A stretch of 64,000 nucleotides of DNA, taken from Tabrizicola sp. Its GTDB lineage: Bacteria > Pseudomonadota > Alphaproteobacteria > Rhodobacterales > Rhodobacteraceae. The notes below the pieces were generated by a model. The model saw only the letters and a program-made list of their open reading frames with translations, made no database searches and was not told the origin of the DNA. Shown piece after piece: positions 1 to 64,000 of the stretch (position 1 is the first letter of the stretch; every line of letters begins with the position of its first letter). The position numbers and the translations under genes are program-made. Location of the stretch: contig JALOTD010000052.1 of the NCBI GenBank assembly GCA_025458105.1, positions 1 through 64,000 on the forward strand, in the 5' to 3' direction.

Positions 1-2358
1 GCGGTGGAGTTCCAGACCGCTGAGGCCTGGGCGGGCCGCGCAGCGGGGTTGCAGCCGCAGGCCTGGGCGCCGGCGATGACGGGTTGGGCTGCGGCGCTGC
101 CGGAGGGCGGGTTCGACTCGGTCTGGCTCTCGGACGGGCTGGAGCATGCCGGGCGCAGCGAGCTGTTGGTGGCCTTGCAGGCCAAGGGGGCGGTGCGGGT
201 CATCGAAAGCCCGCGCCCGGTGTTCGGGCTGCATCCGTCCGGGTTCGAGGACGGGGCCGTGCTTGTGTCGGCCAGCCGGATGCCAGCCGGGGATGCCGTT
301 TCGGTCGACGTGATTGCCCGTGGCCCGGACCCAGCGGGAATAGAACGGGAACTGGCGCGGGTCGCGCTGCCCTTTGCTGCCGGTGAAGCACGAGCCGAAG
401 TGGCGTTGGATGTGCCGCCAGAGCTGCGAAATCGGATCACCCGGTTCGAGCTTGAGGCCGCGCGGACGGCGGGGGCGGTCAGCCTGACCGATGACAGCCT
501 GAAGCGCCGCAAGATCGCGCTGATCGCGGCCGGACCGGACCAGGAGGGCCTGCAGCTTCTGTCCCCCACGCACTATCTGCGACAAGCGCTGGAGCCGGTG
601 GCCGAGATCATCGAGGGCAGCCTGACCGATGTGCTCTTGGCCGACCCGGATGTGGTGATCCTGGCCGATGTGGCGCGGCTGACCCAGCCGGAGACGGATG
701 CGACGCTGGAATGGCTTGAGGAGGGCGGGCTGCTCTTGCGCTTCGCCGGGCCGCGATTGGCCGCAAGCGATGTCAGCCGGTTCGAAGAAGACCCGCTGAT
801 GCCGGTCCGCCTGCGTGAGGGCGGGCGCACGGTCGGCGGTGCAATGAGCTGGGGCGAACCCAAGGCGCTGGCGCCTTTCCCCGAGGAGTCTCCGTTCTAC
901 GGGTTGATCGCGCCCGAGGATGTGGTGGTGCGCGCTCAAGTGCTGGCGCAGCCGGACCCCGACCTGTCGTCACGGACCATCGCCGCGCTGGATGACGGCA
1001 CCCCGCTGGTGACGCGCAAGACTGTTGGCGACGGACAAGTGGTGCTGGTGCATGTGACGGCGAATGCCGAGTGGTCCTCGCTGCCCCTGTCGGGCCTTTT
1101 CGTGCAGATGTTGGAGCGGATGGCGGTCTCGACCCGCCCGGCCCGGCCAGAAGCGGCGGATCTTGCCGGGCAGACCTGGGTGCCGGAAGTGGTGCTCGAC
1201 GCGTATGGTCAGGCGGGCGATGCGGGCGATGTGGCCGGCGTCGAGGGCGAGGCGCTGGCCGCGGCCATTGCGGACGGTCCGACCGTTCTGATGCCGCCCG
1301 GCCTTTATGCCGGGGCCGACCGCCGCGTGGCGCTGAACGTGATCGGGGCCGAGACCGAGCTATTGCCCGCCGCCTGGCCGCCCGGCCTGCCGGTCGAGGG
1401 GTTGGAGGGCCGCGAGGCGCAGGCGCTGAAGGGGGCGTTCCTGACGGCGGGGCTGGCGCTTCTTCTGTTGGACGTGCTGGCGGCGCTTTGGGTTGCGGGG
1501 CGGTTGAGCGGGCTAAGGCGCGGTCTGGCGGTCCTGGCGGTCGGGTTTGTCGCGGTTCAGCCGCAGGCAGGACGGGCGCAGGACGCGTCCTTGCCCGATG
1601 ATGCGCTGGCGCTGGAAGCGACGACGGCGGTCGTCCTGGCGCATGTGCTGACCGGCGATGCGCGGGTGGATGAGGTGGCGCGCGCGGGGCTTCTTGGCCT
1701 TAGCGATAAGCTCTGGCAGCGCACGTCGATCGAACCCGAGATGCCGATTGGCGTCGATATCGAACGTGACGAATTGGCCTTCTTTCCGTTCCTGTACTGG
1801 CCGATCACACCGGGTCAGGCCCAACCCAGCCCTGAAGCCTATGCCAAGCTGAACCAGTATCTGCGCACCGGCGGGATGATCCTGTTCGACACGCGCGATG
1901 CCGATGTGGCGGGTTTTGGCGGGTCGACGCCGGAGGGTCAGACCCTGCAACTGATCGCTTCGGGTCTGGATATCCCGCCGCTGGAACAGATGCCGATGGA
2001 CCATGTGCTGACCCGAACCTTTTACCTGCTGCAAGAGTTCCCGGGCCGCCATCCGCGGGGCGCGCTGTGGGTCGAGGCGGCCCCTCTGGCCGAGGCAGAG
2101 GCCGCCGAGGGGATGCCCTTCCGCGATCTGAACGACGGCGTAACGCCCGTGGTGATTGGGGGCAACGACTGGGCGGCGGCCTGGGCGGTGGCCGATAGCG
2201 GCGCGCCGCTGTTACCGGTCGGGCGTGGCATGGGCGGCGAGCGGCAGCGCGAGATCGCCTATCGCTTCGGGATCAATCTGATTATGCATGTGCTGACAGG
2301 GAACTACAAATCCGACCAGGTACATGTGCCTGCGCTGCTGGAAAGGCTGGGACAATGA
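1..2358 (+). CDS. DUF4159-type membrane protein (BatA/VWA-associated), 5' end cut by the window edge
   Basis: Open frame from the window edge; C-terminal region FFPFLYWPI...GGMILFDTRDAD...LNQYLRTGG...FPGRHPRGALWVEA...RFGINLIMHVLTGNYKSDQVH typical of DUF4159. Confidence 0.8.
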   Translation, partial: AVEFQTAEAWAGRAAGLQPQAWAPAMTGWAAALPEGGFDSVWLSDGLEHAGRSELLVALQAKGAVRVIESPRPVFGLHPSGFEDGAVLVSASRMPAGDAVSVDVIARGPDPAGIERELARVALPFAAGEARAEVALDVPPELRNRITRFELEAARTAGAVSLTDDSLKRRKIALIAAGPDQEGLQLLSPTHYLRQALEPVAEIIEGSLTDVLLADPDVVILADVARLTQPETDATLEWLEEGGLLLRFAGPRLAASDVSRFEEDPLMPVRLREGGRTVGGAMSWGEPKALAPFPEESPFYGLIAPEDVVVRAQVLAQPDPDLSSRTIAALDDGTPLVTRKTVGDGQVVLVHVTANAEWSSLPLSGLFVQMLERMAVSTRPARPEAADLAGQTWVPEVVLDAYGQAGDAGDVAGVEGEALAAAIADGPTVLMPPGLYAGADRRVALNVIGAETELLPAAWPPGLPVEGLEGREAQALKGAFLTAGLALLLLDVLAALWVAGRLSGLRRGLAVLAVGFVAVQPQAGRAQDASLPDDALALEATTAVVLAHVLTGDARVDEVARAGLLGLSDKLWQRTSIEPEMPIGVDIERDELAFFPFLYWPITPGQAQPSPEAYAKLNQYLRTGGMILFDTRDADVAGFGGSTPEGQTLQLIASGLDIPPLEQMPMDHVLTRTFYLLQEFPGRHPRGALWVEAAPLAEAEAAEGMPFRDLNDGVTPVVIGGNDWAAAWAVADSGAPLLPVGRGMGGERQREIAYRFGINLIMHVLTGNYKSDQVHVPALLERLGQ

Positions 2359-4421
2359 CCGCCTCGGTCGTCTTTGCGCCGCTGGTCGGTTGGCTGGTGA
2401 TCTACGCGCTGACGGCGGTAGCCGTGGCGCTGGTGGCTCTGGCGCTGTGGCGCGGGCTTTCCGGATGGTGGCTGCGCGCACTGGGCTTTGCGGCGCTGCT
2501 TCTGGCGCTGGCAAACCCGGCGCTGCAAGAGGAAGAGCGAGCAAACCTCTCCGACATCGTGATCCTCGTGGTGGATGACAGTGCAAGCCAGGGACTGGGC
2601 GACCGGCGGGCCGAGACCGAGGCGGCGATTGCCTCGGTCCAGGCCGAGGTGGCGGGTCTGCCCAACACCGAACTGCGCATCCACCGGGTGGGCGATGGGG
2701 AAGAGGACGCCGGGTCGCTGGTGCTGACGGCGCTTTCCGAGGCGCTGGCCGAGGAACCCCGCGCCCGCGTTGCCGGGGCGATTCTGGTCACGGATGGCCG
2801 GGTCCATGACCTGGGGCTTGCCCCGAACTTGCCCGCACCGTTGCAAGTGTTGCTGACCGGCTCGGACAGCGACTGGGACCGGCGTCTTGTGGTCAAGAAC
2901 GCTCCGGCCTTTGCGATCATCGGTGAAGAGTTCATGCTGGACCTTCGGATCGAGGATATCGGCGCAGCCCCGGGCGCGGCGGAGGTCGACCTGACGATCT
3001 CGATCGACACCGAAGAACCGGCCACCTACACCGTACCGCTGAACGAGGACCTGGAATTGCCGGTGACCTTGCCCCATGGCGGGGCGAATGTGCTGCAGTT
3101 CAGCGTGGCCCCTGTGGACGGTGAACTGACCGACCGCAACAATGCTGCCGCCGTGCAGATCAACGGGGTGCGCGACCGGCTGCGGGTGCTGCTGGTGTCG
3201 GGCGAGCCGCATGCGGGCGAGCGGGTCTGGCGCAACCTTTTGAAATCAGACGCGGCGGTGGACCTGGTGCATTTCACCATCCTGCGCCCGCCGGAAAAGC
3301 AGGACGGCGTGCCGGTGGACGAGTTGTCGCTGATCGCTTTTCCGACGCGTGAATTGTTCATCGAGAAGATCGAGGAATTCGATCTGATCATCTTCGACCG
3401 CTACCGGATGCGGGGCATCCTGCCGATGTCCTATATCGAGAACGTGGTGAACTATGTCCGGAACGGCGGGACCGTTCTGGTTGCCGCAGGGCCGGAATAT
3501 GGGGCGGTGGACAGCCTTTATCGGTCTCCACTGGCCGAGATCCTGCCGGTCGCGCCTACGGCGCAAGTGGTCGAGGAAGGGTTTCGCCCCGCGCTGACCG
3601 ATCTGGGCCGTCGCCATCCGGTGACCGAGGGGCTTGAAGAGGCAGCTCCCGAAGGCGGCTGGGGCCGCTGGTTCCGTGCGATCGAGGTGGAATTGCTCGA
3701 CGGGCAGGTGCTGATGACTGGCCCGCGCGATCTGCCGCTTCTGGTCCTGAACCGGGTGGATCAGGGCCGGGTCGCGGTTCTGGCCTCGGACCATGCCTGG
3801 CTGTGGGGCCGGGGATATGAGGGTGGCGGTCCGCAGCTGGAACTTTTGCGCCGGCTGGCACACTGGATGCTGAAGGAACCCGAGCTGGAGGAAGAGACCC
3901 TCACAGCCGAGGTTCGGGGCGAGGCGATGACCGTGATCCGCCGCTCGCTGGCAGAAGAAGCGCCGGGACCGGTCACGATCACTGGGCCGGATGGGGCGGT
4001 GGTGGTGCTGGAGCTGCCGCAGACCGCGCCGGGCCGCTATGAGGCAGTGTTCCAGGCCCCGGTTCTGGGGCTCTACCGTCTGGAACAGGGCGACTTGACC
4101 CGGGTCATCGCCGTCGGTCCGGCCGCACCGCGCGAGTTTGTCGAGACCATCGCCTCGGGTGATGATCTGGCACCGTTGGCAGCTGCAACGCTGGGCGGGG
4201 TGACCCGGCTGGAAGACGGGTTCCCGGATATCCGCGCCGTTGCAGAGGGGCGGCCCGCAATCGGACGTGGCTGGATCGGGGTGACCCCGCGCGAGGCCTA
4301 TTTGACGACAGATGTGAACGTAGCCCCCTTCCTGCCCGCCTGGGCCTGGCTCTTGCTTGCAGCGGGGTTGGCGGTTGCGGCCTGGCTGATCGAGGGCCGT
4401 AGGGGCGCCAAGGCCGCCTGA
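2355..4421 (+). CDS. Large membrane-anchored hypothetical protein (glutamine amidotransferase-like/VWA-associated)
   Basis: 688-aa ORF, ATGA overlap with the upstream gene, N- and C-terminal TM segments. Confidence 0.75.
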   Translation: MTASVVFAPLVGWLVIYALTAVAVALVALALWRGLSGWWLRALGFAALLLALANPALQEEERANLSDIVILVVDDSASQGLGDRRAETEAAIASVQAEVAGLPNTELRIHRVGDGEEDAGSLVLTALSEALAEEPRARVAGAILVTDGRVHDLGLAPNLPAPLQVLLTGSDSDWDRRLVVKNAPAFAIIGEEFMLDLRIEDIGAAPGAAEVDLTISIDTEEPATYTVPLNEDLELPVTLPHGGANVLQFSVAPVDGELTDRNNAAAVQINGVRDRLRVLLVSGEPHAGERVWRNLLKSDAAVDLVHFTILRPPEKQDGVPVDELSLIAFPTRELFIEKIEEFDLIIFDRYRMRGILPMSYIENVVNYVRNGGTVLVAAGPEYGAVDSLYRSPLAEILPVAPTAQVVEEGFRPALTDLGRRHPVTEGLEEAAPEGGWGRWFRAIEVELLDGQVLMTGPRDLPLLVLNRVDQGRVAVLASDHAWLWGRGYEGGGPQLELLRRLAHWMLKEPELEEETLTAEVRGEAMTVIRRSLAEEAPGPVTITGPDGAVVVLELPQTAPGRYEAVFQAPVLGLYRLEQGDLTRVIAVGPAAPREFVETIASGDDLAPLAAATLGGVTRLEDGFPDIRAVAEGRPAIGRGWIGVTPREAYLTTDVNVAPFLPAWAWLLLAAGLAVAAWLIEGRRGAKAA

Positions 4422-4437
4422 CCGCATCGCTGGTTGC

Positions 4438-4483
4438 GGACGGTTTTCTGAGGAGCGGCATACGCCGCAAGCCTTTTGTCTCG
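4438..4483. repeat. Dispersed GGNCGGTTTTC...AAGCCTTTTGTCTCG hairpin repeat, copy 1
   Basis: See copy at 48589-48632; hairpin GCGGC-ATAC-GCCGC. Confidence 0.75.
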
Positions 4484-4591
4484 TCGTCGGGCTGCGCCTT
4501 CTCCTCGAGGATCGGGGATGTTTCGCAAGACATTGGCGCGAATCGGATTTGCCAGTCATCCTGACCGCATTTGACGGGCGGGGATTTTCCA

Positions 4592-5830
4592 ATGACGGAT
4601 GTGGATGTGGTCATTGTAGGGGCGGGCTGCGCCGGGCTGGCGGCGGCCAAGCGATTGCGCGCTGCAGGACGGACTTTTCGGGTGGTTGAGGCTATGGGTC
4701 GCATTGGCGGTCGGGCCTGGACCACGACGGACGACTTCGGCATTCCCTTCGACATGGGTTGCGCCTGGCTGCATGCCGCCGACCGGAACCCCTTCTTCCC
4801 CGAGGCGCAGGCGGCAGGCTGGACTATGCAGCATCACGACATGGGCCTCGATCATCTTTGGTTCGGCAAGCGCAAGGCTACTCCGGCAGAGATGGAAGCC
4901 GAGCGTCGGGCCGAGGCAGAGCTGGCAGCCTGCATCGAAAGGCACAAGGGCGCAAGCGACCGGCTGTCGACGCTGGTCGAGGCCTGTCATGGCTTGCGGG
5001 TCAGCGCGACCTTTGCGGGGCCAATGGACTTCGGGGCCGATGACGACGAGATCAGCGTCACTGACTATCGCGCAGCGGCAGATTTGGATCCAAACTATTT
5101 CACCAAGGAAGGGTACGGCGCCTTGATCCACGCCTGGGGGGCGGAGGTGCCGGTGACGCTGAACTGCACGGTCCGCCGCATCCGCTGGGATGGGCCCGGG
5201 GTGGAGGTTGAGACCGCGCAAGGCACCATCCGGGCAAAGGCGGTGATCGTGACTGTGTCAACCGGGGTCCTGGCCTTCGAGGACATTGCCTTCACGCCCG
5301 ATCTGCCCGAGGGCCACCGGGAGGCGATCTTTGATCTGCCGATGGGGCTACTGACCAAGGTTCCAGTACAGATCGAGGGTACGCGTCTGGGGCTTCAGCC
5401 GTTCGACGATCTCTTGATCGAACGGCATGCGCGGCATGACCTGTATTTCCTGGCCTTTCCCTTTGACACCGACCTGATGGTCGGGTTTGTCGGCGGCGAT
5501 TTCGCCTGGGAAATGGAGGCTGCTGGCCGCGCGGCAGCGGTGGATTTCGTAACGGACCGGCTGGTCGACTGCTTCGGCTCTGAAGTGCGCAAGGCGGTTC
5601 GGCATGGGACGATGACCAATTGGGGGGGCGAACGGCATATTAGGGGCGGCTATGCGGCGGCTCGGCCGGGCAAGGCCCATGCGCGCGCCATGCTGGCCGA
5701 ACCGGTGGCCGAGCGCATCTGGTTTGCGGGCGAGGCGCTGGCGGGCAGCCTGAAGCAGACGGCGGCCGGGGCGCGGCTGTCGGGCGAGGCTGTGGCAGGC
5801 AAAGTGGCGCTGGAGCTAGCGCGCGGCTAG
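4592..5830 (+). CDS. Flavin-containing amine oxidase / FAD-dependent oxidoreductase
   Basis: DVVIVGAGCAGLAAAKRL dinucleotide-binding motif, GGRAWT motif, C-terminal FAGEAL. Confidence 0.85.
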   Translation: MTDVDVVIVGAGCAGLAAAKRLRAAGRTFRVVEAMGRIGGRAWTTTDDFGIPFDMGCAWLHAADRNPFFPEAQAAGWTMQHHDMGLDHLWFGKRKATPAEMEAERRAEAELAACIERHKGASDRLSTLVEACHGLRVSATFAGPMDFGADDDEISVTDYRAAADLDPNYFTKEGYGALIHAWGAEVPVTLNCTVRRIRWDGPGVEVETAQGTIRAKAVIVTVSTGVLAFEDIAFTPDLPEGHREAIFDLPMGLLTKVPVQIEGTRLGLQPFDDLLIERHARHDLYFLAFPFDTDLMVGFVGGDFAWEMEAAGRAAAVDFVTDRLVDCFGSEVRKAVRHGTMTNWGGERHIRGGYAAARPGKAHARAMLAEPVAERIWFAGEALAGSLKQTAAGARLSGEAVAGKVALELARG

Positions 5831-6528
5831 GGCTCGCGCTGCAGGATCACGCGGCGCGAGGTCGAGGCGAATTCACGCCGGAGGAGGACGGCGGTGGCCG
5901 CCACGGTGCCCGCGATCAGCCCCCAGGGGCCGAGAAGCCAGCCAAGCGCGGCCAGCGCAAAATAGATAGACCGGAGGCCGCGGTTGAAGCTGCGGGCAGC
6001 GGTGATGTTGATCTCGGCCGCCTGGCCCGCGCGGTGATAGGCCATGGGGTCGGTCGGCTCGTTCGGAACGGCGGACATGAGGACCGAGCAATAGCCGAAA
6101 AGCCGGTTCGCCCAGACGAATTTCAGCACCGCGTTGGCCAAAAGCGCCACGGTCGGCAGCATCCGCACGGCGATGTCCGGGCCGGACATGGGGGCGATCC
6201 CGCCAAGTGGTAGGGTGTCGGCCAGCCGCTGGACGGTAGCCGCATTGCCGATCAGCGCCACCCCGCCGCCAATGGCAATCAGCGAGGCCGAGGCGAAGAA
6301 GGCGGTGCCCTGGCGGAGCGACTCGATCACGGTGGCGTCGAAGATGCGCGGCACGCGGGTGACAAAGGTGCGCATCCAGTCGCGCCGGTACTCCTCCATC
6401 AGCACCGAGACCGAGAGTCTGCTTTTCGGCGGGTGTTCGGTCAGCCAGCCCGACAGAAGCCAGGCCAGAAGCAGAAGGCCAAGGGCGACAAGGTCGGCCA
6501 GCGGCAAAAGATCGAGGGTCATCATCAT
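5827..6528 (-). CDS. DUF599 family membrane protein
   Basis: Multi-TM ORF with RSIYFALAALGWLLGPWGL and FVWANRLFGYCSVLMSAVP, typical of DUF599. Confidence 0.75.
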   Translation of the reverse strand: MMMTLDLLPLADLVALGLLLLAWLLSGWLTEHPPKSRLSVSVLMEEYRRDWMRTFVTRVPRIFDATVIESLRQGTAFFASASLIAIGGGVALIGNAATVQRLADTLPLGGIAPMSGPDIAVRMLPTVALLANAVLKFVWANRLFGYCSVLMSAVPNEPTDPMAYHRAGQAAEINITAARSFNRGLRSIYFALAALGWLLGPWGLIAGTVAATAVLLRREFASTSRRVILQREP

Positions 6529-6611
6529 GGGGGCAAGACTAGGGGCGGGGTTTTTCCTTGTCAGCCGTCAAAATTGGTTATATTATTTTACCAATAATAA
6601 CGGGGGCCGCC

Positions 6612-7992
6612 ATGGACATGCCACAGCCGAACAGGGGCGTGATTGCACGCAAGGGGCGGATCGTGGCGCGGCTGCGGGCGGTTCTGTCCAAGGATGCGGT
6701 GATCGACGCCGAGGAGGAGCTTCGGGTCTACGAATGCGACGCGCTGACCGCCTATCGCTGCCCGCCTCTGGCTGCCGTGTTGCCGCGGACGACCGAAGAG
6801 GTCGCTGCCGCGTTGCGGGTCTGCTGGGAGGAAGGCGTGCCGGTGGTGCCGCGCGGCTCGGGCACCAGTCTGGCGGGCGGGGCGATGCCGACGGCGGACA
6901 GCGTGATTCTGGGAGTCGCGCGGATGAACCGGGTGCTGACGGCGGATTACGAGAACCGCTTTGTCCATGTCGAGGCAGGGCGGACCAATCTGTCGGTGAC
7001 GGGCGCGGTCGAGGCGGCGGGGTTCTTCTATGCGCCCGATCCCAGCAGTCAGCTGGCCTGCGCGATTGCCGGGAACATCGCGATGAACAGCGGAGCTGGT
7101 GAAGATGGACGGGACCATCGTGACGCTGGGCGGCCCTTGGGGCGAACCGGCGGGGTTGGACCTTCTGGGCGTCGTCTGCGGGTCCGAAGGCCAGCTGGGC
7201 GTCGTGACCGAGGCCTGGCTGCGGATCCTGCCCAAGCCCGAGGGCGCCCGGCCCGTGCTGGTCGGCTTCAACTCGAACGAGGTCGCGGGCACTTGCGTCA
7301 GCGACATCATCAAGGCAGGCATCCTGCCCGTCGCCATCGAGTTCATGGACCGCCCCTGCATCCGCGCGACCGAAGCCTTCGCCAAGGCGGGCTACCCGGA
7401 TTGCGAGGCGCTTCTGATCATCGAGGTCGAGGGGTCGGAGGCCGAGATCAGCGAACAACTCGCCCGCATCCGCCAGATCGCCCTGGCGCATGACCCAGCG
7501 GAGTTCCGCGAGGCAGCGGACGAGGATCAGGCCAAGCGCATCTGGCTGGGGCGGAAGTCGGCCTTCGGGGCGATGGGGCAGATCAATGATTACATGTGTC
7601 TGGACGGGACGATCCCGGTGTCGTCATTGCCGCATGTCCTGAAGCGGATCGGCGAGATGAGCGTCCAGTTCGGGCTGGACGTGGGGAACGTCTTCCATGC
7701 GGGAGATGGAAACATGCACCCCTTAATCCTCTTCAACGCCAATACGCCGGGCGATCTGGAGAAATGCGAGGCCTTCGGGGCGGAAATCCTGAAGCTGTGC
7801 GTCGAGGTTGGCGGCTGCCTTACCGGCGAGCATGGCGTGGGGATCGAGAAGCGCGACCTGATGGCGGTGCAATTCGCGCCTGCCGACATGGAGGCACAGA
7901 TGCGGGTGAAGGATGTGTTTGATCCGAAGTGGCTGTTGAATCCGGCAAAGGTGTTCCCGTTGCAAAGCAGCGCCACACGGCGCGCGGGCTGA
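6612..7992 (+). pseudogene. glcD: Glycolate oxidase subunit GlcD (FAD-linked oxidase), split in two frames by an internal deletion near 7092-7096
   Basis: N-terminal part (6612-~7094) PRGSGTSLAGGAMP...IAGNIAMNSG and C-terminal part (~7093-7992) VKMDGTIVTLGG...GNVFHAGDGNMHPLI...LTGEHGVGIEKRDLM are in different frames; the expected AHCLKYG...NNLLGVK block is missing. Confidence 0.85.
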
Positions 7993-7997
7993 AATCG

Positions 7998-8041
7998 CCG
8001 GGGGCCTGGCCCCGGACCCCGGGGATATTTGTGCAAAGATG
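7998..8041. repeat. Dispersed GGGGGC..GCCCC.GGACCCC..GGATATTTG repeat, copy 1
   Basis: CCGGGGGCCTGGCCCCGGACCCCGGGGATATTTG between glcD and glcE. Confidence 0.7.
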
Positions 8042-8053
8042 AAAGGCAGGTCG

Positions 8054-9136
8054 ATGCGGCCTTCGAGTGAAGCGGAACTGGCGGAGGCCGTGGCACGGGC
8101 CTCCGGTCCCTTGCTGGTGCGCGGCGGCGGGACGCGGACGCTGGGCCATGCGGTGGGCGAAGTACTGGAGACCGGCGGGTTGTCTGGGGTGGAGCTTTAC
8201 GAGCCGGGCGCGCTGACCCTGGTCGTGAAGGCGGGGACGCCGGTCGCAGAGGTCGAGCAGGCGCTGGTGGGGGAACGCCAGCGGCTGGCCTTCGAGGTGC
8301 CGGATCTGCGCGGCCTGTTGGGGCGCGAGGGAGTGTCGACCATAGGGGGCGTGGTGGCGGCGAATGCCAGCGGCCCGCGCCGGGTGCAGGTGGGAGGGGC
8401 GCGCGATGCTTTGCTGGGCGTACGGTTTGTCGATGGCCCGGGGACGGTCATCAAGAACGGCGGGCGGGTGATGAAAAATGTGACCGGCTACGACCTGGTG
8501 AAGCTTCTGGCGGGCAGCCGGGGCACGCTGGGGGTGCTGACCGAGGTCAGCTTCAAGGTTCAGGCCCTGCCCGAGGCGGAAGCGACGCTGGTCATCGAAG
8601 GGCTGGGGGAAGAGGCTGGTCTGGGGGCATTGCGCGCGGCGCTGGGCTCGCCCTTCGATGTGTCGGGCGCGGCGCGGCATTCTGGGCGGTCGCTGGTCAG
8701 AGTCGAAGGGATGGCGGGGTCGGTTGCCTATCGTGTCAGGCAGCTTACGGCGCGGGTCGGCGGCGGTGTGACCGTCGTTGAGGGCACCGAAAGCGCAGCG
8801 CTGTGGCGCGAGGTGCGTGATGTGGTCCCCTTGCAGGGCAAGACGGGCGAGGTCTGGCGGATTGCCACGCTGCCGACAGCGGCGGCCGACATCGTCGCGC
8901 GACTGGAGGCGCAGGCGATCTGGGATTGGGGCGGTGGGCTGATCTGGGTCCTGACTGAACCGGGGCGGGGGGCCGAGGTGGCCGCCGCCGTAGCGGGCCG
9001 GGGCCATGCGACGCTGGTCCGGGGGCAAGGCGGGCCGGTCTTCCCGCCCGAGGCGGCAGAGGTTGCCGAACTGGCGGCGGGGCTGAAGGCAAAGTTCGAC
9101 CCGCGCGGGATTTTCAACAGCGGGATGATGGGCTGA
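8054..9136 (+). CDS. glcE: Glycolate oxidase FAD-binding subunit GlcE
   Basis: GVSTIGGVVAANASGPRR, NGGRVMKNVTGYDLVKLLAGSRGTLGVLTEVSFKV; ATGA-type overlap with glcF. Confidence 0.9.
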   Translation: MRPSSEAELAEAVARASGPLLVRGGGTRTLGHAVGEVLETGGLSGVELYEPGALTLVVKAGTPVAEVEQALVGERQRLAFEVPDLRGLLGREGVSTIGGVVAANASGPRRVQVGGARDALLGVRFVDGPGTVIKNGGRVMKNVTGYDLVKLLAGSRGTLGVLTEVSFKVQALPEAEATLVIEGLGEEAGLGALRAALGSPFDVSGAARHSGRSLVRVEGMAGSVAYRVRQLTARVGGGVTVVEGTESAALWREVRDVVPLQGKTGEVWRIATLPTAAADIVARLEAQAIWDWGGGLIWVLTEPGRGAEVAAAVAGRGHATLVRGQGGPVFPPEAAEVAELAAGLKAKFDPRGIFNSGMMG

Positions 9137-10425
9137 TGCAGACGACCTTTACGCCCGAACAGCTGAAGGACCCCGGGATTGCCCGCGCGAACCAGATCCT
9201 GCGTAGTTGTGTGCATTGCGGCTTCTGCACCGCAACCTGCCCGACCTATCAGGTGCTGGGCGATGAACTCGACAGCCCACGGGGCCGGATCTACTTGATC
9301 AAGGACATGCTGGAGAAGGGCCGGCCGGCGGATGAGAAGACGGTCAAGCACATCGACCGGTGTCTGTCGTGCCTCGCCTGCATGACCACCTGCCCTTCGG
9401 GCGTGCATTACATGCATCTGGTGGACGAGGCGCGCGCCTATATCGAGCGGACGTACAAGCGGCCCCTGGGCGACCGGGTGCTGCGGGCGGTGCTGGCGCG
9501 GATCATCCCCCATCCGGGGCGGTTCCGGCTGGCGCTGTTCGCGGCGCGGCTGGGGCGGCCCTTCGCGCGGTTCGTGCCGGATGCCCGGCTGCGCGCGATG
9601 CTGGCGATGGCGCCGAAGCGCGTACCTCCGGTCAGTCGCAACGACGACCCGCAGGTCTTTCCGGCTGAAGGTGCGCGGCGGCTGCGGGTTGCCCTGATGA
9701 CGGGCTGCGCGCAGAAGGCGCTGAACACCGACATCAACGATGCCACCCTTCGCCTGTTGCGCCGCCTGGGCTGCGAGGTGGTGGTGGCCAAGGGGCAGGG
9801 CTGCTGCGGGGCGCTGACCCATCACATGGGGAAAGCGGACCTGGCCCATTCGAGCGCTGCCGCGAACATCCGCGCCTGGATGGCCGAAAAGCGGGCCGGG
9901 GGGCTGGATGCGGTTGTCATCAACACCAGCGGCTGCGGGACCACGGTCAAGGACTATGGCCACATGTTCCGGACCGATCCCAAGCTGGCCGAGGATGCCG
10001 CCGTGATCGCCGGGCTGGCGAAGGACATCAGCGAAGTTCTGGTCCAGATCGGCCTGCCCGAAGGCGCGCCCAAGGGGCTGCGCGTGGCCTATCACGCGGC
10101 CTGTTCCTTACAGCATGGCCAGCAGATCAAGTCGGCGCCGAAAGACCTGTTGAAACGCGTAGGCTTCGAGGTTGTAGAACCGGCGGACAGCCATCTCTGC
10201 TGCGGGTCGGCGGGGACGTACAACCTGCTTCAGCCTACGATCAGTCAGGAGCTGAAAGCGAGAAAGGTCGCCACGCTCGAGGCGAAGGCCCCCCAGGTGA
10301 TAGCAGCAGGAAACATCGGCTGCATGATGCAGATCGGATCAGGGACGGCGGTGCCAGTGGTGCACACGGTAGAACTTTTGGACTGGGCAACCGGGGGTCC
10401 GAAGCCGAACGGCATGACGGACTGA
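9136..10425 (+). CDS. glcF: Glycolate oxidase iron-sulfur subunit GlcF
   Basis: Two CxxCxxCxxxCP clusters (CVHCGFCTATCP, CLSCLACMTTCP), C-terminal CCG motifs. Confidence 0.93.
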   Translation: MQTTFTPEQLKDPGIARANQILRSCVHCGFCTATCPTYQVLGDELDSPRGRIYLIKDMLEKGRPADEKTVKHIDRCLSCLACMTTCPSGVHYMHLVDEARAYIERTYKRPLGDRVLRAVLARIIPHPGRFRLALFAARLGRPFARFVPDARLRAMLAMAPKRVPPVSRNDDPQVFPAEGARRLRVALMTGCAQKALNTDINDATLRLLRRLGCEVVVAKGQGCCGALTHHMGKADLAHSSAAANIRAWMAEKRAGGLDAVVINTSGCGTTVKDYGHMFRTDPKLAEDAAVIAGLAKDISEVLVQIGLPEGAPKGLRVAYHAACSLQHGQQIKSAPKDLLKRVGFEVVEPADSHLCCGSAGTYNLLQPTISQELKARKVATLEAKAPQVIAAGNIGCMMQIGSGTAVPVVHTVELLDWATGGPKPNGMTD

Positions 10426-10549
10426 AGTGCGCCCGCTGCGACCAGACACACAGGCTGCAAAGCTTGTGCAACGGACTTGCGCGAAGCAACAAAAATCCGC
10501 CAAACTTCACACCTAGCCAGGTGGTCTTTGAGGTGGGGAGAGAGGTGCC

Positions 10550-11359
10550 ATGCGTCGTCTGATCCCGGGCCTTCTGGCCGCGGTGATATGTGTTGTAGGC
10601 CAAGCAGTTGCGCAGGACTCGGAAGTTGTCGCCCTGCAGACAGCCGACGATTCGCGCGGCTGGGATGCGGTCGGCAAACTGATCTTGGGCGGACGCGGCT
10701 TTTGCACGGGGGCCTTGATTGAACCGCAGCTGGTTCTGACGGCGGCGCATTGTCTGTACGACAGGCAGACCGGCGTCCAAATGCGCCCGGAGGAGATCGA
10801 GTTCCAGGCGGGCTGGCGCAATGGACGCGCTGTCGCCTATCGCAGCGTGGCGCGCGCCATCACTCATCCGGACTATCGCTATGGCGGCACGGACAAGTTG
10901 GAACGTGTAACGGCTGATCTGGCGCTTCTGGAACTCAGCCAGCCCATACGGCTGCCGTCGCTTGTCCCCTTTGAGACGGGGGCAACGCCGGTCGAGGGGG
11001 ACGTGGTCGGGGTCGTGTCCTATGCACAGGACCGGGCTGAGGCGCCCTCGATCCAGGAAACCTGCGAGGTCATCGCCGGACGACGGGATACTCTGATCCT
11101 GTCCTGTAGCGTGGATTTCGGTTCCTCTGGATCACCGGTCTTTTCGACCGCAGACGGGGTGGTGCGGGTTGTGTCCGTGATTTCTGCGAAGGCAGAGGTC
11201 GACGGTCGAAAGGTTGCATTGGCGGTGCCACTTGCCGTACCGCTGCAAGCCCTTCGGGATGCGCTTGCGGCCACTGGGTCGATGGGGCGTCACACCGACC
11301 ACGGGGTGTCGGTCCTATCCGGAGGGCTGGCCGGGGGAGCGAAGTTCATCAAGCCATGA
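10550..11359 (+). CDS. Secreted trypsin-like serine protease (S1 family)
   Basis: Signal peptide, GFCTGALIEPQLVLTAAHC, DLALLEL, GSSGSPV. Confidence 0.85.
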   Translation: MRRLIPGLLAAVICVVGQAVAQDSEVVALQTADDSRGWDAVGKLILGGRGFCTGALIEPQLVLTAAHCLYDRQTGVQMRPEEIEFQAGWRNGRAVAYRSVARAITHPDYRYGGTDKLERVTADLALLELSQPIRLPSLVPFETGATPVEGDVVGVVSYAQDRAEAPSIQETCEVIAGRRDTLILSCSVDFGSSGSPVFSTADGVVRVVSVISAKAEVDGRKVALAVPLAVPLQALRDALAATGSMGRHTDHGVSVLSGGLAGGAKFIKP

Positions 11360-12171
11360 GATCGCTTCTTGTTCTGATCATGCTCGCCTTGCCGGCATTC
11401 GGGCAGGACAACTCGGGTCTTGATCGTCTAACCACCCGTGAAGACCTGCGCGGATTTGAGGCCGTTGGACGGATCGACATTCAGGATGGCGGGTTCTGCA
11501 CCGGAACGCTGGTTGCGGCAGATCTGGTCCTGACAGCGGCACATTGCCTGTTCGACGATGACCAGCAACCGATCCCGGCAGGGCGGATTACCTTTCGGGC
11601 GGGTCTGGCAGATGGCACGTCCGTGGTCGACGCGCAGGTGGCACAAACGGTCGTGCACCCCGACTATCGACCCGTCGAACCCTCACCGCTTGACCAGATC
11701 AAGATTGACGTCGGCCTTCTGAAACTTGTCGCGCCGATCCCGACATCCCAGATCGCGCCCTTTGCCATCACGGTTCCGGGCGCCGGCGACGAGGTCAGCG
11801 TCGTGTCCTATGCCGCAGGTCGGGCCGAGGCCTTGTCCTGGCAGCGGGCCTGTCAGGTCGTGGCGCGCTACGACAGTCTGATCGCGGTCGATTGTGATGT
11901 GACCTTCGGCTCCTCGGGGGCGCCCGTCCTTGACCGGTCCGCCGGATATCGCGCCAAGATCGTGTCGCTCATTTCCGTCGGTTCAACCTATGACGGCAAG
12001 CCGGTTGCTGTGGGCATGGAGCTTCCCGACCTTGTCGACTTTCTGAAGCGGGGCCTGCGCAGCGGTCGGGCGACCACCGTCGCCGAAGATGAGCTTGCTC
12101 CGCGCACGGCGGGCAAGCGGATCGTGATCGGTGAGGGAAACGACACGGGAGCTCGATTCGTAAAGCCCTAA
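11356..12171 (+). CDS. Secreted trypsin-like serine protease (S1 family), tandem paralogue
   Basis: GFCTGTLVAADLVLTAAHC, DVGLLKL, GSSGAPV; 4-nt overlap with the preceding protease. Confidence 0.85.
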   Translation: MRSLLVLIMLALPAFGQDNSGLDRLTTREDLRGFEAVGRIDIQDGGFCTGTLVAADLVLTAAHCLFDDDQQPIPAGRITFRAGLADGTSVVDAQVAQTVVHPDYRPVEPSPLDQIKIDVGLLKLVAPIPTSQIAPFAITVPGAGDEVSVVSYAAGRAEALSWQRACQVVARYDSLIAVDCDVTFGSSGAPVLDRSAGYRAKIVSLISVGSTYDGKPVAVGMELPDLVDFLKRGLRSGRATTVAEDELAPRTAGKRIVIGEGNDTGARFVKP

Positions 12172-12176
12172 GGGGT

Positions 12177-12206
12177 CTTGAAAGCCCGACAGGCCTTTCC
12201 CAAATC
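12177..12206 (+). promoter_or_regulatory. Candidate sigma-32 (RpoH) promoter upstream of hsp20
   Basis: CTTGAAA, 15 nt, CCCAAATC; resembles CTTGAAA-N13-17-CCCCATNT. Confidence 0.4.
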
Positions 12207-12293
12207 AAAGGCATCCGGGTGCCATGATGGGCCCGGGACACCTGCCTTGCCCCGGACGGGGAAGGCCTCTGACATCGCTTCTAGGAGGATGAC

Positions 12294-12764
12294 ATGCGCA
12301 ACCTTGATTTCGCGCCGCTTTACCGTGCCACTGTCGGTTTTGACCGGATCGCAGACCTGATGGATCGCGTCCTGTCCAGTGACGTGGCCCAGCCGACCTA
12401 TCCCCCCTACAACATCGAGAAGACCGCTGAGGACGCCTATCGTATCTCGATTGCCGTTGCCGGTTTCGCGCCGGACGAGTTGAGCGTCGAGGTCAAGGAT
12501 GGCAGCCTGCATGTGGCGGCCCGCAAGGCTGCCGAAGAGACCGAGCGCACCTACCTGCACCGTGGTATTGCGACCCGCGCCTTTGAGCGCCGCTTTGCCC
12601 TTGCCGACCATGTCCGTGCTGTCGGTGCGGTACACGAGAATGGCATGCTGCACATTGACCTGGTCCGCGAAGTGCCCGAGGCGCTGAAGCCCCGCCGGAT
12701 CGAGATTGCCCGCGCAAACGGTGCGACCGCGGTGCTGGAAGCCAAGGCCGAAACGGTCAACTGA
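12294..12764 (+). CDS. Hsp20/alpha-crystallin small heat-shock protein
   Basis: YPPYNIEKTAEDAYRISIAVAGFAPDEL...LHRGIATRAFERRFALADHV...NGMLHIDLVREVPE. Confidence 0.93.
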   Translation: MRNLDFAPLYRATVGFDRIADLMDRVLSSDVAQPTYPPYNIEKTAEDAYRISIAVAGFAPDELSVEVKDGSLHVAARKAAEETERTYLHRGIATRAFERRFALADHVRAVGAVHENGMLHIDLVREVPEALKPRRIEIARANGATAVLEAKAETVN

Positions 12765-12786
12765 TCCCGAACACTGCAAAAGGAAA

Positions 12787-12810
12787 GGGGCGCGAAATCG
12801 CGCCCCTTTT
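12787..12810. terminator. Rho-independent terminator after hsp20
   Basis: GGGGCGCGA-AA-TCGCGCCCC followed by TTTT; stem directly readable. Confidence 0.8.
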
Positions 12811-12820
12811 CACTCTGGGC

Positions 12821-13243
12821 TCAGGGGACCGGTGACGCGCTGACATCGACGGCCCAGCTCTGCATTACTCCCGTGTTGCAGCCGCCCACGATGCCGATGG
12901 CCGAGATATGGACCACCGCCTCGCCCGGGCCATAGCCGCGTCCGATGACCACGTTGTCGCTTTCCCCGGGGCGCAGCTGCCGCGTAAAGCCGCGGCTCCA
13001 GTTTTCCCCCGGATACCAGGCGGTATAGACCACGTCGGAACAATGCGTTTCTGGCGCGCGCAGCGTCAGGAAGAACTCCACTTCCGGTCCGTCCGAGCGG
13101 AAGCGGTATTCGGCACGCGCGGCGCAGATCGTCGCGCTGCCGCTGTTCACCAGCTCGGACCCCTGACAGACCGCCTCCAGACGGTCGGCCAAGGCAGGGC
13201 TGGCAAGAAGGGCAACAGCGGCAGCAAGGGCAAGACGTTTCAT
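12821..13243 (-). CDS. Secreted four-cysteine hypothetical protein (one domain copy)
   Basis: Signal peptide MKRLALAAAVALLASPALA; RAPETHCSDVVY...RQLRPGES...IGIVGGCNTGVMQSWAVD. Confidence 0.75.
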   Translation of the reverse strand: MKRLALAAAVALLASPALADRLEAVCQGSELVNSGSATICAARAEYRFRSDGPEVEFFLTLRAPETHCSDVVYTAWYPGENWSRGFTRQLRPGESDNVVIGRGYGPGEAVVHISAIGIVGGCNTGVMQSWAVDVSASPVP

Positions 13244-13254
13244 GACACTTTCCC

Positions 13255-14121
13255 TCAGTTCAGTTGCAGAAGCTGGGCATCGACGCCCCAGGACTGGATC
13301 TCGCCGACGTTGCAGCCGTCGACATAGCCGACCGCGCCGATGTCGATGACCTGCGGTCCCGCGTCCCAGTTCGCACCCAGTGACAGGCGGAAGCTTTCGC
13401 CCGCCGACAGACGCGGCGACATGGCCAGCGTGCTGCCCGTGGCGGGGTCGTTGATCATGTAGGTCACGGTCGAGCAATGTGTGGCCGGCGCGGTCAGCGT
13501 CAGGTCCAGCTCGTGTCCGCGGCCGGGCGAGACAAAGTCGATCGGGATCAGCCGGTCGCAGGCCATCGACGCGACACCGGGGGTCACCTCGAATGGCAGG
13601 CTCGCACCGCATTCGACGGAAAGGCTGGTACTGACCAGAAGCGTCGGCGAGGACGAGGCGACTGGTGCCGCGTCAAGCGGGAACACTTCGGTCAAGGCCC
13701 CCCAGGAATGCATCTGCCCGACGTTGCAACCGCCGATGTGGCCTATGCCCGTGATCGAGATGTAGTCGCCCTCCTCGGCCCAGCCTTCCGCAAGCTCGAT
13801 GATCTGGTCTTCGCCGGGGGCAAGACGACGCGTGACGGCCAGCGGCGCAAAGTCGGGGAAGCGCGTGATCTCATAGGTGATGTCCGAGCAGTGGGACGTC
13901 GGCGCACCGATTCGCAGCAGCATCTTCTGGCCAAGGTTCGGCGCCGAAACCGGCAGCACCTTGCCTTCGTTGCAGATCGTCGTATCGCCGGGGCCGGCGT
14001 TTGAGAAGGCGCACATCACCTCCCAGCTTTCGGGGTCGGCCAGCGCTGCGCTGGCGACCATCGGGGCGGCGGCAAGAGTTGAGAGCGCAAGCAGTTTACG
14101 GGTCGAGAGCAGAGCAAGCAT
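13255..14121 (-). CDS. Secreted hypothetical protein with two copies of the four-cysteine domain
   Basis: GAPTSHCSDITY...GHIGGCNVGQMHSWG and TAPATHCSTVTY...GYVDGCNVGEIQSWG. Confidence 0.75.
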   Translation of the reverse strand: MLALLSTRKLLALSTLAAAPMVASAALADPESWEVMCAFSNAGPGDTTICNEGKVLPVSAPNLGQKMLLRIGAPTSHCSDITYEITRFPDFAPLAVTRRLAPGEDQIIELAEGWAEEGDYISITGIGHIGGCNVGQMHSWGALTEVFPLDAAPVASSSPTLLVSTSLSVECGASLPFEVTPGVASMACDRLIPIDFVSPGRGHELDLTLTAPATHCSTVTYMINDPATGSTLAMSPRLSAGESFRLSLGANWDAGPQVIDIGAVGYVDGCNVGEIQSWGVDAQLLQLN

Positions 14122-14263
14122 CGGTCAATTCCTTCGTGTGAATGTGGGTTGCGGCAGGTCCGTGCCAAGAACGCTGGCACGGGGTCGGCGGCTATGGAAA
14201 ATCGGCGGACTGTCAGATCGTAACGCCGCCGTGATATCTGATAACTTGTGCGTTATCAGGGCG

Positions 14264-14686
14264 TTACCGGGGGACAATTTCCGTCTCGGCCCCGAAGGAA
14301 TGGATCATCCCGACATTGCAGCCGCCGGTATGGCCGACGCCGGTGACGGTGATGAAGTTCTCGCCATCGGCCCAGGCATTGCCCAGCTTGACTGTCTTGC
14401 GCTCAGAGGGCTTTAGGCGTTCGAGCGTTGCGATGGGGTCGCTGGAGCCGGGAAAGAGGTGGATCAGATAGGTGACTTCCGAACAGTGGCTGCGGGGTGC
14501 GCGTATCTTCAGCACCATCTCGGTTGTGGGGGTGGGGGGCGTAAAGGCCAGCATCTTGCCTTCGGAACAGACCTGTGAGTCGGGCCATGGGCCGGGGGTG
14601 CTGGCAGGGCAGGTGACGGCCCAGCTTTCGGCAAGGGCAGGTACGGTAGAGACGAGAAGGACAGCAATGACGGCGGGTTTGAACAT
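14264..14686 (-). CDS. Secreted four-cysteine hypothetical protein (one domain copy)
   Basis: MFKPAVIAVLLVSTVPALA signal; RAPRSHCSEVTY...GHTGGCNVGMIHSFG. Confidence 0.75.
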   Translation of the reverse strand: MFKPAVIAVLLVSTVPALAESWAVTCPASTPGPWPDSQVCSEGKMLAFTPPTPTTEMVLKIRAPRSHCSEVTYLIHLFPGSSDPIATLERLKPSERKTVKLGNAWADGENFITVTGVGHTGGCNVGMIHSFGAETEIVPR

Positions 14687-14774
14687 AACGGGCTCCGACA
14701 CAATGGCCGGAACGGGCTCCGGCGCAGATGAGCCTACCATCCGCGCCGGACTTGCGAATACCGCGAACCGGGTA

Positions 14775-16961
14775 TCAGTTGGCCGATAGGCTTTGCGCCA
14801 ACCGCATCAGGTTGACCGCCTCGATCCGGTAGCCGTAGGGATCGTCGCCCCGGTTGGTGACGGCCAGGTCGATGGCCTGGTCCCAGCCCCAGTCGCCGGT
14901 GTAGACCGACCCCTGCAGAAGCTGACCAAATCCAGCGATTGCGGCGGCAAAGCGGGTCTCGGCTGTCGCCTCTTCGGTCCCTGTGATCGGGGTCTCAACC
15001 AGGGTGGACTGTTCCTCACCCGGGGCCTTCCAGCGCAGGCGAAGGAAGCCAAGCTCACCTTCCGTGCCTTCGGCGGTGGCCGCGCCATAGCGCAGGGGGT
15101 CGTTCAGCAGGGCATCCGAGCCGGGGGCGGTGATCTCGTAGATCGCGGTAACTTGCGTGCCCGCGCCGATTTCGCCCGCGTCCACGGCGTCGTTGTTGAA
15201 ATCCTCACGCCGCAAGCTGCGGGTTTCATAGCCGATCAGCCGGTATTCGGCCACGGTGGCGGGATTCCATTCGACCTGGATCTTCACGTCGTCGGCGATG
15301 GGGAAGAGCGCGCCAGTCAGCTGATCCACAAGCACTTTGCGGGCCTCGGACAGGGTGTCGATATAGGCCGCCGTGCCGTTCCCGTTCTGGGCCAGGCTTT
15401 GCATGATCGCGTCGTCAAGGTTGCCGCGCCCAAAGCCCAGGACCGACAGATAGGTGCCGGTCTCCCGCTTCTTGGCGACATAGGCCTCCAGCCCCTCGGG
15501 GTCGGAGACGCCCACGTTGAAGTCGCCATCTGTGGCCAGAAGGATGCGGCTGACCTCGCCATCAGCCTTCATCCCTTCGGCCACCTGATAGGCAAGCTCC
15601 AGCCCTTCGGCCCCGGCGGTTGATCCGCCAGAGGCGAGGTTGTCGAGTGCGGCCATGATTGCGGCGCGGTCGGCAGCGGCGGTGGGGGGCAGGACCTGAC
15701 CGGCTGACCCGGCATAGGCGACGATGGCCACCTGATCCTCGGGTCGGAGTTCGGCCAACAGTAGGGACAAGGACTGTTTCAGAAGCGGCAGCTTGTTCGG
15801 GTCTTCCATCGAGCCAGAGGTGTCGATCAGGAAGACAAGGTTCAGGGGCGGGCGTTCGGTCACCGCAGGCAGGGCGCCTTGGATGCCGATGGTCACCAGC
15901 CGCGTGCCGGGGTTCCAAGGGGTGGGCATCACGCTGATGGTGGAGGCGAAGGCCTCTTCCTCGGTGGGCGCCTTGTAGGCGTAGGGGAAGTAGTTGACCA
16001 TTTCCTCGATCCGCACCTGATCGGGCGTCGGAAGGACGGCCATGTTCAGGGTGGACCGGATCACGGCCCAAGAGGCGGTATCGACGTCGATGGAGAATGT
16101 CGAGACGGGCTCTTCAGCGGTAACCTTGACCGGGTTCGGGGCTTCAGTGGCGTAGGCCTCGGTATCCTCAAGTTGCGGCTGCACCAGTTCCGGGACGGGG
16201 GCGACGACAGGTTCGGCGGTGACATAGCCCAACGTACCGCCGATGGCTTCGGCGGGGGCCTCCATGCGCAGGCGCAGTTCGGCGTCGCCTTCCATCATCG
16301 GGGCAAGCGCTATCGCTGCCGGGTCAGAGAGTTCACTCTCTCCGCCGTTGGTGGCAGGGGCGGCGGGAAGCGCCTCTTCGGCCAGCAAGCTGGCTTCGGC
16401 CTCGGGCTCGGCTTCGGGCAGCACATCAGCCATCGGCTCGACCGGGGCGGGTTCGGCGGTGGCGACCGAGCTTGCAAGGTCGTTGCCGGTCGCACGGTCA
16501 AGATTGGCCTCAGCCGTCTCGTGATTGGCCTTCGGCAGGGGGGGGGCGTCCATCGTGCCGGGCGGGGTGGTGTTGCGCTCGGTGACTGCGGCCACGTCGC
16601 CGGTGTCCGGCGACGCGGGGTCGGCTTCGGCGACTTTGGGTTTCGCCGTTGCAACCGGCGTATCGGTTGGTCCGGTGCGCAGGTCGGTGACGGGCAGGAT
16701 GACAGCCACGCCGATGAGGAGCGCGGCGGCAGAGGTGGAAATGGCAAGGGCAGGGCGGGAGGTCAGGAATTTGAACATGCGGCGTACTCCGTTCTGGGGG
16801 GCCGCTTTCGTGCGGTCCTCACTGGAACGGGGCGCGTCTGCTGATCCTTGGAGCCGGTCGAAGTTTTCCATCGCCAGGGCCATGGCGCGGGCCTTGGCGT
16901 CGGCTTCGGGTGCTGGCGCGGCCTTGAGCAGCATGCGGAGGTCGTCGAGATCGTCGGTCAT
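14775..16961 (-). CDS. VWA domain-containing YfbK-type protein with N-terminal TM segment
   Basis: FSIDVDTASWAVIR, RIEEMVNYFPY, LVFLIDTSGSM, ILLATDGDFNVGV, GFLRLRWKAPG. Confidence 0.88.
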   Translation of the reverse strand: MTDDLDDLRMLLKAAPAPEADAKARAMALAMENFDRLQGSADAPRSSEDRTKAAPQNGVRRMFKFLTSRPALAISTSAAALLIGVAVILPVTDLRTGPTDTPVATAKPKVAEADPASPDTGDVAAVTERNTTPPGTMDAPPLPKANHETAEANLDRATGNDLASSVATAEPAPVEPMADVLPEAEPEAEASLLAEEALPAAPATNGGESELSDPAAIALAPMMEGDAELRLRMEAPAEAIGGTLGYVTAEPVVAPVPELVQPQLEDTEAYATEAPNPVKVTAEEPVSTFSIDVDTASWAVIRSTLNMAVLPTPDQVRIEEMVNYFPYAYKAPTEEEAFASTISVMPTPWNPGTRLVTIGIQGALPAVTERPPLNLVFLIDTSGSMEDPNKLPLLKQSLSLLLAELRPEDQVAIVAYAGSAGQVLPPTAAADRAAIMAALDNLASGGSTAGAEGLELAYQVAEGMKADGEVSRILLATDGDFNVGVSDPEGLEAYVAKKRETGTYLSVLGFGRGNLDDAIMQSLAQNGNGTAAYIDTLSEARKVLVDQLTGALFPIADDVKIQVEWNPATVAEYRLIGYETRSLRREDFNNDAVDAGEIGAGTQVTAIYEITAPGSDALLNDPLRYGAATAEGTEGELGFLRLRWKAPGEEQSTLVETPITGTEEATAETRFAAAIAGFGQLLQGSVYTGDWGWDQAIDLAVTNRGDDPYGYRIEAVNLMRLAQSLSAN

Positions 16962-17500
16962 TTCGCGTCCTCCCTTGCCATGGCCCGAAGGCGTTTCTTC
17001 ACTTCGCTCATCCGCCAGGCGATTGTGCCTTCGCTGACGCCCAGGACAACCCCGGCTTCGGCCTGCGTCATCTCTTCGCCCAAGACCAGCGCCACAGTGT
17101 CGCGCAGTTCGGGCGACAGGCGGGTCATCGCCTCTGCCAGCCAGTCGTGGGCCTCGGCCTGTACGGCGATTTCATCCTGCCGCGCCAGTTCCCAGTCGCC
17201 CCAGCCTAGGGAGGCCCGATGGCGGGTCTGCTGGCGCCGGCGCAGGTCATGGGCGGCGTTGACCACGACGCGGTAAAGCCAGGTGGTAAACCGCGCCTCG
17301 CCGCGCCAGTTCCGCAGCTTGGCGGGAAGGGCCGCGCAGATGTCCTGCGCCAGATCCTCGGCCTCGGTCCGGCTGCCGGTCAGCCGCCAGGCAAGGCCAT
17401 GGATGCGGTCATAGTGGCGCCCGACCAGCGTGGCAAAGGCCGCGCGGTCGCCTTGCGCCGCTGCCGTGGCCAGCATTTCATCGGGCGTATCCATCAGCAT
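16958..17500 (-). CDS. ECF-type RNA polymerase sigma factor
   Basis: GDRAAFATLVGRHYDRIHGLAWRLTGSRTEAEDLAQDI...FTTWLYRVVVNAAHDLRRR...MTQAEAGVVLGVSEGTIAWRMSEVKKRL; start may be 17494. Confidence 0.88.
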   Translation of the reverse strand: MLMDTPDEMLATAAAQGDRAAFATLVGRHYDRIHGLAWRLTGSRTEAEDLAQDICAALPAKLRNWRGEARFTTWLYRVVVNAAHDLRRRQQTRHRASLGWGDWELARQDEIAVQAEAHDWLAEAMTRLSPELRDTVALVLGEEMTQAEAGVVLGVSEGTIAWRMSEVKKRLRAMAREDAK

Positions 17501-17647
17501 CACGTTATCTGGGACGCGGCCCGGGGGGCAATCCTTGGGTCGGGCGCGGAAATCCTTACCCCGAATGAAAAGACCCCCGGTCCGGAAGGGCTCCGGGCCG
17601 GGGGCTGCAGGCCTGCTGCGGTCTTCGATCACTTGGGGAAAAGGGAA

Positions 17648-18109
17648 TCAGAAGAGCAGGCCGTCGTACACGCCATAGGCGCTGCCGGTGGTGCTGAGGG
17701 ACGCGCCCTCATCCCGGGCATAGGCGGTGATGGCGTTGTAGGTGCCAGGGCCGAAGGCGCCGTCGATGCCGCCGCGATAGTAGCCCCAGGCGCGCAGGTT
17801 GCGCTGGATCGCCTTGCGCTCGCTCAGCGAATAGTTCTGAAACGCGCGGGCGGCCGGCGTGGCGTAGATCGAGGTCGTCGTGTGGGTCGGGCGTTCGACA
17901 TAGACGACTTCCGGGGCGCGGCGGGCCTCGCGGGCCTTGCGGCTTTGTTTCAGGATTTCATCGACGATCACGGCGGTTGCGACGCCGGCGACAAAGCCCT
18001 GCTCCTTCTCGCCCCAGGCCAGGGCAGGGGCGGCGGGGACGGCGGCGATCGAGGCGGCGGTTACAGCGGCGATCAGGTTGCGCTTGGCGGTCATGACAGA
18101 GAGCAGCAT
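17648..18109 (-). CDS. Secreted peptidoglycan-binding domain protein
   Basis: Signal peptide; RKAIQRNLRAWGYYRGGIDGAFGPGTYNAITAYARDEG resembles PG_binding_1. Confidence 0.75.
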   Translation of the reverse strand: MLLSVMTAKRNLIAAVTAASIAAVPAAPALAWGEKEQGFVAGVATAVIVDEILKQSRKAREARRAPEVVYVERPTHTTTSIYATPAARAFQNYSLSERKAIQRNLRAWGYYRGGIDGAFGPGTYNAITAYARDEGASLSTTGSAYGVYDGLLF

Positions 18110-18259
18110 GTCGTTTCCTTTCGTGGGTTGTCCCGTGCAGGTCGGGCTGATGCCAATCGTTATGGGGCTGGCGGCCACGCTAGGCAAAATCAGCGCGGCG
18201 TTAGCGGAAAACGCCATGCTGTTATCGGATAACGCATTTTCTGTCAGAGACTTGCGCGG

Positions 18260-19378
18260 TCAGGTCAGGTCACGCAAAGCGGATGCTAGCCGCTCTAAAC
18301 CTTCGTTGAGCCGCGCTTCCGGGCCCCCTCCTGCCCCGATGCGGATGTGATGTGGCAGGCCATAGGCTGATCCGGGCAGAAGGAACGTGCGCCAGGGCGG
18401 CCTGAGAAGCGCGCGGGCCAGCGATTCGCCGTCAGATCCCGCCAGTCGGGCCAGTCCGATCAACCCGGCCTCGGGCCGGTGCCAGCTCAGGCGCGGTTCC
18501 TGCGCCACGAAACGGTCCAAGAGGTCCAGCGTCGCCGCCCCTTCGGCGCGCGCCTGGCCTAGCGCCGCCGCCAGCCGGTCGGGCCGCAAGGCCACCTCGG
18601 CGATATGCTCGCCAAGCGTGTTCATGATTTCCGACCCGTTCTCGCGCAGGATCATCGCGTCATGGATGACCTCCGGCGACTGGCAGATCATCCAGCCCGT
18701 CCGCAGCCCCTGCAGCCCCAAGGCCTTGGACACGGACCCCGTGGTGATCCCGAACCGTGTAATCCCGGCAATAGACGGGGGCCTTGGCCCCGCCCATTCC
18801 AGGCCCGCATAGACCTCGTCCACCACCAGCCATATGCAGTGCTTGTCGGCCAGGTCCGCCAGCGCCCGCAGGTCGCCTTTGGGGATTAGCCGCCCCGTCG
18901 GGTTGTTCGGGTTGGTCAAGAAGATCATCCGGGTTCTGGGAGTGATCGCGCGGGCCACCGCTTCAGGATCCAGCCACCAGCCCCGCGCCTCATCCCGCGC
19001 GACCTCCACCTGGTTTGCCCCGATGGCCTTGGCCATGACCCCCGCCTGCGGCCAGCCGGGGGATTCGGTGATGATCTCGTCCCCGGCCTGCAGCAACTGC
19101 CGGAACAGCAGGTAGTTCGCCTCTGCTGCCCCCGCCGTGATGAGGACGCTGTCCAGGTGCAGGTCCAGATCCGCCTGATCCAGCACCCGCTGTCGCAGGG
19201 CTGGAAGCCCTAGAAAGCTCTTCCCGTTCCAGTCGAGCGACAGGTCCGGGTCGAGGTCCGCCAAGAAGTCCTTCAGCCGCGGAGACCGTGCCAGCGAAAA
19301 CCCGATGAAGCACTCCGGTGGGTCCTCCGCCGTCGTCTCCAGAAGGTAGTCGAACAGCTTGTGAATGGTGACCTTCAT
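18260..19378 (-). CDS. PLP-dependent class I/II aminotransferase
   Basis: TNPNNPTGRLIP, VVDEVYAGLEW, TTGSVSKALGLQGLRTGW. Confidence 0.88.
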   Translation of the reverse strand: MKVTIHKLFDYLLETTAEDPPECFIGFSLARSPRLKDFLADLDPDLSLDWNGKSFLGLPALRQRVLDQADLDLHLDSVLITAGAAEANYLLFRQLLQAGDEIITESPGWPQAGVMAKAIGANQVEVARDEARGWWLDPEAVARAITPRTRMIFLTNPNNPTGRLIPKGDLRALADLADKHCIWLVVDEVYAGLEWAGPRPPSIAGITRFGITTGSVSKALGLQGLRTGWMICQSPEVIHDAMILRENGSEIMNTLGEHIAEVALRPDRLAAALGQARAEGAATLDLLDRFVAQEPRLSWHRPEAGLIGLARLAGSDGESLARALLRPPWRTFLLPGSAYGLPHHIRIGAGGGPEARLNEGLERLASALRDLT

Positions 19379-19395
19379 CCGCCCCCTCGCGCCAA

Positions 19396-19463
19396 CCGGA
19401 CTTTTCGAAAAGTCCGGACCGGAGCCTTCAAAGGCTCCGTTGCGATTTCTTTGAAGAAATCGC
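19396..19463. repeat. Triple-hairpin intergenic repeat element, copy 1
   Basis: CCGGACTTTTCGAAAAGTCCGG; CGGAGCCTT-CA-AAGGCTCCG; GCGATTTCTT-TG-AAGAAATCGC, perfect stems. Confidence 0.85.
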
Positions 19464-19469
19464 GCCCCC

Positions 19470-20201
19470 TTACCGAACGTCGCGCCCCTGGTTCAGGATG
19501 ATGACGTTGCCCGATGACACGTCTCCTGCGGGCGAGATCAGGAACCCCACCCAGTTCGCAATCTCCTCGGGCTGCATCGCCCGCCCATGCGGCATCGCGC
19601 TGATCGCCTTCGCCAGAACCTCCTCGGTCAGCACATTGAACAAGGGCGTCTCGGTCATTGCCGGCGCGATGGAGTTCACCGCGATCCTCTCCCGCGCGTA
19701 ACGCCGCGCCAGGTCCTTCGTTAGCGTGTCCATCGCCGCTTTCGAGGCCCGGTAATGCGGCGGGTCGAAGACGTCGAAGTTGTAGGCCCCGTTCGACGAG
19801 ATGTTGACGATCTTCCGCACCCCCGGCCGCCCACGCATTGCCTTCACCGCCCCCTGGCAGCAGTGGAAGGCCGAGGAGAAATTGACCGCCATCTGCCGGT
19901 CCAACTCACTGGCCGGAATCTCCGGGAAGTCCGACATGAAGCAGGTCCCGGCGTTGTTAACCAGCGCATCCACGCCCCCGAACCGATCCACCAGCCGGTC
20001 GAACAGGTCCGCAACGGCCTCGGCGTCCGTCAGGTCCACGGCTTCGGCCACGAACCCCTCCCGGTCCGCCGCCATCGCCAGCAGCGCCGCGCCGTCGATG
20101 TCGACGCCCACCACGGTCAGCCCGTCAGCCAGCAAACGGTCCACGAAGGCCCGCCCCAACCCCCCGGCAGCTCCGGTCACGACAGCGATACGATTGGTCA
20201 T
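19470..20201 (-). CDS. SDR-family NAD(P)-dependent oxidoreductase
   Basis: VVTGAAGGLGRAF, NNAGTC, HYRASKAAMDTL. Confidence 0.9.
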   Translation of the reverse strand: MTNRIAVVTGAAGGLGRAFVDRLLADGLTVVGVDIDGAALLAMAADREGFVAEAVDLTDAEAVADLFDRLVDRFGGVDALVNNAGTCFMSDFPEIPASELDRQMAVNFSSAFHCCQGAVKAMRGRPGVRKIVNISSNGAYNFDVFDPPHYRASKAAMDTLTKDLARRYARERIAVNSIAPAMTETPLFNVLTEEVLAKAISAMPHGRAMQPEEIANWVGFLISPAGDVSSGNVIILNQGRDVR

Positions 20202-20270
20202 GGCTTCCCCCAGACATGGAAAAGCCAGCCTAGGGCAAGGCCCGGGCTGGCTCAATGCATGTCACAAGGT

Positions 20271-21038
20271 TCAGGGTGCTTTCGGCAGCGCGTCGAAATC
20301 GGCCGAGGAATGCCGCTCCGGCAGCTTTTCCCAGTCCTCGCCCCAGGAGCGGTTGACTTTTCGCCCCCGGATCACCGCAGGCCGCGCATCGATCCGCTTC
20401 GCCCAGGCGACGACGTTCTTGTAGCTCTCCACATCCAGGAACTCGGCCGCGTTGTAGGCCCGACCCAAGACAAGGTTCCCATACCAGGCATAGATCGCCA
20501 TGTCCGCCAACGAATACTCCCCGGCCATCCATTCGTTCGCCGCCAGGTGGCGGTCCAGCACGTCCAGCTGCCGCTTCGTCTCCATCGCATAGCGGTTGAT
20601 CGCGTATTCGATCTTGACCGGCGCATAGGCGTAGAAATGCCCGAACCCCCCGCCCACAAACGGCGCGGAGCCCATCTGCCAGAACAGCCACGAGAACATC
20701 TCGGTCCGCTGCGAGGCATCCTTCGGGATAAACGCACCAAACTTCTCGGCCAGATACAGCATGATCGAGGCGCTCTCGAACACCCGCTGCCCGTTCGCCC
20801 AGTCCATCAGCGCCGGGATCTTCGAGTTCGGGTTCACCTCCTCCAGCAGTTCCTCCAGCAGGATCGTCACCTTTATCCCGTTCGGCGTCGCCAAGGAATA
20901 CAGTTGCAAGGGATGCTTCCCAACCGGCAGCGCCTTGTCATGCGTGGCACCCGCGATCGGACGGTTGATGTTGGCAAAAGCGCCGCCCGAGGGCTGTTCC
21001 CATTTCCAGACCTTCGGCGGGGTGTAGTCGTTCGACAT
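20271..21038 (-). CDS. yghU: Glutathione S-transferase family protein (YghU-like) with an apparent in-frame internal deletion
   Basis: GGAFANINRPIAG, LPVGKHPLQLYSLATPNGIKVTI, EVNPNSKIPAL, FGHFYAYAPVKIEYAINRYAME. Confidence 0.85.
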   Translation of the reverse strand: MSNDYTPPKVWKWEQPSGGAFANINRPIAGATHDKALPVGKHPLQLYSLATPNGIKVTILLEELLEEVNPNSKIPALMDWANGQRVFESASIMLYLAEKFGAFIPKDASQRTEMFSWLFWQMGSAPFVGGGFGHFYAYAPVKIEYAINRYAMETKRQLDVLDRHLAANEWMAGEYSLADMAIYAWYGNLVLGRAYNAAEFLDVESYKNVVAWAKRIDARPAVIRGRKVNRSWGEDWEKLPERHSSADFDALPKAP

Positions 21039-21159
21039 CGGGCTTACCCTTCGATTGCGGATCGGACGCCGAAGCTAGTGGGGGCAGGGCTGCAGAATCG
21101 CACATCACAACGAAAAGAGGCGGCCCCTGCGAACCGCCCCATTGCTAATGTCCAACCCG

Positions 21160-22638
21160 TCAGATCGACAGGCACACGTATTTCAGCTCCATGTAGTCGT
21201 CGAGGCCATGCCGCGAGCCCTCACGCCCCAGACCCGACTGCTTGACGCCGCCGAAGGGTGCCATCTCGTTGGAGATGAGGCCGGTATTCACCCCCACCAT
21301 CCCGTATTCCAGCGCTTCCTGCACCCGGGTGATCCGCCCGATGTCGCGGGCATAGAAATAGCTCGCCAGACCGAAGATCGTGTTGTTGGCAAGCTCGATC
21401 ACCTCTTCTTCGGTCTCGAACTTGAAGAGGGGGGCAAGCGGCCCGAAGGTCTCTTCCTGGGCGACCTTCATGTCGGGTTTCACGCCAGTCACGACCGTGG
21501 GCTGGAAGAACGTCCCGCCCAGTTCGTGCCGCTTGCCGCCAGTGACGATCTTGCCGCCGCCCGCCAGCACGTCGGCAATATGCTCCTCGACCTTGTCCAC
21601 GGCGGCCGCATTGATCAGCGGGCCGGTGGTGACGCCCGGCTTTAACCCGTCGCCGATGGCCAGCTTCTCGACCGCCGCCGCCAGCTTTTTGGCGAAAGCG
21701 TCATAGACCCCGGCCTGCACATAGATCCGGTTCGCGCAGACGCAGGTCTGGCCGTTATTGCGGAACTTCGAGATCATCGCACCCTCGACCGCCGCATCCA
21801 GGTCGGCGTCGTCGAAGACGATGAAGGGGGCGTTGCCGCCGAGCTCCATCGAGCATTTCAGGATCTGGTCGGCGGCCTGCTTCAACAGGATCCGGCCCAC
21901 TTCGGTCGACCCGGTGAAGGTCAGCTTGCGGATCAGCGGGTTCTCGCAGAACTCCTTCCCGATGTCCGAGGACCGCTTCGAGGTGATGACCGAGAAGAGC
22001 CCCGCCGGGACGCCAGCCCGTTCCGCCAGCAGCGCCAGCGCCAGCGCCGAAAGGGGCGTCTCGGCCGCCGGGCGCGCGACGAAACCGCAGCCTGCGGCGA
22101 GCGCAGGGGCCACCTTCCGCGCGATCATCGCGTTGGGGAAGTTCCAGGGCGTGATGGATGCCGCCACGCCGATGGGCTGCTTCAGCACATGGATGCGCTT
22201 GTCGCGCTGGTGGCCGGGGATGATGTCGCCATAGGTGCGCTTGGCTTCCTCGCCATAGAACTCGATGTAGCTGGAGCCATAGGCAATCTCGCCTTTGGCT
22301 TCCGCCAGCGGCTTGCCCATCTCGGCGGTCAGGATCGTCGCCAGGTCGTCCTGGTTCGCCATGCACAGGTCGAACCACTTGCGCAGCACCTGCGCACGCT
22401 CTTTCCCGGTGCGCTTGGCCCATTCGCGGTGTGCGGCATGGGCGGCCTTGATCGTGCGGGCGGCTTCCGCCCGGCCAAGGTTCGGCAGATGGCAGATCAC
22501 GTCGCCCCGGGCGGGGTTCGTCACCGGGAAGGTCGAGCCGTCGTCGGCATCCACCCACTCACCGGCGACATAGGACTTGGTCACCAGAAGCGAGGGGTCT
22601 TTCAGAAGCGACGCAAGGTCGGTCACGGAATCGAGCAT
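21160..22638 (-). CDS. gabD: NAD(P)-dependent succinate-semialdehyde dehydrogenase
   Basis: ALDH fold motifs MELGGNAPFIVFDDADLDAA, FRNNGQTCVCANR, EETFGPLAPLF. Confidence 0.9.
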   Translation of the reverse strand: MLDSVTDLASLLKDPSLLVTKSYVAGEWVDADDGSTFPVTNPARGDVICHLPNLGRAEAARTIKAAHAAHREWAKRTGKERAQVLRKWFDLCMANQDDLATILTAEMGKPLAEAKGEIAYGSSYIEFYGEEAKRTYGDIIPGHQRDKRIHVLKQPIGVAASITPWNFPNAMIARKVAPALAAGCGFVARPAAETPLSALALALLAERAGVPAGLFSVITSKRSSDIGKEFCENPLIRKLTFTGSTEVGRILLKQAADQILKCSMELGGNAPFIVFDDADLDAAVEGAMISKFRNNGQTCVCANRIYVQAGVYDAFAKKLAAAVEKLAIGDGLKPGVTTGPLINAAAVDKVEEHIADVLAGGGKIVTGGKRHELGGTFFQPTVVTGVKPDMKVAQEETFGPLAPLFKFETEEEVIELANNTIFGLASYFYARDIGRITRVQEALEYGMVGVNTGLISNEMAPFGGVKQSGLGREGSRHGLDDYMELKYVCLSI

Positions 22639-22755
22639 GGGCGGGCCCTCCATTTGCTTTGTGCGACAGGTGCCATGCGAGGTGGCTCATGTCCAGTTGC
22701 AAGCCTGGTTTCAGGCCAAGGTTTGATCAAATCCGCTGGCGGCTGGACTTGTGGC

Positions 22756-22800
22756 CCGGAGCCTTCAAAGGCTCCGGTGCGATTTCTTCGAAGAAATCGC
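22756..22800. repeat. Double-hairpin intergenic repeat element, copy 2
   Basis: CCGGAGCCTTCAAAGGCTCCGG-T-GCGATTTCTTCGAAGAAATCGC, nearly identical to 19419-19463. Confidence 0.85.
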
Positions 22801-22807
22801 CTTTGCC

Positions 22808-23137
22808 TCACCCGTTCGCGTGCATCCGCTCGATATAGCTGCGCATCTCCTCGGCCTCGTGACGAGCCTCGCGCAGGCCCTCCATCGCAGCCTTAAGTTC
22901 CGCCTCGGTCTGGCTGATATGGTTCGTCAGTTCCGCCTCGCGCTGTTCCAGATAGGCCAGCGCCTGGTCGCGCAACTCTTCTGCCTCATGCAGCGACTGC
23001 GCCAGCTTGTCCATCTCGGCCATGTCGCCGCCCTGAACACGCGTGAACCGGTGCAGAAGCCAATGCGTGAACCATCCCATTGCGAAGGCGACCATAAGGA
23101 TGATGGCCGTGGCGATGACGAATTCGGTACGGTTCAT
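22808..23137 (-). CDS. Small membrane-anchored coiled-coil hypothetical protein
   Basis: N-terminal TM then heptad-like Glu/Leu/Ala-rich stretch; overlaps the ompA-family gene stop/start. Confidence 0.65.
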   Translation of the reverse strand: MNRTEFVIATAIILMVAFAMGWFTHWLLHRFTRVQGGDMAEMDKLAQSLHEAEELRDQALAYLEQREAELTNHISQTEAELKAAMEGLREARHEAEEMRSYIERMHANG

Positions 23138-25185
23138 TGGTCTTCCCCGGCCTCAAGGCCCTCGGGCCGCGGCAAGGGTCGTATCGTCTTTTCCGTCGGA
23201 GCGACAGAGGGGCTGATATTGCCTGAAAAATCCGGCGTGGGCGATGCCTCCTCGCCGGAGGCAGCAGCGGTCGGCGCAGGTGCTGGAGCCGTCGCCCCGG
23301 TACCATCGGTCGAGGATGCTTCGTCTGGGGCGCCACCCAACTCGGCCACCGGAAGGCCTTGCAGCACGAATTCGATCCGGCGGTTCGCCTCGCGGCCATC
23401 CTCGGTCCCGTTGTCGGCAATCGGGGTGGATTCGCCATAGCCCACGGCGGTCATGCCAGAGATATCGACCCGCCTGCCTTGCAAGGCCAGTAGCACCGCT
23501 TCGGCCCGCGCCTGCGACAGCGCCTGATTTCCGCCCTCGGACCCCTGGCTGTCGGTATGGCCGCCGATTTCCAGCTGCATCGGGGGGCAGGCGATGAGAA
23601 TTTCGGCCAAGGCGTCCAGAACGGGCCGCGCATCGGTTGCCAGTTCGGCCGAGGCCGGGGTGAAGGTGATCTTATTCTGCGCAATGACCGCGTTCACATC
23701 CGCCGCGCATTCCTCGGGCGTGGGAAGGCTGGCAATCGGGTCCAGCGCCTCGTCATAGCGGACATTGACCCGGAAGGTCTGGCCTTGGCCCAACTTGCCG
23801 GATAGGATCTGCGTGATCCTCCCACGCGTCTCTTGCGAGCCGGTAAGTCCGGTCACTTCCACTGTGTCTGCCCGTACCAGAAGCGAGCCATGCTCGACTT
23901 CGGCAAGGGCTTCCAGCCCGGCGAGAACCCGGATCGGCCAGCCATCGGGAAGGGTTTCGTCCACACGGGTTGCAGTCAGCACTTCGGCCCCTTCAAAGGC
24001 CGCACGGGCAAAGGCATCTACCGCCTCGCGTGTCAGGTCGTCGGTCAGGCGACCGCGCAGTTCCAGACGGTCGTCCTCGGTCAGCAGGGCGGTGAATTCA
24101 GCCGGACCCTGGGTGGCTGTTTCGGCCTTTTCCAGCGTCGAGGTCAGCGAGAAGGCATCGGGTAGCCCGGTTTCCAACTCGCCCACAACCTTGTCGAAGG
24201 CGGCCTGCGACACCTCGCTGCCCGCCAGAAGCGTGACATCGCCGTCGGAGAAGGTGACCGAGGCCGACCCAAGCTCGGCAACGGCTCGAATGGCCAGGAC
24301 CACGCCCTCGGCCCAGCGGGGCGTCGGCGTACCTAGGCCGATGGTGCAGACCGGACGACCGGTCAGCCCGGCAGAGGTCGCCGCCGTCAGGATCTGGGTC
24401 CGGGCCCGTTCCGTGTCGGCCGAACAGCTATCGAACCGGGCACCTTCGGCATCAACGACAAAGCGCAAGGTGAAGGGCGTGATCACCGGGCGCGGGGCGG
24501 AAATGTCCAGAACGAGTCGGACATCGCCGGGCACCAGTGTCCGCAGAGTGCTTTCGATTCGGCGCTTTTCAGCCTCGCTGTCCGAGATGGCCTTGATCTC
24601 GACTTCGGACGCTCCAACCGAGATCTTGGACCGCTCCAGAAGCTTCAGCGCCTCCAGCCCGAAGGCAAGCGCCGGCCCCCAGGTCTCCGGAGCAGGGTAA
24701 TCGGCGGTTTCCAGCATGTTGGTCAGTTCCGCGTCAGGCGCGAGTGCGACCGCCGCCTCGGCCAGTGCTTCCTCGGACAGGCTGCCTTCCGCTGGGTTTT
24801 CCGGCATGAGCCCGATCAGTTGGATGCCATCCTCTGTCCGCAGCATCTGGACCGAGAAATCCGGCGCTTCGATCGCCGAGGTGGGTGTCACATCAAGCCC
24901 GTCACGGATGCGCGAGCTGTCGACGAGAGCGCCCACCAGATTTACCGCACGGAACCGCGTCGCCACGTTCGGGGCAGTGCCCGTAAGATGCACTTGCAAT
25001 CCGTCGCTCTGCACCGTGATCCAGTCGATCTTCTGATCGGTCAATCGGGCACCGACCACACTTTCGGTGCGCTTCTCAATCACCAGTGCGGCTGCATAGG
25101 CCACACTGACCATCACCATGGCCGCCAGAATGAAGGCCAGAAGCGCAAGGGTGGTCGAGGACAGGCGGCGGAGGATCTTGGGCAA
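23134..25185 (-). CDS. OmpA-family protein with BON-like repeats
   Basis: C-terminal LEIGGHTDSQGSEGGNQALSQARAEAVLLAL...VGYGESTPIADNGTEDGREANRRIEF. Confidence 0.85.
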   Translation of the reverse strand: MPKILRRLSSTTLALLAFILAAMVMVSVAYAAALVIEKRTESVVGARLTDQKIDWITVQSDGLQVHLTGTAPNVATRFRAVNLVGALVDSSRIRDGLDVTPTSAIEAPDFSVQMLRTEDGIQLIGLMPENPAEGSLSEEALAEAAVALAPDAELTNMLETADYPAPETWGPALAFGLEALKLLERSKISVGASEVEIKAISDSEAEKRRIESTLRTLVPGDVRLVLDISAPRPVITPFTLRFVVDAEGARFDSCSADTERARTQILTAATSAGLTGRPVCTIGLGTPTPRWAEGVVLAIRAVAELGSASVTFSDGDVTLLAGSEVSQAAFDKVVGELETGLPDAFSLTSTLEKAETATQGPAEFTALLTEDDRLELRGRLTDDLTREAVDAFARAAFEGAEVLTATRVDETLPDGWPIRVLAGLEALAEVEHGSLLVRADTVEVTGLTGSQETRGRITQILSGKLGQGQTFRVNVRYDEALDPIASLPTPEECAADVNAVIAQNKITFTPASAELATDARPVLDALAEILIACPPMQLEIGGHTDSQGSEGGNQALSQARAEAVLLALQGRRVDISGMTAVGYGESTPIADNGTEDGREANRRIEFVLQGLPVAELGGAPDEASSTDGTGATAPAPAPTAAASGEEASPTPDFSGNISPSVAPTEKTIRPLPRPEGLEAGEDQ

Positions 25186-25254
25186 AGCTTGTTCCAGGCG
25201 ACTCGGGGCAGCGCAGATGGCCCCGACGCTTCCTAGGGGTTTGGCGCCCCGTGT

Positions 25255-26229
25255 TCAACCAAGCCAGGCCGCGACGGCAAGAAACGGCACAGGGATCAGC
25301 CCGGCGTCGCGGTTGGCCCGAAAGACCGCTAGGCAAGAGGCCGGATCGTCTAGGTCCAGTTTCTGCATCTGCCACTGGATGTGCCAACCCATCGCCCAGA
25401 CCCCACCCAGCGCCACGACCAGCGCCAGCACGCGTCCCTCATCGGCATGTGCCATGATGACGGCTGCGGCAAACAGGACCAAGGTTGCGGCGAAGAAGCC
25501 CCAAAGCCACCGTCGGCTTTGCGCCCCGAAAAGTCGCGCCGTCGACTTCACGCCGATCAGCGCGTCATCCTCGCGGTCCTGATGGGCATAGATGGTGTCG
25601 TAATACAGTGTCCAGGCGATCCCCGCAGCATAAAGGAAAAGCGCCGCCACCGGCACCTCGCCCGCATGGGCCGCCCAGGCCAGAAGCGCGCCCCAATTGA
25701 ACGCAAGTCCAAGAAAGACCTGCGGCCACCAGGTGAACCTTTTGGCAAAGGGATAGATCGCCACCAGTGCCAGGCTGGCCACGCCAAGGGCCACCGCCAG
25801 CCAGTTGTAGGTGAAAAGGATCCCGGCGGCGAGCAGCGCCTGCACCACCATCCAGACCAGCGCCCCTCGCACGGTCACCTGGCCCGAGGGGATCGGGCGG
25901 CTGCGCGTCCGGGTCACGGCAGCGTCGAACTCGCGGTCGGTGATGTCGTTCCAGGTGCAGCCCGCGCCGCGCATGAGAAACGCTCCTACCCCGCAGGACA
26001 CCACCAGCCAAAGGTCCCACCAGCGAAAGCCCGAGACGCCCCCGGCCAGGGCAATCGCCCAGAGGCAGGGGATCAAGAGAAGCCAGGTCCCGATGGGACG
26101 ATCTGCGCGGCTCAGCCGCAGATAGGGCCGGGTGACAGCCGGGGCGAACAAGTCCACCCAGTTCCCCTTCGGAGCATCGGCCACTGCGTCTGCTGGCGCG
26201 GCCTCTGGAATTTGCGGCGGCTCGGTCAT
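25255..26229 (-). CDS. ubiA: 4-hydroxybenzoate octaprenyltransferase
   Basis: RADRPIGTWLLLIPCLW, GAGCTWNDITDREFDAAVTRTRSRPI, YDTIYAHQDREDDALIGVKSTA. Confidence 0.93.
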   Translation of the reverse strand: MTEPPQIPEAAPADAVADAPKGNWVDLFAPAVTRPYLRLSRADRPIGTWLLLIPCLWAIALAGGVSGFRWWDLWLVVSCGVGAFLMRGAGCTWNDITDREFDAAVTRTRSRPIPSGQVTVRGALVWMVVQALLAAGILFTYNWLAVALGVASLALVAIYPFAKRFTWWPQVFLGLAFNWGALLAWAAHAGEVPVAALFLYAAGIAWTLYYDTIYAHQDREDDALIGVKSTARLFGAQSRRWLWGFFAATLVLFAAAVIMAHADEGRVLALVVALGGVWAMGWHIQWQMQKLDLDDPASCLAVFRANRDAGLIPVPFLAVAAWLG

Positions 26230-26241
26230 AGGGTCACGCTC

Positions 26242-26958
26242 ATGTCGGATGTCAGGCTTCATGTAGACCACCCGCTTGCCGACGGGCAAGCCGTGCCCCT
26301 GTCGCAGGATCAGGCGCATTATCTGGTGGGCGTCATGCGGCTTGCGGTCGGCGACGCGGTGCATCTCTTCAACGGGCACGACGGCGAGTGGCGCGCGACT
26401 CTGACTGCTGCGGGCAAGCGCGGAGCTGTCGCAACATGTCAGTCGCAGACCCGTCCATTGCAACTTCCGCCCGACCTTTGGCTCTTGTTCGCGCCGATCA
26501 AGAAAGCCCGGACTGATTTCATCGTGGAAAAAGCCGTCGAGTTGGGCGTGGCGCGTATCCTCCCAGTCCAGACCCGGCACACCAATTCTGAGCGTATTCG
26601 GCAAGACCGACTTCAGGCACATGCGGTGGAAGCCGCCGAGCAATGCGGCGCGACTTTTGTCCCCGACGTCGCCGATCTGCAGCCGCTTGACCGTGTCCTG
26701 AGCGATTGGCCCAAAGGGCGACGACTGTACTGGTGTGACGAGACCGCCCTCAGCCAACCCGCCAAGCTGGCTCCGCAGGACGGCCCCGCTGCCATTCTGA
26801 TCGGCCCCGAGGGCGGTTTTTCCGCTGAAGAAGCAAAACGACTGCGCGGACGCGCCGATACGACGCCGATCTCGCTTGGCCCCCGCATCCTGCGCGCGGA
26901 CACGGCCGCGGTCGCCGCGATCACCCTTTGGCAGGCTGCTTGCGGGGATTGGCAGTGA
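26242..26958 (+). CDS. rsmE: 16S rRNA (uracil(1498)-N(3))-methyltransferase
   Basis: KARTDFIVEKAVELGV, AEQCGATFVP, ILIGPEGGFSAEEA, SLGPRILRADTAA. Confidence 0.92.
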   Translation: MSDVRLHVDHPLADGQAVPLSQDQAHYLVGVMRLAVGDAVHLFNGHDGEWRATLTAAGKRGAVATCQSQTRPLQLPPDLWLLFAPIKKARTDFIVEKAVELGVARILPVQTRHTNSERIRQDRLQAHAVEAAEQCGATFVPDVADLQPLDRVLSDWPKGRRLYWCDETALSQPAKLAPQDGPAAILIGPEGGFSAEEAKRLRGRADTTPISLGPRILRADTAAVAAITLWQAACGDWQ

Positions 26959-27806
26959 TCCGCTCTGCCGCTCCGGAGGATGAGGCAGCGCTGGATGCGT
27001 TTCTGGCGCGGCATTCGCCAAGCTCGATGTTTCTGCGCGGCAATCTTGCGGCGCATGGGCTTGGACCGAGCGACAACCACCACGCAACCCGCTATCTGAT
27101 GTATCTGCAGGGCGATGTCGTCGGCGCCGTCCTGGGCTTGACGAAAGGCGGGATGATCCTGTGCCAGTCGGGGGACTGCCCGTCGGCGCTGGCCCCGTTG
27201 GTCGCGGAACTGGATGGCGCGGTGGTGACCGGGGTCACTGGCGATGCCGATCAGACGGCGCGCGTGATCGAGCTCATGGGCCTTCAGGACTCCATGCGTC
27301 GCGACGTGGTGGAACCACTTTTCTATTTGCCGCTACAAGACCTTCGGCCTGGTGCGGATGTGCTGCGACGACCCGACCGGGGCGACCTGGCGCTCATGAC
27401 CGACTGGTTCAAGTCTTACCTTGTCGAAACCGGCCTTGCTGAGCCCGACGCCACAACGGCTTTGGCAGCCGCTGACCGGGCAAGTGGCGAAATCGCGGGC
27501 GATGATTTGCGCCTGCTGATGGTCAACGGGCAACCGGTCGCCATGGCAGCGATCAACGCTCGCGCGGGTACCAGCGTTCAGGTCGGCGGGGTCTTCGTGC
27601 CACCTGCCTTGCGCAATCGTGGGTTTGGCCGGTCAGTCATCCGTGCCCTGTTGGCGGAGGCGCGGGCAGAGGGTGCGACCGAGGCGGTCCTCTTTTCCAA
27701 CAATGACGCCGCCTCGAGCGCGTATCGCAGCCAGGGCTTTACCCAGGTCGGTCGGTATCGCATAGCTTTTCTGACCCATCCGCAGACCATTCGGATACCG
27801 ACATGA
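26955..27806 (+). CDS. GNAT family N-acetyltransferase
   Basis: GVFVPPALRNRGFGRSVIRALLAEARAEGATEAVLFSNNDAASSAYRSQGF. Confidence 0.85.
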   Translation: MIRSAAPEDEAALDAFLARHSPSSMFLRGNLAAHGLGPSDNHHATRYLMYLQGDVVGAVLGLTKGGMILCQSGDCPSALAPLVAELDGAVVTGVTGDADQTARVIELMGLQDSMRRDVVEPLFYLPLQDLRPGADVLRRPDRGDLALMTDWFKSYLVETGLAEPDATTALAAADRASGEIAGDDLRLLMVNGQPVAMAAINARAGTSVQVGGVFVPPALRNRGFGRSVIRALLAEARAEGATEAVLFSNNDAASSAYRSQGFTQVGRYRIAFLTHPQTIRIPT

Positions 27807-28354
27807 GCTTCATCCGCCCGGAACTAGCCGCTGCCGCACACCGCTGGCGGGGGGTCCTTGCAGCCCTGGTCGTGGCGGCCCTTGGCAGCTGGATGGCCCT
27901 GCAAGGCGGCTATCTTTCGGCATCGCTTGGGCTGGTGCTCGGGGCCCTCGGCCTCGGCCTTGCCCTGATGTCCTGGCGCCGGTTGCGGTTTCAGCAGGAC
28001 GGCGACGCGCCCGGGATCGTGCGGGTCACGGAGGCGCAGATCGCCTACATGGGGTCGCGCGTCGGCGGGTTCATCGCTTTGCCCGACCTGTCCGAGATCC
28101 GCCTTCTCACTCTGCGCGGTCGGCGAATATGGAAGCTGAAGCAGGCGGACGGACAGCTCTTGCACATCCCTGTCGAGGCACTGGGTGCGGAAGCCTTGTT
28201 CGATGCCTTTGCCATACTGCCAGGCATCGACATGGGGACGCTGGTTGCAGCGCTCGGCGCCGACGCGCCGCCGTCGGACAGCCGGGTCATTGCGCTGGAT
28301 GGGGCTGACCGGCTGATCTGGGCGCGCAAGGGCGAGGGCGTGGTGGTCCGCTGA
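27803..28354 (+). CDS. Hypothetical membrane protein
   Basis: 183-aa ORF, two TM segments, ATGA overlap with the GNAT gene. Confidence 0.7.
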   Translation: MSFIRPELAAAAHRWRGVLAALVVAALGSWMALQGGYLSASLGLVLGALGLGLALMSWRRLRFQQDGDAPGIVRVTEAQIAYMGSRVGGFIALPDLSEIRLLTLRGRRIWKLKQADGQLLHIPVEALGAEALFDAFAILPGIDMGTLVAALGADAPPSDSRVIALDGADRLIWARKGEGVVVR

Positions 28355-28580
28355 CGGTGGCTGTCCGGCCCAGAAATTGCGAAGTCCGCCCTTACAGGCG
28401 TTAGCAAATCTCACGTCCAAAGCCAACGCATTGAAACGGGCAGACTCGGATGATTTGCCCACGTGGCCATTCCCAACTGTGCACTTCCGCCCCCTTGACT
28501 TCACCTTTGCCCCAAGACACCTCTTGGCACCCGGTCTTCGTTCGCCGGGCACGACCTGCCAGCCCCGGAGCCTGCCCCTC

Positions 28581-29927
28581 ATGTCGATCCCTCAGTCCGG
28601 CGGCGGACCCATCGAAAGCTTCGACCAACTCGCCGCCTATATGGAAGCGGGCTGCAAGCCCAAGGCCGCCTGGCGGATCGGTGCCGAGCACGAGAAATTC
28701 GGCTGGCTGACCGATACGCGCCAGCCGCTGCCCTATGCCGGCCCTCGGTCGATCTCGGCGATCTTTGACGGTCTGGCCTCCCGTTACGGCTGGCAGCCCG
28801 TCCGCGAAGGCGAGAACGTGATCGGACTGGCGCGGGCGGGCGCGAACATCAGCCTGGAACCGGGCGGGCAGTTCGAGCTCTCCGGAGCGCCGCTTGTCTC
28901 GACGCTGGAGGTCGGAGCGGAACTGCAAACCCACCTGGACGAAGTCCGCAGCATCGCCGAGCCGATGGGGGTGCGCTTCATGGGCATCGGGGCCGCGCCG
29001 GGATGGTCGCACGACCAGATGCCAGTGATGCCGAAGGGCCGCTATCGGCTGATGACCGACTACATGGGGCGGGTCGGGACCCACGGCACGCAGATGATGT
29101 ACCGGACCTCGACCGTGCAGGTGAACCTCGACTATTCGTCCGAGGCCGACATGGTCCGGAAACTGCGCGTCGCGCTGGCGCTGCAGCCGGTCGCGACGGC
29201 ACTGTTCGCCTCCAGCCCCTTCTTCGACGGCAAACCCAACGGCCACCGCAGCTGGCGCAGCCGGATCTGGCGGGGGCTGGACGACAGCCGAACGGGCATG
29301 CTGCCCTTTGCCTTCGAAGACGGGATGGGCTTTCAGCGCTATGTCGACTGGGTGCTGGATGTGCCCATGTACTTCGTCTACCGCGACGGGACATATATCA
29401 ACGCCCTGGGCCAGTCGTTCCGCGATTTCCTGAAGGGTCAGCTGCCTGCCCTGCCGGGCGAGAAGCCCACGCTGTCGGACTGGGCCGACCACATGACCAC
29501 CGTCTTCCCCGAGGCGCGGGTGAAGAAATACATCGAGATGCGCGGCGCGGATTGTGGCGATCAGGCCCATATCGCGGCGCTGCCCGCCTTCTGGGTCGGC
29601 CTCATGTACGACCAGACCGCGCTGGATGCCGCGTGGGATCTGGTCAAGGGACTGGACGCCGAGACGCGGGAAGGGCTGCGGGTCGCGGCCTCTGTCTCGG
29701 CCCTTGCGGGCGAGGCGGCGGGCGTGAAGCTGCTGGATCTGGCGCGGGCGGCAGTTGGACTGTCCCATGCGGGCCTGACGGCGCGGGGACTGGGCGAAGA
29801 GGTGCAGTTGCAGCCGTTGGTCGACAGCCTGAAGACCGGAAAGGTGCAGGCCGACCGTTGGCTGGAGCTTTACAACGGCGCCTGGGGTGGTGGCCTGGAC
29901 CCGATCTATGAGGCGGCTTCCCTCTAG
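28581..29927 (+). CDS. gshA: Glutamate-cysteine ligase (plant-type)
   Basis: RIGAEHEKFGW, ISLEPGGQFELSGAPL, TSTVQVNLDY, PNGHRSWRSRIWRGLD, DVPMYFVYRDG. Confidence 0.9.
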   Translation: MSIPQSGGGPIESFDQLAAYMEAGCKPKAAWRIGAEHEKFGWLTDTRQPLPYAGPRSISAIFDGLASRYGWQPVREGENVIGLARAGANISLEPGGQFELSGAPLVSTLEVGAELQTHLDEVRSIAEPMGVRFMGIGAAPGWSHDQMPVMPKGRYRLMTDYMGRVGTHGTQMMYRTSTVQVNLDYSSEADMVRKLRVALALQPVATALFASSPFFDGKPNGHRSWRSRIWRGLDDSRTGMLPFAFEDGMGFQRYVDWVLDVPMYFVYRDGTYINALGQSFRDFLKGQLPALPGEKPTLSDWADHMTTVFPEARVKKYIEMRGADCGDQAHIAALPAFWVGLMYDQTALDAAWDLVKGLDAETREGLRVAASVSALAGEAAGVKLLDLARAAVGLSHAGLTARGLGEEVQLQPLVDSLKTGKVQADRWLELYNGAWGGGLDPIYEAASL

Positions 29928-29936
29928 TTGCGCGAC

Positions 29937-30422
29937 TTATTCGTTGCCTTCACCTTCGGGCATCGCGCCGCCTTCGTCTTCGGACACCGGCCAACCTGCC
30001 CCGGTCAGAGTGCCCGCCGTCCAGATCAGCGCCTGAACGCAGCGATCCGCCCCGGTAGCATTACAGTTGATCCCGTGTTGGGCCAAAAGCAGGACCGGGC
30101 CGTCGAAATCCACCACCTGCCAGCCAAAAGCCATGTGGTCAAAACGCTGGCCCCCGGCCAGGATCGTCAAGGTCGATCCGCCCGTTCCACCCCAGGGGCT
30201 GGCCATGGTCGAACAGTCGATACCGCCCCAGTCGATGATCGTCTCAGGCTCGCCCTCACCGGTCAGTTCCACCGTCTGGACTGCCGTTGGGGCGACGGTG
30301 ATCTGTCCGTTGTCGAACCCCGCGCAAAAGTCGCGCGCCTCAGAGACAACGTCATCCACGGTCCAGCCAAGCACGGGCTGCGGTGCCAGCGCCAGAACGG
30401 CAAGGCCTAGCAAGCGCCTCAT
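29937..30422 (-). CDS. Exported hypothetical protein
   Basis: Signal peptide MRRLLGLAVLALAPQPVLG; 4-nt overlap with plsY stop. Confidence 0.65.
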   Translation of the reverse strand: MRRLLGLAVLALAPQPVLGWTVDDVVSEARDFCAGFDNGQITVAPTAVQTVELTGEGEPETIIDWGGIDCSTMASPWGGTGGSTLTILAGGQRFDHMAFGWQVVDFDGPVLLLAQHGINCNATGADRCVQALIWTAGTLTGAGWPVSEDEGGAMPEGEGNE

Positions 30423-31051
30423 CCGGCGACCTCCGGGTCGGCCTGCTTCTTGCCGCCGATCTTCGGCTCGGTCCCGTTCTTGATCCGCTTCAGATTCTCG
30501 CTGTGACGGATGTAAATCAGGATCGTCAGAAGCACGCAGAGGAAGAGCATCTGTCCGTGCATGAAATAGAACGCCCACATTGCGCTGCTGGCGGCTGCGA
30601 ACAAGGCCGCAACCGACGAGATCCGCGTGACCAAGGCCCCGACCAGCCAGGTCCCGGCAATGCCCAGGCCGACCGGCCAGGCCAGGGCGATCACGATGCC
30701 AAGGAAAGTCGCCACCCCCTTGCCGCCCCTGAACTTCAGCCATACCGGGAAGAGATGGCCCAGAAAGGCCGCCAATCCGGCCAATTGGGCCGCATCCTCG
30801 GCCAAAAGCCAGCGTGCGATCAGGACCGCCACGGCACCCTTGGCCGCATCCAGGATCAATGTCGCGAGTGCCGCCGTCTTGTTCCCCGTCCGCAGCACAT
30901 TGGTCGCACCGATGTTCCCGGACCCGATCTTGCGCAGGTCACCCAGCCCCATTGCGCGGGTGACCACGACCCCGAACGGGATCGAGCCAAGCAGATAGGC
31001 CAGCGCTGCGGTCAGCCAGAGCAGGGTCGGGTCGGTCAGAATCGGCGGCAT
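30419..31051 (-). CDS. plsY: Glycerol-3-phosphate 1-O-acyltransferase PlsY
   Basis: LLGSIPFGVVVTRAMGLGDLRKIGSGNIGATNVLRTG, GHLFPVWLKFRGGKGVAT. Confidence 0.93.
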   Translation of the reverse strand: MPPILTDPTLLWLTAALAYLLGSIPFGVVVTRAMGLGDLRKIGSGNIGATNVLRTGNKTAALATLILDAAKGAVAVLIARWLLAEDAAQLAGLAAFLGHLFPVWLKFRGGKGVATFLGIVIALAWPVGLGIAGTWLVGALVTRISSVAALFAAASSAMWAFYFMHGQMLFLCVLLTILIYIRHSENLKRIKNGTEPKIGGKKQADPEVAG

Positions 31052-31054
31052 CGG

Positions 31055-32329
31055 TCAGGCCTCGGCTGCAAACACCTGCGTCCCGGCGACGTAGGTGGCC
31101 AGCACCTTACCCTCCATCCGCGCGCCGTCAAACGGGGTGTTTTTCGACTTCGACCGCAGGCGGAAGCGGTCCATGAGGAAGGGCGCGTCGGGGTCGAACA
31201 ACACCAGATCGGCGGGCGCTCCGGGTGAGAGGCGGCCTTGCGGAAGGCCAAGGCGATTGGCCGGGTTCAGTGCCATGGCGCGGAAAAGCGCGGGCAGGTC
31301 CAGATGCCCGGCGTGGTACAGGCGCATCGCGGCGGGCAGGAAGGTTTCCAGCGCGACGGCGCCAGGGGCGGCCTCTTCGAAGGGCAGGCGCTTTGATTCC
31401 TCGTCCGCCGGGGTATGCATGGAGCAGATGATGTCGATCGCGCCGTCGGCCACTGCCGCTACGATGGCCAACCGGTCTTGTTCCGACCGCAACGGCGGTG
31501 TCATCTTGAAGAAAGTCCGGTAGTCGCCCACGTCAAACTCGTTCAGCGTCAGGTGGTGGATCGAGGTGCCTGCCGTCACATCCAGCCCCGCCGCCTTGGC
31601 CCGCGCGAGCGCCGGCAGCGATTTCGCTGTAGTAATCTGGTCGGCGTGGTAGCGGACGCCCGTCATCTCCACCAGGGCCAGGTCACGCTCCAGCCCCATC
31701 CGCTCCGCCATGGGCGACACCGCCGGGATGCCGCGAAGCGAGGCGAATTTGCCGCTGGTCGCCGCCGCGCCCGACGACAGGCCCGGGTCCTGCGGATGGC
31801 CCACGACAAGAGTGCCCAGCGATTTCGCATAGGCCATAGCGCGGGTGATCGCCTTGGCTTCGGTCGAGACCTTGAAGACATCAGTGAAGGCGATGGCACC
31901 AGCGTCACGCAGGAACCCAATCTCCGTCATCTCTGCCCCCAAGCGGCCCTTGGTCAGGGCAGCCATGTGGCGGATACGGACGGGCGCTTCGGCCGCGCGG
32001 CGTGTGACGAATTCCAGCGTCTCGGGCGTGTCGATGGCGGGTAAGGTGTCCGGCCGGGCGATGATAGTGGTCACGCCGCCCGCCGCAGCCGCCAGCCCCG
32101 CCGAGCGGAAGCTTTCGCGGTGCCGCTCGCCCGGTTCGCCGATCTTGACGCCCCAGTCGACAATGCCGGGGGCCAAGCACTTGCCGCCGCAGTCGACGAC
32201 GACTGCAGTCTTCGGGGCCTTCTCGTCCCGCGCCAGGATCGCCCCGGCTTTCACCGTCAGGCTGCCCAGTGTGTCAGTTCCGGCCTCGGGGTCGATCAGG
32301 CGGGCGTTTTGGAAATAGAGCGTGGTCAT
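31055..32329 (-). CDS. pyrC: Dihydroorotase
   Basis: CLAPGIVDWGVKIGEPGERHRESFRSAG, TAGTSIHHLTLNEFDVGDY, SKSKNTPFDGARMEG. Confidence 0.92.
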   Translation of the reverse strand: MTTLYFQNARLIDPEAGTDTLGSLTVKAGAILARDEKAPKTAVVVDCGGKCLAPGIVDWGVKIGEPGERHRESFRSAGLAAAAGGVTTIIARPDTLPAIDTPETLEFVTRRAAEAPVRIRHMAALTKGRLGAEMTEIGFLRDAGAIAFTDVFKVSTEAKAITRAMAYAKSLGTLVVGHPQDPGLSSGAAATSGKFASLRGIPAVSPMAERMGLERDLALVEMTGVRYHADQITTAKSLPALARAKAAGLDVTAGTSIHHLTLNEFDVGDYRTFFKMTPPLRSEQDRLAIVAAVADGAIDIICSMHTPADEESKRLPFEEAAPGAVALETFLPAAMRLYHAGHLDLPALFRAMALNPANRLGLPQGRLSPGAPADLVLFDPDAPFLMDRFRLRSKSKNTPFDGARMEGKVLATYVAGTQVFAAEA

Positions 32330-32871
32330 GTCGTCCCTGTCTGGATGCCGCGCATCAGCCGGTAGACCTCGGCGCCGTCCTTGATTCCTTCAAACCCAAT
32401 ACGCGTTGTGGACAGATCGCCGTCCGAGTCCCGTTCGCGTCGGGTGTGGAACCAGAGATTGTCATAGCCCTCACCCCGGACGAGTTCCAGCGCCGTGTCG
32501 GGCTGGATCGGGTAGGCCTCCAAGGTCTGGCGGTGACTGGCTCTCAAGATATAGGCCGTGCGGGTAGTGAGCGCATAGCGCGTCGTGCGGTGCGCGCGGG
32601 CGGCCTCGACCCACTGGTGAAACACAAGCGTGTAGCCAAGAAGCAGGAAGATCAGCCCGATCGCCAAAGTGAAAAGGCCAAGGCCCCATTGGCCCAGCCA
32701 GACCGCGTGTCGCAGCCCGACCCCGGTGCCCGCAAGTCCCAAGACCAGAAATGGCACCCCGAACAGTGAAAGGAAGACCAATCGCCCGCGATCGCGAATA
32801 CCGGGAAGCGGAGCACCTTCCCAGATCAAGCGCTCTCCCTGTTGCAGGACACTATCCCAGCCCTCAACCAT
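32326..32871 (-). CDS. PH-domain-like hypothetical membrane protein
   Basis: 181-aa ORF, TM pair, ATGA overlap with pyrC. Confidence 0.65.
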   Translation of the reverse strand: MVEGWDSVLQQGERLIWEGAPLPGIRDRGRLVFLSLFGVPFLVLGLAGTGVGLRHAVWLGQWGLGLFTLAIGLIFLLLGYTLVFHQWVEAARAHRTTRYALTTRTAYILRASHRQTLEAYPIQPDTALELVRGEGYDNLWFHTRRERDSDGDLSTTRIGFEGIKDGAEVYRLMRGIQTGTT

Positions 32872-33325
32872 TACGGGGCCGTCGCCCGGCTGCGGTCAGA
32901 AGGAGGTAGGATACGGCCGGTGGGTCGGACTGGTGCTTTAGGAGATGGCGGTTCCCGGTCGTGGTGGTGACCTGAACAGCGCCCAGAAAGGGCTGGGCGG
33001 ACTGCAGCTGCGCAAGGACCACCGTCTGCCCGCGAGGACCCAGAAGGCGCCGGTCGGTCAGACGCCAGACCTCAGCCAGCGCCTCGGATTGCAAAAAGGC
33101 AGCCCGGGCGGCAATGGCAAGTGCTGCGCCAACCGGCCCGACTACCGGATACGGGTTCTGCAACCACAGCAGGACCAGACCGGCCCCGATGCCGAGGATC
33201 ACCGCCATGACAAGATGCGCCCGCCAGTAGACCGTCTGGTCCGGGCGAAACTCGGCAACCGGCCTTTCGCCTGGGTCCAGCGGTAAGGGATGGCCCAAAA
33301 TGGGGTCAGGCTCGCTCCGGGCCAT
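32864..33325 (-). CDS. Hypothetical membrane protein
   Basis: 153-aa ORF in the overlapping pyrB-pyrC gene chain. Confidence 0.6.
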   Translation of the reverse strand: MARSEPDPILGHPLPLDPGERPVAEFRPDQTVYWRAHLVMAVILGIGAGLVLLWLQNPYPVVGPVGAALAIAARAAFLQSEALAEVWRLTDRRLLGPRGQTVVLAQLQSAQPFLGAVQVTTTTGNRHLLKHQSDPPAVSYLLLTAAGRRPRNG

Positions 33326-33444
33326 CAGGCGATCCAGACGATCAAGGTGGTGAAAAACGCAAGAAATAGAAGAACGGCAGCGGCCACCATGCCGCCGATG
33401 CGGGCGTCGGACTTCTGAGGCTTCTGGTCTGGGTCGGGGGTCAT
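33325..33444 (-). CDS. Small (39 aa) single-TM protein
   Basis: MTPDPDQKPQKSDARIGGMVAAAVLLFLAFFTTLIVWIA; ATGA overlaps on both sides. Confidence 0.55.
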   Translation of the reverse strand: MTPDPDQKPQKSDARIGGMVAAAVLLFLAFFTTLIVWIA

Positions 33445-33701
33445 GCGTTGGTCCTTCCCTCTAAGTTGCAGATCAGCCGAAAGATCTTCTCACCCTCCGC
33501 GATGATTTCAAAGCGCGCCTTCGAAGGGTGAAGTGTACCATTCACGTCCTGCTTCGGCCGGGAAGGCAAACCGAACGTCGAGGCTCCAGTACCTGTGACG
33601 GGCAGGCTGAAGGCGGCGAAAGACGGCGCGTGCCCCGCGACGGCGAAGGTTCTGGCTCTTGCGCGTTGGTGCAGACCGGGGAGGGGGGGAGATGTCGTCA
33701 T
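33441..33701 (-). CDS. Small hypothetical protein; C-terminus resembles neighbouring PH-like proteins, possibly truncated
   Basis: ATGA overlap at both ends; FEIIAEGEKIFRLICNLEG resembles GFEGIKDGAEVYRLMRGIQ of the 32326-32871 product. Confidence 0.45.
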   Translation of the reverse strand: MTTSPPLPGLHQRARARTFAVAGHAPSFAAFSLPVTGTGASTFGLPSRPKQDVNGTLHPSKARFEIIAEGEKIFRLICNLEGRTNA

Positions 33702-34207
33702 TCCTGGCGTTTTGACCTTGTAGCTTCAATCTTCAAGTCTTTGACAAGTCGCAGGATATGCTCGGTGTCTTCAGGCCGCAGCGGGCCGAATTTGACCGGC
33801 CTTTCCCCGATGCCGGGGAAGGAAAGGTAGTTGCCTTCGCGCTGAATGGTGGCGTGGGCGAGGGGTTGTGTCCGGACGCCCGAAATCGGCCAACCTGTGG
33901 TCGCATGAATTTCCCTTGCGGTGATGGTGTAGCGTTCATGATGAAAGCCGAGCGCGATGCTGATAACGACGCCTCCCGCCGCCGCAGCCATAAAGGCAAG
34001 ACCCAGAAAGAGGGCTTCCATTTTGGAGCGGCTGGGCCTTGTGCAGTCACTTTCCAGAAGCCAGGTTACGCAGCGACCGGTTGCAAGCGCATACCAGTAG
34101 AGCAGGGCGAAAAAGCCCAGGGCCAGAAGCAGAATTGCGGCCCAGACCAGCATCGCAGGCAGTGGCGCAGGCGTGCCCTGCCAAAGCACTGCATCTGCTT
34201 TGGTCAA
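33698..34207 (-). CDS. PH-domain-like hypothetical membrane protein
   Basis: 169-aa ORF, TM segments, ATGA overlap with pyrB stop. Confidence 0.65.
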
Positions 34208-35166
34208 GCCATCATCCCCACGATCTTTCGGCCGCGTTCGGCGCGGAGGTTCCGCGCGAGGAGGTCCATGCAGGCCATGCGGACGGCGACGCCCATCTCC
34301 ACCTGGTCCTGGATGACCGAGCGGTTGATGTCGTCGGCGAGGTCGCCGTCGATCTCGACCCCCCGGTTCATCGGGCCGGGATGCATGACGATGGCATCCG
34401 GTGCGGCGTGGGAAAGTTTATCCGCATCAAGGCCATAGCGGTGGTAGTATTCGCGTTCGGAGGGGATGAAGCCACCGTCCATCCGTTCCTTCTGCAGCCG
34501 CAGCATCATCACCACATCCGCGCCCTTCAGGCCTTCGCGCATGTCGTCGAACAGCTCGCAGCCAAAGTCCTCGACGCCGGAGGGCATCAGGGTCGGGGGC
34601 GCGATCAGGCGCAGGCGGTTTTCCATTTTCCCAAGCAAAATCAGGTTACTGCGGGCTACGCGGCTGTGGGCGATGTCGCCGCAGATGGCGATGGTCAGGC
34701 GCTGGAGCCGGCCTTTGGCGCGGCGGATGGTCAGCGCGTCAAGGAGGGCCTGCGTGGGGTGTTCGTGCCGCCCATCGCCTGCGTTCAGGACAGCGCAATC
34801 CACCTTTTGCGCCAGAAGGTTGACGGCTCCGCTTGCTCCATGCCGCACCACCAAGAGATCGGGGTGCATGGCGTTCAAGGTCATCGCGGTGTCGATCAGC
34901 GTCTCGCCCTTCTTCACGGACGAATTTGCGACCGACATGTTCATCACATCGGCCCCAAGCCGCTTGCCCGCCAGTTCAAAGCTGGACTGCGTTCTTGTTG
35001 AATTTTCAAAGAAAAGATTGATTTGCGTCATCCCCGCCAGCACGTCGGACTGCTTGACCGTGCGGCGGTTGAGGTCGACGTAACGCTCGGCAAGGTCGAG
35101 GACGGTGGTGATCTCCAGGGGGCTGAGCTGTTCGATCCCCAGGAGGTGGCGGGCGCGGAAGGCCAT
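34204..35166 (-). CDS. pyrB: Aspartate carbamoyltransferase catalytic subunit
   Basis: [68 protein letters not shown]. Confidence 0.94.
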
Positions 35167-35340
35167 GTCTCGTCCCCTTGTCGTTTGACCCTCTATCGCA
35201 AACCGGGCGGGGCGGGGCAAGCGAGGCGCGGGGGGCGTTGCGCGGGGCGGTTAAGGAGGGATGACGGGAAAGGGCGCGCAACGGGCGGGGCGTGCTGGAA
35301 GGCGGGCGGTCAAGTCCTTGCGAACGCTGGGTTAATCGGC

Positions 35341-35405
35341 GTCTCTTGCAGTCCTTTTGCTGTCTTCCTTGCGTCTTCCTTTTGTCTTCCTTCCGTCTCT
35401 ACGCC
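35341..35405. repeat. ~11-nt-period direct repeat array, core GTCTTCCTT
   Basis: Exact GTCTTCCTT at 35362, 35373, 35384; degenerate units at 35341, 35351, 35395. Confidence 0.8.
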
Positions 35406-35462
35406 CTTACGGATCAGGGGCAGTTAACCAAGCTTTGCGAATCGGGACAGGCGGCGCGTCGT

Positions 35463-35511
35463 CGACTTCGTCACTCCTCGCAGGCGGTCCGCCGACGAGG
35501 AGACGAAGTCG
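35463..35511. other. Long intergenic hairpin
   Basis: CGACTTCGT-CA-CTCCTCG / CGAGGAG-ACGAAGTCG (9+7 bp) with an inner GGCG-GTC-CGCC stem. Confidence 0.8.
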
Positions 35512-35534
35512 AACGAGGAGGGTTCGGTCCAGCC

Positions 35535-36047
35535 TCAGGGCGCGCCGGGCAATTCGCTGGCCCAGATGTCGGCGCCGTCCACCGTGTAGGTCATCCAGCG
35601 CTGGTCCTCGCCCACCGGGGCCATGTCGAAGGCAAGAAGCGCATCCATCGTCAGACGAGGGTTCAGGATCGCCTCGGAGCAGGTGCCGAAGCTGTTCGAT
35701 GCCCTGGCCCCGGCGGCTGAGGTCACCACGATGGCCCAGAGCGTCGGGCAGGCATTGCCGCCACCGGCCAGAGTGACCAGCACCAGGTCTTCACCGTTGA
35801 ACTCGGGCCGGGGGATGACGGCCTGGATGGCGACATAGGTGTCGGCCAGCCCGACGGCCGTGCCGTTGAACATCAGCTGCTGGCCCTCGTAGCCGTCTTC
35901 GAACACATAGGGCGCGACCGACAGGGTACCGCCCGCGACCTCGGCACTTTCCAGGTAGGGCGGGTTCGTCAGGTCGAGGGGCAGCGGCGTTTCGGCCAGG
36001 GTCGGCAGGGGCAGGAAGGCAAGGGTCAGGGCGGCCAGGGCGCGCAT
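35535..36047 (-). CDS. Exported hypothetical protein
   Basis: Signal peptide MRALAALTLAFLPLPTLAE, 170 aa. Confidence 0.65.
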   Translation of the reverse strand: MRALAALTLAFLPLPTLAETPLPLDLTNPPYLESAEVAGGTLSVAPYVFEDGYEGQQLMFNGTAVGLADTYVAIQAVIPRPEFNGEDLVLVTLAGGGNACPTLWAIVVTSAAGARASNSFGTCSEAILNPRLTMDALLAFDMAPVGEDQRWMTYTVDGADIWASELPGAP

Positions 36048-36119
36048 GGGGATCTCCGCTTTTGACGGGAGCGTTAGGCTGGGTGTACGGCGCGAGCAAG
36101 GTGGGGTTTCGTGACCCGG

Positions 36120-36791
36120 TCAGGACGGGCAAACGGGCTTGACCTCGCCCGAGCCCCACACGAAGGCACGGGACCGAAAGGACCAGCGCAGCCATTGCCC
36201 GTCCTGCCCCAGCCAAGAGACGGGCTTGGCCACGGTCAGGGCCATGACCGGGCCGGTTGGCGGACCACCGCCAAAGACAAGGCAGCCGCTTGCCGGAGTG
36301 GCATTGGTCAGCGTCGCACCAAATCGCATAGAGTCGAGCGTGACCAGGACCAGCCAGAGGGCAAGGCCCAGGGCCGCGCCGCGCCAAGGTGCGGTTAGCC
36401 TGAACCCAAGCGCGGCGCAAATCAGGCAGGCCGCGACGATGCCGAGGTGGATTGCCAAGGGCTGCGGCGCGCCGGAGAGAACTGTGCCCAGCCAGAGGGC
36501 CAGAAGCCCAGCGGGCAGCGTCATCGCCAGCACGGGGACCGACGCGCTGGCGCAGGAGAGCTGCGGCCGGATCAGAAGGAAGACGGCCAGAGCGCCACAG
36601 ACAAGGCCCAGGCCACGGGCGATTACGGTTCCCAGGACGGGTACATCGTCCAGATAGAAGCGCGCATTTCCGCCGAAGACCAGAAGGTTTGCAAGCGCGA
36701 CGGCGATCAGAAGGGCGGGCCACAGCCGCGGGCGTTGCAGTGCGAGGACGACGGGCACGGTCAAGCATGCCAGCAAGATGACCTCGGTCAT
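36120..36791 (-). CDS. Hypothetical multi-TM membrane protein
   Basis: MTEVILLACLTVPVVLALQ...; multiple TM segments. Confidence 0.6.
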   Translation of the reverse strand: MTEVILLACLTVPVVLALQRPRLWPALLIAVALANLLVFGGNARFYLDDVPVLGTVIARGLGLVCGALAVFLLIRPQLSCASASVPVLAMTLPAGLLALWLGTVLSGAPQPLAIHLGIVAACLICAALGFRLTAPWRGAALGLALWLVLVTLDSMRFGATLTNATPASGCLVFGGGPPTGPVMALTVAKPVSWLGQDGQWLRWSFRSRAFVWGSGEVKPVCPS

Positions 36792-36900
36792 GGGACACTC
36801 TGGGCCGAACCTTTTGCCGCAGCCTTGGTCTGGTGGAGGGTGCCGGTCAAGGCGGCAATCGCGACTGGTCCCCGGCGGGAGCGTTGCGTAGTCTTTGCCC

Positions 36901-37593
36901 ATGGGAATCGCTGCCGACATCGCCGGGGACTGGGAGGCCGCGCTTGCGGCCCTGGAATGGCAGGTCGAGGCGGGTGTCGATGAGGTGATCGGGGACGGCC
37001 CGGTCAACCGGTATGAGTTGGCTGCCGAGGTGAAAAAGGCCCCTGCGGCGGTGCAGCCGGTGGTCGCGGTGGCGGCGGCGGACCCGGTGGCGGTGGCGAA
37101 GGCCGCGGCCCTTGCAGCGGGAACGCTGGAGGAGTTGCGGGCGGCTTTGGCCGGGTTCGAGCAGTGCGAGCTGAAGAAGGGCGCGCGGAACACGGTCTTT
37201 GCGGATGGAAGTTATGGGGCGCGGGTGCTGGTGCTGGGCGAGGCGCCGGGGGCCGATGAGGACCGCGAGGGTCGGCCCTTCGTGGGGCGGGCGGGGCAAT
37301 TGCTGGACAAGATGTTCGCGGCGATCGGGCTGTCACGCACCTCGCCCGACCCTGCGGCAGCGCTGTACATCACCAATGTCATGCCCTGGCGCCCCCCCGG
37401 CAACCGCGACCCGGAGCCTGCGGAAATCGCGATGATGCTGCCCTTCGTTGAACGACACATCGCCTTGATGAACCCGGAGTTCATTGTTGTGATGGGCAAC
37501 ACGCCGCTGTTCGCTCTGACCGGGACCAAGGGCATTTTGCGGGCGCGGGGGAATTGGGTGCAGGCCCTGGGCAAGCCCGTGCTGCCGTGCTGA
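36901..37593 (+). CDS. Uracil-DNA glycosylase (family 4/5-like), C-terminus truncated by an internal deletion
   Basis: VLVLGEAPGADEDREGRPFVGRAGQLLD, ITNVMPWRPPGNRDP, VVMGNTPLFALTGTKGIL; stops at GKPVLPC. Confidence 0.88.
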   Translation: MGIAADIAGDWEAALAALEWQVEAGVDEVIGDGPVNRYELAAEVKKAPAAVQPVVAVAAADPVAVAKAAALAAGTLEELRAALAGFEQCELKKGARNTVFADGSYGARVLVLGEAPGADEDREGRPFVGRAGQLLDKMFAAIGLSRTSPDPAAALYITNVMPWRPPGNRDPEPAEIAMMLPFVERHIALMNPEFIVVMGNTPLFALTGTKGILRARGNWVQALGKPVLPC

Positions 37594-37615
37594 GCCTGCA
37601 GGCGAGGTTAAGGGG

Positions 37616-38206
37616 TTGACGCGGGTCATGGCGTTTTCGGACCTGCATGCCAGGTCGAACCTTGTGCCGGTGCTTCTGGCTGCTGCCGACACTGCGGATC
37701 TGGTGATTGGGGCGGGGGATTTCTGCAACATGCGTCTGGGCCTTGGGCCTGCCATGCATGAGTTGCAGCCGATGGCGGGAAAGGCGGTCTATGTCTGCGG
37801 CAATGCCGAGAGCGTGGCAGAGCTGCAAGCCGCGACGGCAGCGACAGTTCTGCATGGGACGGGCGTCATCAAGGCCGGTCTGTCGCTGTTCGGCCTGGGC
37901 TGTGCCGTGCCGCCCACGCCCTTTGGCAGCTGGTCCTGCGACCTAACGGAAGCCGAGGCGGAAGGCCTGCTGGCAGGAATGGGGGCGGTCGATATCCTGG
38001 TCACGCATGCGCCGCCGAAGGGGGTGGCCGATGTCTCCTCGACCGGTCGATCGCTTGGGTCTGAAGCGATACGGGCGGCTATCGAGACGCTACAGCCCCG
38101 CTATTGCCTCTGCGGTCACATCCATGACAGCTGGGGCAAACGCGGCCGGATCGGTGTGACCGAAGTGATCAACCTGGGGCCGCATCCCGTGCTGCTGGAG
38201 GTCTAG
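37616..38206 (+). CDS. Metallophosphoesterase family protein
   Basis: FSDLHAR, GAGDF, CGNAES, VTHAPPKG, CGHIHDSWG; TTG start. Confidence 0.85.
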   Translation: MTRVMAFSDLHARSNLVPVLLAAADTADLVIGAGDFCNMRLGLGPAMHELQPMAGKAVYVCGNAESVAELQAATAATVLHGTGVIKAGLSLFGLGCAVPPTPFGSWSCDLTEAEAEGLLAGMGAVDILVTHAPPKGVADVSSTGRSLGSEAIRAAIETLQPRYCLCGHIHDSWGKRGRIGVTEVINLGPHPVLLEV

Positions 38207-38836
38207 GTGCTGCCGGTCGATGCCCTGACCCTGTTGGCCTTCATCCCTGCGGGCCTTGCGCTGAACCTGACGCCGGGGGCGGACATGATGTTCTGCCTTG
38301 GGCAGGGGTTGAAGGCGGGGCGGCGGGCGGCGATGGCGGCGAATTTCGGGATTGCGCTGGGGGGCATGCTGCATGTGACCTTGGCGGCGCTTGGCCTCGG
38401 GGCGCTGGTAGTCGCGCATCCGGCGGCGTTCGAGGCGATACGCTGGCTGGGTGTAGGGTATCTGCTCTGGCTGGCAGCGGGGGCACTTCGGGGCTCGGCC
38501 TTTGCGGGGGAGGTGGCTGTGGCGCGGGTGCCAGTGGGGCGGGTGTTCGGGCAGGCGCTTTTGGTGAACCTCCTCAATCCCAAGGTGATCCTGTTCATCC
38601 TGGCTTTCCTGCCGCAGTTCGTGGACCCCGCGCGTCCGATCCTGCCGCAGTTCCTGACGCTGGGGGTGGTGTTCAGTCTGGGCGGGTTGGTGGTCAACGG
38701 CGTGGTGGGGTGGTTCGCCGGGACGATCGGGCAAAGGGTCGCGCGGTCGGAAAGCCTGGGGCGCTGGCTTTCGCGGATCAGCGCGGGCATCTTCGGGGCG
38801 CTGGCGGTGCGGCTGGCCTTGATGCCGAGGGGGTGA
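38207..38836 (+). CDS. LysE family translocator
   Basis: ALNLTPGADMMFCLGQGLKAGRRAAMAANFGIALG, NLLNPKVILFILAFLPQFV. Confidence 0.85.
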   Translation: MLPVDALTLLAFIPAGLALNLTPGADMMFCLGQGLKAGRRAAMAANFGIALGGMLHVTLAALGLGALVVAHPAAFEAIRWLGVGYLLWLAAGALRGSAFAGEVAVARVPVGRVFGQALLVNLLNPKVILFILAFLPQFVDPARPILPQFLTLGVVFSLGGLVVNGVVGWFAGTIGQRVARSESLGRWLSRISAGIFGALAVRLALMPRG

Positions 38837-38838
38837 CG

Positions 38839-39381
38839 ATGAGCCGGATCGACGAGACACTGCCTTTCCACCCTGTGCGCATAGCTGTCTTGACGGTCAG
38901 CGATACCCGTACTCGAGAGACGGACAAGTCGGGCGACACTCTGGTCGAGCGGCTGGAGGCGGCGGGGCATGTTCTGGCGGCGCGCGGGATCGTGCCGGAC
39001 GACCGGGGGCTGATCGCGGACCGGCTGCGGGAATGGATCGCGGACGAGGGCGTGGATGTGATCCTGACCACGGGGGGCACGGGGTTGACGGGGCGCGATG
39101 TAACGGTCGAGGCGCACCGCGAGGTTTATGAGAAGGAGATCGACGCCTTCGGCACGGTCTTCACCATCGTCAGCATGCAGAAGATCGGGACCAGCGCGGT
39201 GCAAAGCCGGGCGACGGGTGGCGTGGCAGGCGGGACCTATCTGTTCGCGCTGCCGGGCAGCCCAGGTGCCTGCCGTGATGCCTGGGACGAAATCCTGGCG
39301 CGCCAACTGGACAGCCGCCACCGGCCCTGCAACTTTGTCGAGATCATGCCGCGGCTGGAAGAACATCTGCGACGGAAATAG
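38839..39381 (+). CDS. moaB: Molybdenum cofactor biosynthesis protein B
   Basis: IAVLTVSDTRT, TTGGTGLTGRDVT, LFALPGSPGACRDAW. Confidence 0.9.
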   Translation: MSRIDETLPFHPVRIAVLTVSDTRTRETDKSGDTLVERLEAAGHVLAARGIVPDDRGLIADRLREWIADEGVDVILTTGGTGLTGRDVTVEAHREVYEKEIDAFGTVFTIVSMQKIGTSAVQSRATGGVAGGTYLFALPGSPGACRDAWDEILARQLDSRHRPCNFVEIMPRLEEHLRRK

Positions 39382-39497
39382 CCGGGCGGGTCGTAACAAC
39401 TGCGTTGGGCAGGGTTTGCGCTCTGGCCCGCAATGCCGAACACGCTAGTCTCCTGCCAAGGGGACAAGCGGCAGGGTGTCGCAAGCAAGGAGCAGGA

Positions 39498-40826
39498 ATG
39501 CGGTTCTTTCGCCGGAGTCTGATGGGGCTGTTGATGCTGGCGCTGACGCTGGCATTGCTGGGCCTTGCGGCGATGACCGTTGGCAGTGCGATCCGGGCCA
39601 GCATTGAGCCGGGGGGGCCTGCGCGTCCAGCGGCGGAACGGGTGGTATCAGCCAATGTGATGACGATCGAGCCGGGTGAGATCACGCCGCAACTGACGGC
39701 CTATGGCAAGCTGGAAGCGCGGCGGGCGCTGGACGTGCGGACGCGATCGGGCGGGACGGTGATCTGGGTCGCTGACAGCTTTCGCAATGGGGGCGAGGTT
39801 GCCGAGGGCGACCTGCTGTTCCGGCTTGACCCGGTGCCTGCAGAGAATGCGGTGGCGCTGGCGCGGGCCGATCTGACAGAAGCGCGGGCGGCCGGGGTTG
39901 AGGCGCTGGCGGCGGTCGACCTCGCAGTGGAAGACCTTGCGGCGGCCGAGGCGCAGGCGGTGCTGCGGCGGCAGGCGCTGGAACGGCAACAGGGTCTGGT
40001 TGAGCGTGGCGCTGGTTCGCCCCAGGCGGTCGAGACGGCAGAGCTTGCCATGTCTTCGGCCGATCAGGCGGTTCTGTCGCGCAAACAGGCGCTGGCGACG
40101 GCCCGGGCGCGGGTGGATCAGACGATTGTGGCAGTGACGCGAGCAGAAATAGCCGAACGGGATGCGGCGCGTGCCCTGACCGAGACTGAAGTGCGTGCAG
40201 GCCTGGGAGGACGGGTGGTCGGGGTCAGCCTGACTCCGGGGGCGATTGTGACGGCGAACGAGGCTGTCGGGCGGATTCTGGACCCTTCCGCGCTGGATGT
40301 GGCGCTGCGGCTTTCAGCGGCGCAATACGCGCAGCTTGTGGACGACAGCGGTACCTTGCGGACGGCGGAGGTGTCGGTGTCACTGCCGGGACTTACGGGC
40401 GGCAGGGCTCTGGGCGGACGGTTGGAGCGGGTGGCGGCGGCAGTGGCGGAAGGTCAGACGGGACGTCTGGTCTATGCCTCGCTTGATCCCGATGCCGAGG
40501 CGCAGGCCCTGCTGAAACCGGGCGATTTCGTTTCGGTGTCAATTGGTGGAGCACCGCTTGCGGATGCGGCGCTGATCCCTGCTACGGCTGTCGGGCGGCA
40601 GGGCACGGTCCTGACCGTCGGCCCTGAGGATCGGCTGGAAGAACAGGCTGTCGAGATTCTTGGGCGGCAGGGCGATGAAGTGATCGTCAGGGTGGGTCCC
40701 CTGGCCGGAGACGAGATCGTGTCGGAGCGGTCGGCGCTTTTGGGTGAAGGTATCCGGATCCGGCCACTGCGCCCCGGAGCGGTAGCGGAAGATGCGGTGA
40801 AATCGTCCAAACCAATGGGCGGTTGA
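39498..40826 (+). CDS. RND efflux transporter periplasmic adaptor (membrane fusion) subunit
   Basis: HlyD-like architecture; immediately upstream of the RND permease. Confidence 0.85.
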   Translation: MRFFRRSLMGLLMLALTLALLGLAAMTVGSAIRASIEPGGPARPAAERVVSANVMTIEPGEITPQLTAYGKLEARRALDVRTRSGGTVIWVADSFRNGGEVAEGDLLFRLDPVPAENAVALARADLTEARAAGVEALAAVDLAVEDLAAAEAQAVLRRQALERQQGLVERGAGSPQAVETAELAMSSADQAVLSRKQALATARARVDQTIVAVTRAEIAERDAARALTETEVRAGLGGRVVGVSLTPGAIVTANEAVGRILDPSALDVALRLSAAQYAQLVDDSGTLRTAEVSVSLPGLTGGRALGGRLERVAAAVAEGQTGRLVYASLDPDAEAQALLKPGDFVSVSIGGAPLADAALIPATAVGRQGTVLTVGPEDRLEEQAVEILGRQGDEVIVRVGPLAGDEIVSERSALLGEGIRIRPLRPGAVAEDAVKSSKPMGG

Positions 40827-40827
40827 C

Positions 40828-43800
40828 ATGAGTTTGCTGGGCGTCTTCGTCCGTCACCGCACGGCAGCCAATCTGCTGATGCTGCTGATGCTGGTGGCGG
40901 GCCTTCTGGCTGCGTTCAACATCCGGGCGCAGTATTTCCCTGACGTCGTGGTGAACGAGGTCACCGTCACGGTTGCATGGGACGGCGCGGGTGCCGAGGA
41001 CGTGGATCGCGGCATCGTTCAAGTGCTGGAGCCGGTCTTCCTGACCATCGAGGGGGTTGCGGCTGTCAGTTCAAGGGCCAGCGAGGGTAGGGCGGTCGTC
41101 GATATCGAGTTCGAGCCGAACCATGATCTGGCGATTGCGGAAGAAGACGTGCAGGCTGCGGTGGACGCGCTCGCCTCGCTGCCGGAGGGGAGCGAGGACC
41201 CGGTTGTGGCTGCAGCCGCCTGGCGTGACCGGGTGACCGATGTGCTGATCAGCGGGCCAGTCGGGATCGACCAGTTGGGCCGCTTTGCCGACGAATTCAT
41301 TGCCCGCTTGTTTGATGCTGGAATCAGCCGCGCAACGATAACCGGCCTTGCCAGCCCCGAGACCCTGGTCGAGATCCCGTCGACGGCGTTGATGCAGCAC
41401 GACATCACCTTGTCCGAAGTTGCCGGAGCGATCGCGGCGGCCACAGCGGACAGTCCGGCGGGCGAATTGGGCGAAGGCGCGCGGCTGCGCACCGGGACGG
41501 AACGGCGCACAGTGGCCGAGATCGCCGCCATTCCGCTTCGGGCCTTGCCGGACGGCACCACCCTGACGGTGGGAGACATCGCGTCGATCCGCGCCAACCA
41601 GGCCAATTCGGAACGCGCGGCCTTTGTCGGCCCGAACCCGGCGATGACCATCCGCGTGGACCGTGCCGCTGACGGCGATGCGATACGGATGCAGTCCACC
41701 GTTGCCGAAGTCGCCGCAGTGATGCAGCTTGACCTGCCGCCCGGCGTGACGATCGAACTGGTCCGCACGCGGGCCGAGCAGATCAAGGACCGGCTGATGC
41801 TGTTTCTGGACAACGGCGGGTCGGGCCTGCTGTTGGTGCTGGTGGTGTTGTTCCTGTTCCTGAACGCCCGCATTGCCTTCTGGGTCGCGGCGGGAATTCC
41901 CATCGCCATGGTCTCGGCCCTGGCGGTGATGTACGTCTTTGGCCAGTCGCTGAACATGATCTCGCTTTTTGCGCTGATCATCATGATTGGGGTCGTGGTC
42001 GACGATTCCATCGTCGTATCCGAAAATGTGGAACACCGTGTGCGCGTTCTGGGCGAAAGCGGCGAGGTGGCTGCGGAACGCACCGCACGTTGGATGTCGG
42101 GACCGATCCTCGCCTCGTCGATCACGACGATCATCGCCTTTCTGGGCCTTGTGGCCATCGGCGGCCGCTTCGGCGAGCTGATCCAGGACATTCCGATCAC
42201 GGTCTGCATCGTGCTTCTGGTTTCGCTGATCGAGTGTTTCCTGATCCTGCCCAACCATCTGGCGCATGCGATGAAGGACGCCGCGAAAGAGCGTTGGTAC
42301 GACTGGCCCTCGCGGCAGATGAACCGGGGGCTGGACTGGTTGCGCCGGGTGGCAATCCGGCCCGGGATGCGGCTGGTGATCGCGGCACGCTATCCGGTGC
42401 TGGCGGCCTGCGTGCTGGCCCTGGCCTGGCAAGTGTCGCTGTTTGTCCGCGGCGAGGTGCAGTTCCGCTTCTTCAACGCGCCGGAACAGGCCTCGGTCAG
42501 CGGGGCGTTCTCGATGCTGCCGGGGGCGACGCGGGAAGACACGCTGGACATGATGCGCGAATTGCAGCGCGCGGCCGATGTGGTGACGGCGCGCTTTGAA
42601 GACCAGTATGGCGCAAACCCGGCAACTTTCGTTTTGGCCGAGGTCGGCGGGGCATCCGGGCGCAGCCTGTCGAGCGCGGATACCAAGGGCCCCGACCTTC
42701 TGGGCTCGATCTCGATGGAGTTGATCAGCCCCGACCTGCGGCCCTATCCGACCAGTGAGTTCGTGGCGGCGCTGGAGGCCGAGATCGTCGCGCACCCTCT
42801 GCTGGAAGAGCTGAGCTTTCGCGGCGCGCGGTTTGGTCCGGGTGGGGATTCGCTGGCGGTCGACTTGTACGGCGGCGAGGCCGAGACGCTGAAGGCCGCA
42901 GCCGAGGCGTTGAAGGCTGCGCTTTCGGCCTATCCCGAAGTGTCGGGGCTGGAGGACTCACTCGCCTATGACAAGGAAGAGCTGATCCTGACACTGACGC
43001 CGCAGGGCCAGGCGTTGGGCTTTGACACGGCCACCCTGGGCCGGACCCTGCGCGAGATGCTGGGCGGGATTGAGGCGGCGACTTATCCGGATGGCCCGCG
43101 CGAGGCGGCTATCCGGGTGGAGCTTCCCGAAGAGGAGCTGACCGCCGACTTCCTGTCGCGCATCCAGGTTCGTGCTGCCCCTGGGGTCTACGTGCCTCTG
43201 GCCGACATCGTGACGGTGGAAAGCCAGTCCGGATTCTCGACCGTCCGGCGCGAGAACGGGCTGCGGCTGGTTTCGGTCACCGGCGAGTTGTCCGAGGAGG
43301 ACCCGGCCCGCGCAACCGAAGTGCAGCGCGCCCTGGAAGAAGAGATTGCGCCGCGCATTGCACAGGACTTTGGCTTGGCCTTCCAACTGTCTGGCCAAGC
43401 CGAGCAAGAGCGCGAGTTCCTGTCGGGCGCCCTGGTTGGGTTGATCCTGTGTCTACTGGGCATCTACATCACGCTGACTGGTATCTTCGCGCACTGGACG
43501 CGGCCTTTCGTGGTGATGTCGGTGATCCCCTTCGGCCTGGTCGGCGCGATCTTTGGGCACTGGGTATGGGATGTGCCGGTCTCGATGTTCTCGGTCGTGG
43601 GGATGATCGGGATGTCTGGCATCATCATCAATGATTCCATCGTGCTGGTCAGCACGGTCGATGAATATGCCAAGAAGCGCGGCCTGATCCCGGCGATTAT
43701 CGATGGGGTGTCAGACCGGTTTAGGGCGGTGCTTTTGACGACGCTGACCACGGTTCTGGGGCTCGCGCCAATGCTTTACGAACGGTCCTCGCAGGCCGAG

Positions 43801-44205
43801 TTCCTGAAGCCGACCGTAGTGACACTGGTCTTTGGCCTGGGATTCGGAATGGTGCTGGTGCTGCTGGTTGTTCCGACCCTTATGGCGATCCAGGCGGACG
43901 TGTCGCAGTCGCTCCGGTCGTTGCGGCGCGCCGTCCGTGGCAGGCCGGGTCGGATGCGAACCGTCATGGCCGCGGCCTCAGTGTCTTTGCTGGCAGTTGC
44001 CCTGTTGCCGGGCTGGGTTGCATTGACCGGGACCTTGCCGGGATGGCTTGTGGCGCTGGCACCAGAGCTTGCCGACCGTTCGCCTGTGCTGGTGGCTTTG
44101 GCCCTGTTCCTTGCGACGACCCTGGTGGTCTGGCTGGTGGCTCTGGCGGCGGCGGCGGTCGGCCCCCGGCCAGGGCAAAGAGGTCAGGGTGCGGGGCAGC
44201 CCTGA
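40828..44205 (+). CDS. RND family efflux permease (AcrB-like)
   Basis: 1125 aa; IIMIGVVVDDSIVVSENVEHR, TLTTVLGLAPML and repeated TM organisation. Confidence 0.9.
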   Translation: MSLLGVFVRHRTAANLLMLLMLVAGLLAAFNIRAQYFPDVVVNEVTVTVAWDGAGAEDVDRGIVQVLEPVFLTIEGVAAVSSRASEGRAVVDIEFEPNHDLAIAEEDVQAAVDALASLPEGSEDPVVAAAAWRDRVTDVLISGPVGIDQLGRFADEFIARLFDAGISRATITGLASPETLVEIPSTALMQHDITLSEVAGAIAAATADSPAGELGEGARLRTGTERRTVAEIAAIPLRALPDGTTLTVGDIASIRANQANSERAAFVGPNPAMTIRVDRAADGDAIRMQSTVAEVAAVMQLDLPPGVTIELVRTRAEQIKDRLMLFLDNGGSGLLLVLVVLFLFLNARIAFWVAAGIPIAMVSALAVMYVFGQSLNMISLFALIIMIGVVVDDSIVVSENVEHRVRVLGESGEVAAERTARWMSGPILASSITTIIAFLGLVAIGGRFGELIQDIPITVCIVLLVSLIECFLILPNHLAHAMKDAAKERWYDWPSRQMNRGLDWLRRVAIRPGMRLVIAARYPVLAACVLALAWQVSLFVRGEVQFRFFNAPEQASVSGAFSMLPGATREDTLDMMRELQRAADVVTARFEDQYGANPATFVLAEVGGASGRSLSSADTKGPDLLGSISMELISPDLRPYPTSEFVAALEAEIVAHPLLEELSFRGARFGPGGDSLAVDLYGGEAETLKAAAEALKAALSAYPEVSGLEDSLAYDKEELILTLTPQGQALGFDTATLGRTLREMLGGIEAATYPDGPREAAIRVELPEEELTADFLSRIQVRAAPGVYVPLADIVTVESQSGFSTVRRENGLRLVSVTGELSEEDPARATEVQRALEEEIAPRIAQDFGLAFQLSGQAEQEREFLSGALVGLILCLLGIYITLTGIFAHWTRPFVVMSVIPFGLVGAIFGHWVWDVPVSMFSVVGMIGMSGIIINDSIVLVSTVDEYAKKRGLIPAIIDGVSDRFRAVLLTTLTTVLGLAPMLYERSSQAEFLKPTVVTLVFGLGFGMVLVLLVVPTLMAIQADVSQSLRSLRRAVRGRPGRMRTVMAAASVSLLAVALLPGWVALTGTLPGWLVALAPELADRSPVLVALALFLATTLVVWLVALAAAAVGPRPGQRGQGAGQP

Positions 44206-44987
44206 ACCTCGACCGCGCCGCCTGCAGCAAGGACCGTGACCGTCACCCCGGAGCGTTCCAAAGCAAACGGGGCGCCCTCGGGTGGAACAAGTTCAGTGAT
44301 GGCGACCAATTCACTGCCGGCGCGCTGCGTCGTTGCCTCGGCAATCCAGACGCTGGGGTCGGCGGTCTCAAACGCCACCACCTCGGCACTGCCGGGATCG
44401 GGCAGGTCCAGCCTGGCGGTCAGGCGAAGGCCATCGGAAATCGGGTCGATGGTGCAGTCTATGTCGCGAAGTCCCGCCTCTGTTCCGGACACGGGTCGCT
44501 GGTCAAGTGACGTGCGGATATCGGCATCCGGCGCGCCGGGGCCGATGAGGTCGGAGGTCAGGGTGACCGAGGCCGGAAGGCAGATGTCGTCGCAGACCCC
44601 GAGGTCCATCTGCAGGACCAGTCGCACGGGACGGCTAGGGTCTTTTGGCGTGATCTCGATCGGCAGGACCACCCGGTCGTGATAGCCGATGGTCTGCAAA
44701 CCGTTCGACTGAAAGACCGAGGGGGCGGGCCAGTGCAACCGGACCGACTGCAGGTTTTCCGAGCCGGTCCAGTCGAAGCTGGGGGGAATGCCGGCCTCTC
44801 CCGGGCTGCGCCAATAGGTCTTCCAGCCGGGCGCGAGGGTGAGGTCGACCGCGGCCATGTGCCGCCCATCATCCAGGCGCCAGCCGTTCAGAAGGGCTGC
44901 GGCAAGGACATCGTCCTGGGTCGTGGCGTGGGCCGAGAGCGCGGTCTGCGCTAGAAGTACGGCAAGAAGCATGGAACTTTTGATCAT
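44184..44987 (-). CDS. Exported protein with DsbD-like N-terminal (thiol:disulfide interchange) domain
   Basis: APGWKTYWRSPGEAGIPPSFDWTGSENL, DLGVCDDICLPA. Confidence 0.8.
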   Translation of the reverse strand: MIKSSMLLAVLLAQTALSAHATTQDDVLAAALLNGWRLDDGRHMAAVDLTLAPGWKTYWRSPGEAGIPPSFDWTGSENLQSVRLHWPAPSVFQSNGLQTIGYHDRVVLPIEITPKDPSRPVRLVLQMDLGVCDDICLPASVTLTSDLIGPGAPDADIRTSLDQRPVSGTEAGLRDIDCTIDPISDGLRLTARLDLPDPGSAEVVAFETADPSVWIAEATTQRAGSELVAITELVPPEGAPFALERSGVTVTVLAAGGAVEVQGCPAP

Positions 44988-45123
44988 GGCGCTAGGATAG
45001 GAAGCGGCGGCGCGGAAGGAAATCACATTGCAGCGAAGCCATGCGAACGTGATCTTTCCGCCATGGTTCGGGCTTGAGGGCAAGGCCAATGCGGGTCATG
45101 CTTACCGGCATGTATCAAGGAGC

Positions 45124-45687
45124 ATGATGGACCTTTCCGGCCAGATCCTGATTGCCATGCCGGGCATGGCTGACCCGCGCTTTGAGAAAAGCGTGGTCCT
45201 GATCTGTGCGCATTCCGGCGAGGGGGCGATGGGGCTGATCGTGAACAAGCCCCTGCAGGACCTGAGTTTCGAGAAGCTTCTGGGTCATCTGGGGATTCCG
45301 CGCCTGACCAAGGGGCGGGACATCCGTGTGCACTTTGGTGGGCCGGTGGAACGCGGGCGTGGCTTTGTGCTGCACTCGGCCGACTGGCAGCGGCGGATGA
45401 CCGAGGGCACGATGCGGGTGCCCGGCGGGCTGGAGATGACGGCGACGACGAATATCCTCGAAGATCTGGCGCGCGGGGCGGGGCCGGGCGAGGCGCTGTT
45501 GGCGCTGGGATATTCCGGCTGGGGGCCGGGGCAGCTGGAGGCCGAGATTGCGCGGAATGACTGGCTGACAACCGAAGCGCCGGAGGGGCTGGTCTTCGGC
45601 GCGGACGACGGGGCGAAGTGGGCGACGGCGCTGCGCGGGATGGGGATTGACCCGTTGACGCTGAGTGCGACGGCCGGGCGCGCCTAA
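45124..45687 (+). CDS. YqgE/AlgH family protein
   Basis: SGQILIAMPGMADPRFEKSVVLICAHSGEGAMGLIVNKPL, ALGYSGWGPGQLEAEIARNDW. Confidence 0.92.
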   Translation: MMDLSGQILIAMPGMADPRFEKSVVLICAHSGEGAMGLIVNKPLQDLSFEKLLGHLGIPRLTKGRDIRVHFGGPVERGRGFVLHSADWQRRMTEGTMRVPGGLEMTATTNILEDLARGAGPGEALLALGYSGWGPGQLEAEIARNDWLTTEAPEGLVFGADDGAKWATALRGMGIDPLTLSATAGRA

Positions 45688-45699
45688 GGCGTTCGGGCG

Positions 45700-46371
45700 T
45701 CACCTTTCGAATACGCCCGTGGTCATGTGCCGCTTGCGGCCAAAGCCGGGATGGCGGGTGACGCGGAATCCGGCCTCGGCCAGCGCGCGGCGGACATGGC
45801 CCGCAGCGGTATAGGTCGCAAAGGTGCCGCCGGGGCGGGTGTGCCGGGCAACCTGTTCCATGAGGTCGGGCGTCCAAAGTTCAGGGTTCTTGGCGGGGGA
45901 GAAGCCGTCAAGAAACCAGGCGTCGGCCTGACCGGTCCACTGCTGCAGGGTCTGTCGTGCGTCGCCGAGGATGATCTGTGCGTTGAGGTTCGGAAAGTGC
46001 AAGCTGGTGGCCCCGGAGGCCCATTGCGCCAGAAATTCGGGCAGGATCGGTGCAAGTTCCGGGAAAGCGGCAAGCGCGCGGGCGATATCCGAAGCGGGCA
46101 GCGGATAGGCCTCGAAGCTGGCAAAGTGCACTTGGTGCGGGCCAGTATGAGCAAGGACTGTGGCCAGAAGATTGAGGCCAGTCCCGAAGCCCAGTTCGGC
46201 AATGACGAAGCCATCGCGGAACCGGGCGGGCAGGCCGTTGCCGTCCAGAAAGACATGGCGGGTCTCGGCCAGCCCGCCTGCGAGCGAGAAATAGGGGTCG
46301 TCGAATCGGGTGGCCACCGGAATCTGGCCGTCGCGCCAGTCAAGGTCGGGGGTCTGGTCGGCATCGGTCAT
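45700..46371 (-). CDS. mnmD: tRNA (5-methylaminomethyl-2-thiouridine) methyltransferase, MnmD domain only
   Basis: FDDPYFSLAGGLAETRHVFLDGN, ELGFGTGLNLLAT, DAWFLDGFSPAKNPELW. Confidence 0.88.
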   Translation of the reverse strand: MTDADQTPDLDWRDGQIPVATRFDDPYFSLAGGLAETRHVFLDGNGLPARFRDGFVIAELGFGTGLNLLATVLAHTGPHQVHFASFEAYPLPASDIARALAAFPELAPILPEFLAQWASGATSLHFPNLNAQIILGDARQTLQQWTGQADAWFLDGFSPAKNPELWTPDLMEQVARHTRPGGTFATYTAAGHVRRALAEAGFRVTRHPGFGRKRHMTTGVFER

Positions 46372-46415
46372 TGGCGCTAGTCCTTTCGCGAGGGTGATGC
46401 GTGCGGGGCGCGACG

Positions 46416-47447
46416 ATGGCAAGAGCGGATGTGACGATCCTGGGGGCCGGGATCTTCGGGCTGTCGATTGCCTGGGCCTGCGCCAAGCGCGGGGCGCGGG
46501 TCCGGGTGATCGATCCGGGGGGCGTCGGGGCCGGGTCGTCCGGCGGGCTGGTGGGGGCCTTGTCGCCGCATGTGCCGGAGGCCTGGAACACCAAGAAGGC
46601 GTTCCAGTTCGGCAGCCTCTTGATGGCGGGCGACTGGTGGGCAGAGGTCGTGGCGGCCTCGGGCCGTTCGGCGGGCTATGCGCGGCTGGGGCGGCTGCAG
46701 CCCCTGGCGGATCAGGCCGCGGTCGATCTGGCCCGCGAACGGGCGGCATCGGCGGCGAAGCTTTGGCAGGGCAAGGCCCAGTGGGAGGTGGTGCCGGCAA
46801 CGGGCGGTGCCCTGGAGCCGCGATCGGCCACGGGCTGGCTGGTTCGCGACACACTCGCGGCCCGCCTGTCGCCGCGTCTGGCCTTAGAATCGCTTGCGGT
46901 TGCGATCCTGAACCGCGGCGCAACGCTGGAACGGTCGGGAGAGTCTGTCGGGACAGTGGTGCATGCCACCGGGGTTGCGGGCCTGGCCGCATTGTCCGAA
47001 AGCTTGGGTCGGAAGGTCGGAACGGGCGTGAAGGGACAGGCGCTGGCCTTGCGCTTTACAGCGCCGGACGCGCCCCAAATTCTGGTCGACGGGTTGCACA
47101 TCGTTCCGCATGCGGATGGTACGGTCGCGGTCGGATCGACAAGCGAGCGGGACTGGCAGAGCGAGGGGCCGGACGGGCAGCTGGACGGCCTTCTGGCCAA
47201 GGCGGTGGATGCCGTGCCTGCCCTGGGCGAAGCCGAGGTGGTGGCGCGCTGGGCTGGAGTGCGACCCCGCGCGGCAAGCCGGGCTCCTGTGTTGGGGGCA
47301 TGGCCGGGGCGGCCTGGGCATTTCGTCGCGAATGGCGGGTTCAAGATCGGCTTTGGCATGGCGCCCGGCGTGGCGGAAGTGATGGCCGAGCTTGTGCTGG
47401 AGGGGCGCGACTGGGTTCCGGATGGCTTTCGCCTGACCGCGCCCTGA
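46416..47447 (+). CDS. mnmC: FAD-dependent oxidoreductase (MnmC C-terminal-domain-like)
   Basis: VTILGAGIFGLSIAWACAKRGARVRVID, GSSGGLVGALSPHVPEAWNTKKAFQ; divergent to mnmD. Confidence 0.8.
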   Translation: MARADVTILGAGIFGLSIAWACAKRGARVRVIDPGGVGAGSSGGLVGALSPHVPEAWNTKKAFQFGSLLMAGDWWAEVVAASGRSAGYARLGRLQPLADQAAVDLARERAASAAKLWQGKAQWEVVPATGGALEPRSATGWLVRDTLAARLSPRLALESLAVAILNRGATLERSGESVGTVVHATGVAGLAALSESLGRKVGTGVKGQALALRFTAPDAPQILVDGLHIVPHADGTVAVGSTSERDWQSEGPDGQLDGLLAKAVDAVPALGEAEVVARWAGVRPRAASRAPVLGAWPGRPGHFVANGGFKIGFGMAPGVAEVMAELVLEGRDWVPDGFRLTAP

Positions 47448-47467
47448 TCTTCTGCGACGATGCGGGG

Positions 47468-48013
47468 CTAGGGCTGGTGCCCTTCGGCCTCGGCCCGCAA
47501 GAGCTGCATCAGTTCGGCCAAGGCCTGCTGATAGCGCGGGTCGATCAGGCGGCCGTCCGGTGTGAAGGCATGCGAGGAGTCGGCCACCAGCACCTCGGGC
47601 CCGCTGAGCAGGCGAGGTCGGAACGGCGTGAGCATGAGGCGCAGCGCGAACTGGCTGCGCTCGCCCCCGGCACGGCCCCCGGCAGCCGAGATGATGGCTG
47701 TGGGCTTGTTGCGAAACGGCGCGCCCTTGGTGCGGCTGACCCAGTCGAGAGCGTTTTTCAGAACGCCGGGTGGGGCCTTGTTGTATTCAGGCGTCGCGAT
47801 GACCACGGCGTCGGCCTGGGCGATCTGGTCGGCGAGGGCCTGGACTTCGGGCGGGATGCCCTGCGTCTCTTCAAGGTCGCCGTCATAGAGCGGCAGGCGC
47901 AGGTTGGCCTCGGTGTGCAGCGCGTCGCCAAAGGCGCGGCGGGCCTCGGCGAGGAGCAGGCGGTTCGTCGAGGCGGCACGCAGGGCGCCGGGGATACCGA
48001 GAAGAGTGAGCAT
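47468..48013 (-). CDS. NADPH-dependent FMN reductase
   Basis: ADAVVIATPEYNKAPPGVLKNALDWVSR, GGRAGGERSQFALRLML. Confidence 0.88.
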   Translation of the reverse strand: MLTLLGIPGALRAASTNRLLLAEARRAFGDALHTEANLRLPLYDGDLEETQGIPPEVQALADQIAQADAVVIATPEYNKAPPGVLKNALDWVSRTKGAPFRNKPTAIISAAGGRAGGERSQFALRLMLTPFRPRLLSGPEVLVADSSHAFTPDGRLIDPRYQQALAELMQLLRAEAEGHQP

Positions 48014-48091
48014 GGGATGCCTTTCACTGACCCGCGGGAGGTAAGGCGCGGGGGCCGGATGGGCAAGGGTCAGGTGAAGGAGCGGCGCGGG

Positions 48092-48553
48092 TCAGGCGAC
48101 GGGGCGGCGGAAGGTGATCGAGGTCGGGCGGTCGAAGCCGGGATGAGCGGTGCGCGCGGTTTCCGTGAAGCCGAGCGCGCGGAAGGTTGCATGGTTCTCG
48201 GTCAGTTCCACGCGGGTCTGAAGTTCGAGGGCGGGCAGGTTCAGTGCGCGGGCGCGGGTGTCGGCAAGGTTGAGGAGTTGCCGTGCGAGACCCTGGCCCC
48301 GGTGGCTGCCGGCCACGGCCAGTTTGCCGACATAGAGCGCGTCGGGTTTTGGCGTGAAGAAGACACATGCCGCCGGTGGGGTGCCGATCACCCAGATCTC
48401 GCCGGTTTCGGTTTGCCGGGTCAGGGCGTCGGGCGTCAGGTCGCGGAGCGAGGAGGGCGGGTCGATCCGGCCCTGCATGTAGGCGAATTCAGCCTGAAGA
48501 AGGCCAAGGATCGCAGGCCAGAGGGCAGGGTCGGTGGCGCGGGTCGGGGTCAT
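48092..48553 (-). CDS. GNAT family N-acetyltransferase
   Basis: LYVGKLAVAGSHRGQGLARQLLNLADTRA. Confidence 0.85.
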   Translation of the reverse strand: MTPTRATDPALWPAILGLLQAEFAYMQGRIDPPSSLRDLTPDALTRQTETGEIWVIGTPPAACVFFTPKPDALYVGKLAVAGSHRGQGLARQLLNLADTRARALNLPALELQTRVELTENHATFRALGFTETARTAHPGFDRPTSITFRRPVA

Positions 48554-48588
48554 GCGCCAAGGATGCGGGCTGAGGTGCCGGGCGGCAA

Positions 48589-48632
48589 GGGCGGTTTTCG
48601 ACAGGAGCGCTGACGCGCAAGCCTTTGTCTCG
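48589..48632. repeat. Dispersed GGNCGGTTTTC...AAGCCTTTGTCTCG hairpin repeat, copy 2 (copy 1 at 4438-4483)
   Basis: GGGCGGTTTTCGACAGGAGCGCTGACGCGCAAGCCTTTGTCTCG versus GGACGGTTTTCTGAGGAGCGGCATACGCCGCAAGCCTTTTGTCTCG. Confidence 0.75.
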
Positions 48633-48661
48633 CCTCTGGCCTGCGGCCAACCGGCTTGAAG

Positions 48662-48710
48662 GCGGGGGCGCTTCGCCCCCCGGACCCCCAGAGGATATTT
48701 GCCGAAGGGA
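48662..48710. repeat. Dispersed GGGGGC..GCCCC.GGACCCC..GGATATTTG repeat, copy 2
   Basis: GCGGGGGCGCTTCGCCCCCCGGACCCCCAGAGGATATTTG upstream of smc. Confidence 0.7.
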
Positions 48711-48829
48711 AAGCGAAGGGCCGCAAGATGTTGGGGATAAGCGGTCTGATTGCGCGAGATGCGGGGGGCTTGGGTTGACTCCTTCCCGGGGGAGCGGGAA
48801 CATCGAAGGGCGCGACTCGTGAGGTATCC

Positions 48830-51800
48830 GTGCGTCTGACCCGGCTGCGGCTGAACGGCTTCAAAAGCTTTGTCGACCCCACGGATCTGGTGATCCATGA
48901 GGGATTGACGGGTGTTGTGGGGCCGAATGGCTGCGGGAAGTCAAACCTTCTGGAGGCCTTGCGCTGGGTCATGGGGGAGAACCGCCCCAGTGCCATGCGC
49001 GGCGGCGGCATGGAAGATGTGATCTTCAACGGTGCCGCCACGCGGGGGGCGCGGCATTTCGCCGAAGTGCAATGATGCGGATCAGATCGAGATTGTGCGC
49101 CGGATCACCCGGGATGCCGGGTCGGCCTATCGCTGCAATGCTAAGGAAGTGCGGGCGCGGGATGTGCAGATGCTGTTTGCGGACGCCTCCACGGGTTCGC
49201 ATTCGCCGGCGCTGGTGCGGCAGGGGCAGATTTCCGAGCTGATCAACGCAAAGCCCAAGGCTCGCCGCCGGGTGCTGGAGGAGGCAGCCGGGATTTCCGG
49301 GCTGTACGCCCGGCGGCATGAGGCGGAGCTAAAGCTTTCCGGGGCGGAGACAAACCTGGTGCGCGTCGACGATGTGCTGGAGAGCCTCGCGCAGCAGCTG
49401 TCGGTGCTGACCCGGCAGGCCAAGCAGGCGGCGCGGTATCGCGAGATTTCCGAAGAGTTGCGGAAGTCGGAAGGGATGCTGCTATGGCGGCGCTGGCGCG
49501 AGGCGGATGAGGCGCGGGCGGCGGCGGAGGCTGCGTTGCGGGAGCGGTTGGTCGCTCAGGGGCAGGCGGAGGCGGCGTCGCGGGCTTCGGGCAAGGCGCG
49601 GGAAGCGGCGGAGGATGCGCTGCCGCCGAAGCGCGAGGAAGAGGCGATTGCAGCGGCGATCCTGCAGCGGCTGGTGTTGCAGCGCGATGCGCTGGGCGAT
49701 CAGGAAGCGCGGGCGCTTGCGCAGATCGACGCGCTGAAGGGCCGGATCGAGCAACTGTCGCGCGACATGGAGCGCGAGGCGGGACTGAACCGCGATGCGG
49801 GCGAGGTGATCGAGCGGCTGGAGTGGGAGATCGCTCAGCTGGCCCGGGCGCATGACGGGCATGAGGAGAAGCTCTCTGAGGCGGTCGAGGCAGCGCGGGA
49901 GGCGGCCTCGGTCCTGGGGGAGCGGGAGGCGTCGCTGTCCGAGCTGACGGAGGATGCGGCGCGGCTGGCGGCGCGGCACCAGTCGACGCAACGGATGCTG
50001 TCTGACACGCGGTCGGTGCTGGAGCGGGCGGAGGAGCAGGCCTCGGGCGCGCGGGAGGCGGTGGCGGCGGCGGCCGGGGCGCTGGAGGCGGCGGGCGAGG
50101 CGTTCGAGGCGGCGGAAGAGGCCCAGGAAGCGGCCTTGGCCGAGGGCGAGGCGACGGAAGCCGCGCTGGAGGCTGCCGAGGCGGCGCGTGCCGAGACGCA
50201 AGGACGCGAGGCGGAGGCGCGGGCAGCGCGGTCTTCGGCCGAGGGCGAGGCGTCGGCCTTGCGGGCGGAAGTGGCGGCTTTGGCGCGTCTGGTCGAGCGG
50301 GAGGCGGCTGCGGGCTTGCAGCTTCTGGATCGGCTGGAGGTGGAGCCGGGGTTCGAGAAGGCACTGGGCGCGGCTTTGGCGGATGACCTGCGCTCGCCCG
50401 AGGTGGGCGCTGAGGCGCGGTCAGGCTGGGCGGTGCTGGCGCCTTACGATGAAACGCAGGCTTTGCCGGTGGGAGCAGAGGCGCTGGGGGCACGGGTAAC
50501 GGCCCCGGCGGTTCTGGCGCGGCGGCTGTCGCAGATTGGGCTGGTGCGCCGGGAGCAAGGGTTTGCCTTGCAGGCCAGTTTGCGGCCCGGCCAGCGGCTG
50601 GTTTCCATCGAGGGCGACCTCTGGCGCTGGGACGGGTTCCGGGCGGGGGCAGAGGATGCCCCCACGGCTGCGGCGCTGCGGCTGCAGCAGCTGAACCGGC
50701 TGGTGCAGCTGAAGCGCGACCTTGAGGAGGTGGCGGCTAAGGCCGACGGGGCGCGGCAGGCGCATGAGGCGTTGCAGGCGCGGTTATCGGAACTAGCGAC
50801 GGCGGACCAGCGTGCGCGCGATGCCCGGCGGGCAGCGGATGCACGGCTGGCCGAGGCGAACCGCGCGCTGGCGCGGGCCGAGGCTGACCGGTCGATTGCC
50901 GGGGGCAAGCTGGAGGCCGCGAAGCTGGCGGTCAGCCGCTTCGAGGATGAAGCGATGGCGGCGCGGGCCCGTCTGAAGGAGGCCGAGGTGGCCGTCGCGG
51001 ACCTTGGCGACCTTGACGCCGCGCGAGGTGCAGTAGAGGCCGCGAAGATCACGGTCGAAGCCGCACGGATCACGATGATGACCCGCCGGTCGGCCCAGGA
51101 CGAGGTTCGCCGCGAGGGCGAGGCGCGCGTGCGCCGTCGTCAGGAAGCGACGAAGGAGCTTTCCGGCTGGAAACACCGGCTGGAGACGGCGTCTCGCAGG
51201 ACCGAAGAGCTGACAGAACGGAGGGCCGAGGCGCAGGAGGAGCTGGCCGAGGCGATGCTGGCGCCCGAGGAGATTGCGGCCAAGCGGGATGAGCTGGTCG
51301 AGGCGATTGCGGAGGCCGAAGAGCGGCGCCGGAAGGCTGCCGATGCGCTGGCCGAAGCGGAGGGAAGCTTGCGTGATGCGGCGATGGCCGAGCGCGAGGC
51401 CGAACGTTTGGCCGGTGAGGCCCGGGAAGCGCGGGCGCGCGCCGAGGCGCGGTTGGATGCGGCGCGGGAAGGCGTGGCGCTGGCCGCAGAGCGGATCGCC
51501 GAGGAAGACGACCGGACGCCGGATGAGTTGCTGGTTTCGCTGCGGGTGGACCCGGACAAGATGCCCGATGCCGAGACGCTGGATCATGACGTCAGCCGGT
51601 TGAAGCGGCAGCGCGAAGCTTTGGGCGCGGTGAACCTCCGGGCCGAAGAGGACGCGAAGACGGTCGAAGCCGAGTATGATGCTCTGGCGGGCGAGAAGGC
51701 GGACCTGGAAGAGGCGATCAGGAAGTTACGCGCCGGAATTGCCGGCCTGAACAAGGAGGGGCGGGAGCGCCTGCTGACCGCGTTCGAGCAGGTGAACGCG

Positions 51801-52241
51801 AACTTCTCGACCCTGTTCACGCATCTGTTCGGGGGCGGCGAGGCGCGGTTGGTGCTGGTGGAAAGCGACGACCCGCTGGAAGCCGGGCTGGAGATTCTCT
51901 GCCAGCCGCCGGGCAAGAAGCTGGCGACCCTCAGCCTTCTCTCGGGGGGCGAGCAGACCCTGACTGCGCTGGCGCTGATCTTTGGCGTGTTCCTCGCGAA
52001 CCCCGCGCCGATCTGTGTGCTGGACGAGGTCGACGCGCCGCTGGACGATGCCAACGTGACACGTTTCTGCGACCTTCTGGACGAAATGACCCGTCGGACG
52101 GAAACGCGGTTCCTGATCATCACCCACCATGCCGTGACCATGGCGCGGATGGACCGTCTGTTCGGCGTGACGATGCAGGAGCAAGGGGTTTCCCAGCTGG
52201 TGTCAGTGGATCTGAAGAAGGCCGAAGCGCTGGTGGCGTGA
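48830..52241 (+). pseudogene. smc: Chromosome segregation protein SMC, split in two frames by an internal deletion at ~49069-49071
   Basis: [50 protein letters not shown]...[15 protein letters not shown] then out of frame [23 protein letters not shown]...LSGGEQTLTALALIFGVFLANPAPICVLDEVDAPLDDANVTRFCDLL. Confidence 0.92.
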
Positions 52242-52317
52242 CGACCGCGCGCATGGATAACCCCGCGTTAACTTGAATCGGGCAGAACGGGACGTGAACA
52301 AACGCCCGAGGCCCGCC

Positions 52318-52437
52318 ATGCACAGCCTTTTGACCGCCGTTACAATCCTGGTTCTCGCCAGTGTTGCCAAAGATCACGTTGCCCATGCCATGACTGAGTG
52401 GGACCCCTTCGCGCTGGACGCCAAACTCGCTGACTGA
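52318..52437 (+). CDS. Possible 39-aa small protein
   Basis: MHSLLTAVTILVLASVAKDHVAHAMTEWDPFALDAKLAD; hydrophobic N-terminus, ATG start. Confidence 0.35.
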   Translation: MHSLLTAVTILVLASVAKDHVAHAMTEWDPFALDAKLAD

Positions 52438-52522
52438 TGGCCGAAACGGCTGAACTGATGGCGAAAATGGAGGGGTTCTTCCACCTGCCTGGCCCTAGAA
52501 CAGGGCAAACAGGAGGTCGGGC

Positions 52523-53773
52523 GTGCGCTATTCCGGATTTCGGGTGATTGCCGAGGCGTTGACGGGCCACAAGGGTTGGAAGCCGGTCTGGAGAGACCCC
52601 GCCCCCCAGCCAGACTATGACTATATCATCATCGGTGGCGGCGGTCATGGACTGGCAACGGCCTACTACCTTGCCAAGGAATTCGGTCAGGCCCGGATTG
52701 CGGTACTGGAGAAGGGCTACCTTGGCGGCGGCAACGTAGGCCGCAACACCACGATCATCCGGTCGAACTACCTTCTGGACGGGAACGAGCCGTTCTATGA
52801 GTTCAGCCTGAAGCTTTGGGAGGGGCTGGAGCAGGACTTCAACTACAATGCGATGGTCAGCCAGCGCGGGATCATCAACCTGATCCACACTGACGCGCAG
52901 CGCGATGCGGCCACCCGGCGCGGCAATGCGATGATCCTGCACGGCGCGGATGCGGAACTTCTGACGCGCGAGCAGGTGCGGGCGATGTATCCGTGGCTGA
53001 ACTTCGACAACGCCCGCTTTCCAATCAAGGGAGCGCTGATGCAGCGCCGGGGCGGCACGGTGCGGCATGATGCGGTCGCCTGGGGCTATGCGCGCGGGGC
53101 GGACATGCGGGGCGTGGATCTGATCCAGAACTGCGAAGTCACGGGGATGCGGATCGAAGGTGGGCGCATTCGGGGGGTCGAGACCTCGCGCGGCTACATC
53201 GGCGCGAAGAAGGTCGGGGTGGCAGTCGCGGGCTCGTCGTCCAAGGTCATGGCCCATGCCGGAATGCGGCTGCCGATTGAATCCCATGTGCTGCAGGCTT
53301 TTGTGTCCGAAGGTTTGAAGCCGCTGATCGATGGGGTCATGACCTTCGGCGCGGGCCACTTCTATGTCTCGCAATCCGACAAGGGGGGCCTTGTGTTTGG
53401 CGGCGACATCGACGGCTACAATTCCTACGCCCAACGGGGCAATCTGCCGGTGATCGAGGACGTGGCCGAAGGGGGCATGGCACTGATGCCGGCGATTGGC
53501 CGGGTGAGGCTGCTCAGGACCTGGGGCGGGATCATGGACATGTCGATGGACGGGTCCCCCATCATCGACAAGACGCCGGTCGAAGGGCTCTATTTCAACG
53601 GCGGCTGGTGTTACGGAGGGTTCAAGGCGACCCCCGCCAGCGGCTGGTGCTTTGCGCATCTGTTGGCGAATGATCGTTCACATGAGACCGCGAAGGCCTA
53701 TCGGTTCGACCGGTTCCTGAAGGGCCTGATGATCGACGAAAAGGGTCAGGGCGCGACCCCGAACCTGCATTGA
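52523..53773 (+). CDS. mgdA: Heterotetrameric sarcosine oxidase beta / N-methylglutamate dehydrogenase subunit A-like
   Basis: YDYIIIGGGGHGLATAYYLAKEFG, EKGYLGGGNVGRNTTIIRSNY, RRGGTVRHDAVAWGYA. Confidence 0.82.
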   Translation: MRYSGFRVIAEALTGHKGWKPVWRDPAPQPDYDYIIIGGGGHGLATAYYLAKEFGQARIAVLEKGYLGGGNVGRNTTIIRSNYLLDGNEPFYEFSLKLWEGLEQDFNYNAMVSQRGIINLIHTDAQRDAATRRGNAMILHGADAELLTREQVRAMYPWLNFDNARFPIKGALMQRRGGTVRHDAVAWGYARGADMRGVDLIQNCEVTGMRIEGGRIRGVETSRGYIGAKKVGVAVAGSSSKVMAHAGMRLPIESHVLQAFVSEGLKPLIDGVMTFGAGHFYVSQSDKGGLVFGGDIDGYNSYAQRGNLPVIEDVAEGGMALMPAIGRVRLLRTWGGIMDMSMDGSPIIDKTPVEGLYFNGGWCYGGFKATPASGWCFAHLLANDRSHETAKAYRFDRFLKGLMIDEKGQGATPNLH

Positions 53774-53786
53774 AGGGCATTCACGA

Positions 53787-54071
53787 ATGATCATTCACCA
53801 TCCGATCCTCGGCCCCCGCGATGCGCAGGAATTCGTCTATCTCGGCGATGCCAGCTTGATCAATCGGCCCGATGGCATGACTGCCGGGGTGGAGGCGTTC
53901 CACGACTACGCCTACAACCGTGACAACCCGGCGGGGGACCATCGGGAGCTTTGGTATCACGAACAGGGCGACCGATCGTGGCTGGTCGTGACGCGGAACA
54001 CGGTCACGCATGAGATCATAAAAGTGGAACTCGCGCGGGATGTCGCAAGGGCACAGGGACGATCGAAATGA
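53787..54071 (+). CDS. mgdB: Sarcosine oxidase delta / MgdB-like subunit
   Basis: MIIHHPILGPRDAQEFVYLGDASLINRP...ELWYHEQGDRSWLVVTRNTVTHEI. Confidence 0.82.
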   Translation: MIIHHPILGPRDAQEFVYLGDASLINRPDGMTAGVEAFHDYAYNRDNPAGDHRELWYHEQGDRSWLVVTRNTVTHEIIKVELARDVARAQGRSK

Positions 54072-56881
54072 GCCAGTCGCATCGGATTGAAGGCGGGCAG
54101 ATCGACCGGTCAAAGACCCTGCGATTTACCTTCGACGGGCTGCCCTACCTCGGGCATCCGGGGGATACTCTCGCCTCGGCCTTGTTGGCGAACGGCGTGC
54201 GGCTGATGGGGCGCAGCTTCAAGTATCACCGCCCGCGCGGGCCGCTTTCAGCGGGGTCGGAGGAGCCGAACGCCTTGGTTGAACTGCGCAGCGGCGGGCG
54301 GCAAGAGCCGAACACCCGGGCGACGGTGGCGGAGCTTTTTGACGGGCTCGAGGCAAACAGCCAGAACCGCTGGCCGTCCTTGCGGTTTGATGCCTTGGCG
54401 ATCAACGACCGGCTGAACGCCTTCTTCGCGGCGGGGTTCTATTACAAGACGTTCATGTGGCCCAAGTCCTTTTGGGAAAAGCTTTATGAGCCGATGATCC
54501 GTCGCGCGGCCGGGCTGGGTTCGGTCAGCCGCGAGGAGGACCCGGACAGCTATGACAAGGGTTTTCTGCACTGCGATCTACTGGTCATCGGGGCCGGGCC
54601 TTCGGGGTTGATGGCCGCCCTGACGGCAGGGCGCGCAGGCAAGCGGGTGATCCTGGCGGATGAGGATTTCCGCATGGGTGGGCGGCTGAACGCCGAGACC
54701 TTTGCGGTTGCCGGTACTTCTGGCGCCGACTGGGCCAGTGCAGTGGTGGCTGAACTTTCGACACTGCCGAGGGTGCGGCTGCTGGCACGGACAACGGTGC
54801 TGGGGGCCTTTGACCACGGCATCTATTCGGCGGTGGAGCGGGTATCTGACCATCTGCCGGTGCCTGCGGCGGGCAAACCGCGGCAGGTGCTGTGGCGCAT
54901 CTATTCCGACCGTGCAATCCTGTGCGGCGGCGCGACCGAGCGGCCGATTGCTTTCGAGAACAACGACCGACCGGGGATCATGCTGGCAGCGGCGCTGCGC
55001 GCCTATGCCAACCGCTGGGGGGTCAAGGCCGGAGAGCGGATAGCGGTTTTCACCAACAACGACGACGGGCTTCGGACGGCGTCTGACCTGAAGGCGAAAG
55101 GAGTCGAGGTTGTGGCCGTCATCGACTCGCGCGATGGGGAGGAGGTCATCGACACACACGGTCGGCTGGGTCTGAAGACGATCATCACGCGAGACCGGAA
55201 GGGTCGGACACGGGAAATCCGGGTTGACGCATTGGGGGTGTCGGGTGGATGGAATCCGAATGTGAACATCCATTCGCATCATCGGTCGCGGCCAGTCTGG
55301 GATGCGTCGATTGCGGCTTTCGTACCGGGGGCGGAGGGGCCTCCGGGCCTAATGGTCGCGGGAGCGGCGGCGGGAGTGCTTTCGACCCACGGGGCGTTGC
55401 GGACCGGACGGGATGCGGCGATCAGCGCTTTGGGCCTGACGGGAGCTATGGACCTGCCGGAGGCGGAGGACGCGCCGATCAGCGTCAGCGCATTGTGGCA
55501 TGTGGCGCATGGCAAGGGCCGTGCCTGGATCGACCAGCAGAACGATGTGACCGTGAAGGACATCAAGCTGGCCCAGCAGGAGAACTTTACGTCCGTCGAG
55601 CATATGAAACGCTATACCACGCTGGGAATGGCGACGGATCAGGGCAAGACCGGCAACGTCATCGGCCTTGCGATCATGGCGGAACTCACCGGGCGTTCCA
55701 TCCCTGAGACGGGGACGACGATCTATCGCCCGCCCTATACTCCGGTCGCCTTGGGTGCGCTGGCGGGTCGGTCACGGGGAAAGGAATTCAAGCCGTACCG
55801 GTTGACGCCTTCACATCACTGGGCGGCGGAGCAGGGGGCGACCTTTGTCGAGGTCGGCAACTGGTTGCGGACGCAGTGGGTGCCGAAGGCCGGTGAGACG
55901 GAGTGGCGGCAGTCGGTGGACCGCGAGGTTCTGGCGACCCGGAAATCGGTGGGGATCTGCGATGTCACCACCTTGGGCAAGATCGACATTCAGGGCACGG
56001 ATGCGGGGGCATTCCTGGACCGCGTCTATGCCAACACGTTCAGCACCCTGCCCGTGGGCAGGTGCCGCTATGGCCTGATGCTGCGCGAGGATGGGATCGT
56101 CTTTGACGACGGCACCACTGCCCGGATGGGTGAGCATGAGTATGTGATGACCACGACCACGGCCAACGCGGTCACGGTCTTCCGGCATCTAGAGTTCTGC
56201 CGCCAGTGCCTGTGGCCGGACATGGACGTGCAACTGATCAGCACGACCGAGGCCTGGGCGCAGTTTTCGGTCGCGGGGCCGAATGCGCGGCGGTTGTTGG
56301 AAAAGGTGGTCGATCAGGACATCAGCGATGCGGCCTTTCCCTATATGGGGGCCGGGAACATCACCGTTGGCGGCCTTCGGGCTCGGCTGTTCCGGATCAG
56401 CTTTTCGGGCGAGTTGGCTTATGAAATCGCTGTCCCGGTGATGCGGATCGAGAAGGGCCATGTCGCGGGGGGCGAGTTGAACGGTCAGTCCACCGCACTG
56501 AACATGGGGCTGGGCAGGATGGTGTCGAAGAAGAAAGACTCCATCGGCATGGTCCTTAGCCAGCGTGAGGGGCTTACAGACGCGGGTGGTTACAGGTTGG
56601 TGGGGGTTCGGCCGGTGGACCCCAAGGCCAAGTTGACGGCGGGAAGCCACTTTCTGGAGAAGGGCGCGGCTGCAGTGGCGGCGAATGATGGGGGGTGGCT
56701 GACATCAAAGGTGTATTCCCCGCACATCGGCAGCGACATTGCGCTAGGGTATCTGAAAGGCGGCGACAGCAAGATCGGCACACGGATGCGGGCGGTGAAT
56801 CTGCTGATTGGGCAAGACACCGAGGTGGAGATCGTCAGCCCGCATTTCCTTGATCCGGAAGGAGAGCGGCTTCGTGGCTAG
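54068..56881 (+). CDS. mgdC: Sarcosine oxidase alpha / MgdC-like subunit, with an apparent in-frame internal deletion near 56437
   Basis: GDTLASALLANGVRLMGRSFKYHRPRG, FNDRPGIM-like, GMATDQGKTGNVIGLAIMAELTGR, DVTTLGKIDIQGTDA, FSGELAYEIAVP. Confidence 0.85.
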   Translation: MSQSHRIEGGQIDRSKTLRFTFDGLPYLGHPGDTLASALLANGVRLMGRSFKYHRPRGPLSAGSEEPNALVELRSGGRQEPNTRATVAELFDGLEANSQNRWPSLRFDALAINDRLNAFFAAGFYYKTFMWPKSFWEKLYEPMIRRAAGLGSVSREEDPDSYDKGFLHCDLLVIGAGPSGLMAALTAGRAGKRVILADEDFRMGGRLNAETFAVAGTSGADWASAVVAELSTLPRVRLLARTTVLGAFDHGIYSAVERVSDHLPVPAAGKPRQVLWRIYSDRAILCGGATERPIAFENNDRPGIMLAAALRAYANRWGVKAGERIAVFTNNDDGLRTASDLKAKGVEVVAVIDSRDGEEVIDTHGRLGLKTIITRDRKGRTREIRVDALGVSGGWNPNVNIHSHHRSRPVWDASIAAFVPGAEGPPGLMVAGAAAGVLSTHGALRTGRDAAISALGLTGAMDLPEAEDAPISVSALWHVAHGKGRAWIDQQNDVTVKDIKLAQQENFTSVEHMKRYTTLGMATDQGKTGNVIGLAIMAELTGRSIPETGTTIYRPPYTPVALGALAGRSRGKEFKPYRLTPSHHWAAEQGATFVEVGNWLRTQWVPKAGETEWRQSVDREVLATRKSVGICDVTTLGKIDIQGTDAGAFLDRVYANTFSTLPVGRCRYGLMLREDGIVFDDGTTARMGEHEYVMTTTTANAVTVFRHLEFCRQCLWPDMDVQLISTTEAWAQFSVAGPNARRLLEKVVDQDISDAAFPYMGAGNITVGGLRARLFRISFSGELAYEIAVPVMRIEKGHVAGGELNGQSTALNMGLGRMVSKKKDSIGMVLSQREGLTDAGGYRLVGVRPVDPKAKLTAGSHFLEKGAAAVAANDGGWLTSKVYSPHIGSDIALGYLKGGDSKIGTRMRAVNLLIGQDTEVEIVSPHFLDPEGERLRG

Positions 56882-57416
56882 TCTTATGGCAATGACCGCG
56901 CTTGGCGCCCGGGAGGCGGCGGTGGTGACCGTTGGGCCGCTGAGCATTGCCGAGCGGGTGGATGTGGCCGTCGCCTCGGTTGCGGTGCGGCGGGGGCGGG
57001 TGTTGGCGGCGGGGGTGATACCGCAGCCGGGGCCAAGCCGCTGGGAGGCGGGCAAGCCCTTCAGCGCCTTCTGGGTAACGCCGGATATGTGGTTCGTGGA
57101 AGCGGATTTCGCAGCGCATGAGCTGCTTGCAGACGGGCTGAAGGCGAGCTTTGGCGATGCGGCCAGTGTGACGGAGCAGACGGACGCTTGGGTGATCTTC
57201 GATCTTTCGGCGCCCGACCTTGCCCCGGTGTTCGAGCGGCTGTGCAACGTGGATTTTCAAGCTTTGCCAGAGGGATACGCAACCCGCACGGTGTTGGACC
57301 ATCTGGGGGTATACCTGATCAAGCACGGCTCTGGAGCGGCGCGTGTCTATGGCCCAAGGTCCAGTGCGCAAAGCCTGCTTCATGCCTTGAAGATCGCAGC
57401 CCGCTCGGCGTTTTAG
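56874..57416 (+). CDS. mgdD: Sarcosine oxidase gamma / MgdD-like subunit
   Basis: SVTEQTDAWVIFDL, CNVDFQALPEGYATRTVLDHLGVYL, RSSAQSLLHAL; overlaps mgdC stop. Confidence 0.8.
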   Translation: MASLMAMTALGAREAAVVTVGPLSIAERVDVAVASVAVRRGRVLAAGVIPQPGPSRWEAGKPFSAFWVTPDMWFVEADFAAHELLADGLKASFGDAASVTEQTDAWVIFDLSAPDLAPVFERLCNVDFQALPEGYATRTVLDHLGVYLIKHGSGAARVYGPRSSAQSLLHALKIAARSAF

Positions 57417-58108
57417 GGCCTTGACCAAGCGAAGGCTCGGGCGAGGTAGGCCCGGGCGTCGGATGTGATAGGCGTGCCATGCGCCATCACGACATTCTTC
57501 ACGGGCCAGCCCAGGACTGTGGCCATGGCTTGTCGCAACGCTTTCCGGTCGGTGAAGGCTAGGCGGAATTTTCGGGGCACGCGGGGTTCGGGCCCGGTCA
57601 TCCCGTCCAGCCGCGCGACAATTGACCGCCAGCCGGAGAACCAACCCGGCGGGAGGCCTTGCAGGAGGTCTGTGAACAGCGCAGTTCCGCTTTCGCGATG
57701 GAAAAAGACGGCCTCGTCAGCGATGCGATTGTGCAGGACGGTCTGGTCGATTTGGCCGGCCCAGTCGGGATGGGGCGTGTCGGTGATGTCGGCGTCAAAG
57801 GCCAGATCAGGGCGCCTGTCGCGCAGACCAGGTGCGGCGTGCATGATTGCGGCTGGGAAGGCCGCCTTCCACTGGCCGATGAAAAGATTGTGCAATTTGT
57901 TGGGCGCGATGAGATGGTGGACGGGACCGAGCCTGCCAACCGCAGCGCAGAGAGCCTCGCCTGGCGCGACGGGGGACAAGAGGACCAGTCCGCCCGCTGA
58001 AAGCTTGATGACGGCCATCCGTGTCGGGTATGCGAACCCGGCGGCGGCGTTTACCGTCGGGCCATCGGCAAGCCAGAGGTCGGGTGCGAAAGAGTGCAGC
58101 ATTTCCAT
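57413..58108 (-). CDS. DUF4336 domain-containing protein
   Basis: LVLLSPVAPGEAL, HHLIAPNKLHNLFIGQW, FTDLLQGLP, VMAHGTPI. Confidence 0.72.
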   Translation of the reverse strand: MEMLHSFAPDLWLADGPTVNAAAGFAYPTRMAVIKLSAGGLVLLSPVAPGEALCAAVGRLGPVHHLIAPNKLHNLFIGQWKAAFPAAIMHAAPGLRDRRPDLAFDADITDTPHPDWAGQIDQTVLHNRIADEAVFFHRESGTALFTDLLQGLPPGWFSGWRSIVARLDGMTGPEPRVPRKFRLAFTDRKALRQAMATVLGWPVKNVVMAHGTPITSDARAYLARAFAWSRP

Positions 58109-58183
58109 GAACCAGAGTACGCGCATAGAGCCTAGCCCGGCCGATCGTGCCGCTCAACCGTGAGGCGCTTGCACCCGAGTGTG

Positions 58184-58200
58184 TTTCCCGGTAGTGAAAA
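58184..58200. promoter_or_regulatory. Candidate XRE-cupin operator dyad, autoregulatory copy
   Basis: TTTCCCG-GTA-GTGAAAA, 32 nt before the regulator ATG; matches 62339-62356. Confidence 0.45.
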
Positions 58201-58232
58201 TATGTAGCGATTGATGCCTTGGGGACGCCACC

Positions 58233-58892
58233 ATGTCCGATGATTCTTCCGCAGTCACCTTACCGCGCGGCAAGCCTGCCTTTGACCAGGATCCGCACCG
58301 CGTTCGAGAAATCAGCGAGAGAAACCTGGAAGCGGCAATTGGCCGCGAGGTGCGGAACTTTCGTCGTCAGCAGGGCATGACCGTCGCCGATCTGGCCAAT
58401 GTTACCGGCCTGTCGATCGGGATGTTGTCAAAGATCGAGAACGGCAATACCTCGCCCAGCCTGACGACCCTGCAAGTGCTGAGCCATGCGTTTTCCGTCC
58501 CGGTGACAGCCTTCTTCAAGAGTTATGAGGAACGCCGCGAGGCCCAGCATGTGCGGGCAGGAGAGCACATCGAGATCGAGCGTCGCGGCACGCGTGCCGG
58601 GCATCAGTACAACCTGCTGGGGCATATCGGCTCCAACAGCTCGGGCGTGGTGGTCGAACCTTACATCATCACCCTGACCACCGAGAGCGATACCTTCCCG
58701 GCCTTCCAGCATGAGGGGCTGGAGCTTCTGTACATGCTTGAGGGAGAGGTGGATTATCGCCACGGCGACACGGTCTATCCGCTGAAGCCGGGGGACAGCC
58801 TCTTCTTCGATGCGGATGCGCCACATGGACCAGAGGGCCTTGTGCGCTTGCCGGCGCGGTATCTGTCGGTGATCTGCTACCCGCAGGGCTGA
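58233..58892 (+). CDS. XRE-family transcriptional regulator with C-terminal cupin domain
   Basis: VRNFRRQQGMTVADLANVTGLSIGMLSKIENGNTSPSLTTLQVLSHAF; EGLELLYMLEGEVDYRHGDTVYPLKPGDSLFFDADAPHGPE. Confidence 0.92.
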   Translation: MSDDSSAVTLPRGKPAFDQDPHRVREISERNLEAAIGREVRNFRRQQGMTVADLANVTGLSIGMLSKIENGNTSPSLTTLQVLSHAFSVPVTAFFKSYEERREAQHVRAGEHIEIERRGTRAGHQYNLLGHIGSNSSGVVVEPYIITLTTESDTFPAFQHEGLELLYMLEGEVDYRHGDTVYPLKPGDSLFFDADAPHGPEGLVRLPARYLSVICYPQG

Positions 58893-58952
58893 TCGGGGCG
58901 CAAGAGTTTCTGAAGACTCCTGCCGGTTTCATCGACGGTACTTGGCCTTGGG

Positions 58953-59222
58953 CTAGGATTGCGCGTGCTCCCACACAGCGCGGCGGATACGGGCGGTCTT
59001 GTAGGCGTCGAGGATCGCCATGGCCCAGACGAACAGCCCTCCGGACACTTTGCCCACGAAGGACACGTCCGGTGCAGCGGTCTTCAGCGTAAAGGCCCCA
59101 AGGAGGACGGCGAAGCAGACGAAGATCAGCCCCCGTACGGGCTGGCGGTTCAGGACCTGGCCCATGCCGGGCAGGATGATCGCCACGGCAAGGACAAGGC
59201 GGGGGTTCAGCGGTGGTTTCAT
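58953..59222 (-). CDS. Small hypothetical membrane protein
   Basis: 89 aa, PGMGQVLNRQPVRGLIF, TM segments; ATGA overlap with 59219-59878. Confidence 0.65.
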   Translation of the reverse strand: MKPPLNPRLVLAVAIILPGMGQVLNRQPVRGLIFVCFAVLLGAFTLKTAAPDVSFVGKVSGGLFVWAMAILDAYKTARIRRAVWEHAQS

Positions 59223-59878
59223 GGCTGATCCTTCAGGATGTCGGCGCGCAAGGCGGCAAGCCGGTCAAGCAACGGCGCAAGGCGGGCAGGGGGCAGGGGG
59301 GTCATCCCCATCTCGGCCTCGCGGAAGATGAGGAAGCGGCCACGGTCGGCCTCCTCGGCCAGGATCACGATGCGCAGGCCCTTCGGTGAGAGGACCAGCT
59401 CCTTGACCTGCGGGTCGTCGAAGAGATCGCCGATCAGATCGGCAGGTGGAACGTGGGTGGCGTCATCGGTGCGGATCGCGACATGGGCGGGCAGGCTGGG
59501 CGGGGTGGGCAAGGACTGCGGCAGGGTCGGGAAACGGCTGAAGGGTTCGTTGCCCGAGGGGCGGGCCATCAGGTTCAGCGTGGCCTTTAGCGGCAGGGGT
59601 TCGGGCAGGGTGATAAGGACCCAAAGCGCAGGGAGCTTGCGGAAGGTCAGGGTGTCGGGAATGGCCTGCAGGTCGTAGCTGATCCCGCCCCGCTTGCCTG
59701 TCATGCGGGGAAAGCCGGTCGGTTGCAGGCGCGTCTCACCGCCATCGAACAGGAGTTTCAGTGCTGAAAAATACCCGGCGCGGGCTGCGCTTCGGGCGCG
59801 GGTTTCGCGGACAAGGCGAAAGGTCAGCCAAAGGCCGAGGACGGCTAAAGCAAGGCCAAGGGGAAGAAGCGGGGACAT
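59219..59878 (-). CDS. Hypothetical membrane-anchored protein
   Basis: 219-aa ORF with N-terminal TM. Confidence 0.6.
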   Translation of the reverse strand: MSPLLPLGLALAVLGLWLTFRLVRETRARSAARAGYFSALKLLFDGGETRLQPTGFPRMTGKRGGISYDLQAIPDTLTFRKLPALWVLITLPEPLPLKATLNLMARPSGNEPFSRFPTLPQSLPTPPSLPAHVAIRTDDATHVPPADLIGDLFDDPQVKELVLSPKGLRIVILAEEADRGRFLIFREAEMGMTPLPPARLAPLLDRLAALRADILKDQP

Positions 59879-59916
59879 GGGAATTGGCCCGCCCCTGTCG
59901 GGACGGGCCTTCGACC

Positions 59917-61353
59917 TTAGTAGCCCTGCGGTTTCGGCCAGGGCATGGTGAACTGAGCGCCCCGGTTCACAAAGCGGTAGCGCCAGAAGTGGAACCAGAG
60001 CGACACGACGATGTAGAAGCCCACCATCGCCACCAGTTGTGTCCCGTAGCCGAGGAACACCGCGAAGAAAGTCACGCCGCAGAGCGTAAGAAGCGTGATC
60101 GCGGGCAGCGGGTGGAACGGATGCTCATACCCCCGCTTGATCGAGTTCAGCGGCCACTTGCGGCGGAACAGGATGATGTTCAGCGGCATGAAGGTATAGC
60201 CGAGAAGCCCGGAGAGGATCGAGAAGGTGATCACCTGATCCAGAGGCGCGCCAAGGGCGAAGATCAGCGCAATGGGGACCAGGAACACGATCGACCGGTA
60301 GGGCGTGCGGTAGCGCGGATGCACCGCGCCGAACCAGCCGGGCAGGTACTTGTCGCGGCCCATGGCGAACCAAGCGCGGGACGCGTCGTTGATGCAGCCG
60401 TTGGCCGAGGCGAGCGTGGCGAAGAGGGTGCCGAAGCCGAGAAGCCAGACAAGCGCCGTCGACCCCGACAGACGCGCCGTATCGAACAGGGGCGCCACCG
60501 AGCCGTTGACCCCGTCGCCCAGGAACTCCCACGGCAGGACGCCCGAGCAGACGTACCAGGTGAGCGTCGCGGCGATGAGAAGCGTCATGATCCCGGCCAG
60601 CGTGCCGAACGGCAGCGCGCGGGCGGGGGAGCGGACTTCCTCGGCGGCCTGGGTCGTGCCCTCGATGCCAAGGTAGTACCAGAGGCCGAAGTGCATGGCG
60701 GCAAGAACGCCGATCCAGCCGTAGGGCAGCTCGTGGCCCTCGAACAGCGCTGCATGCTCCATGATGCCGCCGCCGAGGATGCCGGAGGTGGACAGGAACA
60801 GGACGATGATCGCAAGGAAGGCGATTGCGGTGATGACGAGGTTGAAGGTCAGCGTCGCCAGCACGCCCCGGTAGTTCAGCCAGGCCAGGAACATGATGAC
60901 CAGGATGATGAAGGGCCGCTGGTCTAGCGCGTCGGCATGTCCGCTCATCGTCGCCACGACCGAGAAGAGGTAGCCCGCCGTGATCGCGTTGGCGGCTTCC
61001 AGCATCGTGTAGGCGAAGACGAGGTAGAGGCCGACGTTGAAGGCCATCAGCGGGCCGATGATGTGCTTGGCCTGGGTGTACTGGCCCCCGGCCGAGGCGA
61101 CGGTCGAGGTGACCTCGGAGTCGATCATCGCGACACAGGTGTAGAGGATGCCCGCGAACCAGCAGGCGATCAGGGCCGCGTAGGCGCCGCCTTTGCCGAC
61201 GGCGAAGTTCCAGCCCATGTATTCGCCGACGAGAACGATGCCGACGCCAAGCGCCCAGACATGCGCCGGGCCGAGGACCCGCAGGAGGCCGACCTTGGTG
61301 CCATGCGGCCCCATGCCGTCCATCGTGGGTGAGGTGATGTCGACCTGGGTCAT
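59917..61353 (-). CDS. APC family amino acid permease
   Basis: LGPAHVWALGVGIVLVGEYMGWNFAVGKGGAYAALI...WYYLGIEGTTQAAEEVRSPARALPFG; 12 TM-like segments. Confidence 0.88.
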   Translation of the reverse strand: MTQVDITSPTMDGMGPHGTKVGLLRVLGPAHVWALGVGIVLVGEYMGWNFAVGKGGAYAALIACWFAGILYTCVAMIDSEVTSTVASAGGQYTQAKHIIGPLMAFNVGLYLVFAYTMLEAANAITAGYLFSVVATMSGHADALDQRPFIILVIMFLAWLNYRGVLATLTFNLVITAIAFLAIIVLFLSTSGILGGGIMEHAALFEGHELPYGWIGVLAAMHFGLWYYLGIEGTTQAAEEVRSPARALPFGTLAGIMTLLIAATLTWYVCSGVLPWEFLGDGVNGSVAPLFDTARLSGSTALVWLLGFGTLFATLASANGCINDASRAWFAMGRDKYLPGWFGAVHPRYRTPYRSIVFLVPIALIFALGAPLDQVITFSILSGLLGYTFMPLNIILFRRKWPLNSIKRGYEHPFHPLPAITLLTLCGVTFFAVFLGYGTQLVAMVGFYIVVSLWFHFWRYRFVNRGAQFTMPWPKPQGY

Positions 61354-61523
61354 GATTTCACCTTGTGCTCTTCGGCCATCGCTTCAAGCTCGCCTTCGCG
61401 CGAGGAGGTCAGGACGTCTTCCGAATAGGTCGAGTCGGTTTTCAGCCAGTCGACCAGCATGTGCAGGCCGAACAGGGCCGACAGCGCCCACGCGCCGTAT
61501 TCCAGCCAGTTCCAGAGATCCAT
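61350..61523 (-). CDS. 57-aa small membrane protein linked to the APC permease
   Basis: MDLWNWLEYGAWALSALFGLHMLVDWLKTDSTYSEDVLTSSREGELEAMAEEHKVKS; ATGA overlap with the permease start. Confidence 0.7.
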   Translation of the reverse strand: MDLWNWLEYGAWALSALFGLHMLVDWLKTDSTYSEDVLTSSREGELEAMAEEHKVKS

Positions 61524-61529
61524 GGCGGC

Positions 61530-61907
61530 TTACTCCCCGAATTTTTCGGAAATGACCTCGCGGTACTCCACTTCGGAAAACCGCAGGATCAGGACGTAGT
61601 AGAGGACGATGACCACAATCATCATCAGAAGCGCGCCGATCGAGAAGCTGTAGTCGAAGCGCGCGAGGATCAGGTCATGGGCGGTCTCGGGTGTGTAGCC
61701 CAGGGCCTCGTACTTGGCCGATTGCGCCGGGGTCTGGCCCAGGGTTTCCCAGGTAGGGGTAGTGACCGGGTTGGTGACGGACTTTGCCGCCCCGGCCAGA
61801 CCAAGCCACAGGGGCACGAACAGCGCGCCGACAGTCAGGACCACCAGCACGACCACGTCGATCAGCTGGCTGGCCTTGCCCTGTTTCGGAGGTTGGTAAT
61901 GCGCCAT
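61530..61907 (-). CDS. Hypothetical two-TM protein in the permease cluster
   Basis: 125-aa ORF with two strong TM segments; adjacent to the permease. Confidence 0.7.
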   Translation of the reverse strand: MAHYQPPKQGKASQLIDVVVLVVLTVGALFVPLWLGLAGAAKSVTNPVTTPTWETLGQTPAQSAKYEALGYTPETAHDLILARFDYSFSIGALLMMIVVIVLYYVLILRFSEVEYREVISEKFGE

Positions 61908-62191
61908 CACTTCCTCCCCTTGGCTTCGTCGAGGAACTTGATGTCGAGGCCGTACATGAAGTCGCGGTCCTCACGGTAGTGCCGCAGCATGGCCAGGATA
62001 GCGGCGGTGTTGAACACCAGGACGATGGCGCCGCCGATCAGAAGCAGGGTCCGCGCGCCGCTGGTCGGTGCAAGGTCCCAGGTAGCGAGCGCGACGAAGA
62101 TCACGGCAAACCAGAGGCCGATCACGAACGCCCATGCCACCAGCACGTCGCGTCGGTGCATCGCCTCAATCCGCTGATTAAGGTCTCCCAC
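61907..62191 (-). CDS. Hypothetical two-TM protein in the permease cluster
   Basis: 94-aa ORF, abuts/overlaps the next gene. Confidence 0.7.
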   Translation of the reverse strand: MGDLNQRIEAMHRRDVLVAWAFVIGLWFAVIFVALATWDLAPTSGARTLLLIGGAIVLVFNTAAILAMLRHYREDRDFMYGLDIKFLDEAKGRK

Positions 62192-62338
62192 ATTTCCCTC
62201 CCTTGGGCTGTTTGTCTTGCCGCCCCCGACGCAGCCCCGACGCCGTTTCCCTCCGCGGCAAAATTGTTTTCCAAAGGGAAAGCCACCTGCGACATTCTGT
62301 CAAGAAAAACCGCACATGCCTGATCCTTAGGCAGTGAT

Positions 62339-62356
62339 TTTCCCGTCAGGTGAAAA
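62339..62356. promoter_or_regulatory. Candidate XRE-cupin operator dyad upstream of mgsA
   Basis: TTTCCCG-TCAG-GTGAAAA, matches 58184-58200. Confidence 0.45.
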
Positions 62357-62428
62357 ATGTTTCTCCCCAGTTGATAGGCTTTCCGGACGGTGCTAGCCTC
62401 AGATCAACGACGAGAAGGAGACGAATCC

Positions 62429-63325
62429 ATGTGTGGCATCGTTGGGCTGTTCCTCAAGGACCCGAAGCTGGAGCCGAAGCTGGGGGCCATGTTGACGGAC
62501 ATGCTGATCACCATGACCGACCGCGGACCGGACAGCGCGGGGATCGCGATCTATGGCGGGGCGAAGGACGGTCTGGGCAAGATCACCATCCAGTCGGCGC
62601 ATCCGGAAAAGGACTTCAAGGACCTGGATGGCGAACTGCATGACGCCATTGGCCAGCCGGTGACGATGCTGGTGAAGTCGACCCATGCCGTGCTGGAAGT
62701 GCCATTGGCGCAGATGGAGGCGGCCCGCTCGGCGCTGGCGCATCTGCGGCCCGCCGTGAAGGTGATGAGCGCGGGCGACAGCATCGAGATCTTCAAGGAG
62801 GTGGGTCTGCCCAAGGACGTGGCCGCCCGCTTCGAGGTCGCCAAGATGAAGGGCACCCATGGTATCGGCCATACCCGGATGGCGACGGAATCGGCGGTGA
62901 CGACGATGGGCGCGCACCCGTTTTCGACGGGGTCGGACCAGTGCCTGGTGCATAACGGGTCGCTGTCGAACCACAACGGCGTTCGGCGCGAGCTGAAGCG
63001 TCTCGGCATGACCTTCGAGACCGAGAACGACACCGAGGTCGGTGCGGCCTTCATCAGCCACAAGCTGCAGACCGGCGAGACGCTGGGCAACGCGCTGGAG
63101 GCGACGCTGACCGACCTCGACGGGTTCTTCACTTTCGTCGTCGGCACCAAGAACGGCTTTGGCGTCGTCCGCGACCCCATCGCCTGCAAGCCTGCCGTCA
63201 TGGCCGAGACCGACCAGTACGTCGCCTTCGGGTCGGAGTATCGGGCGCTGGTCAACCTGCCGGGCATCGAGGACGCCCGCGTCTGGGAACCGGAACCCGC
63301 CACTGTCTACTTCTGGGAGCGTTGA
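62429..63325 (+). CDS. mgsA: Class II glutamine amidotransferase (GlxB / N-methylglutamate synthase subunit A-like)
   Basis: MCGIVGLFLKDPKLEPKLG (N-terminal Cys nucleophile), DRGPDSAGIAIYG, GIGHTRMATESAV, VHNGSLSNHNGVRREL. Confidence 0.83.
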   Translation: MCGIVGLFLKDPKLEPKLGAMLTDMLITMTDRGPDSAGIAIYGGAKDGLGKITIQSAHPEKDFKDLDGELHDAIGQPVTMLVKSTHAVLEVPLAQMEAARSALAHLRPAVKVMSAGDSIEIFKEVGLPKDVAARFEVAKMKGTHGIGHTRMATESAVTTMGAHPFSTGSDQCLVHNGSLSNHNGVRRELKRLGMTFETENDTEVGAAFISHKLQTGETLGNALEATLTDLDGFFTFVVGTKNGFGVVRDPIACKPAVMAETDQYVAFGSEYRALVNLPGIEDARVWEPEPATVYFWER

Positions 63326-63329
63326 GAGA

Positions 63330-64000
63330 ATGCAGACCTTCGACCTGGGGAAAGAGGGCCTGCGCGCCCTGAACTCCTCGCTTCACGCCCTGAAGGGCCA
63401 GACCAACATGACGGCCTGGGAAGTGATCAACCCGAAAGGCGCGCATGCGATTGCCGCCGGGGTGGATGCGCCGGTCGACATCACCGTGCGGGGCTCCACG
63501 GGCTATTACTGCGCGGGGATGAACAAGCAGGCGACGATCCGCATCAAGGGCTCTGCCGGGCCGGGTGTGGCCGAGAATATGATGTCAGGGACCGTCATCA
63601 TCGACGGCGATGCCAGCCAATACGCAGGCGCGACGGGGCGCGGGGGGCTTCTGGTCATCAAGGGCAACGCGTCCAGCCGCTGCGGGATCTCGATGAAGGG
63701 CATCGACATCGTGGTGCACGGCAACATCGGCCACATGTCTTGTTTCATGGCACAGTCGGGCAACATGGTGGTGCTGGGCAACGCGGGCGAGGCGCTGGGC
63801 GACAGCCTTTACGAGGCGCGGCTGTTCGTGCGGGGCACGGTAAAATCGCTGGGTGCCGACTGCATCGAGAAAGAGATGCGGGACGAGCACTATGCGATCC
63901 TGGAGGAACTCCTGCGCCGCGGTGAGGCCGACCACAAGGCCAAGCCCGAGGAATTCCGCCGTTACGGCAGCGCCCGGAAACTCTACAATTTCAACATCGA
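63330..64000 (+). CDS. mgsB: GXGXG motif protein (GlxC / N-methylglutamate synthase subunit B-like), truncated by the window end
   Basis: GSTGYYCAGMNKQATIRIKGSAGPGVAENMMSGTVIIDGDASQYAGATGRGGLLVIKGNASSRCGISMKG. Confidence 0.83.
   Translation, partial: MQTFDLGKEGLRALNSSLHALKGQTNMTAWEVINPKGAHAIAAGVDAPVDITVRGSTGYYCAGMNKQATIRIKGSAGPGVAENMMSGTVIIDGDASQYAGATGRGGLLVIKGNASSRCGISMKGIDIVVHGNIGHMSCFMAQSGNMVVLGNAGEALGDSLYEARLFVRGTVKSLGADCIEKEMRDEHYAILEELLRRGEADHKAKPEEFRRYGSARKLYNFNI

Follow-up and report, generated by a model that had tools for sequence, protein, structure and literature searches.

Why does a Tabrizicola genome keep three adjacent small genes that carry, between them, four copies of one cysteine-containing domain, and what could the exported products do? 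The window, as we call the whole stretch of 64,000 nucleotides that was analysed, contains the genes 4C-A (12821..13243), 4C-B (13255..14121) and 4C-C (14264..14686), coding for exported proteins of 140, 288 and 140 amino acids. 4C-A and 4C-C harbor a single domain of about 120 residues with four cysteines, and 4C-B harbors two, B1 (about 13675-14037) and B2 (about 13261-13650). The first-pass annotation had placed three genes here but overlooked their strand: all three frames are open on the minus strand, while the plus-strand frames are interrupted by stops. Its claim that the copies are of one domain was borne out. A search of the genome with 4C-C retrieved the other three copies with E values of 2e-34, 1e-16 and 1e-15, well outside the range of chance; all four match one another at E 1e-15 to 1e-34, they are only 28-45% identical, and their alignment contains 19 invariant columns, which include the four cysteines and the A, P, H, S, Y, G and N residues of the motif. 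The finer description of that motif stood only in part, as 13-17 residues lie between Cys1 and Cys2, the RL.PGE element is approximate (QLRPGE, RLAPGE, RLSAGE and RLKPSE are its variants), and copy C ends in GMIHSFGA and lacks SWG. The signal peptides it had reported were found, by eye, on all three proteins as a hydrophobic N-terminus followed by an AxA site (ALA preceding D or E).

The orthologues of these genes are under purifying selection, with dN/dS values of 0.11-0.32; the ratio was 0.19 for 4C-A and 0.29 for 4C-B, each compared with its L037 orthologue, and 0.32 for 4C-C compared with that of Rhodobacter calidifons. Because orthologous pairs show values of about 0.1-0.3, the reading frames are real genes, and spurious ORFs were ruled out. 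No known family claimed them. Searches of Pfam-A, NCBIfam, PHROGs and PADLOC with single proteins and with profiles gave nothing near the curated cut-offs, the best Pfam match (E 0.05) coming from one member only; the PDB sequences, searched in the same two ways, gave no match, nor did plasmid and phage records. The Pfam hit that would have given the domain a name was thus sought and not found, in agreement with the first reading. An Rfam scan of 9-20 kb returned nothing, and in the literature consulted we found neither a report on this family nor a paper tying YfbK to ECF sigma factors.

The distribution of the family is narrow. Within the same genome, the 4C-C search identified two more relatives, on contigs C147 and C77, and a third, more distant one lies on C80. 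The C147 paralogue (L067 1-8868) is about 4 kb from VgrG/PAAR-like genes resembling parts of a type VI secretion system, from which an ABC permease and an esterase-like gene separate it; this vicinity is probably a coincidence. Members of the superfamily (E <= 0.001) were detected in 17 of the 32 species of the genus, and the clustered form in five (G000, G001, G013, G019 and G030). The closest named organisms with matches are Tabrizicola MAGs, other Rhodobacterales MAGs and R. calidifons M37P, a named isolate with an orthologous locus (PMC9231093), which makes bench tests possible. Among 397 genomes of the taxonomic family, sampled at one or so per genus, the 4C profile and that of its sister family A3 each found members in just 3 of 396 genera, the own genus counted. 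A class-wide search of 387 sampled genomes yielded no member outside the own genome. As only ten candidates per genome were scored in these wide searches, weak relatives may escape and the absences are not absolute. Together, these data describe a real, exported and selectively maintained family that is unnamed and confined almost entirely to one genus.

The remaining matches within the genus belong to A3, a four-cysteine sister family that is more widespread there than the cluster. The relationship between the two is supported by a profile comparison (hhalign probability 98.4%, E 9e-15) and by reciprocal searches, in which the A3 profile retrieved clustered 4C members. Inspection of five loci, with genes named by eye, placed A3 each time between prfC and the gene of a DEAD-box helicase; prfC is its immediate neighbour in one locus, and a single gene stands between the two in the other four. 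Examples are L068 7462-7851, L072 5899-6378 and L074 6211-6606. Like 4C, A3 is unnamed, has a signal peptide, four cysteines in most members and a beta-sandwich model. Unlike 4C, it is single copy, lacks GGCN.G..HSW, has a short Cys1-Cys2 spacing and shows no N-terminal strand in its model.

The proposal of a beta-sandwich with two disulfides gained support from structure prediction and from the pattern of cysteine loss. An AlphaFold2 model of 4C-C, built from 14 sequences, is a beta-sandwich with a mean pLDDT of 90.4 and strands at residues 20-25, 37-48, 57-62, 71-78, 96-102, 110-119 and 130-139. In this model Cys26 follows the first strand and Cys40 falls early in the second, while Cys68 and Cys123 occupy the loops after strands 57-62 and 110-119, respectively. 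The A3 model (pLDDT 82) resembles this sandwich but lacks its first strand. The four cysteines are present in nearly all members; in the relatives from G077 and G437 (loci L107 and L108), however, Cys1 and Cys2 are both gone and Cys3 and Cys4 are kept. A 1-2 plus 3-4 pairing predicts such a joint loss, which therefore supports it, although two events at most are involved and this falls short of proof. The actual protein would probably have its cysteines paired in this way.

Comparison of the models with known structures pointed to a general type of fold. Foldseek found no neighbour in the PDB at E <= 0.001 for either model, and the weak neighbours reached a TM score of at most 0.53, so the match is a generic one for beta-sandwiches. 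For 4C these neighbours included CBM4, CBM6, CBM86 and a porphyran CBM, and for A3 they included CBM36, CBM6, CBM35, a porphyran CBM and the cellulose-synthase subunit BcsB; viral jelly-rolls and others also appeared. Against viral models, six matches at E <= 0.001 were obtained, with a query TM of at most 0.44, all to generic fibre/collagen-like and jelly-roll domains. Subunits of the Ena appendages were among the weak matches of both models, which raises the idea that the 4C proteins assemble, through disulfides, into a fibre on the cell surface. Ena1B and Ena2A share with them the beta-sandwich and N-terminal cysteines, and the presence of several paralogous subunits with an N-terminal cysteine pair would fit. 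We consider such a fibre highly improbable, as the TM score by target is at most 0.53 with E about 5e-3, neither Pfam nor sequence comparison links 4C to Ena, and the N-terminal cysteines are dispensable, being entirely missing from two homologues. Moreover, Ena appendages are known from spore-forming Bacillus, which belongs to a different phylum.

Conservation was highest in two loops. Per-column conservation computed from 14 domains averaged 0.82 in the Cys3 loop and 0.76 in the Cys4 loop, and 0.54-0.64 in every other segment. Jointly the two loops scored 0.79 as compared with 0.57 for the other loops (p 5e-5 versus random positions, an optimistic value because the loops were picked once the motif was known), and the contrast was unchanged when the cysteines were left out. 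To judge by the alignment, two loops stay fixed on a scaffold that varies, as would be expected of a putative binding site for a constant ligand. The conserved Gly, Pro and His of these loops could also be structural.

Our preferred reading, to which we assign roughly one chance in three, is that 4C is a binding module, exported through Sec and stapled by disulfides, whose conserved loop site would most likely take a glycan. The three genes would deliver modules to the periplasm or release them, each built on one compact beta-sandwich. A Cys1-Cys2 link would brace it at the N-terminal strand; the second link, Cys3-Cys4, would join the AP.THCS loop, which follows strand 57-62, to the GGCN.G..HSW loop, which follows strand 110-119. 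Stapled in this manner, the two loops, whose H, N and G are invariant and whose S and aromatic residue are nearly so, would in this reading come together as one preformed putative site for one conserved ligand. By analogy with the CBMs, which bind through loops, this ligand would most likely be a glycan of the envelope or of the surroundings. The sandwich models, the joint loss of Cys1 and Cys2, the loop conservation, the weak CBM matches and the dN/dS values all count for a binding module. CBM4, CBM6, CBM35 and CBM36 are likewise small secreted beta-sandwiches, they recur among the weak structural neighbours of 4C and A3, and the conservation at the loop ends of 4C is compatible with a loop binding site such as theirs. 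Against a glycan-binding module, no Pfam CBM profile matches the sequences, and the structural matches to CBMs have TM <= 0.50 and E > 0.001. Unlike CBMs, the 4C domains are neither attached to nor evidently beside glycoside hydrolases; reading the neighbouring genes by eye, we saw no evident polysaccharide-acting gene next to the cluster. The two-disulfide pattern and the HCS and GGCN.G..HSW loops are the family's own. It is a modest new family and not a new kind of system. New small secreted families are common; 4C, an unnamed domain family, stands out by a clear fold prediction, a disulfide pattern, a defined conserved surface that can be tested, and a named isolate that carries it.

The tandem arrangement had been taken to imply selection for dosage or diversification, and our data do not support this as stated. 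In a maximum-likelihood tree, the A copies of different species cluster together, as do the B2 copies, and B1 joins C (99/99). As these groups are common to several species, the duplications predate them, and a recent amplification was ruled out. The copies are thus old, they have diverged to the identities given above, they evolve under purifying selection, and the two most conserved segments are loops, the opposite of diversifying selection, under which loops would be expected to vary. The second gene of R. calidifons (L041 5902-6357) resembles B1 over the greater part of its length and A at its end, the last block showing 9/12 identities to A as compared with 5/17 to B1; it looks like a B1-type head fused in frame to an A-type tail, as if a deletion had joined two tandem copies.

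The gene neighbourhood offers another explanation. Upstream of the cluster lies a gene for a VWA/YfbK-type protein (PF12034, PF12450 and PF00092; 14775..16961, minus strand), overlapped by 4 nt by the gene of an ECF-type sigma factor with Sigma70 regions 2 and 4 (16958..17632, minus strand). The 4C proteins could be an output or a periplasmic ligand of this membrane pair, in an envelope-stress operon where the VWA protein acts as sensor or anti-sigma factor. The cluster starts 88 bp past the VWA gene on the same strand, and it directly follows that gene in 5/5 genomes that have it (the window, L037, L041, L069 and L070), including L069, where the Hsp20 and protease genes are not adjacent. However, VWA-YfbK is present in 30/32 members of the genus and the cluster in just 5/32, in the ten other loci examined VWA is followed by an empty slot or by unrelated genes, paralogues reside at unlinked loci, and a conserved element upstream of 4C-B, not repeated before the sigma gene, suggests a separate promoter. 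A common VWA gene followed by a variably filled slot indicates that the cluster is an accessory filling, and we regard the operon explanation as possible but doubtful. The most interesting of the rival proposals goes further, presenting 4C as a new ligand-binding superfamily of the Tabrizicola lineage, with its stapled loop site, and the cluster as the effector arm of envelope sensing by the ECF sigma/VWA-YfbK pair; this we hold to be unlikely. To our knowledge, the periplasmic role of YfbK-type VWA proteins is unexplained. If the link were true, 4C would be the first periplasmic partner for these proteins; if false, 4C is a typical lineage-specific secreted family.

In the VWA protein itself the N-terminus looks cytoplasmic and there is one hydrophobic segment; from its sequence, this protein may serve as an anti-sigma factor. 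Relatives (L114-L123) differ in what separates the ECF-VWA operon from the convergent Hsp20 gene (12765-14775 in the window): the slot is empty in some and holds different genes in others, in L123 for example a small secreted protein and a pair made up of a second ECF sigma and an anti-sigma-like protein, as named by eye.

Convergent with the cluster and downstream of it are the Hsp20 gene and two trypsin-like protease genes. Exported proteins that are small and rich in disulfides often act as protease inhibitors, and the two tandem secreted proteases, 0.65-2.7 kb away across the convergent junction, could have the 4C proteins as inhibitors or partners. Such a role is distinctly unlikely, since the proteases are kept in loci that lack the cluster (such as L114, L117, L119 and L120), L069 has the cluster and no adjacent proteases, the convergent orientation gives no co-transcription, and no inhibitor family was matched. 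The two protease genes (10550-12171, plus strand) overlap and share a C-terminal tail, GAKFIKP / GARFVKP, that is retained in related species too.

Of the non-coding DNA, the region between 4C-C and 4C-B (14122..14263, minus strand) contains a candidate promoter or operator. Its element, CTGATAACG..ATCWGATATCACG..GTTAC, lies about 100-130 bp before 4C-B and is conserved in three species, and this conservation suggests that 4C-B has its own promoter or operator. The core (14230-14242) has one exact copy in the genome and elsewhere two one-mismatch sites only; a genome scan detected the element neither upstream of the ECF sigma gene nor upstream of the other paralogues. A regulon sharing this motif was ruled out, as the element does not recur save for those two sites. 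An 11-bp perfect hairpin, AAAGGGGCGCG/CGCGCCCCTTT, read from the sequence between 4C-A and the convergent Hsp20 gene (12784..12809), would make a terminator-like end of the cluster; the consensus scan did not report it. The region before 4C-B also contains a perfect inverted repeat (14238-14245/14252-14259), and nested perfect inverted repeats, GTAACGCC/GGCGTTAC and CTGATAAC/GTTATCAG, were observed at 14220-14267, where they are partly conserved in two other species.

Follow-up and report, generated by a model that had tools for sequence, protein, structure and literature searches.

The window analysed here, a 64,000-nucleotide stretch of DNA from Tabrizicola sp., encodes an XRE-cupin transcription regulator and the beginning of an mgs operon, which raises the question of whether the one controls the other. 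A first-pass annotation had noticed that two 7-mers recur, in the same order and orientation, 5' of the regulator gene and 5' of mgsA, and had proposed autoregulation together with direct control of the pathway. Conservation of the site at both promoters and the way it tracks the xre gene support this proposal: judged from sequence, the XRE-cupin protein probably controls its own gene and the mgs pathway.

Two matching sites and their promoters

The features of the two loci are as follows.

58169..58197, forward strand: probable xre core promoter from the alignment, TTGCAC (58169-58174), 17 nt, TAGTGA (58192-58197)
58184..58200, forward strand: dyad TTTCCCG-GTA-GTGAAAA, candidate auto-operator by its rarity and conservation
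58233..58892, forward strand: XRE-cupin transcription regulator, 219 aa (HTH_3 and Cupin_2)
62339..62356, forward strand: dyad O1, TTTCCCG-TCAG-GTGAAAA, from same-genus conservation and TTKCC...GAAAA across 59 loci
62360..62376, forward strand: O2, a weaker second copy (TTTCTCCCCAGTTGATA) 21 bp downstream of O1, overlapping the -35 hexamer
62371..62399, forward strand: probable mgsA core promoter from alignment conservation, TTGATA (62371-62376), 17 nt, TAGCCT (62394-62399)
62429..63325, forward strand: mgsA-like class II glutamine amidotransferase (MCGIVGL; Pfam GATase_6), first gene of mgsABC-gmaS
63330..63998, forward strand: mgsB-like GXGXG protein (PF01493), running beyond the window end

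The regulator has the N-terminal XRE/HTH_3 and C-terminal Cupin_2 domains that define XRE-cupin regulators, and both Pfam matches are over the cut-off (PF01381, 46.5 bits; PF07883, 47.2 bits). Its orthologues are 89-95% identical within the genus, and the recognition helix SxGMLSKxENG is kept down to 52% identity. All relatives share the MCGIVGL amino terminus, and this fixes the start of mgsA. The contig (64,061 bases) stops just after mgsB, and mgsC and gmaS are seen in relatives only; there, the gene types of an mgsABC-gmaS operon stand in order (mgsA, mgsB, an mgsC resembling glutamate synthase, and a GlnA-III/gmaS-like synthetase), and genes for trimethylamine monooxygenase and an ammonium transporter lie nearby. 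This gene set fits the N-methylglutamate pathway.

The two sites lie on the forward strand where the first-pass annotation placed them, and the distances that it gave are exact: between position 58200 and the ATG of the regulator gene (58233) there are 32 nt, and between position 62356 and the ATG of mgsA (62429) there are 72 nt. The pattern TTTCCCGN{3,5}GTGAAAA has two matches in the window and none in 100 dinucleotide shuffles. A scan of the 4.1 Mb genome finds TTTCCCN{4,6}GTGAAAA only at these two sites, and the reversed control pattern has no match there. A weight matrix built from the sites of other genomes gives them the two highest scores of the 64 kb window, 16.1 and 16.0, the next best being 12.4. 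Besides these two, there are further related elements: O2, which overlaps the -35 box of mgsA, and one at the -10 region of the promoter that drives the divergent permease operon.

In the Tabrizicola sp. genome the dyad is imperfect (arms TTTCCC / GTGAAA), and the spacer differs by one nucleotide between the two sites, a caution already raised in the first-pass annotation. The difference is real, and the length of the dyad varies more widely, from 14 at the permease operon to 15-16 at xre and 15-17 at mgsA. Such elasticity (14-17) is odd for a rigid dimer. Orthologous sites, too, differ from one another by one nucleotide in spacing, as TTTCCCGGTAGGAAA in Frigidibacter does from TTTCCCGGTAGTGAAA in Szabonella, so the spacer difference is no objection; this meets the caution but does not account for the variation.

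In the alignment of xre promoters the TTG of the -35 box is invariant and TAGTGA nearly so, and the dyad overlies the spacer and the -10 of this probable promoter. Strict sigma-70 consensus scans upstream of xre and upstream of mgsA found no promoter, and the boxes given here for both genes are therefore taken from the alignments only. A DUF4336 gene (57413-58126, reverse strand) lies between soxG and the regulator gene and stands head to head with the latter, 106 bp apart. In most mapped relatives the gap from the end of soxG to the regulator gene is about 70-120 bp, which leaves DUF4336 no room. The dyad at 58184 could act on the DUF4336 gene too.

At mgsA, the TTTC and CAGTTGA of O2 are invariant or nearly so inside the genus and beyond, and we read O2 as a putative second operator. 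The most invariant block of the promoter across orders is GAAAAWWTNTTTC, which lies between both dyads and makes the exact binding register uncertain. GAAA-N4-TTTC was considered as the operator centre; it is better conserved at mgsA, but its orientation is opposite to that of the xre palindrome, and we therefore take it for the place where two tandem dyads meet.

Conservation of the sites and a possible third target

The first-pass annotation had named absence of the motif upstream of orthologous genes as a result that would tell against its reading; the motif is present there. In the genus, represented by 30 loci with a regulator at about 90% identity or above, the site is conserved 5' of both genes. 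The alignment upstream of xre contains the nearly invariant gTTTCCyGnTAGTGAAA, with a conserved dyad in all the loci; no other 17-nt window 5' of xre is as conserved as this dyad, whose mean pairwise identity is 0.907, vs 0.581 overall. The dyad also precedes mgsA in nearly all same-genus loci, where the consensus is TTTTCCCGACAGGTGAAAwwwGTTTCTTaCCAGTTGATA, followed by 17 nt and TAGCGT. Both genes also keep the site in several genomes where they are unlinked, among them G022, with the genes on different large contigs, and G005, with about 119 kb between them.

A search of 32 genus genomes with TTTCCYGNYAGN{0,2}GAAA gave 50 matches, compared to 6 for the reversed control; 22 of the 50 lie at xre and 16 at mgsA, which leaves 12 at other places. 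The 12 scattered matches are mostly within unrelated genes and inconsistently placed; the regulon therefore appears very small, and no wider one is claimed.

Outside the genus, the comparison covered 80 loci from public genomes, mostly of other Rhodobacterales genera and Hyphomicrobiales, and the site is recognisable across both orders. Both promoters keep a dyad of the form TTTCMY-N3-5-RKGAAA. Its inverted arms form a perfect palindrome at the xre site of Gemmobacter (TTTCACTATAGTGAAA); the xre site reads TTTCCCGGTAGGAAA in Frigidibacter, TTTCACGGTAGTAAA in Pseudorhodobacter and GTTCACCTwGAGTGAAA in Mesorhizobium. The position-by-position consensus for mgsA, drawn from 59 loci, is TTKCCTnAnAGGAAAAWWTnTTTCnTnnnAGTTGA.

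The best TTTCMY-N3-5-RKGAAA match of each upstream region was scored out of 12, with the home genus left out. A score of at least 11/12 is reached by 53% of the xre upstreams vs 2.6% of shuffles, and a score of at least 10/12 by 93% of the mgsA upstreams vs 19% of shuffles, figures that are somewhat optimistic because the motif model was refined after some of the sequences had been inspected. The control upstreams of mgdA are not enriched at 11/12 (4% vs 2.7%) and are enriched at 10/12 (42% vs 16%).

The one-nucleotide difference in spacer would suit a chance likeness of two 17-18 nt stretches. Conservation at orthologous positions refutes this explanation; the rarity of the pattern, the shuffles and the enrichment outside the genus also speak against it, and its probability is negligible.

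The genes transcribed away from mgsA may form a further target. The relevant features are as follows.

59917..61353, reverse strand: amino-acid/ethanolamine-type permease (PF00324, PF13520), probable target
61907..62191, reverse strand: first gene of the divergent permease operon, 94 aa, no family match
62267..62281, reverse strand: proposed third, weaker dyad TTTCCCTTTGGAAAA in the permease -10 region, ranked 19 by the weight matrix in the window
62297..62307, reverse strand: TTTCTTGACAG, containing the permease -35 TTGACA (62298-62303), ranked 6 by the weight matrix in the window

Besides the APC-type permease, this operon encodes small proteins that match no family, and the permease adjoins mgsA divergently in most of the same-genus loci mapped. 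A TTTCC...GGAAAA dyad is found at the permease -10, 16 nt downstream of TTGACA, and TTTCC...GAAA dyads are kept at this position in related genera (other Rhodobacterales). The TTTCTTGACAG element is strongly conserved across the genus.

In Mesorhizobium, TTTCACTCTCTTGAAA is found near the permease start. The permease upstreams of this genus (loci L230, L231, L235, L236, L243 and others) carry, downstream of TTGACA, a very strongly conserved TATGAAAAAAATTTCACTCTsTTGAAAG, which resembles the mgsA element and the xre dyad alike.

The longer sequence CTGCGACATTCTGTCAAGAAAAAC (62290-62315 in the window) is almost invariant in the genus. Two genomes without a permease orthologue have it as well, G014 in retained and G007 in altered form. 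Since it is kept there, it may serve mgsA besides the permease promoter.

The XRE-cupin gene, TmaR and the distribution of the site

A phylogenetic profile was drawn with one genome per genus for 111 genera: 27 have both xre and mgsA, 4 have mgsA only and 80 have neither (Fisher p 6e-22), so that none of the 27 genera with the XRE-cupin gene lacks mgsA. Of the 26 genomes with xre that were tested, 24 have a significant mgsA element, vs none of the 4 without xre. This co-occurrence of site and regulator is strong support, short of proof because the group without xre is small (4) and also lacks TmaR, and because the genomes share ancestry. Genomes G068, G076, G104 and G156 have mgsA (53-68% identity), and have neither the XRE-cupin gene nor a TmaR orthologue at the threshold used.

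AraC proteins favour direct repeats of about 21 bp that reach the -35. O1 and O2 form a direct repeat of 20-21 bp whose proximal copy lies over the -35, the usual layout for this family, and the mgsA element could therefore be the site of the AraC-type activator TmaR. In Ruegeria pomeroyi, TmaR binds the gmaS-mgs promoter and activates methylated-amine catabolism as master regulator, mgdA included; the inducer was inferred to be a downstream catabolite and was not identified (PMC13390433). Most genomes of the genus encode a protein like TmaR, with 51-54% identity to the roseobacter query. However, of the 26 genera with xre that were compared, 12 lack a TmaR orthologue at E<=1e-75, and the mgsA element persists in most such genera: it is significant in 9 of the 11 tested genomes that have xre and lack a TmaR orthologue. 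Across genera, the element is thus not confined to those where TmaR is present. The xre promoter, moreover, bears the dyad with no adjacent AraC gene in the genus, and its site in Gemmobacter is a perfect palindrome. The pattern of presence and absence of TmaR leads us to set this explanation largely aside, and we regard it as unlikely.

The upstream region of mgdA, another gene under TmaR activation in R. pomeroyi, argues in the same direction, as it conserves a different direct repeat. In the window, the soxBDAG-like operon (52523-57416) encodes SoxB and SoxA proteins that pass the sarcosine-oxidase models (scores 696 and 1242 for cut-offs of 529 and 1164), and SoxD and SoxG proteins that miss the cut-offs (85/116 and 39/144), so the operon may instead encode an N-methylglutamate dehydrogenase (mgdABCD). 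It does not look like a target of the regulator: in the genus, no dyad was found upstream of this operon, and the different direct repeat stands there instead. The mgdA upstream repeat is TGTCCGA-like in roseobacters and TGGCGAAAACGG in this genus. At about 52425-52500 of the window, upstream of the operon, the direct repeats TGGCsGAAAcGG and TGGCGAAAAcGG are spaced by about 22 bp and followed by CCTAGAAC; these elements are conserved in nearly all of 24 aligned sequences. The repeats are a candidate TmaR (AraC) site.

Conservation could also reflect core promoter function (spacer, -35, -10 and A-tracts) with no operator at all, since at xre the dyad shares bases with the -10, and at mgsA O2 shares bases with the -35. 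O1 does not fit this account: it is symmetric, lies upstream of the -35 and recurs in two unrelated promoters and almost nowhere else in the genome, and the mgsA promoters of genomes without xre lack it. We give the core-promoter explanation very little weight. No greater weight falls to the binding of the dyad by some other regulator, such as a distant XRE-cupin paralogue or a nitrogen-control protein. The genome does hold three further XRE-type matches, with 27-30% identity for two among the matches listed; on the other hand, the site stands directly 5' of the regulator gene in every genus genome that has it and follows the presence of this regulator across genera, and the 12 other matches are inconsistently placed.

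A proposed mechanism and related systems

With a probability of about 0.75, both sites are operators of the XRE-cupin protein, which would repress xre, mgsABC-gmaS and likely the permease operon until an effector bound by the cupin domain releases the protein from DNA. A helix-turn-helix dimer would bind the dyad TTTCMY-N3-5-RKGAAA. At xre, binding over the spacer and the -10 would limit the regulator's own expression. At mgsA, O1 and O2, two helical turns apart, would be bound together, probably cooperatively, with O2 over the -35, and their occupancy would keep mgsABC-gmaS off, and with it the route from methylamine through gamma-glutamylmethylamide to N-methylglutamate. The permease operon would be a likely third target, through the related dyad at its -10. 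The cupin domain probably senses methylamine or methylated glutamate, upon which the DNA would be released.

The positions of the dyads over promoter boxes suit repression by blocking of RNA polymerase. We infer the regulatory sign, because O1, about 60 nt upstream of the expected mgsA start (about -60), would also suit an activator. A broader idea, which we find possible but doubtful, is that elastic XRE-cupin operators (14-17 bp, with a tandem pair at mgsA) form a second, wider control of the N-methylglutamate pathway in Alphaproteobacteria, beneath TmaR and sensing methylated glutamate.

Methylamines make up an important share of the organic nitrogen dissolved in the sea. Only recently has one activator, TmaR, been linked to control of the N-methylglutamate route (PMC13390433). 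If the proposed switch is real, a conserved repressor and its operator would explain control in the many mgsABC genera without TmaR, and a concrete site, a protein and candidate effectors are now available for testing.

TmaR shares the gmaS-mgs target genes with the proposed regulator (PMC13390433), but it belongs to the AraC family, is absent from many genera that keep the dyad and goes with a different repeat at mgdA. An XRE-family gene recurs in the TMA/DMA/MMA clusters of Rhodobacteraceae (PMC7574528). It is probably the gene of this regulator; the passages of that study consulted here mark its presence and propose neither site nor target. A search of open-licence papers found no XRE-cupin operator, site or target for mgs genes.

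The best equivalog match to the regulator is PuuR (NF007408), the putrescine-utilisation repressor, which has the same two domains; the regulator is not a PuuR orthologue, as it scores 62.1 bits for a cut-off of 211. PuuR governs a pathway that starts with the gamma-glutamylation of an amine.

The XRE-cupin proteins of Pseudomonas aeruginosa are local transcription inhibitors which bind beside their own gene at palindromic core-promoter sites (PMC7901475). The Tabrizicola regulator shares the helix-turn-helix and cupin architecture of PauR, PsdR, ErfA and others, and on the proposed reading it would share with the P. aeruginosa proteins a small, local metabolic regulon and a palindromic core-promoter site by its own gene (PMC7901475). 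The comparison with the P. aeruginosa operators covers site type and placement. Unlike those proteins, the proposed regulator would act on the N-methylglutamate pathway, and its proposed target is unlinked from it in some genomes. The regulator and its operator are thus probably a new example of a familiar type of switch.
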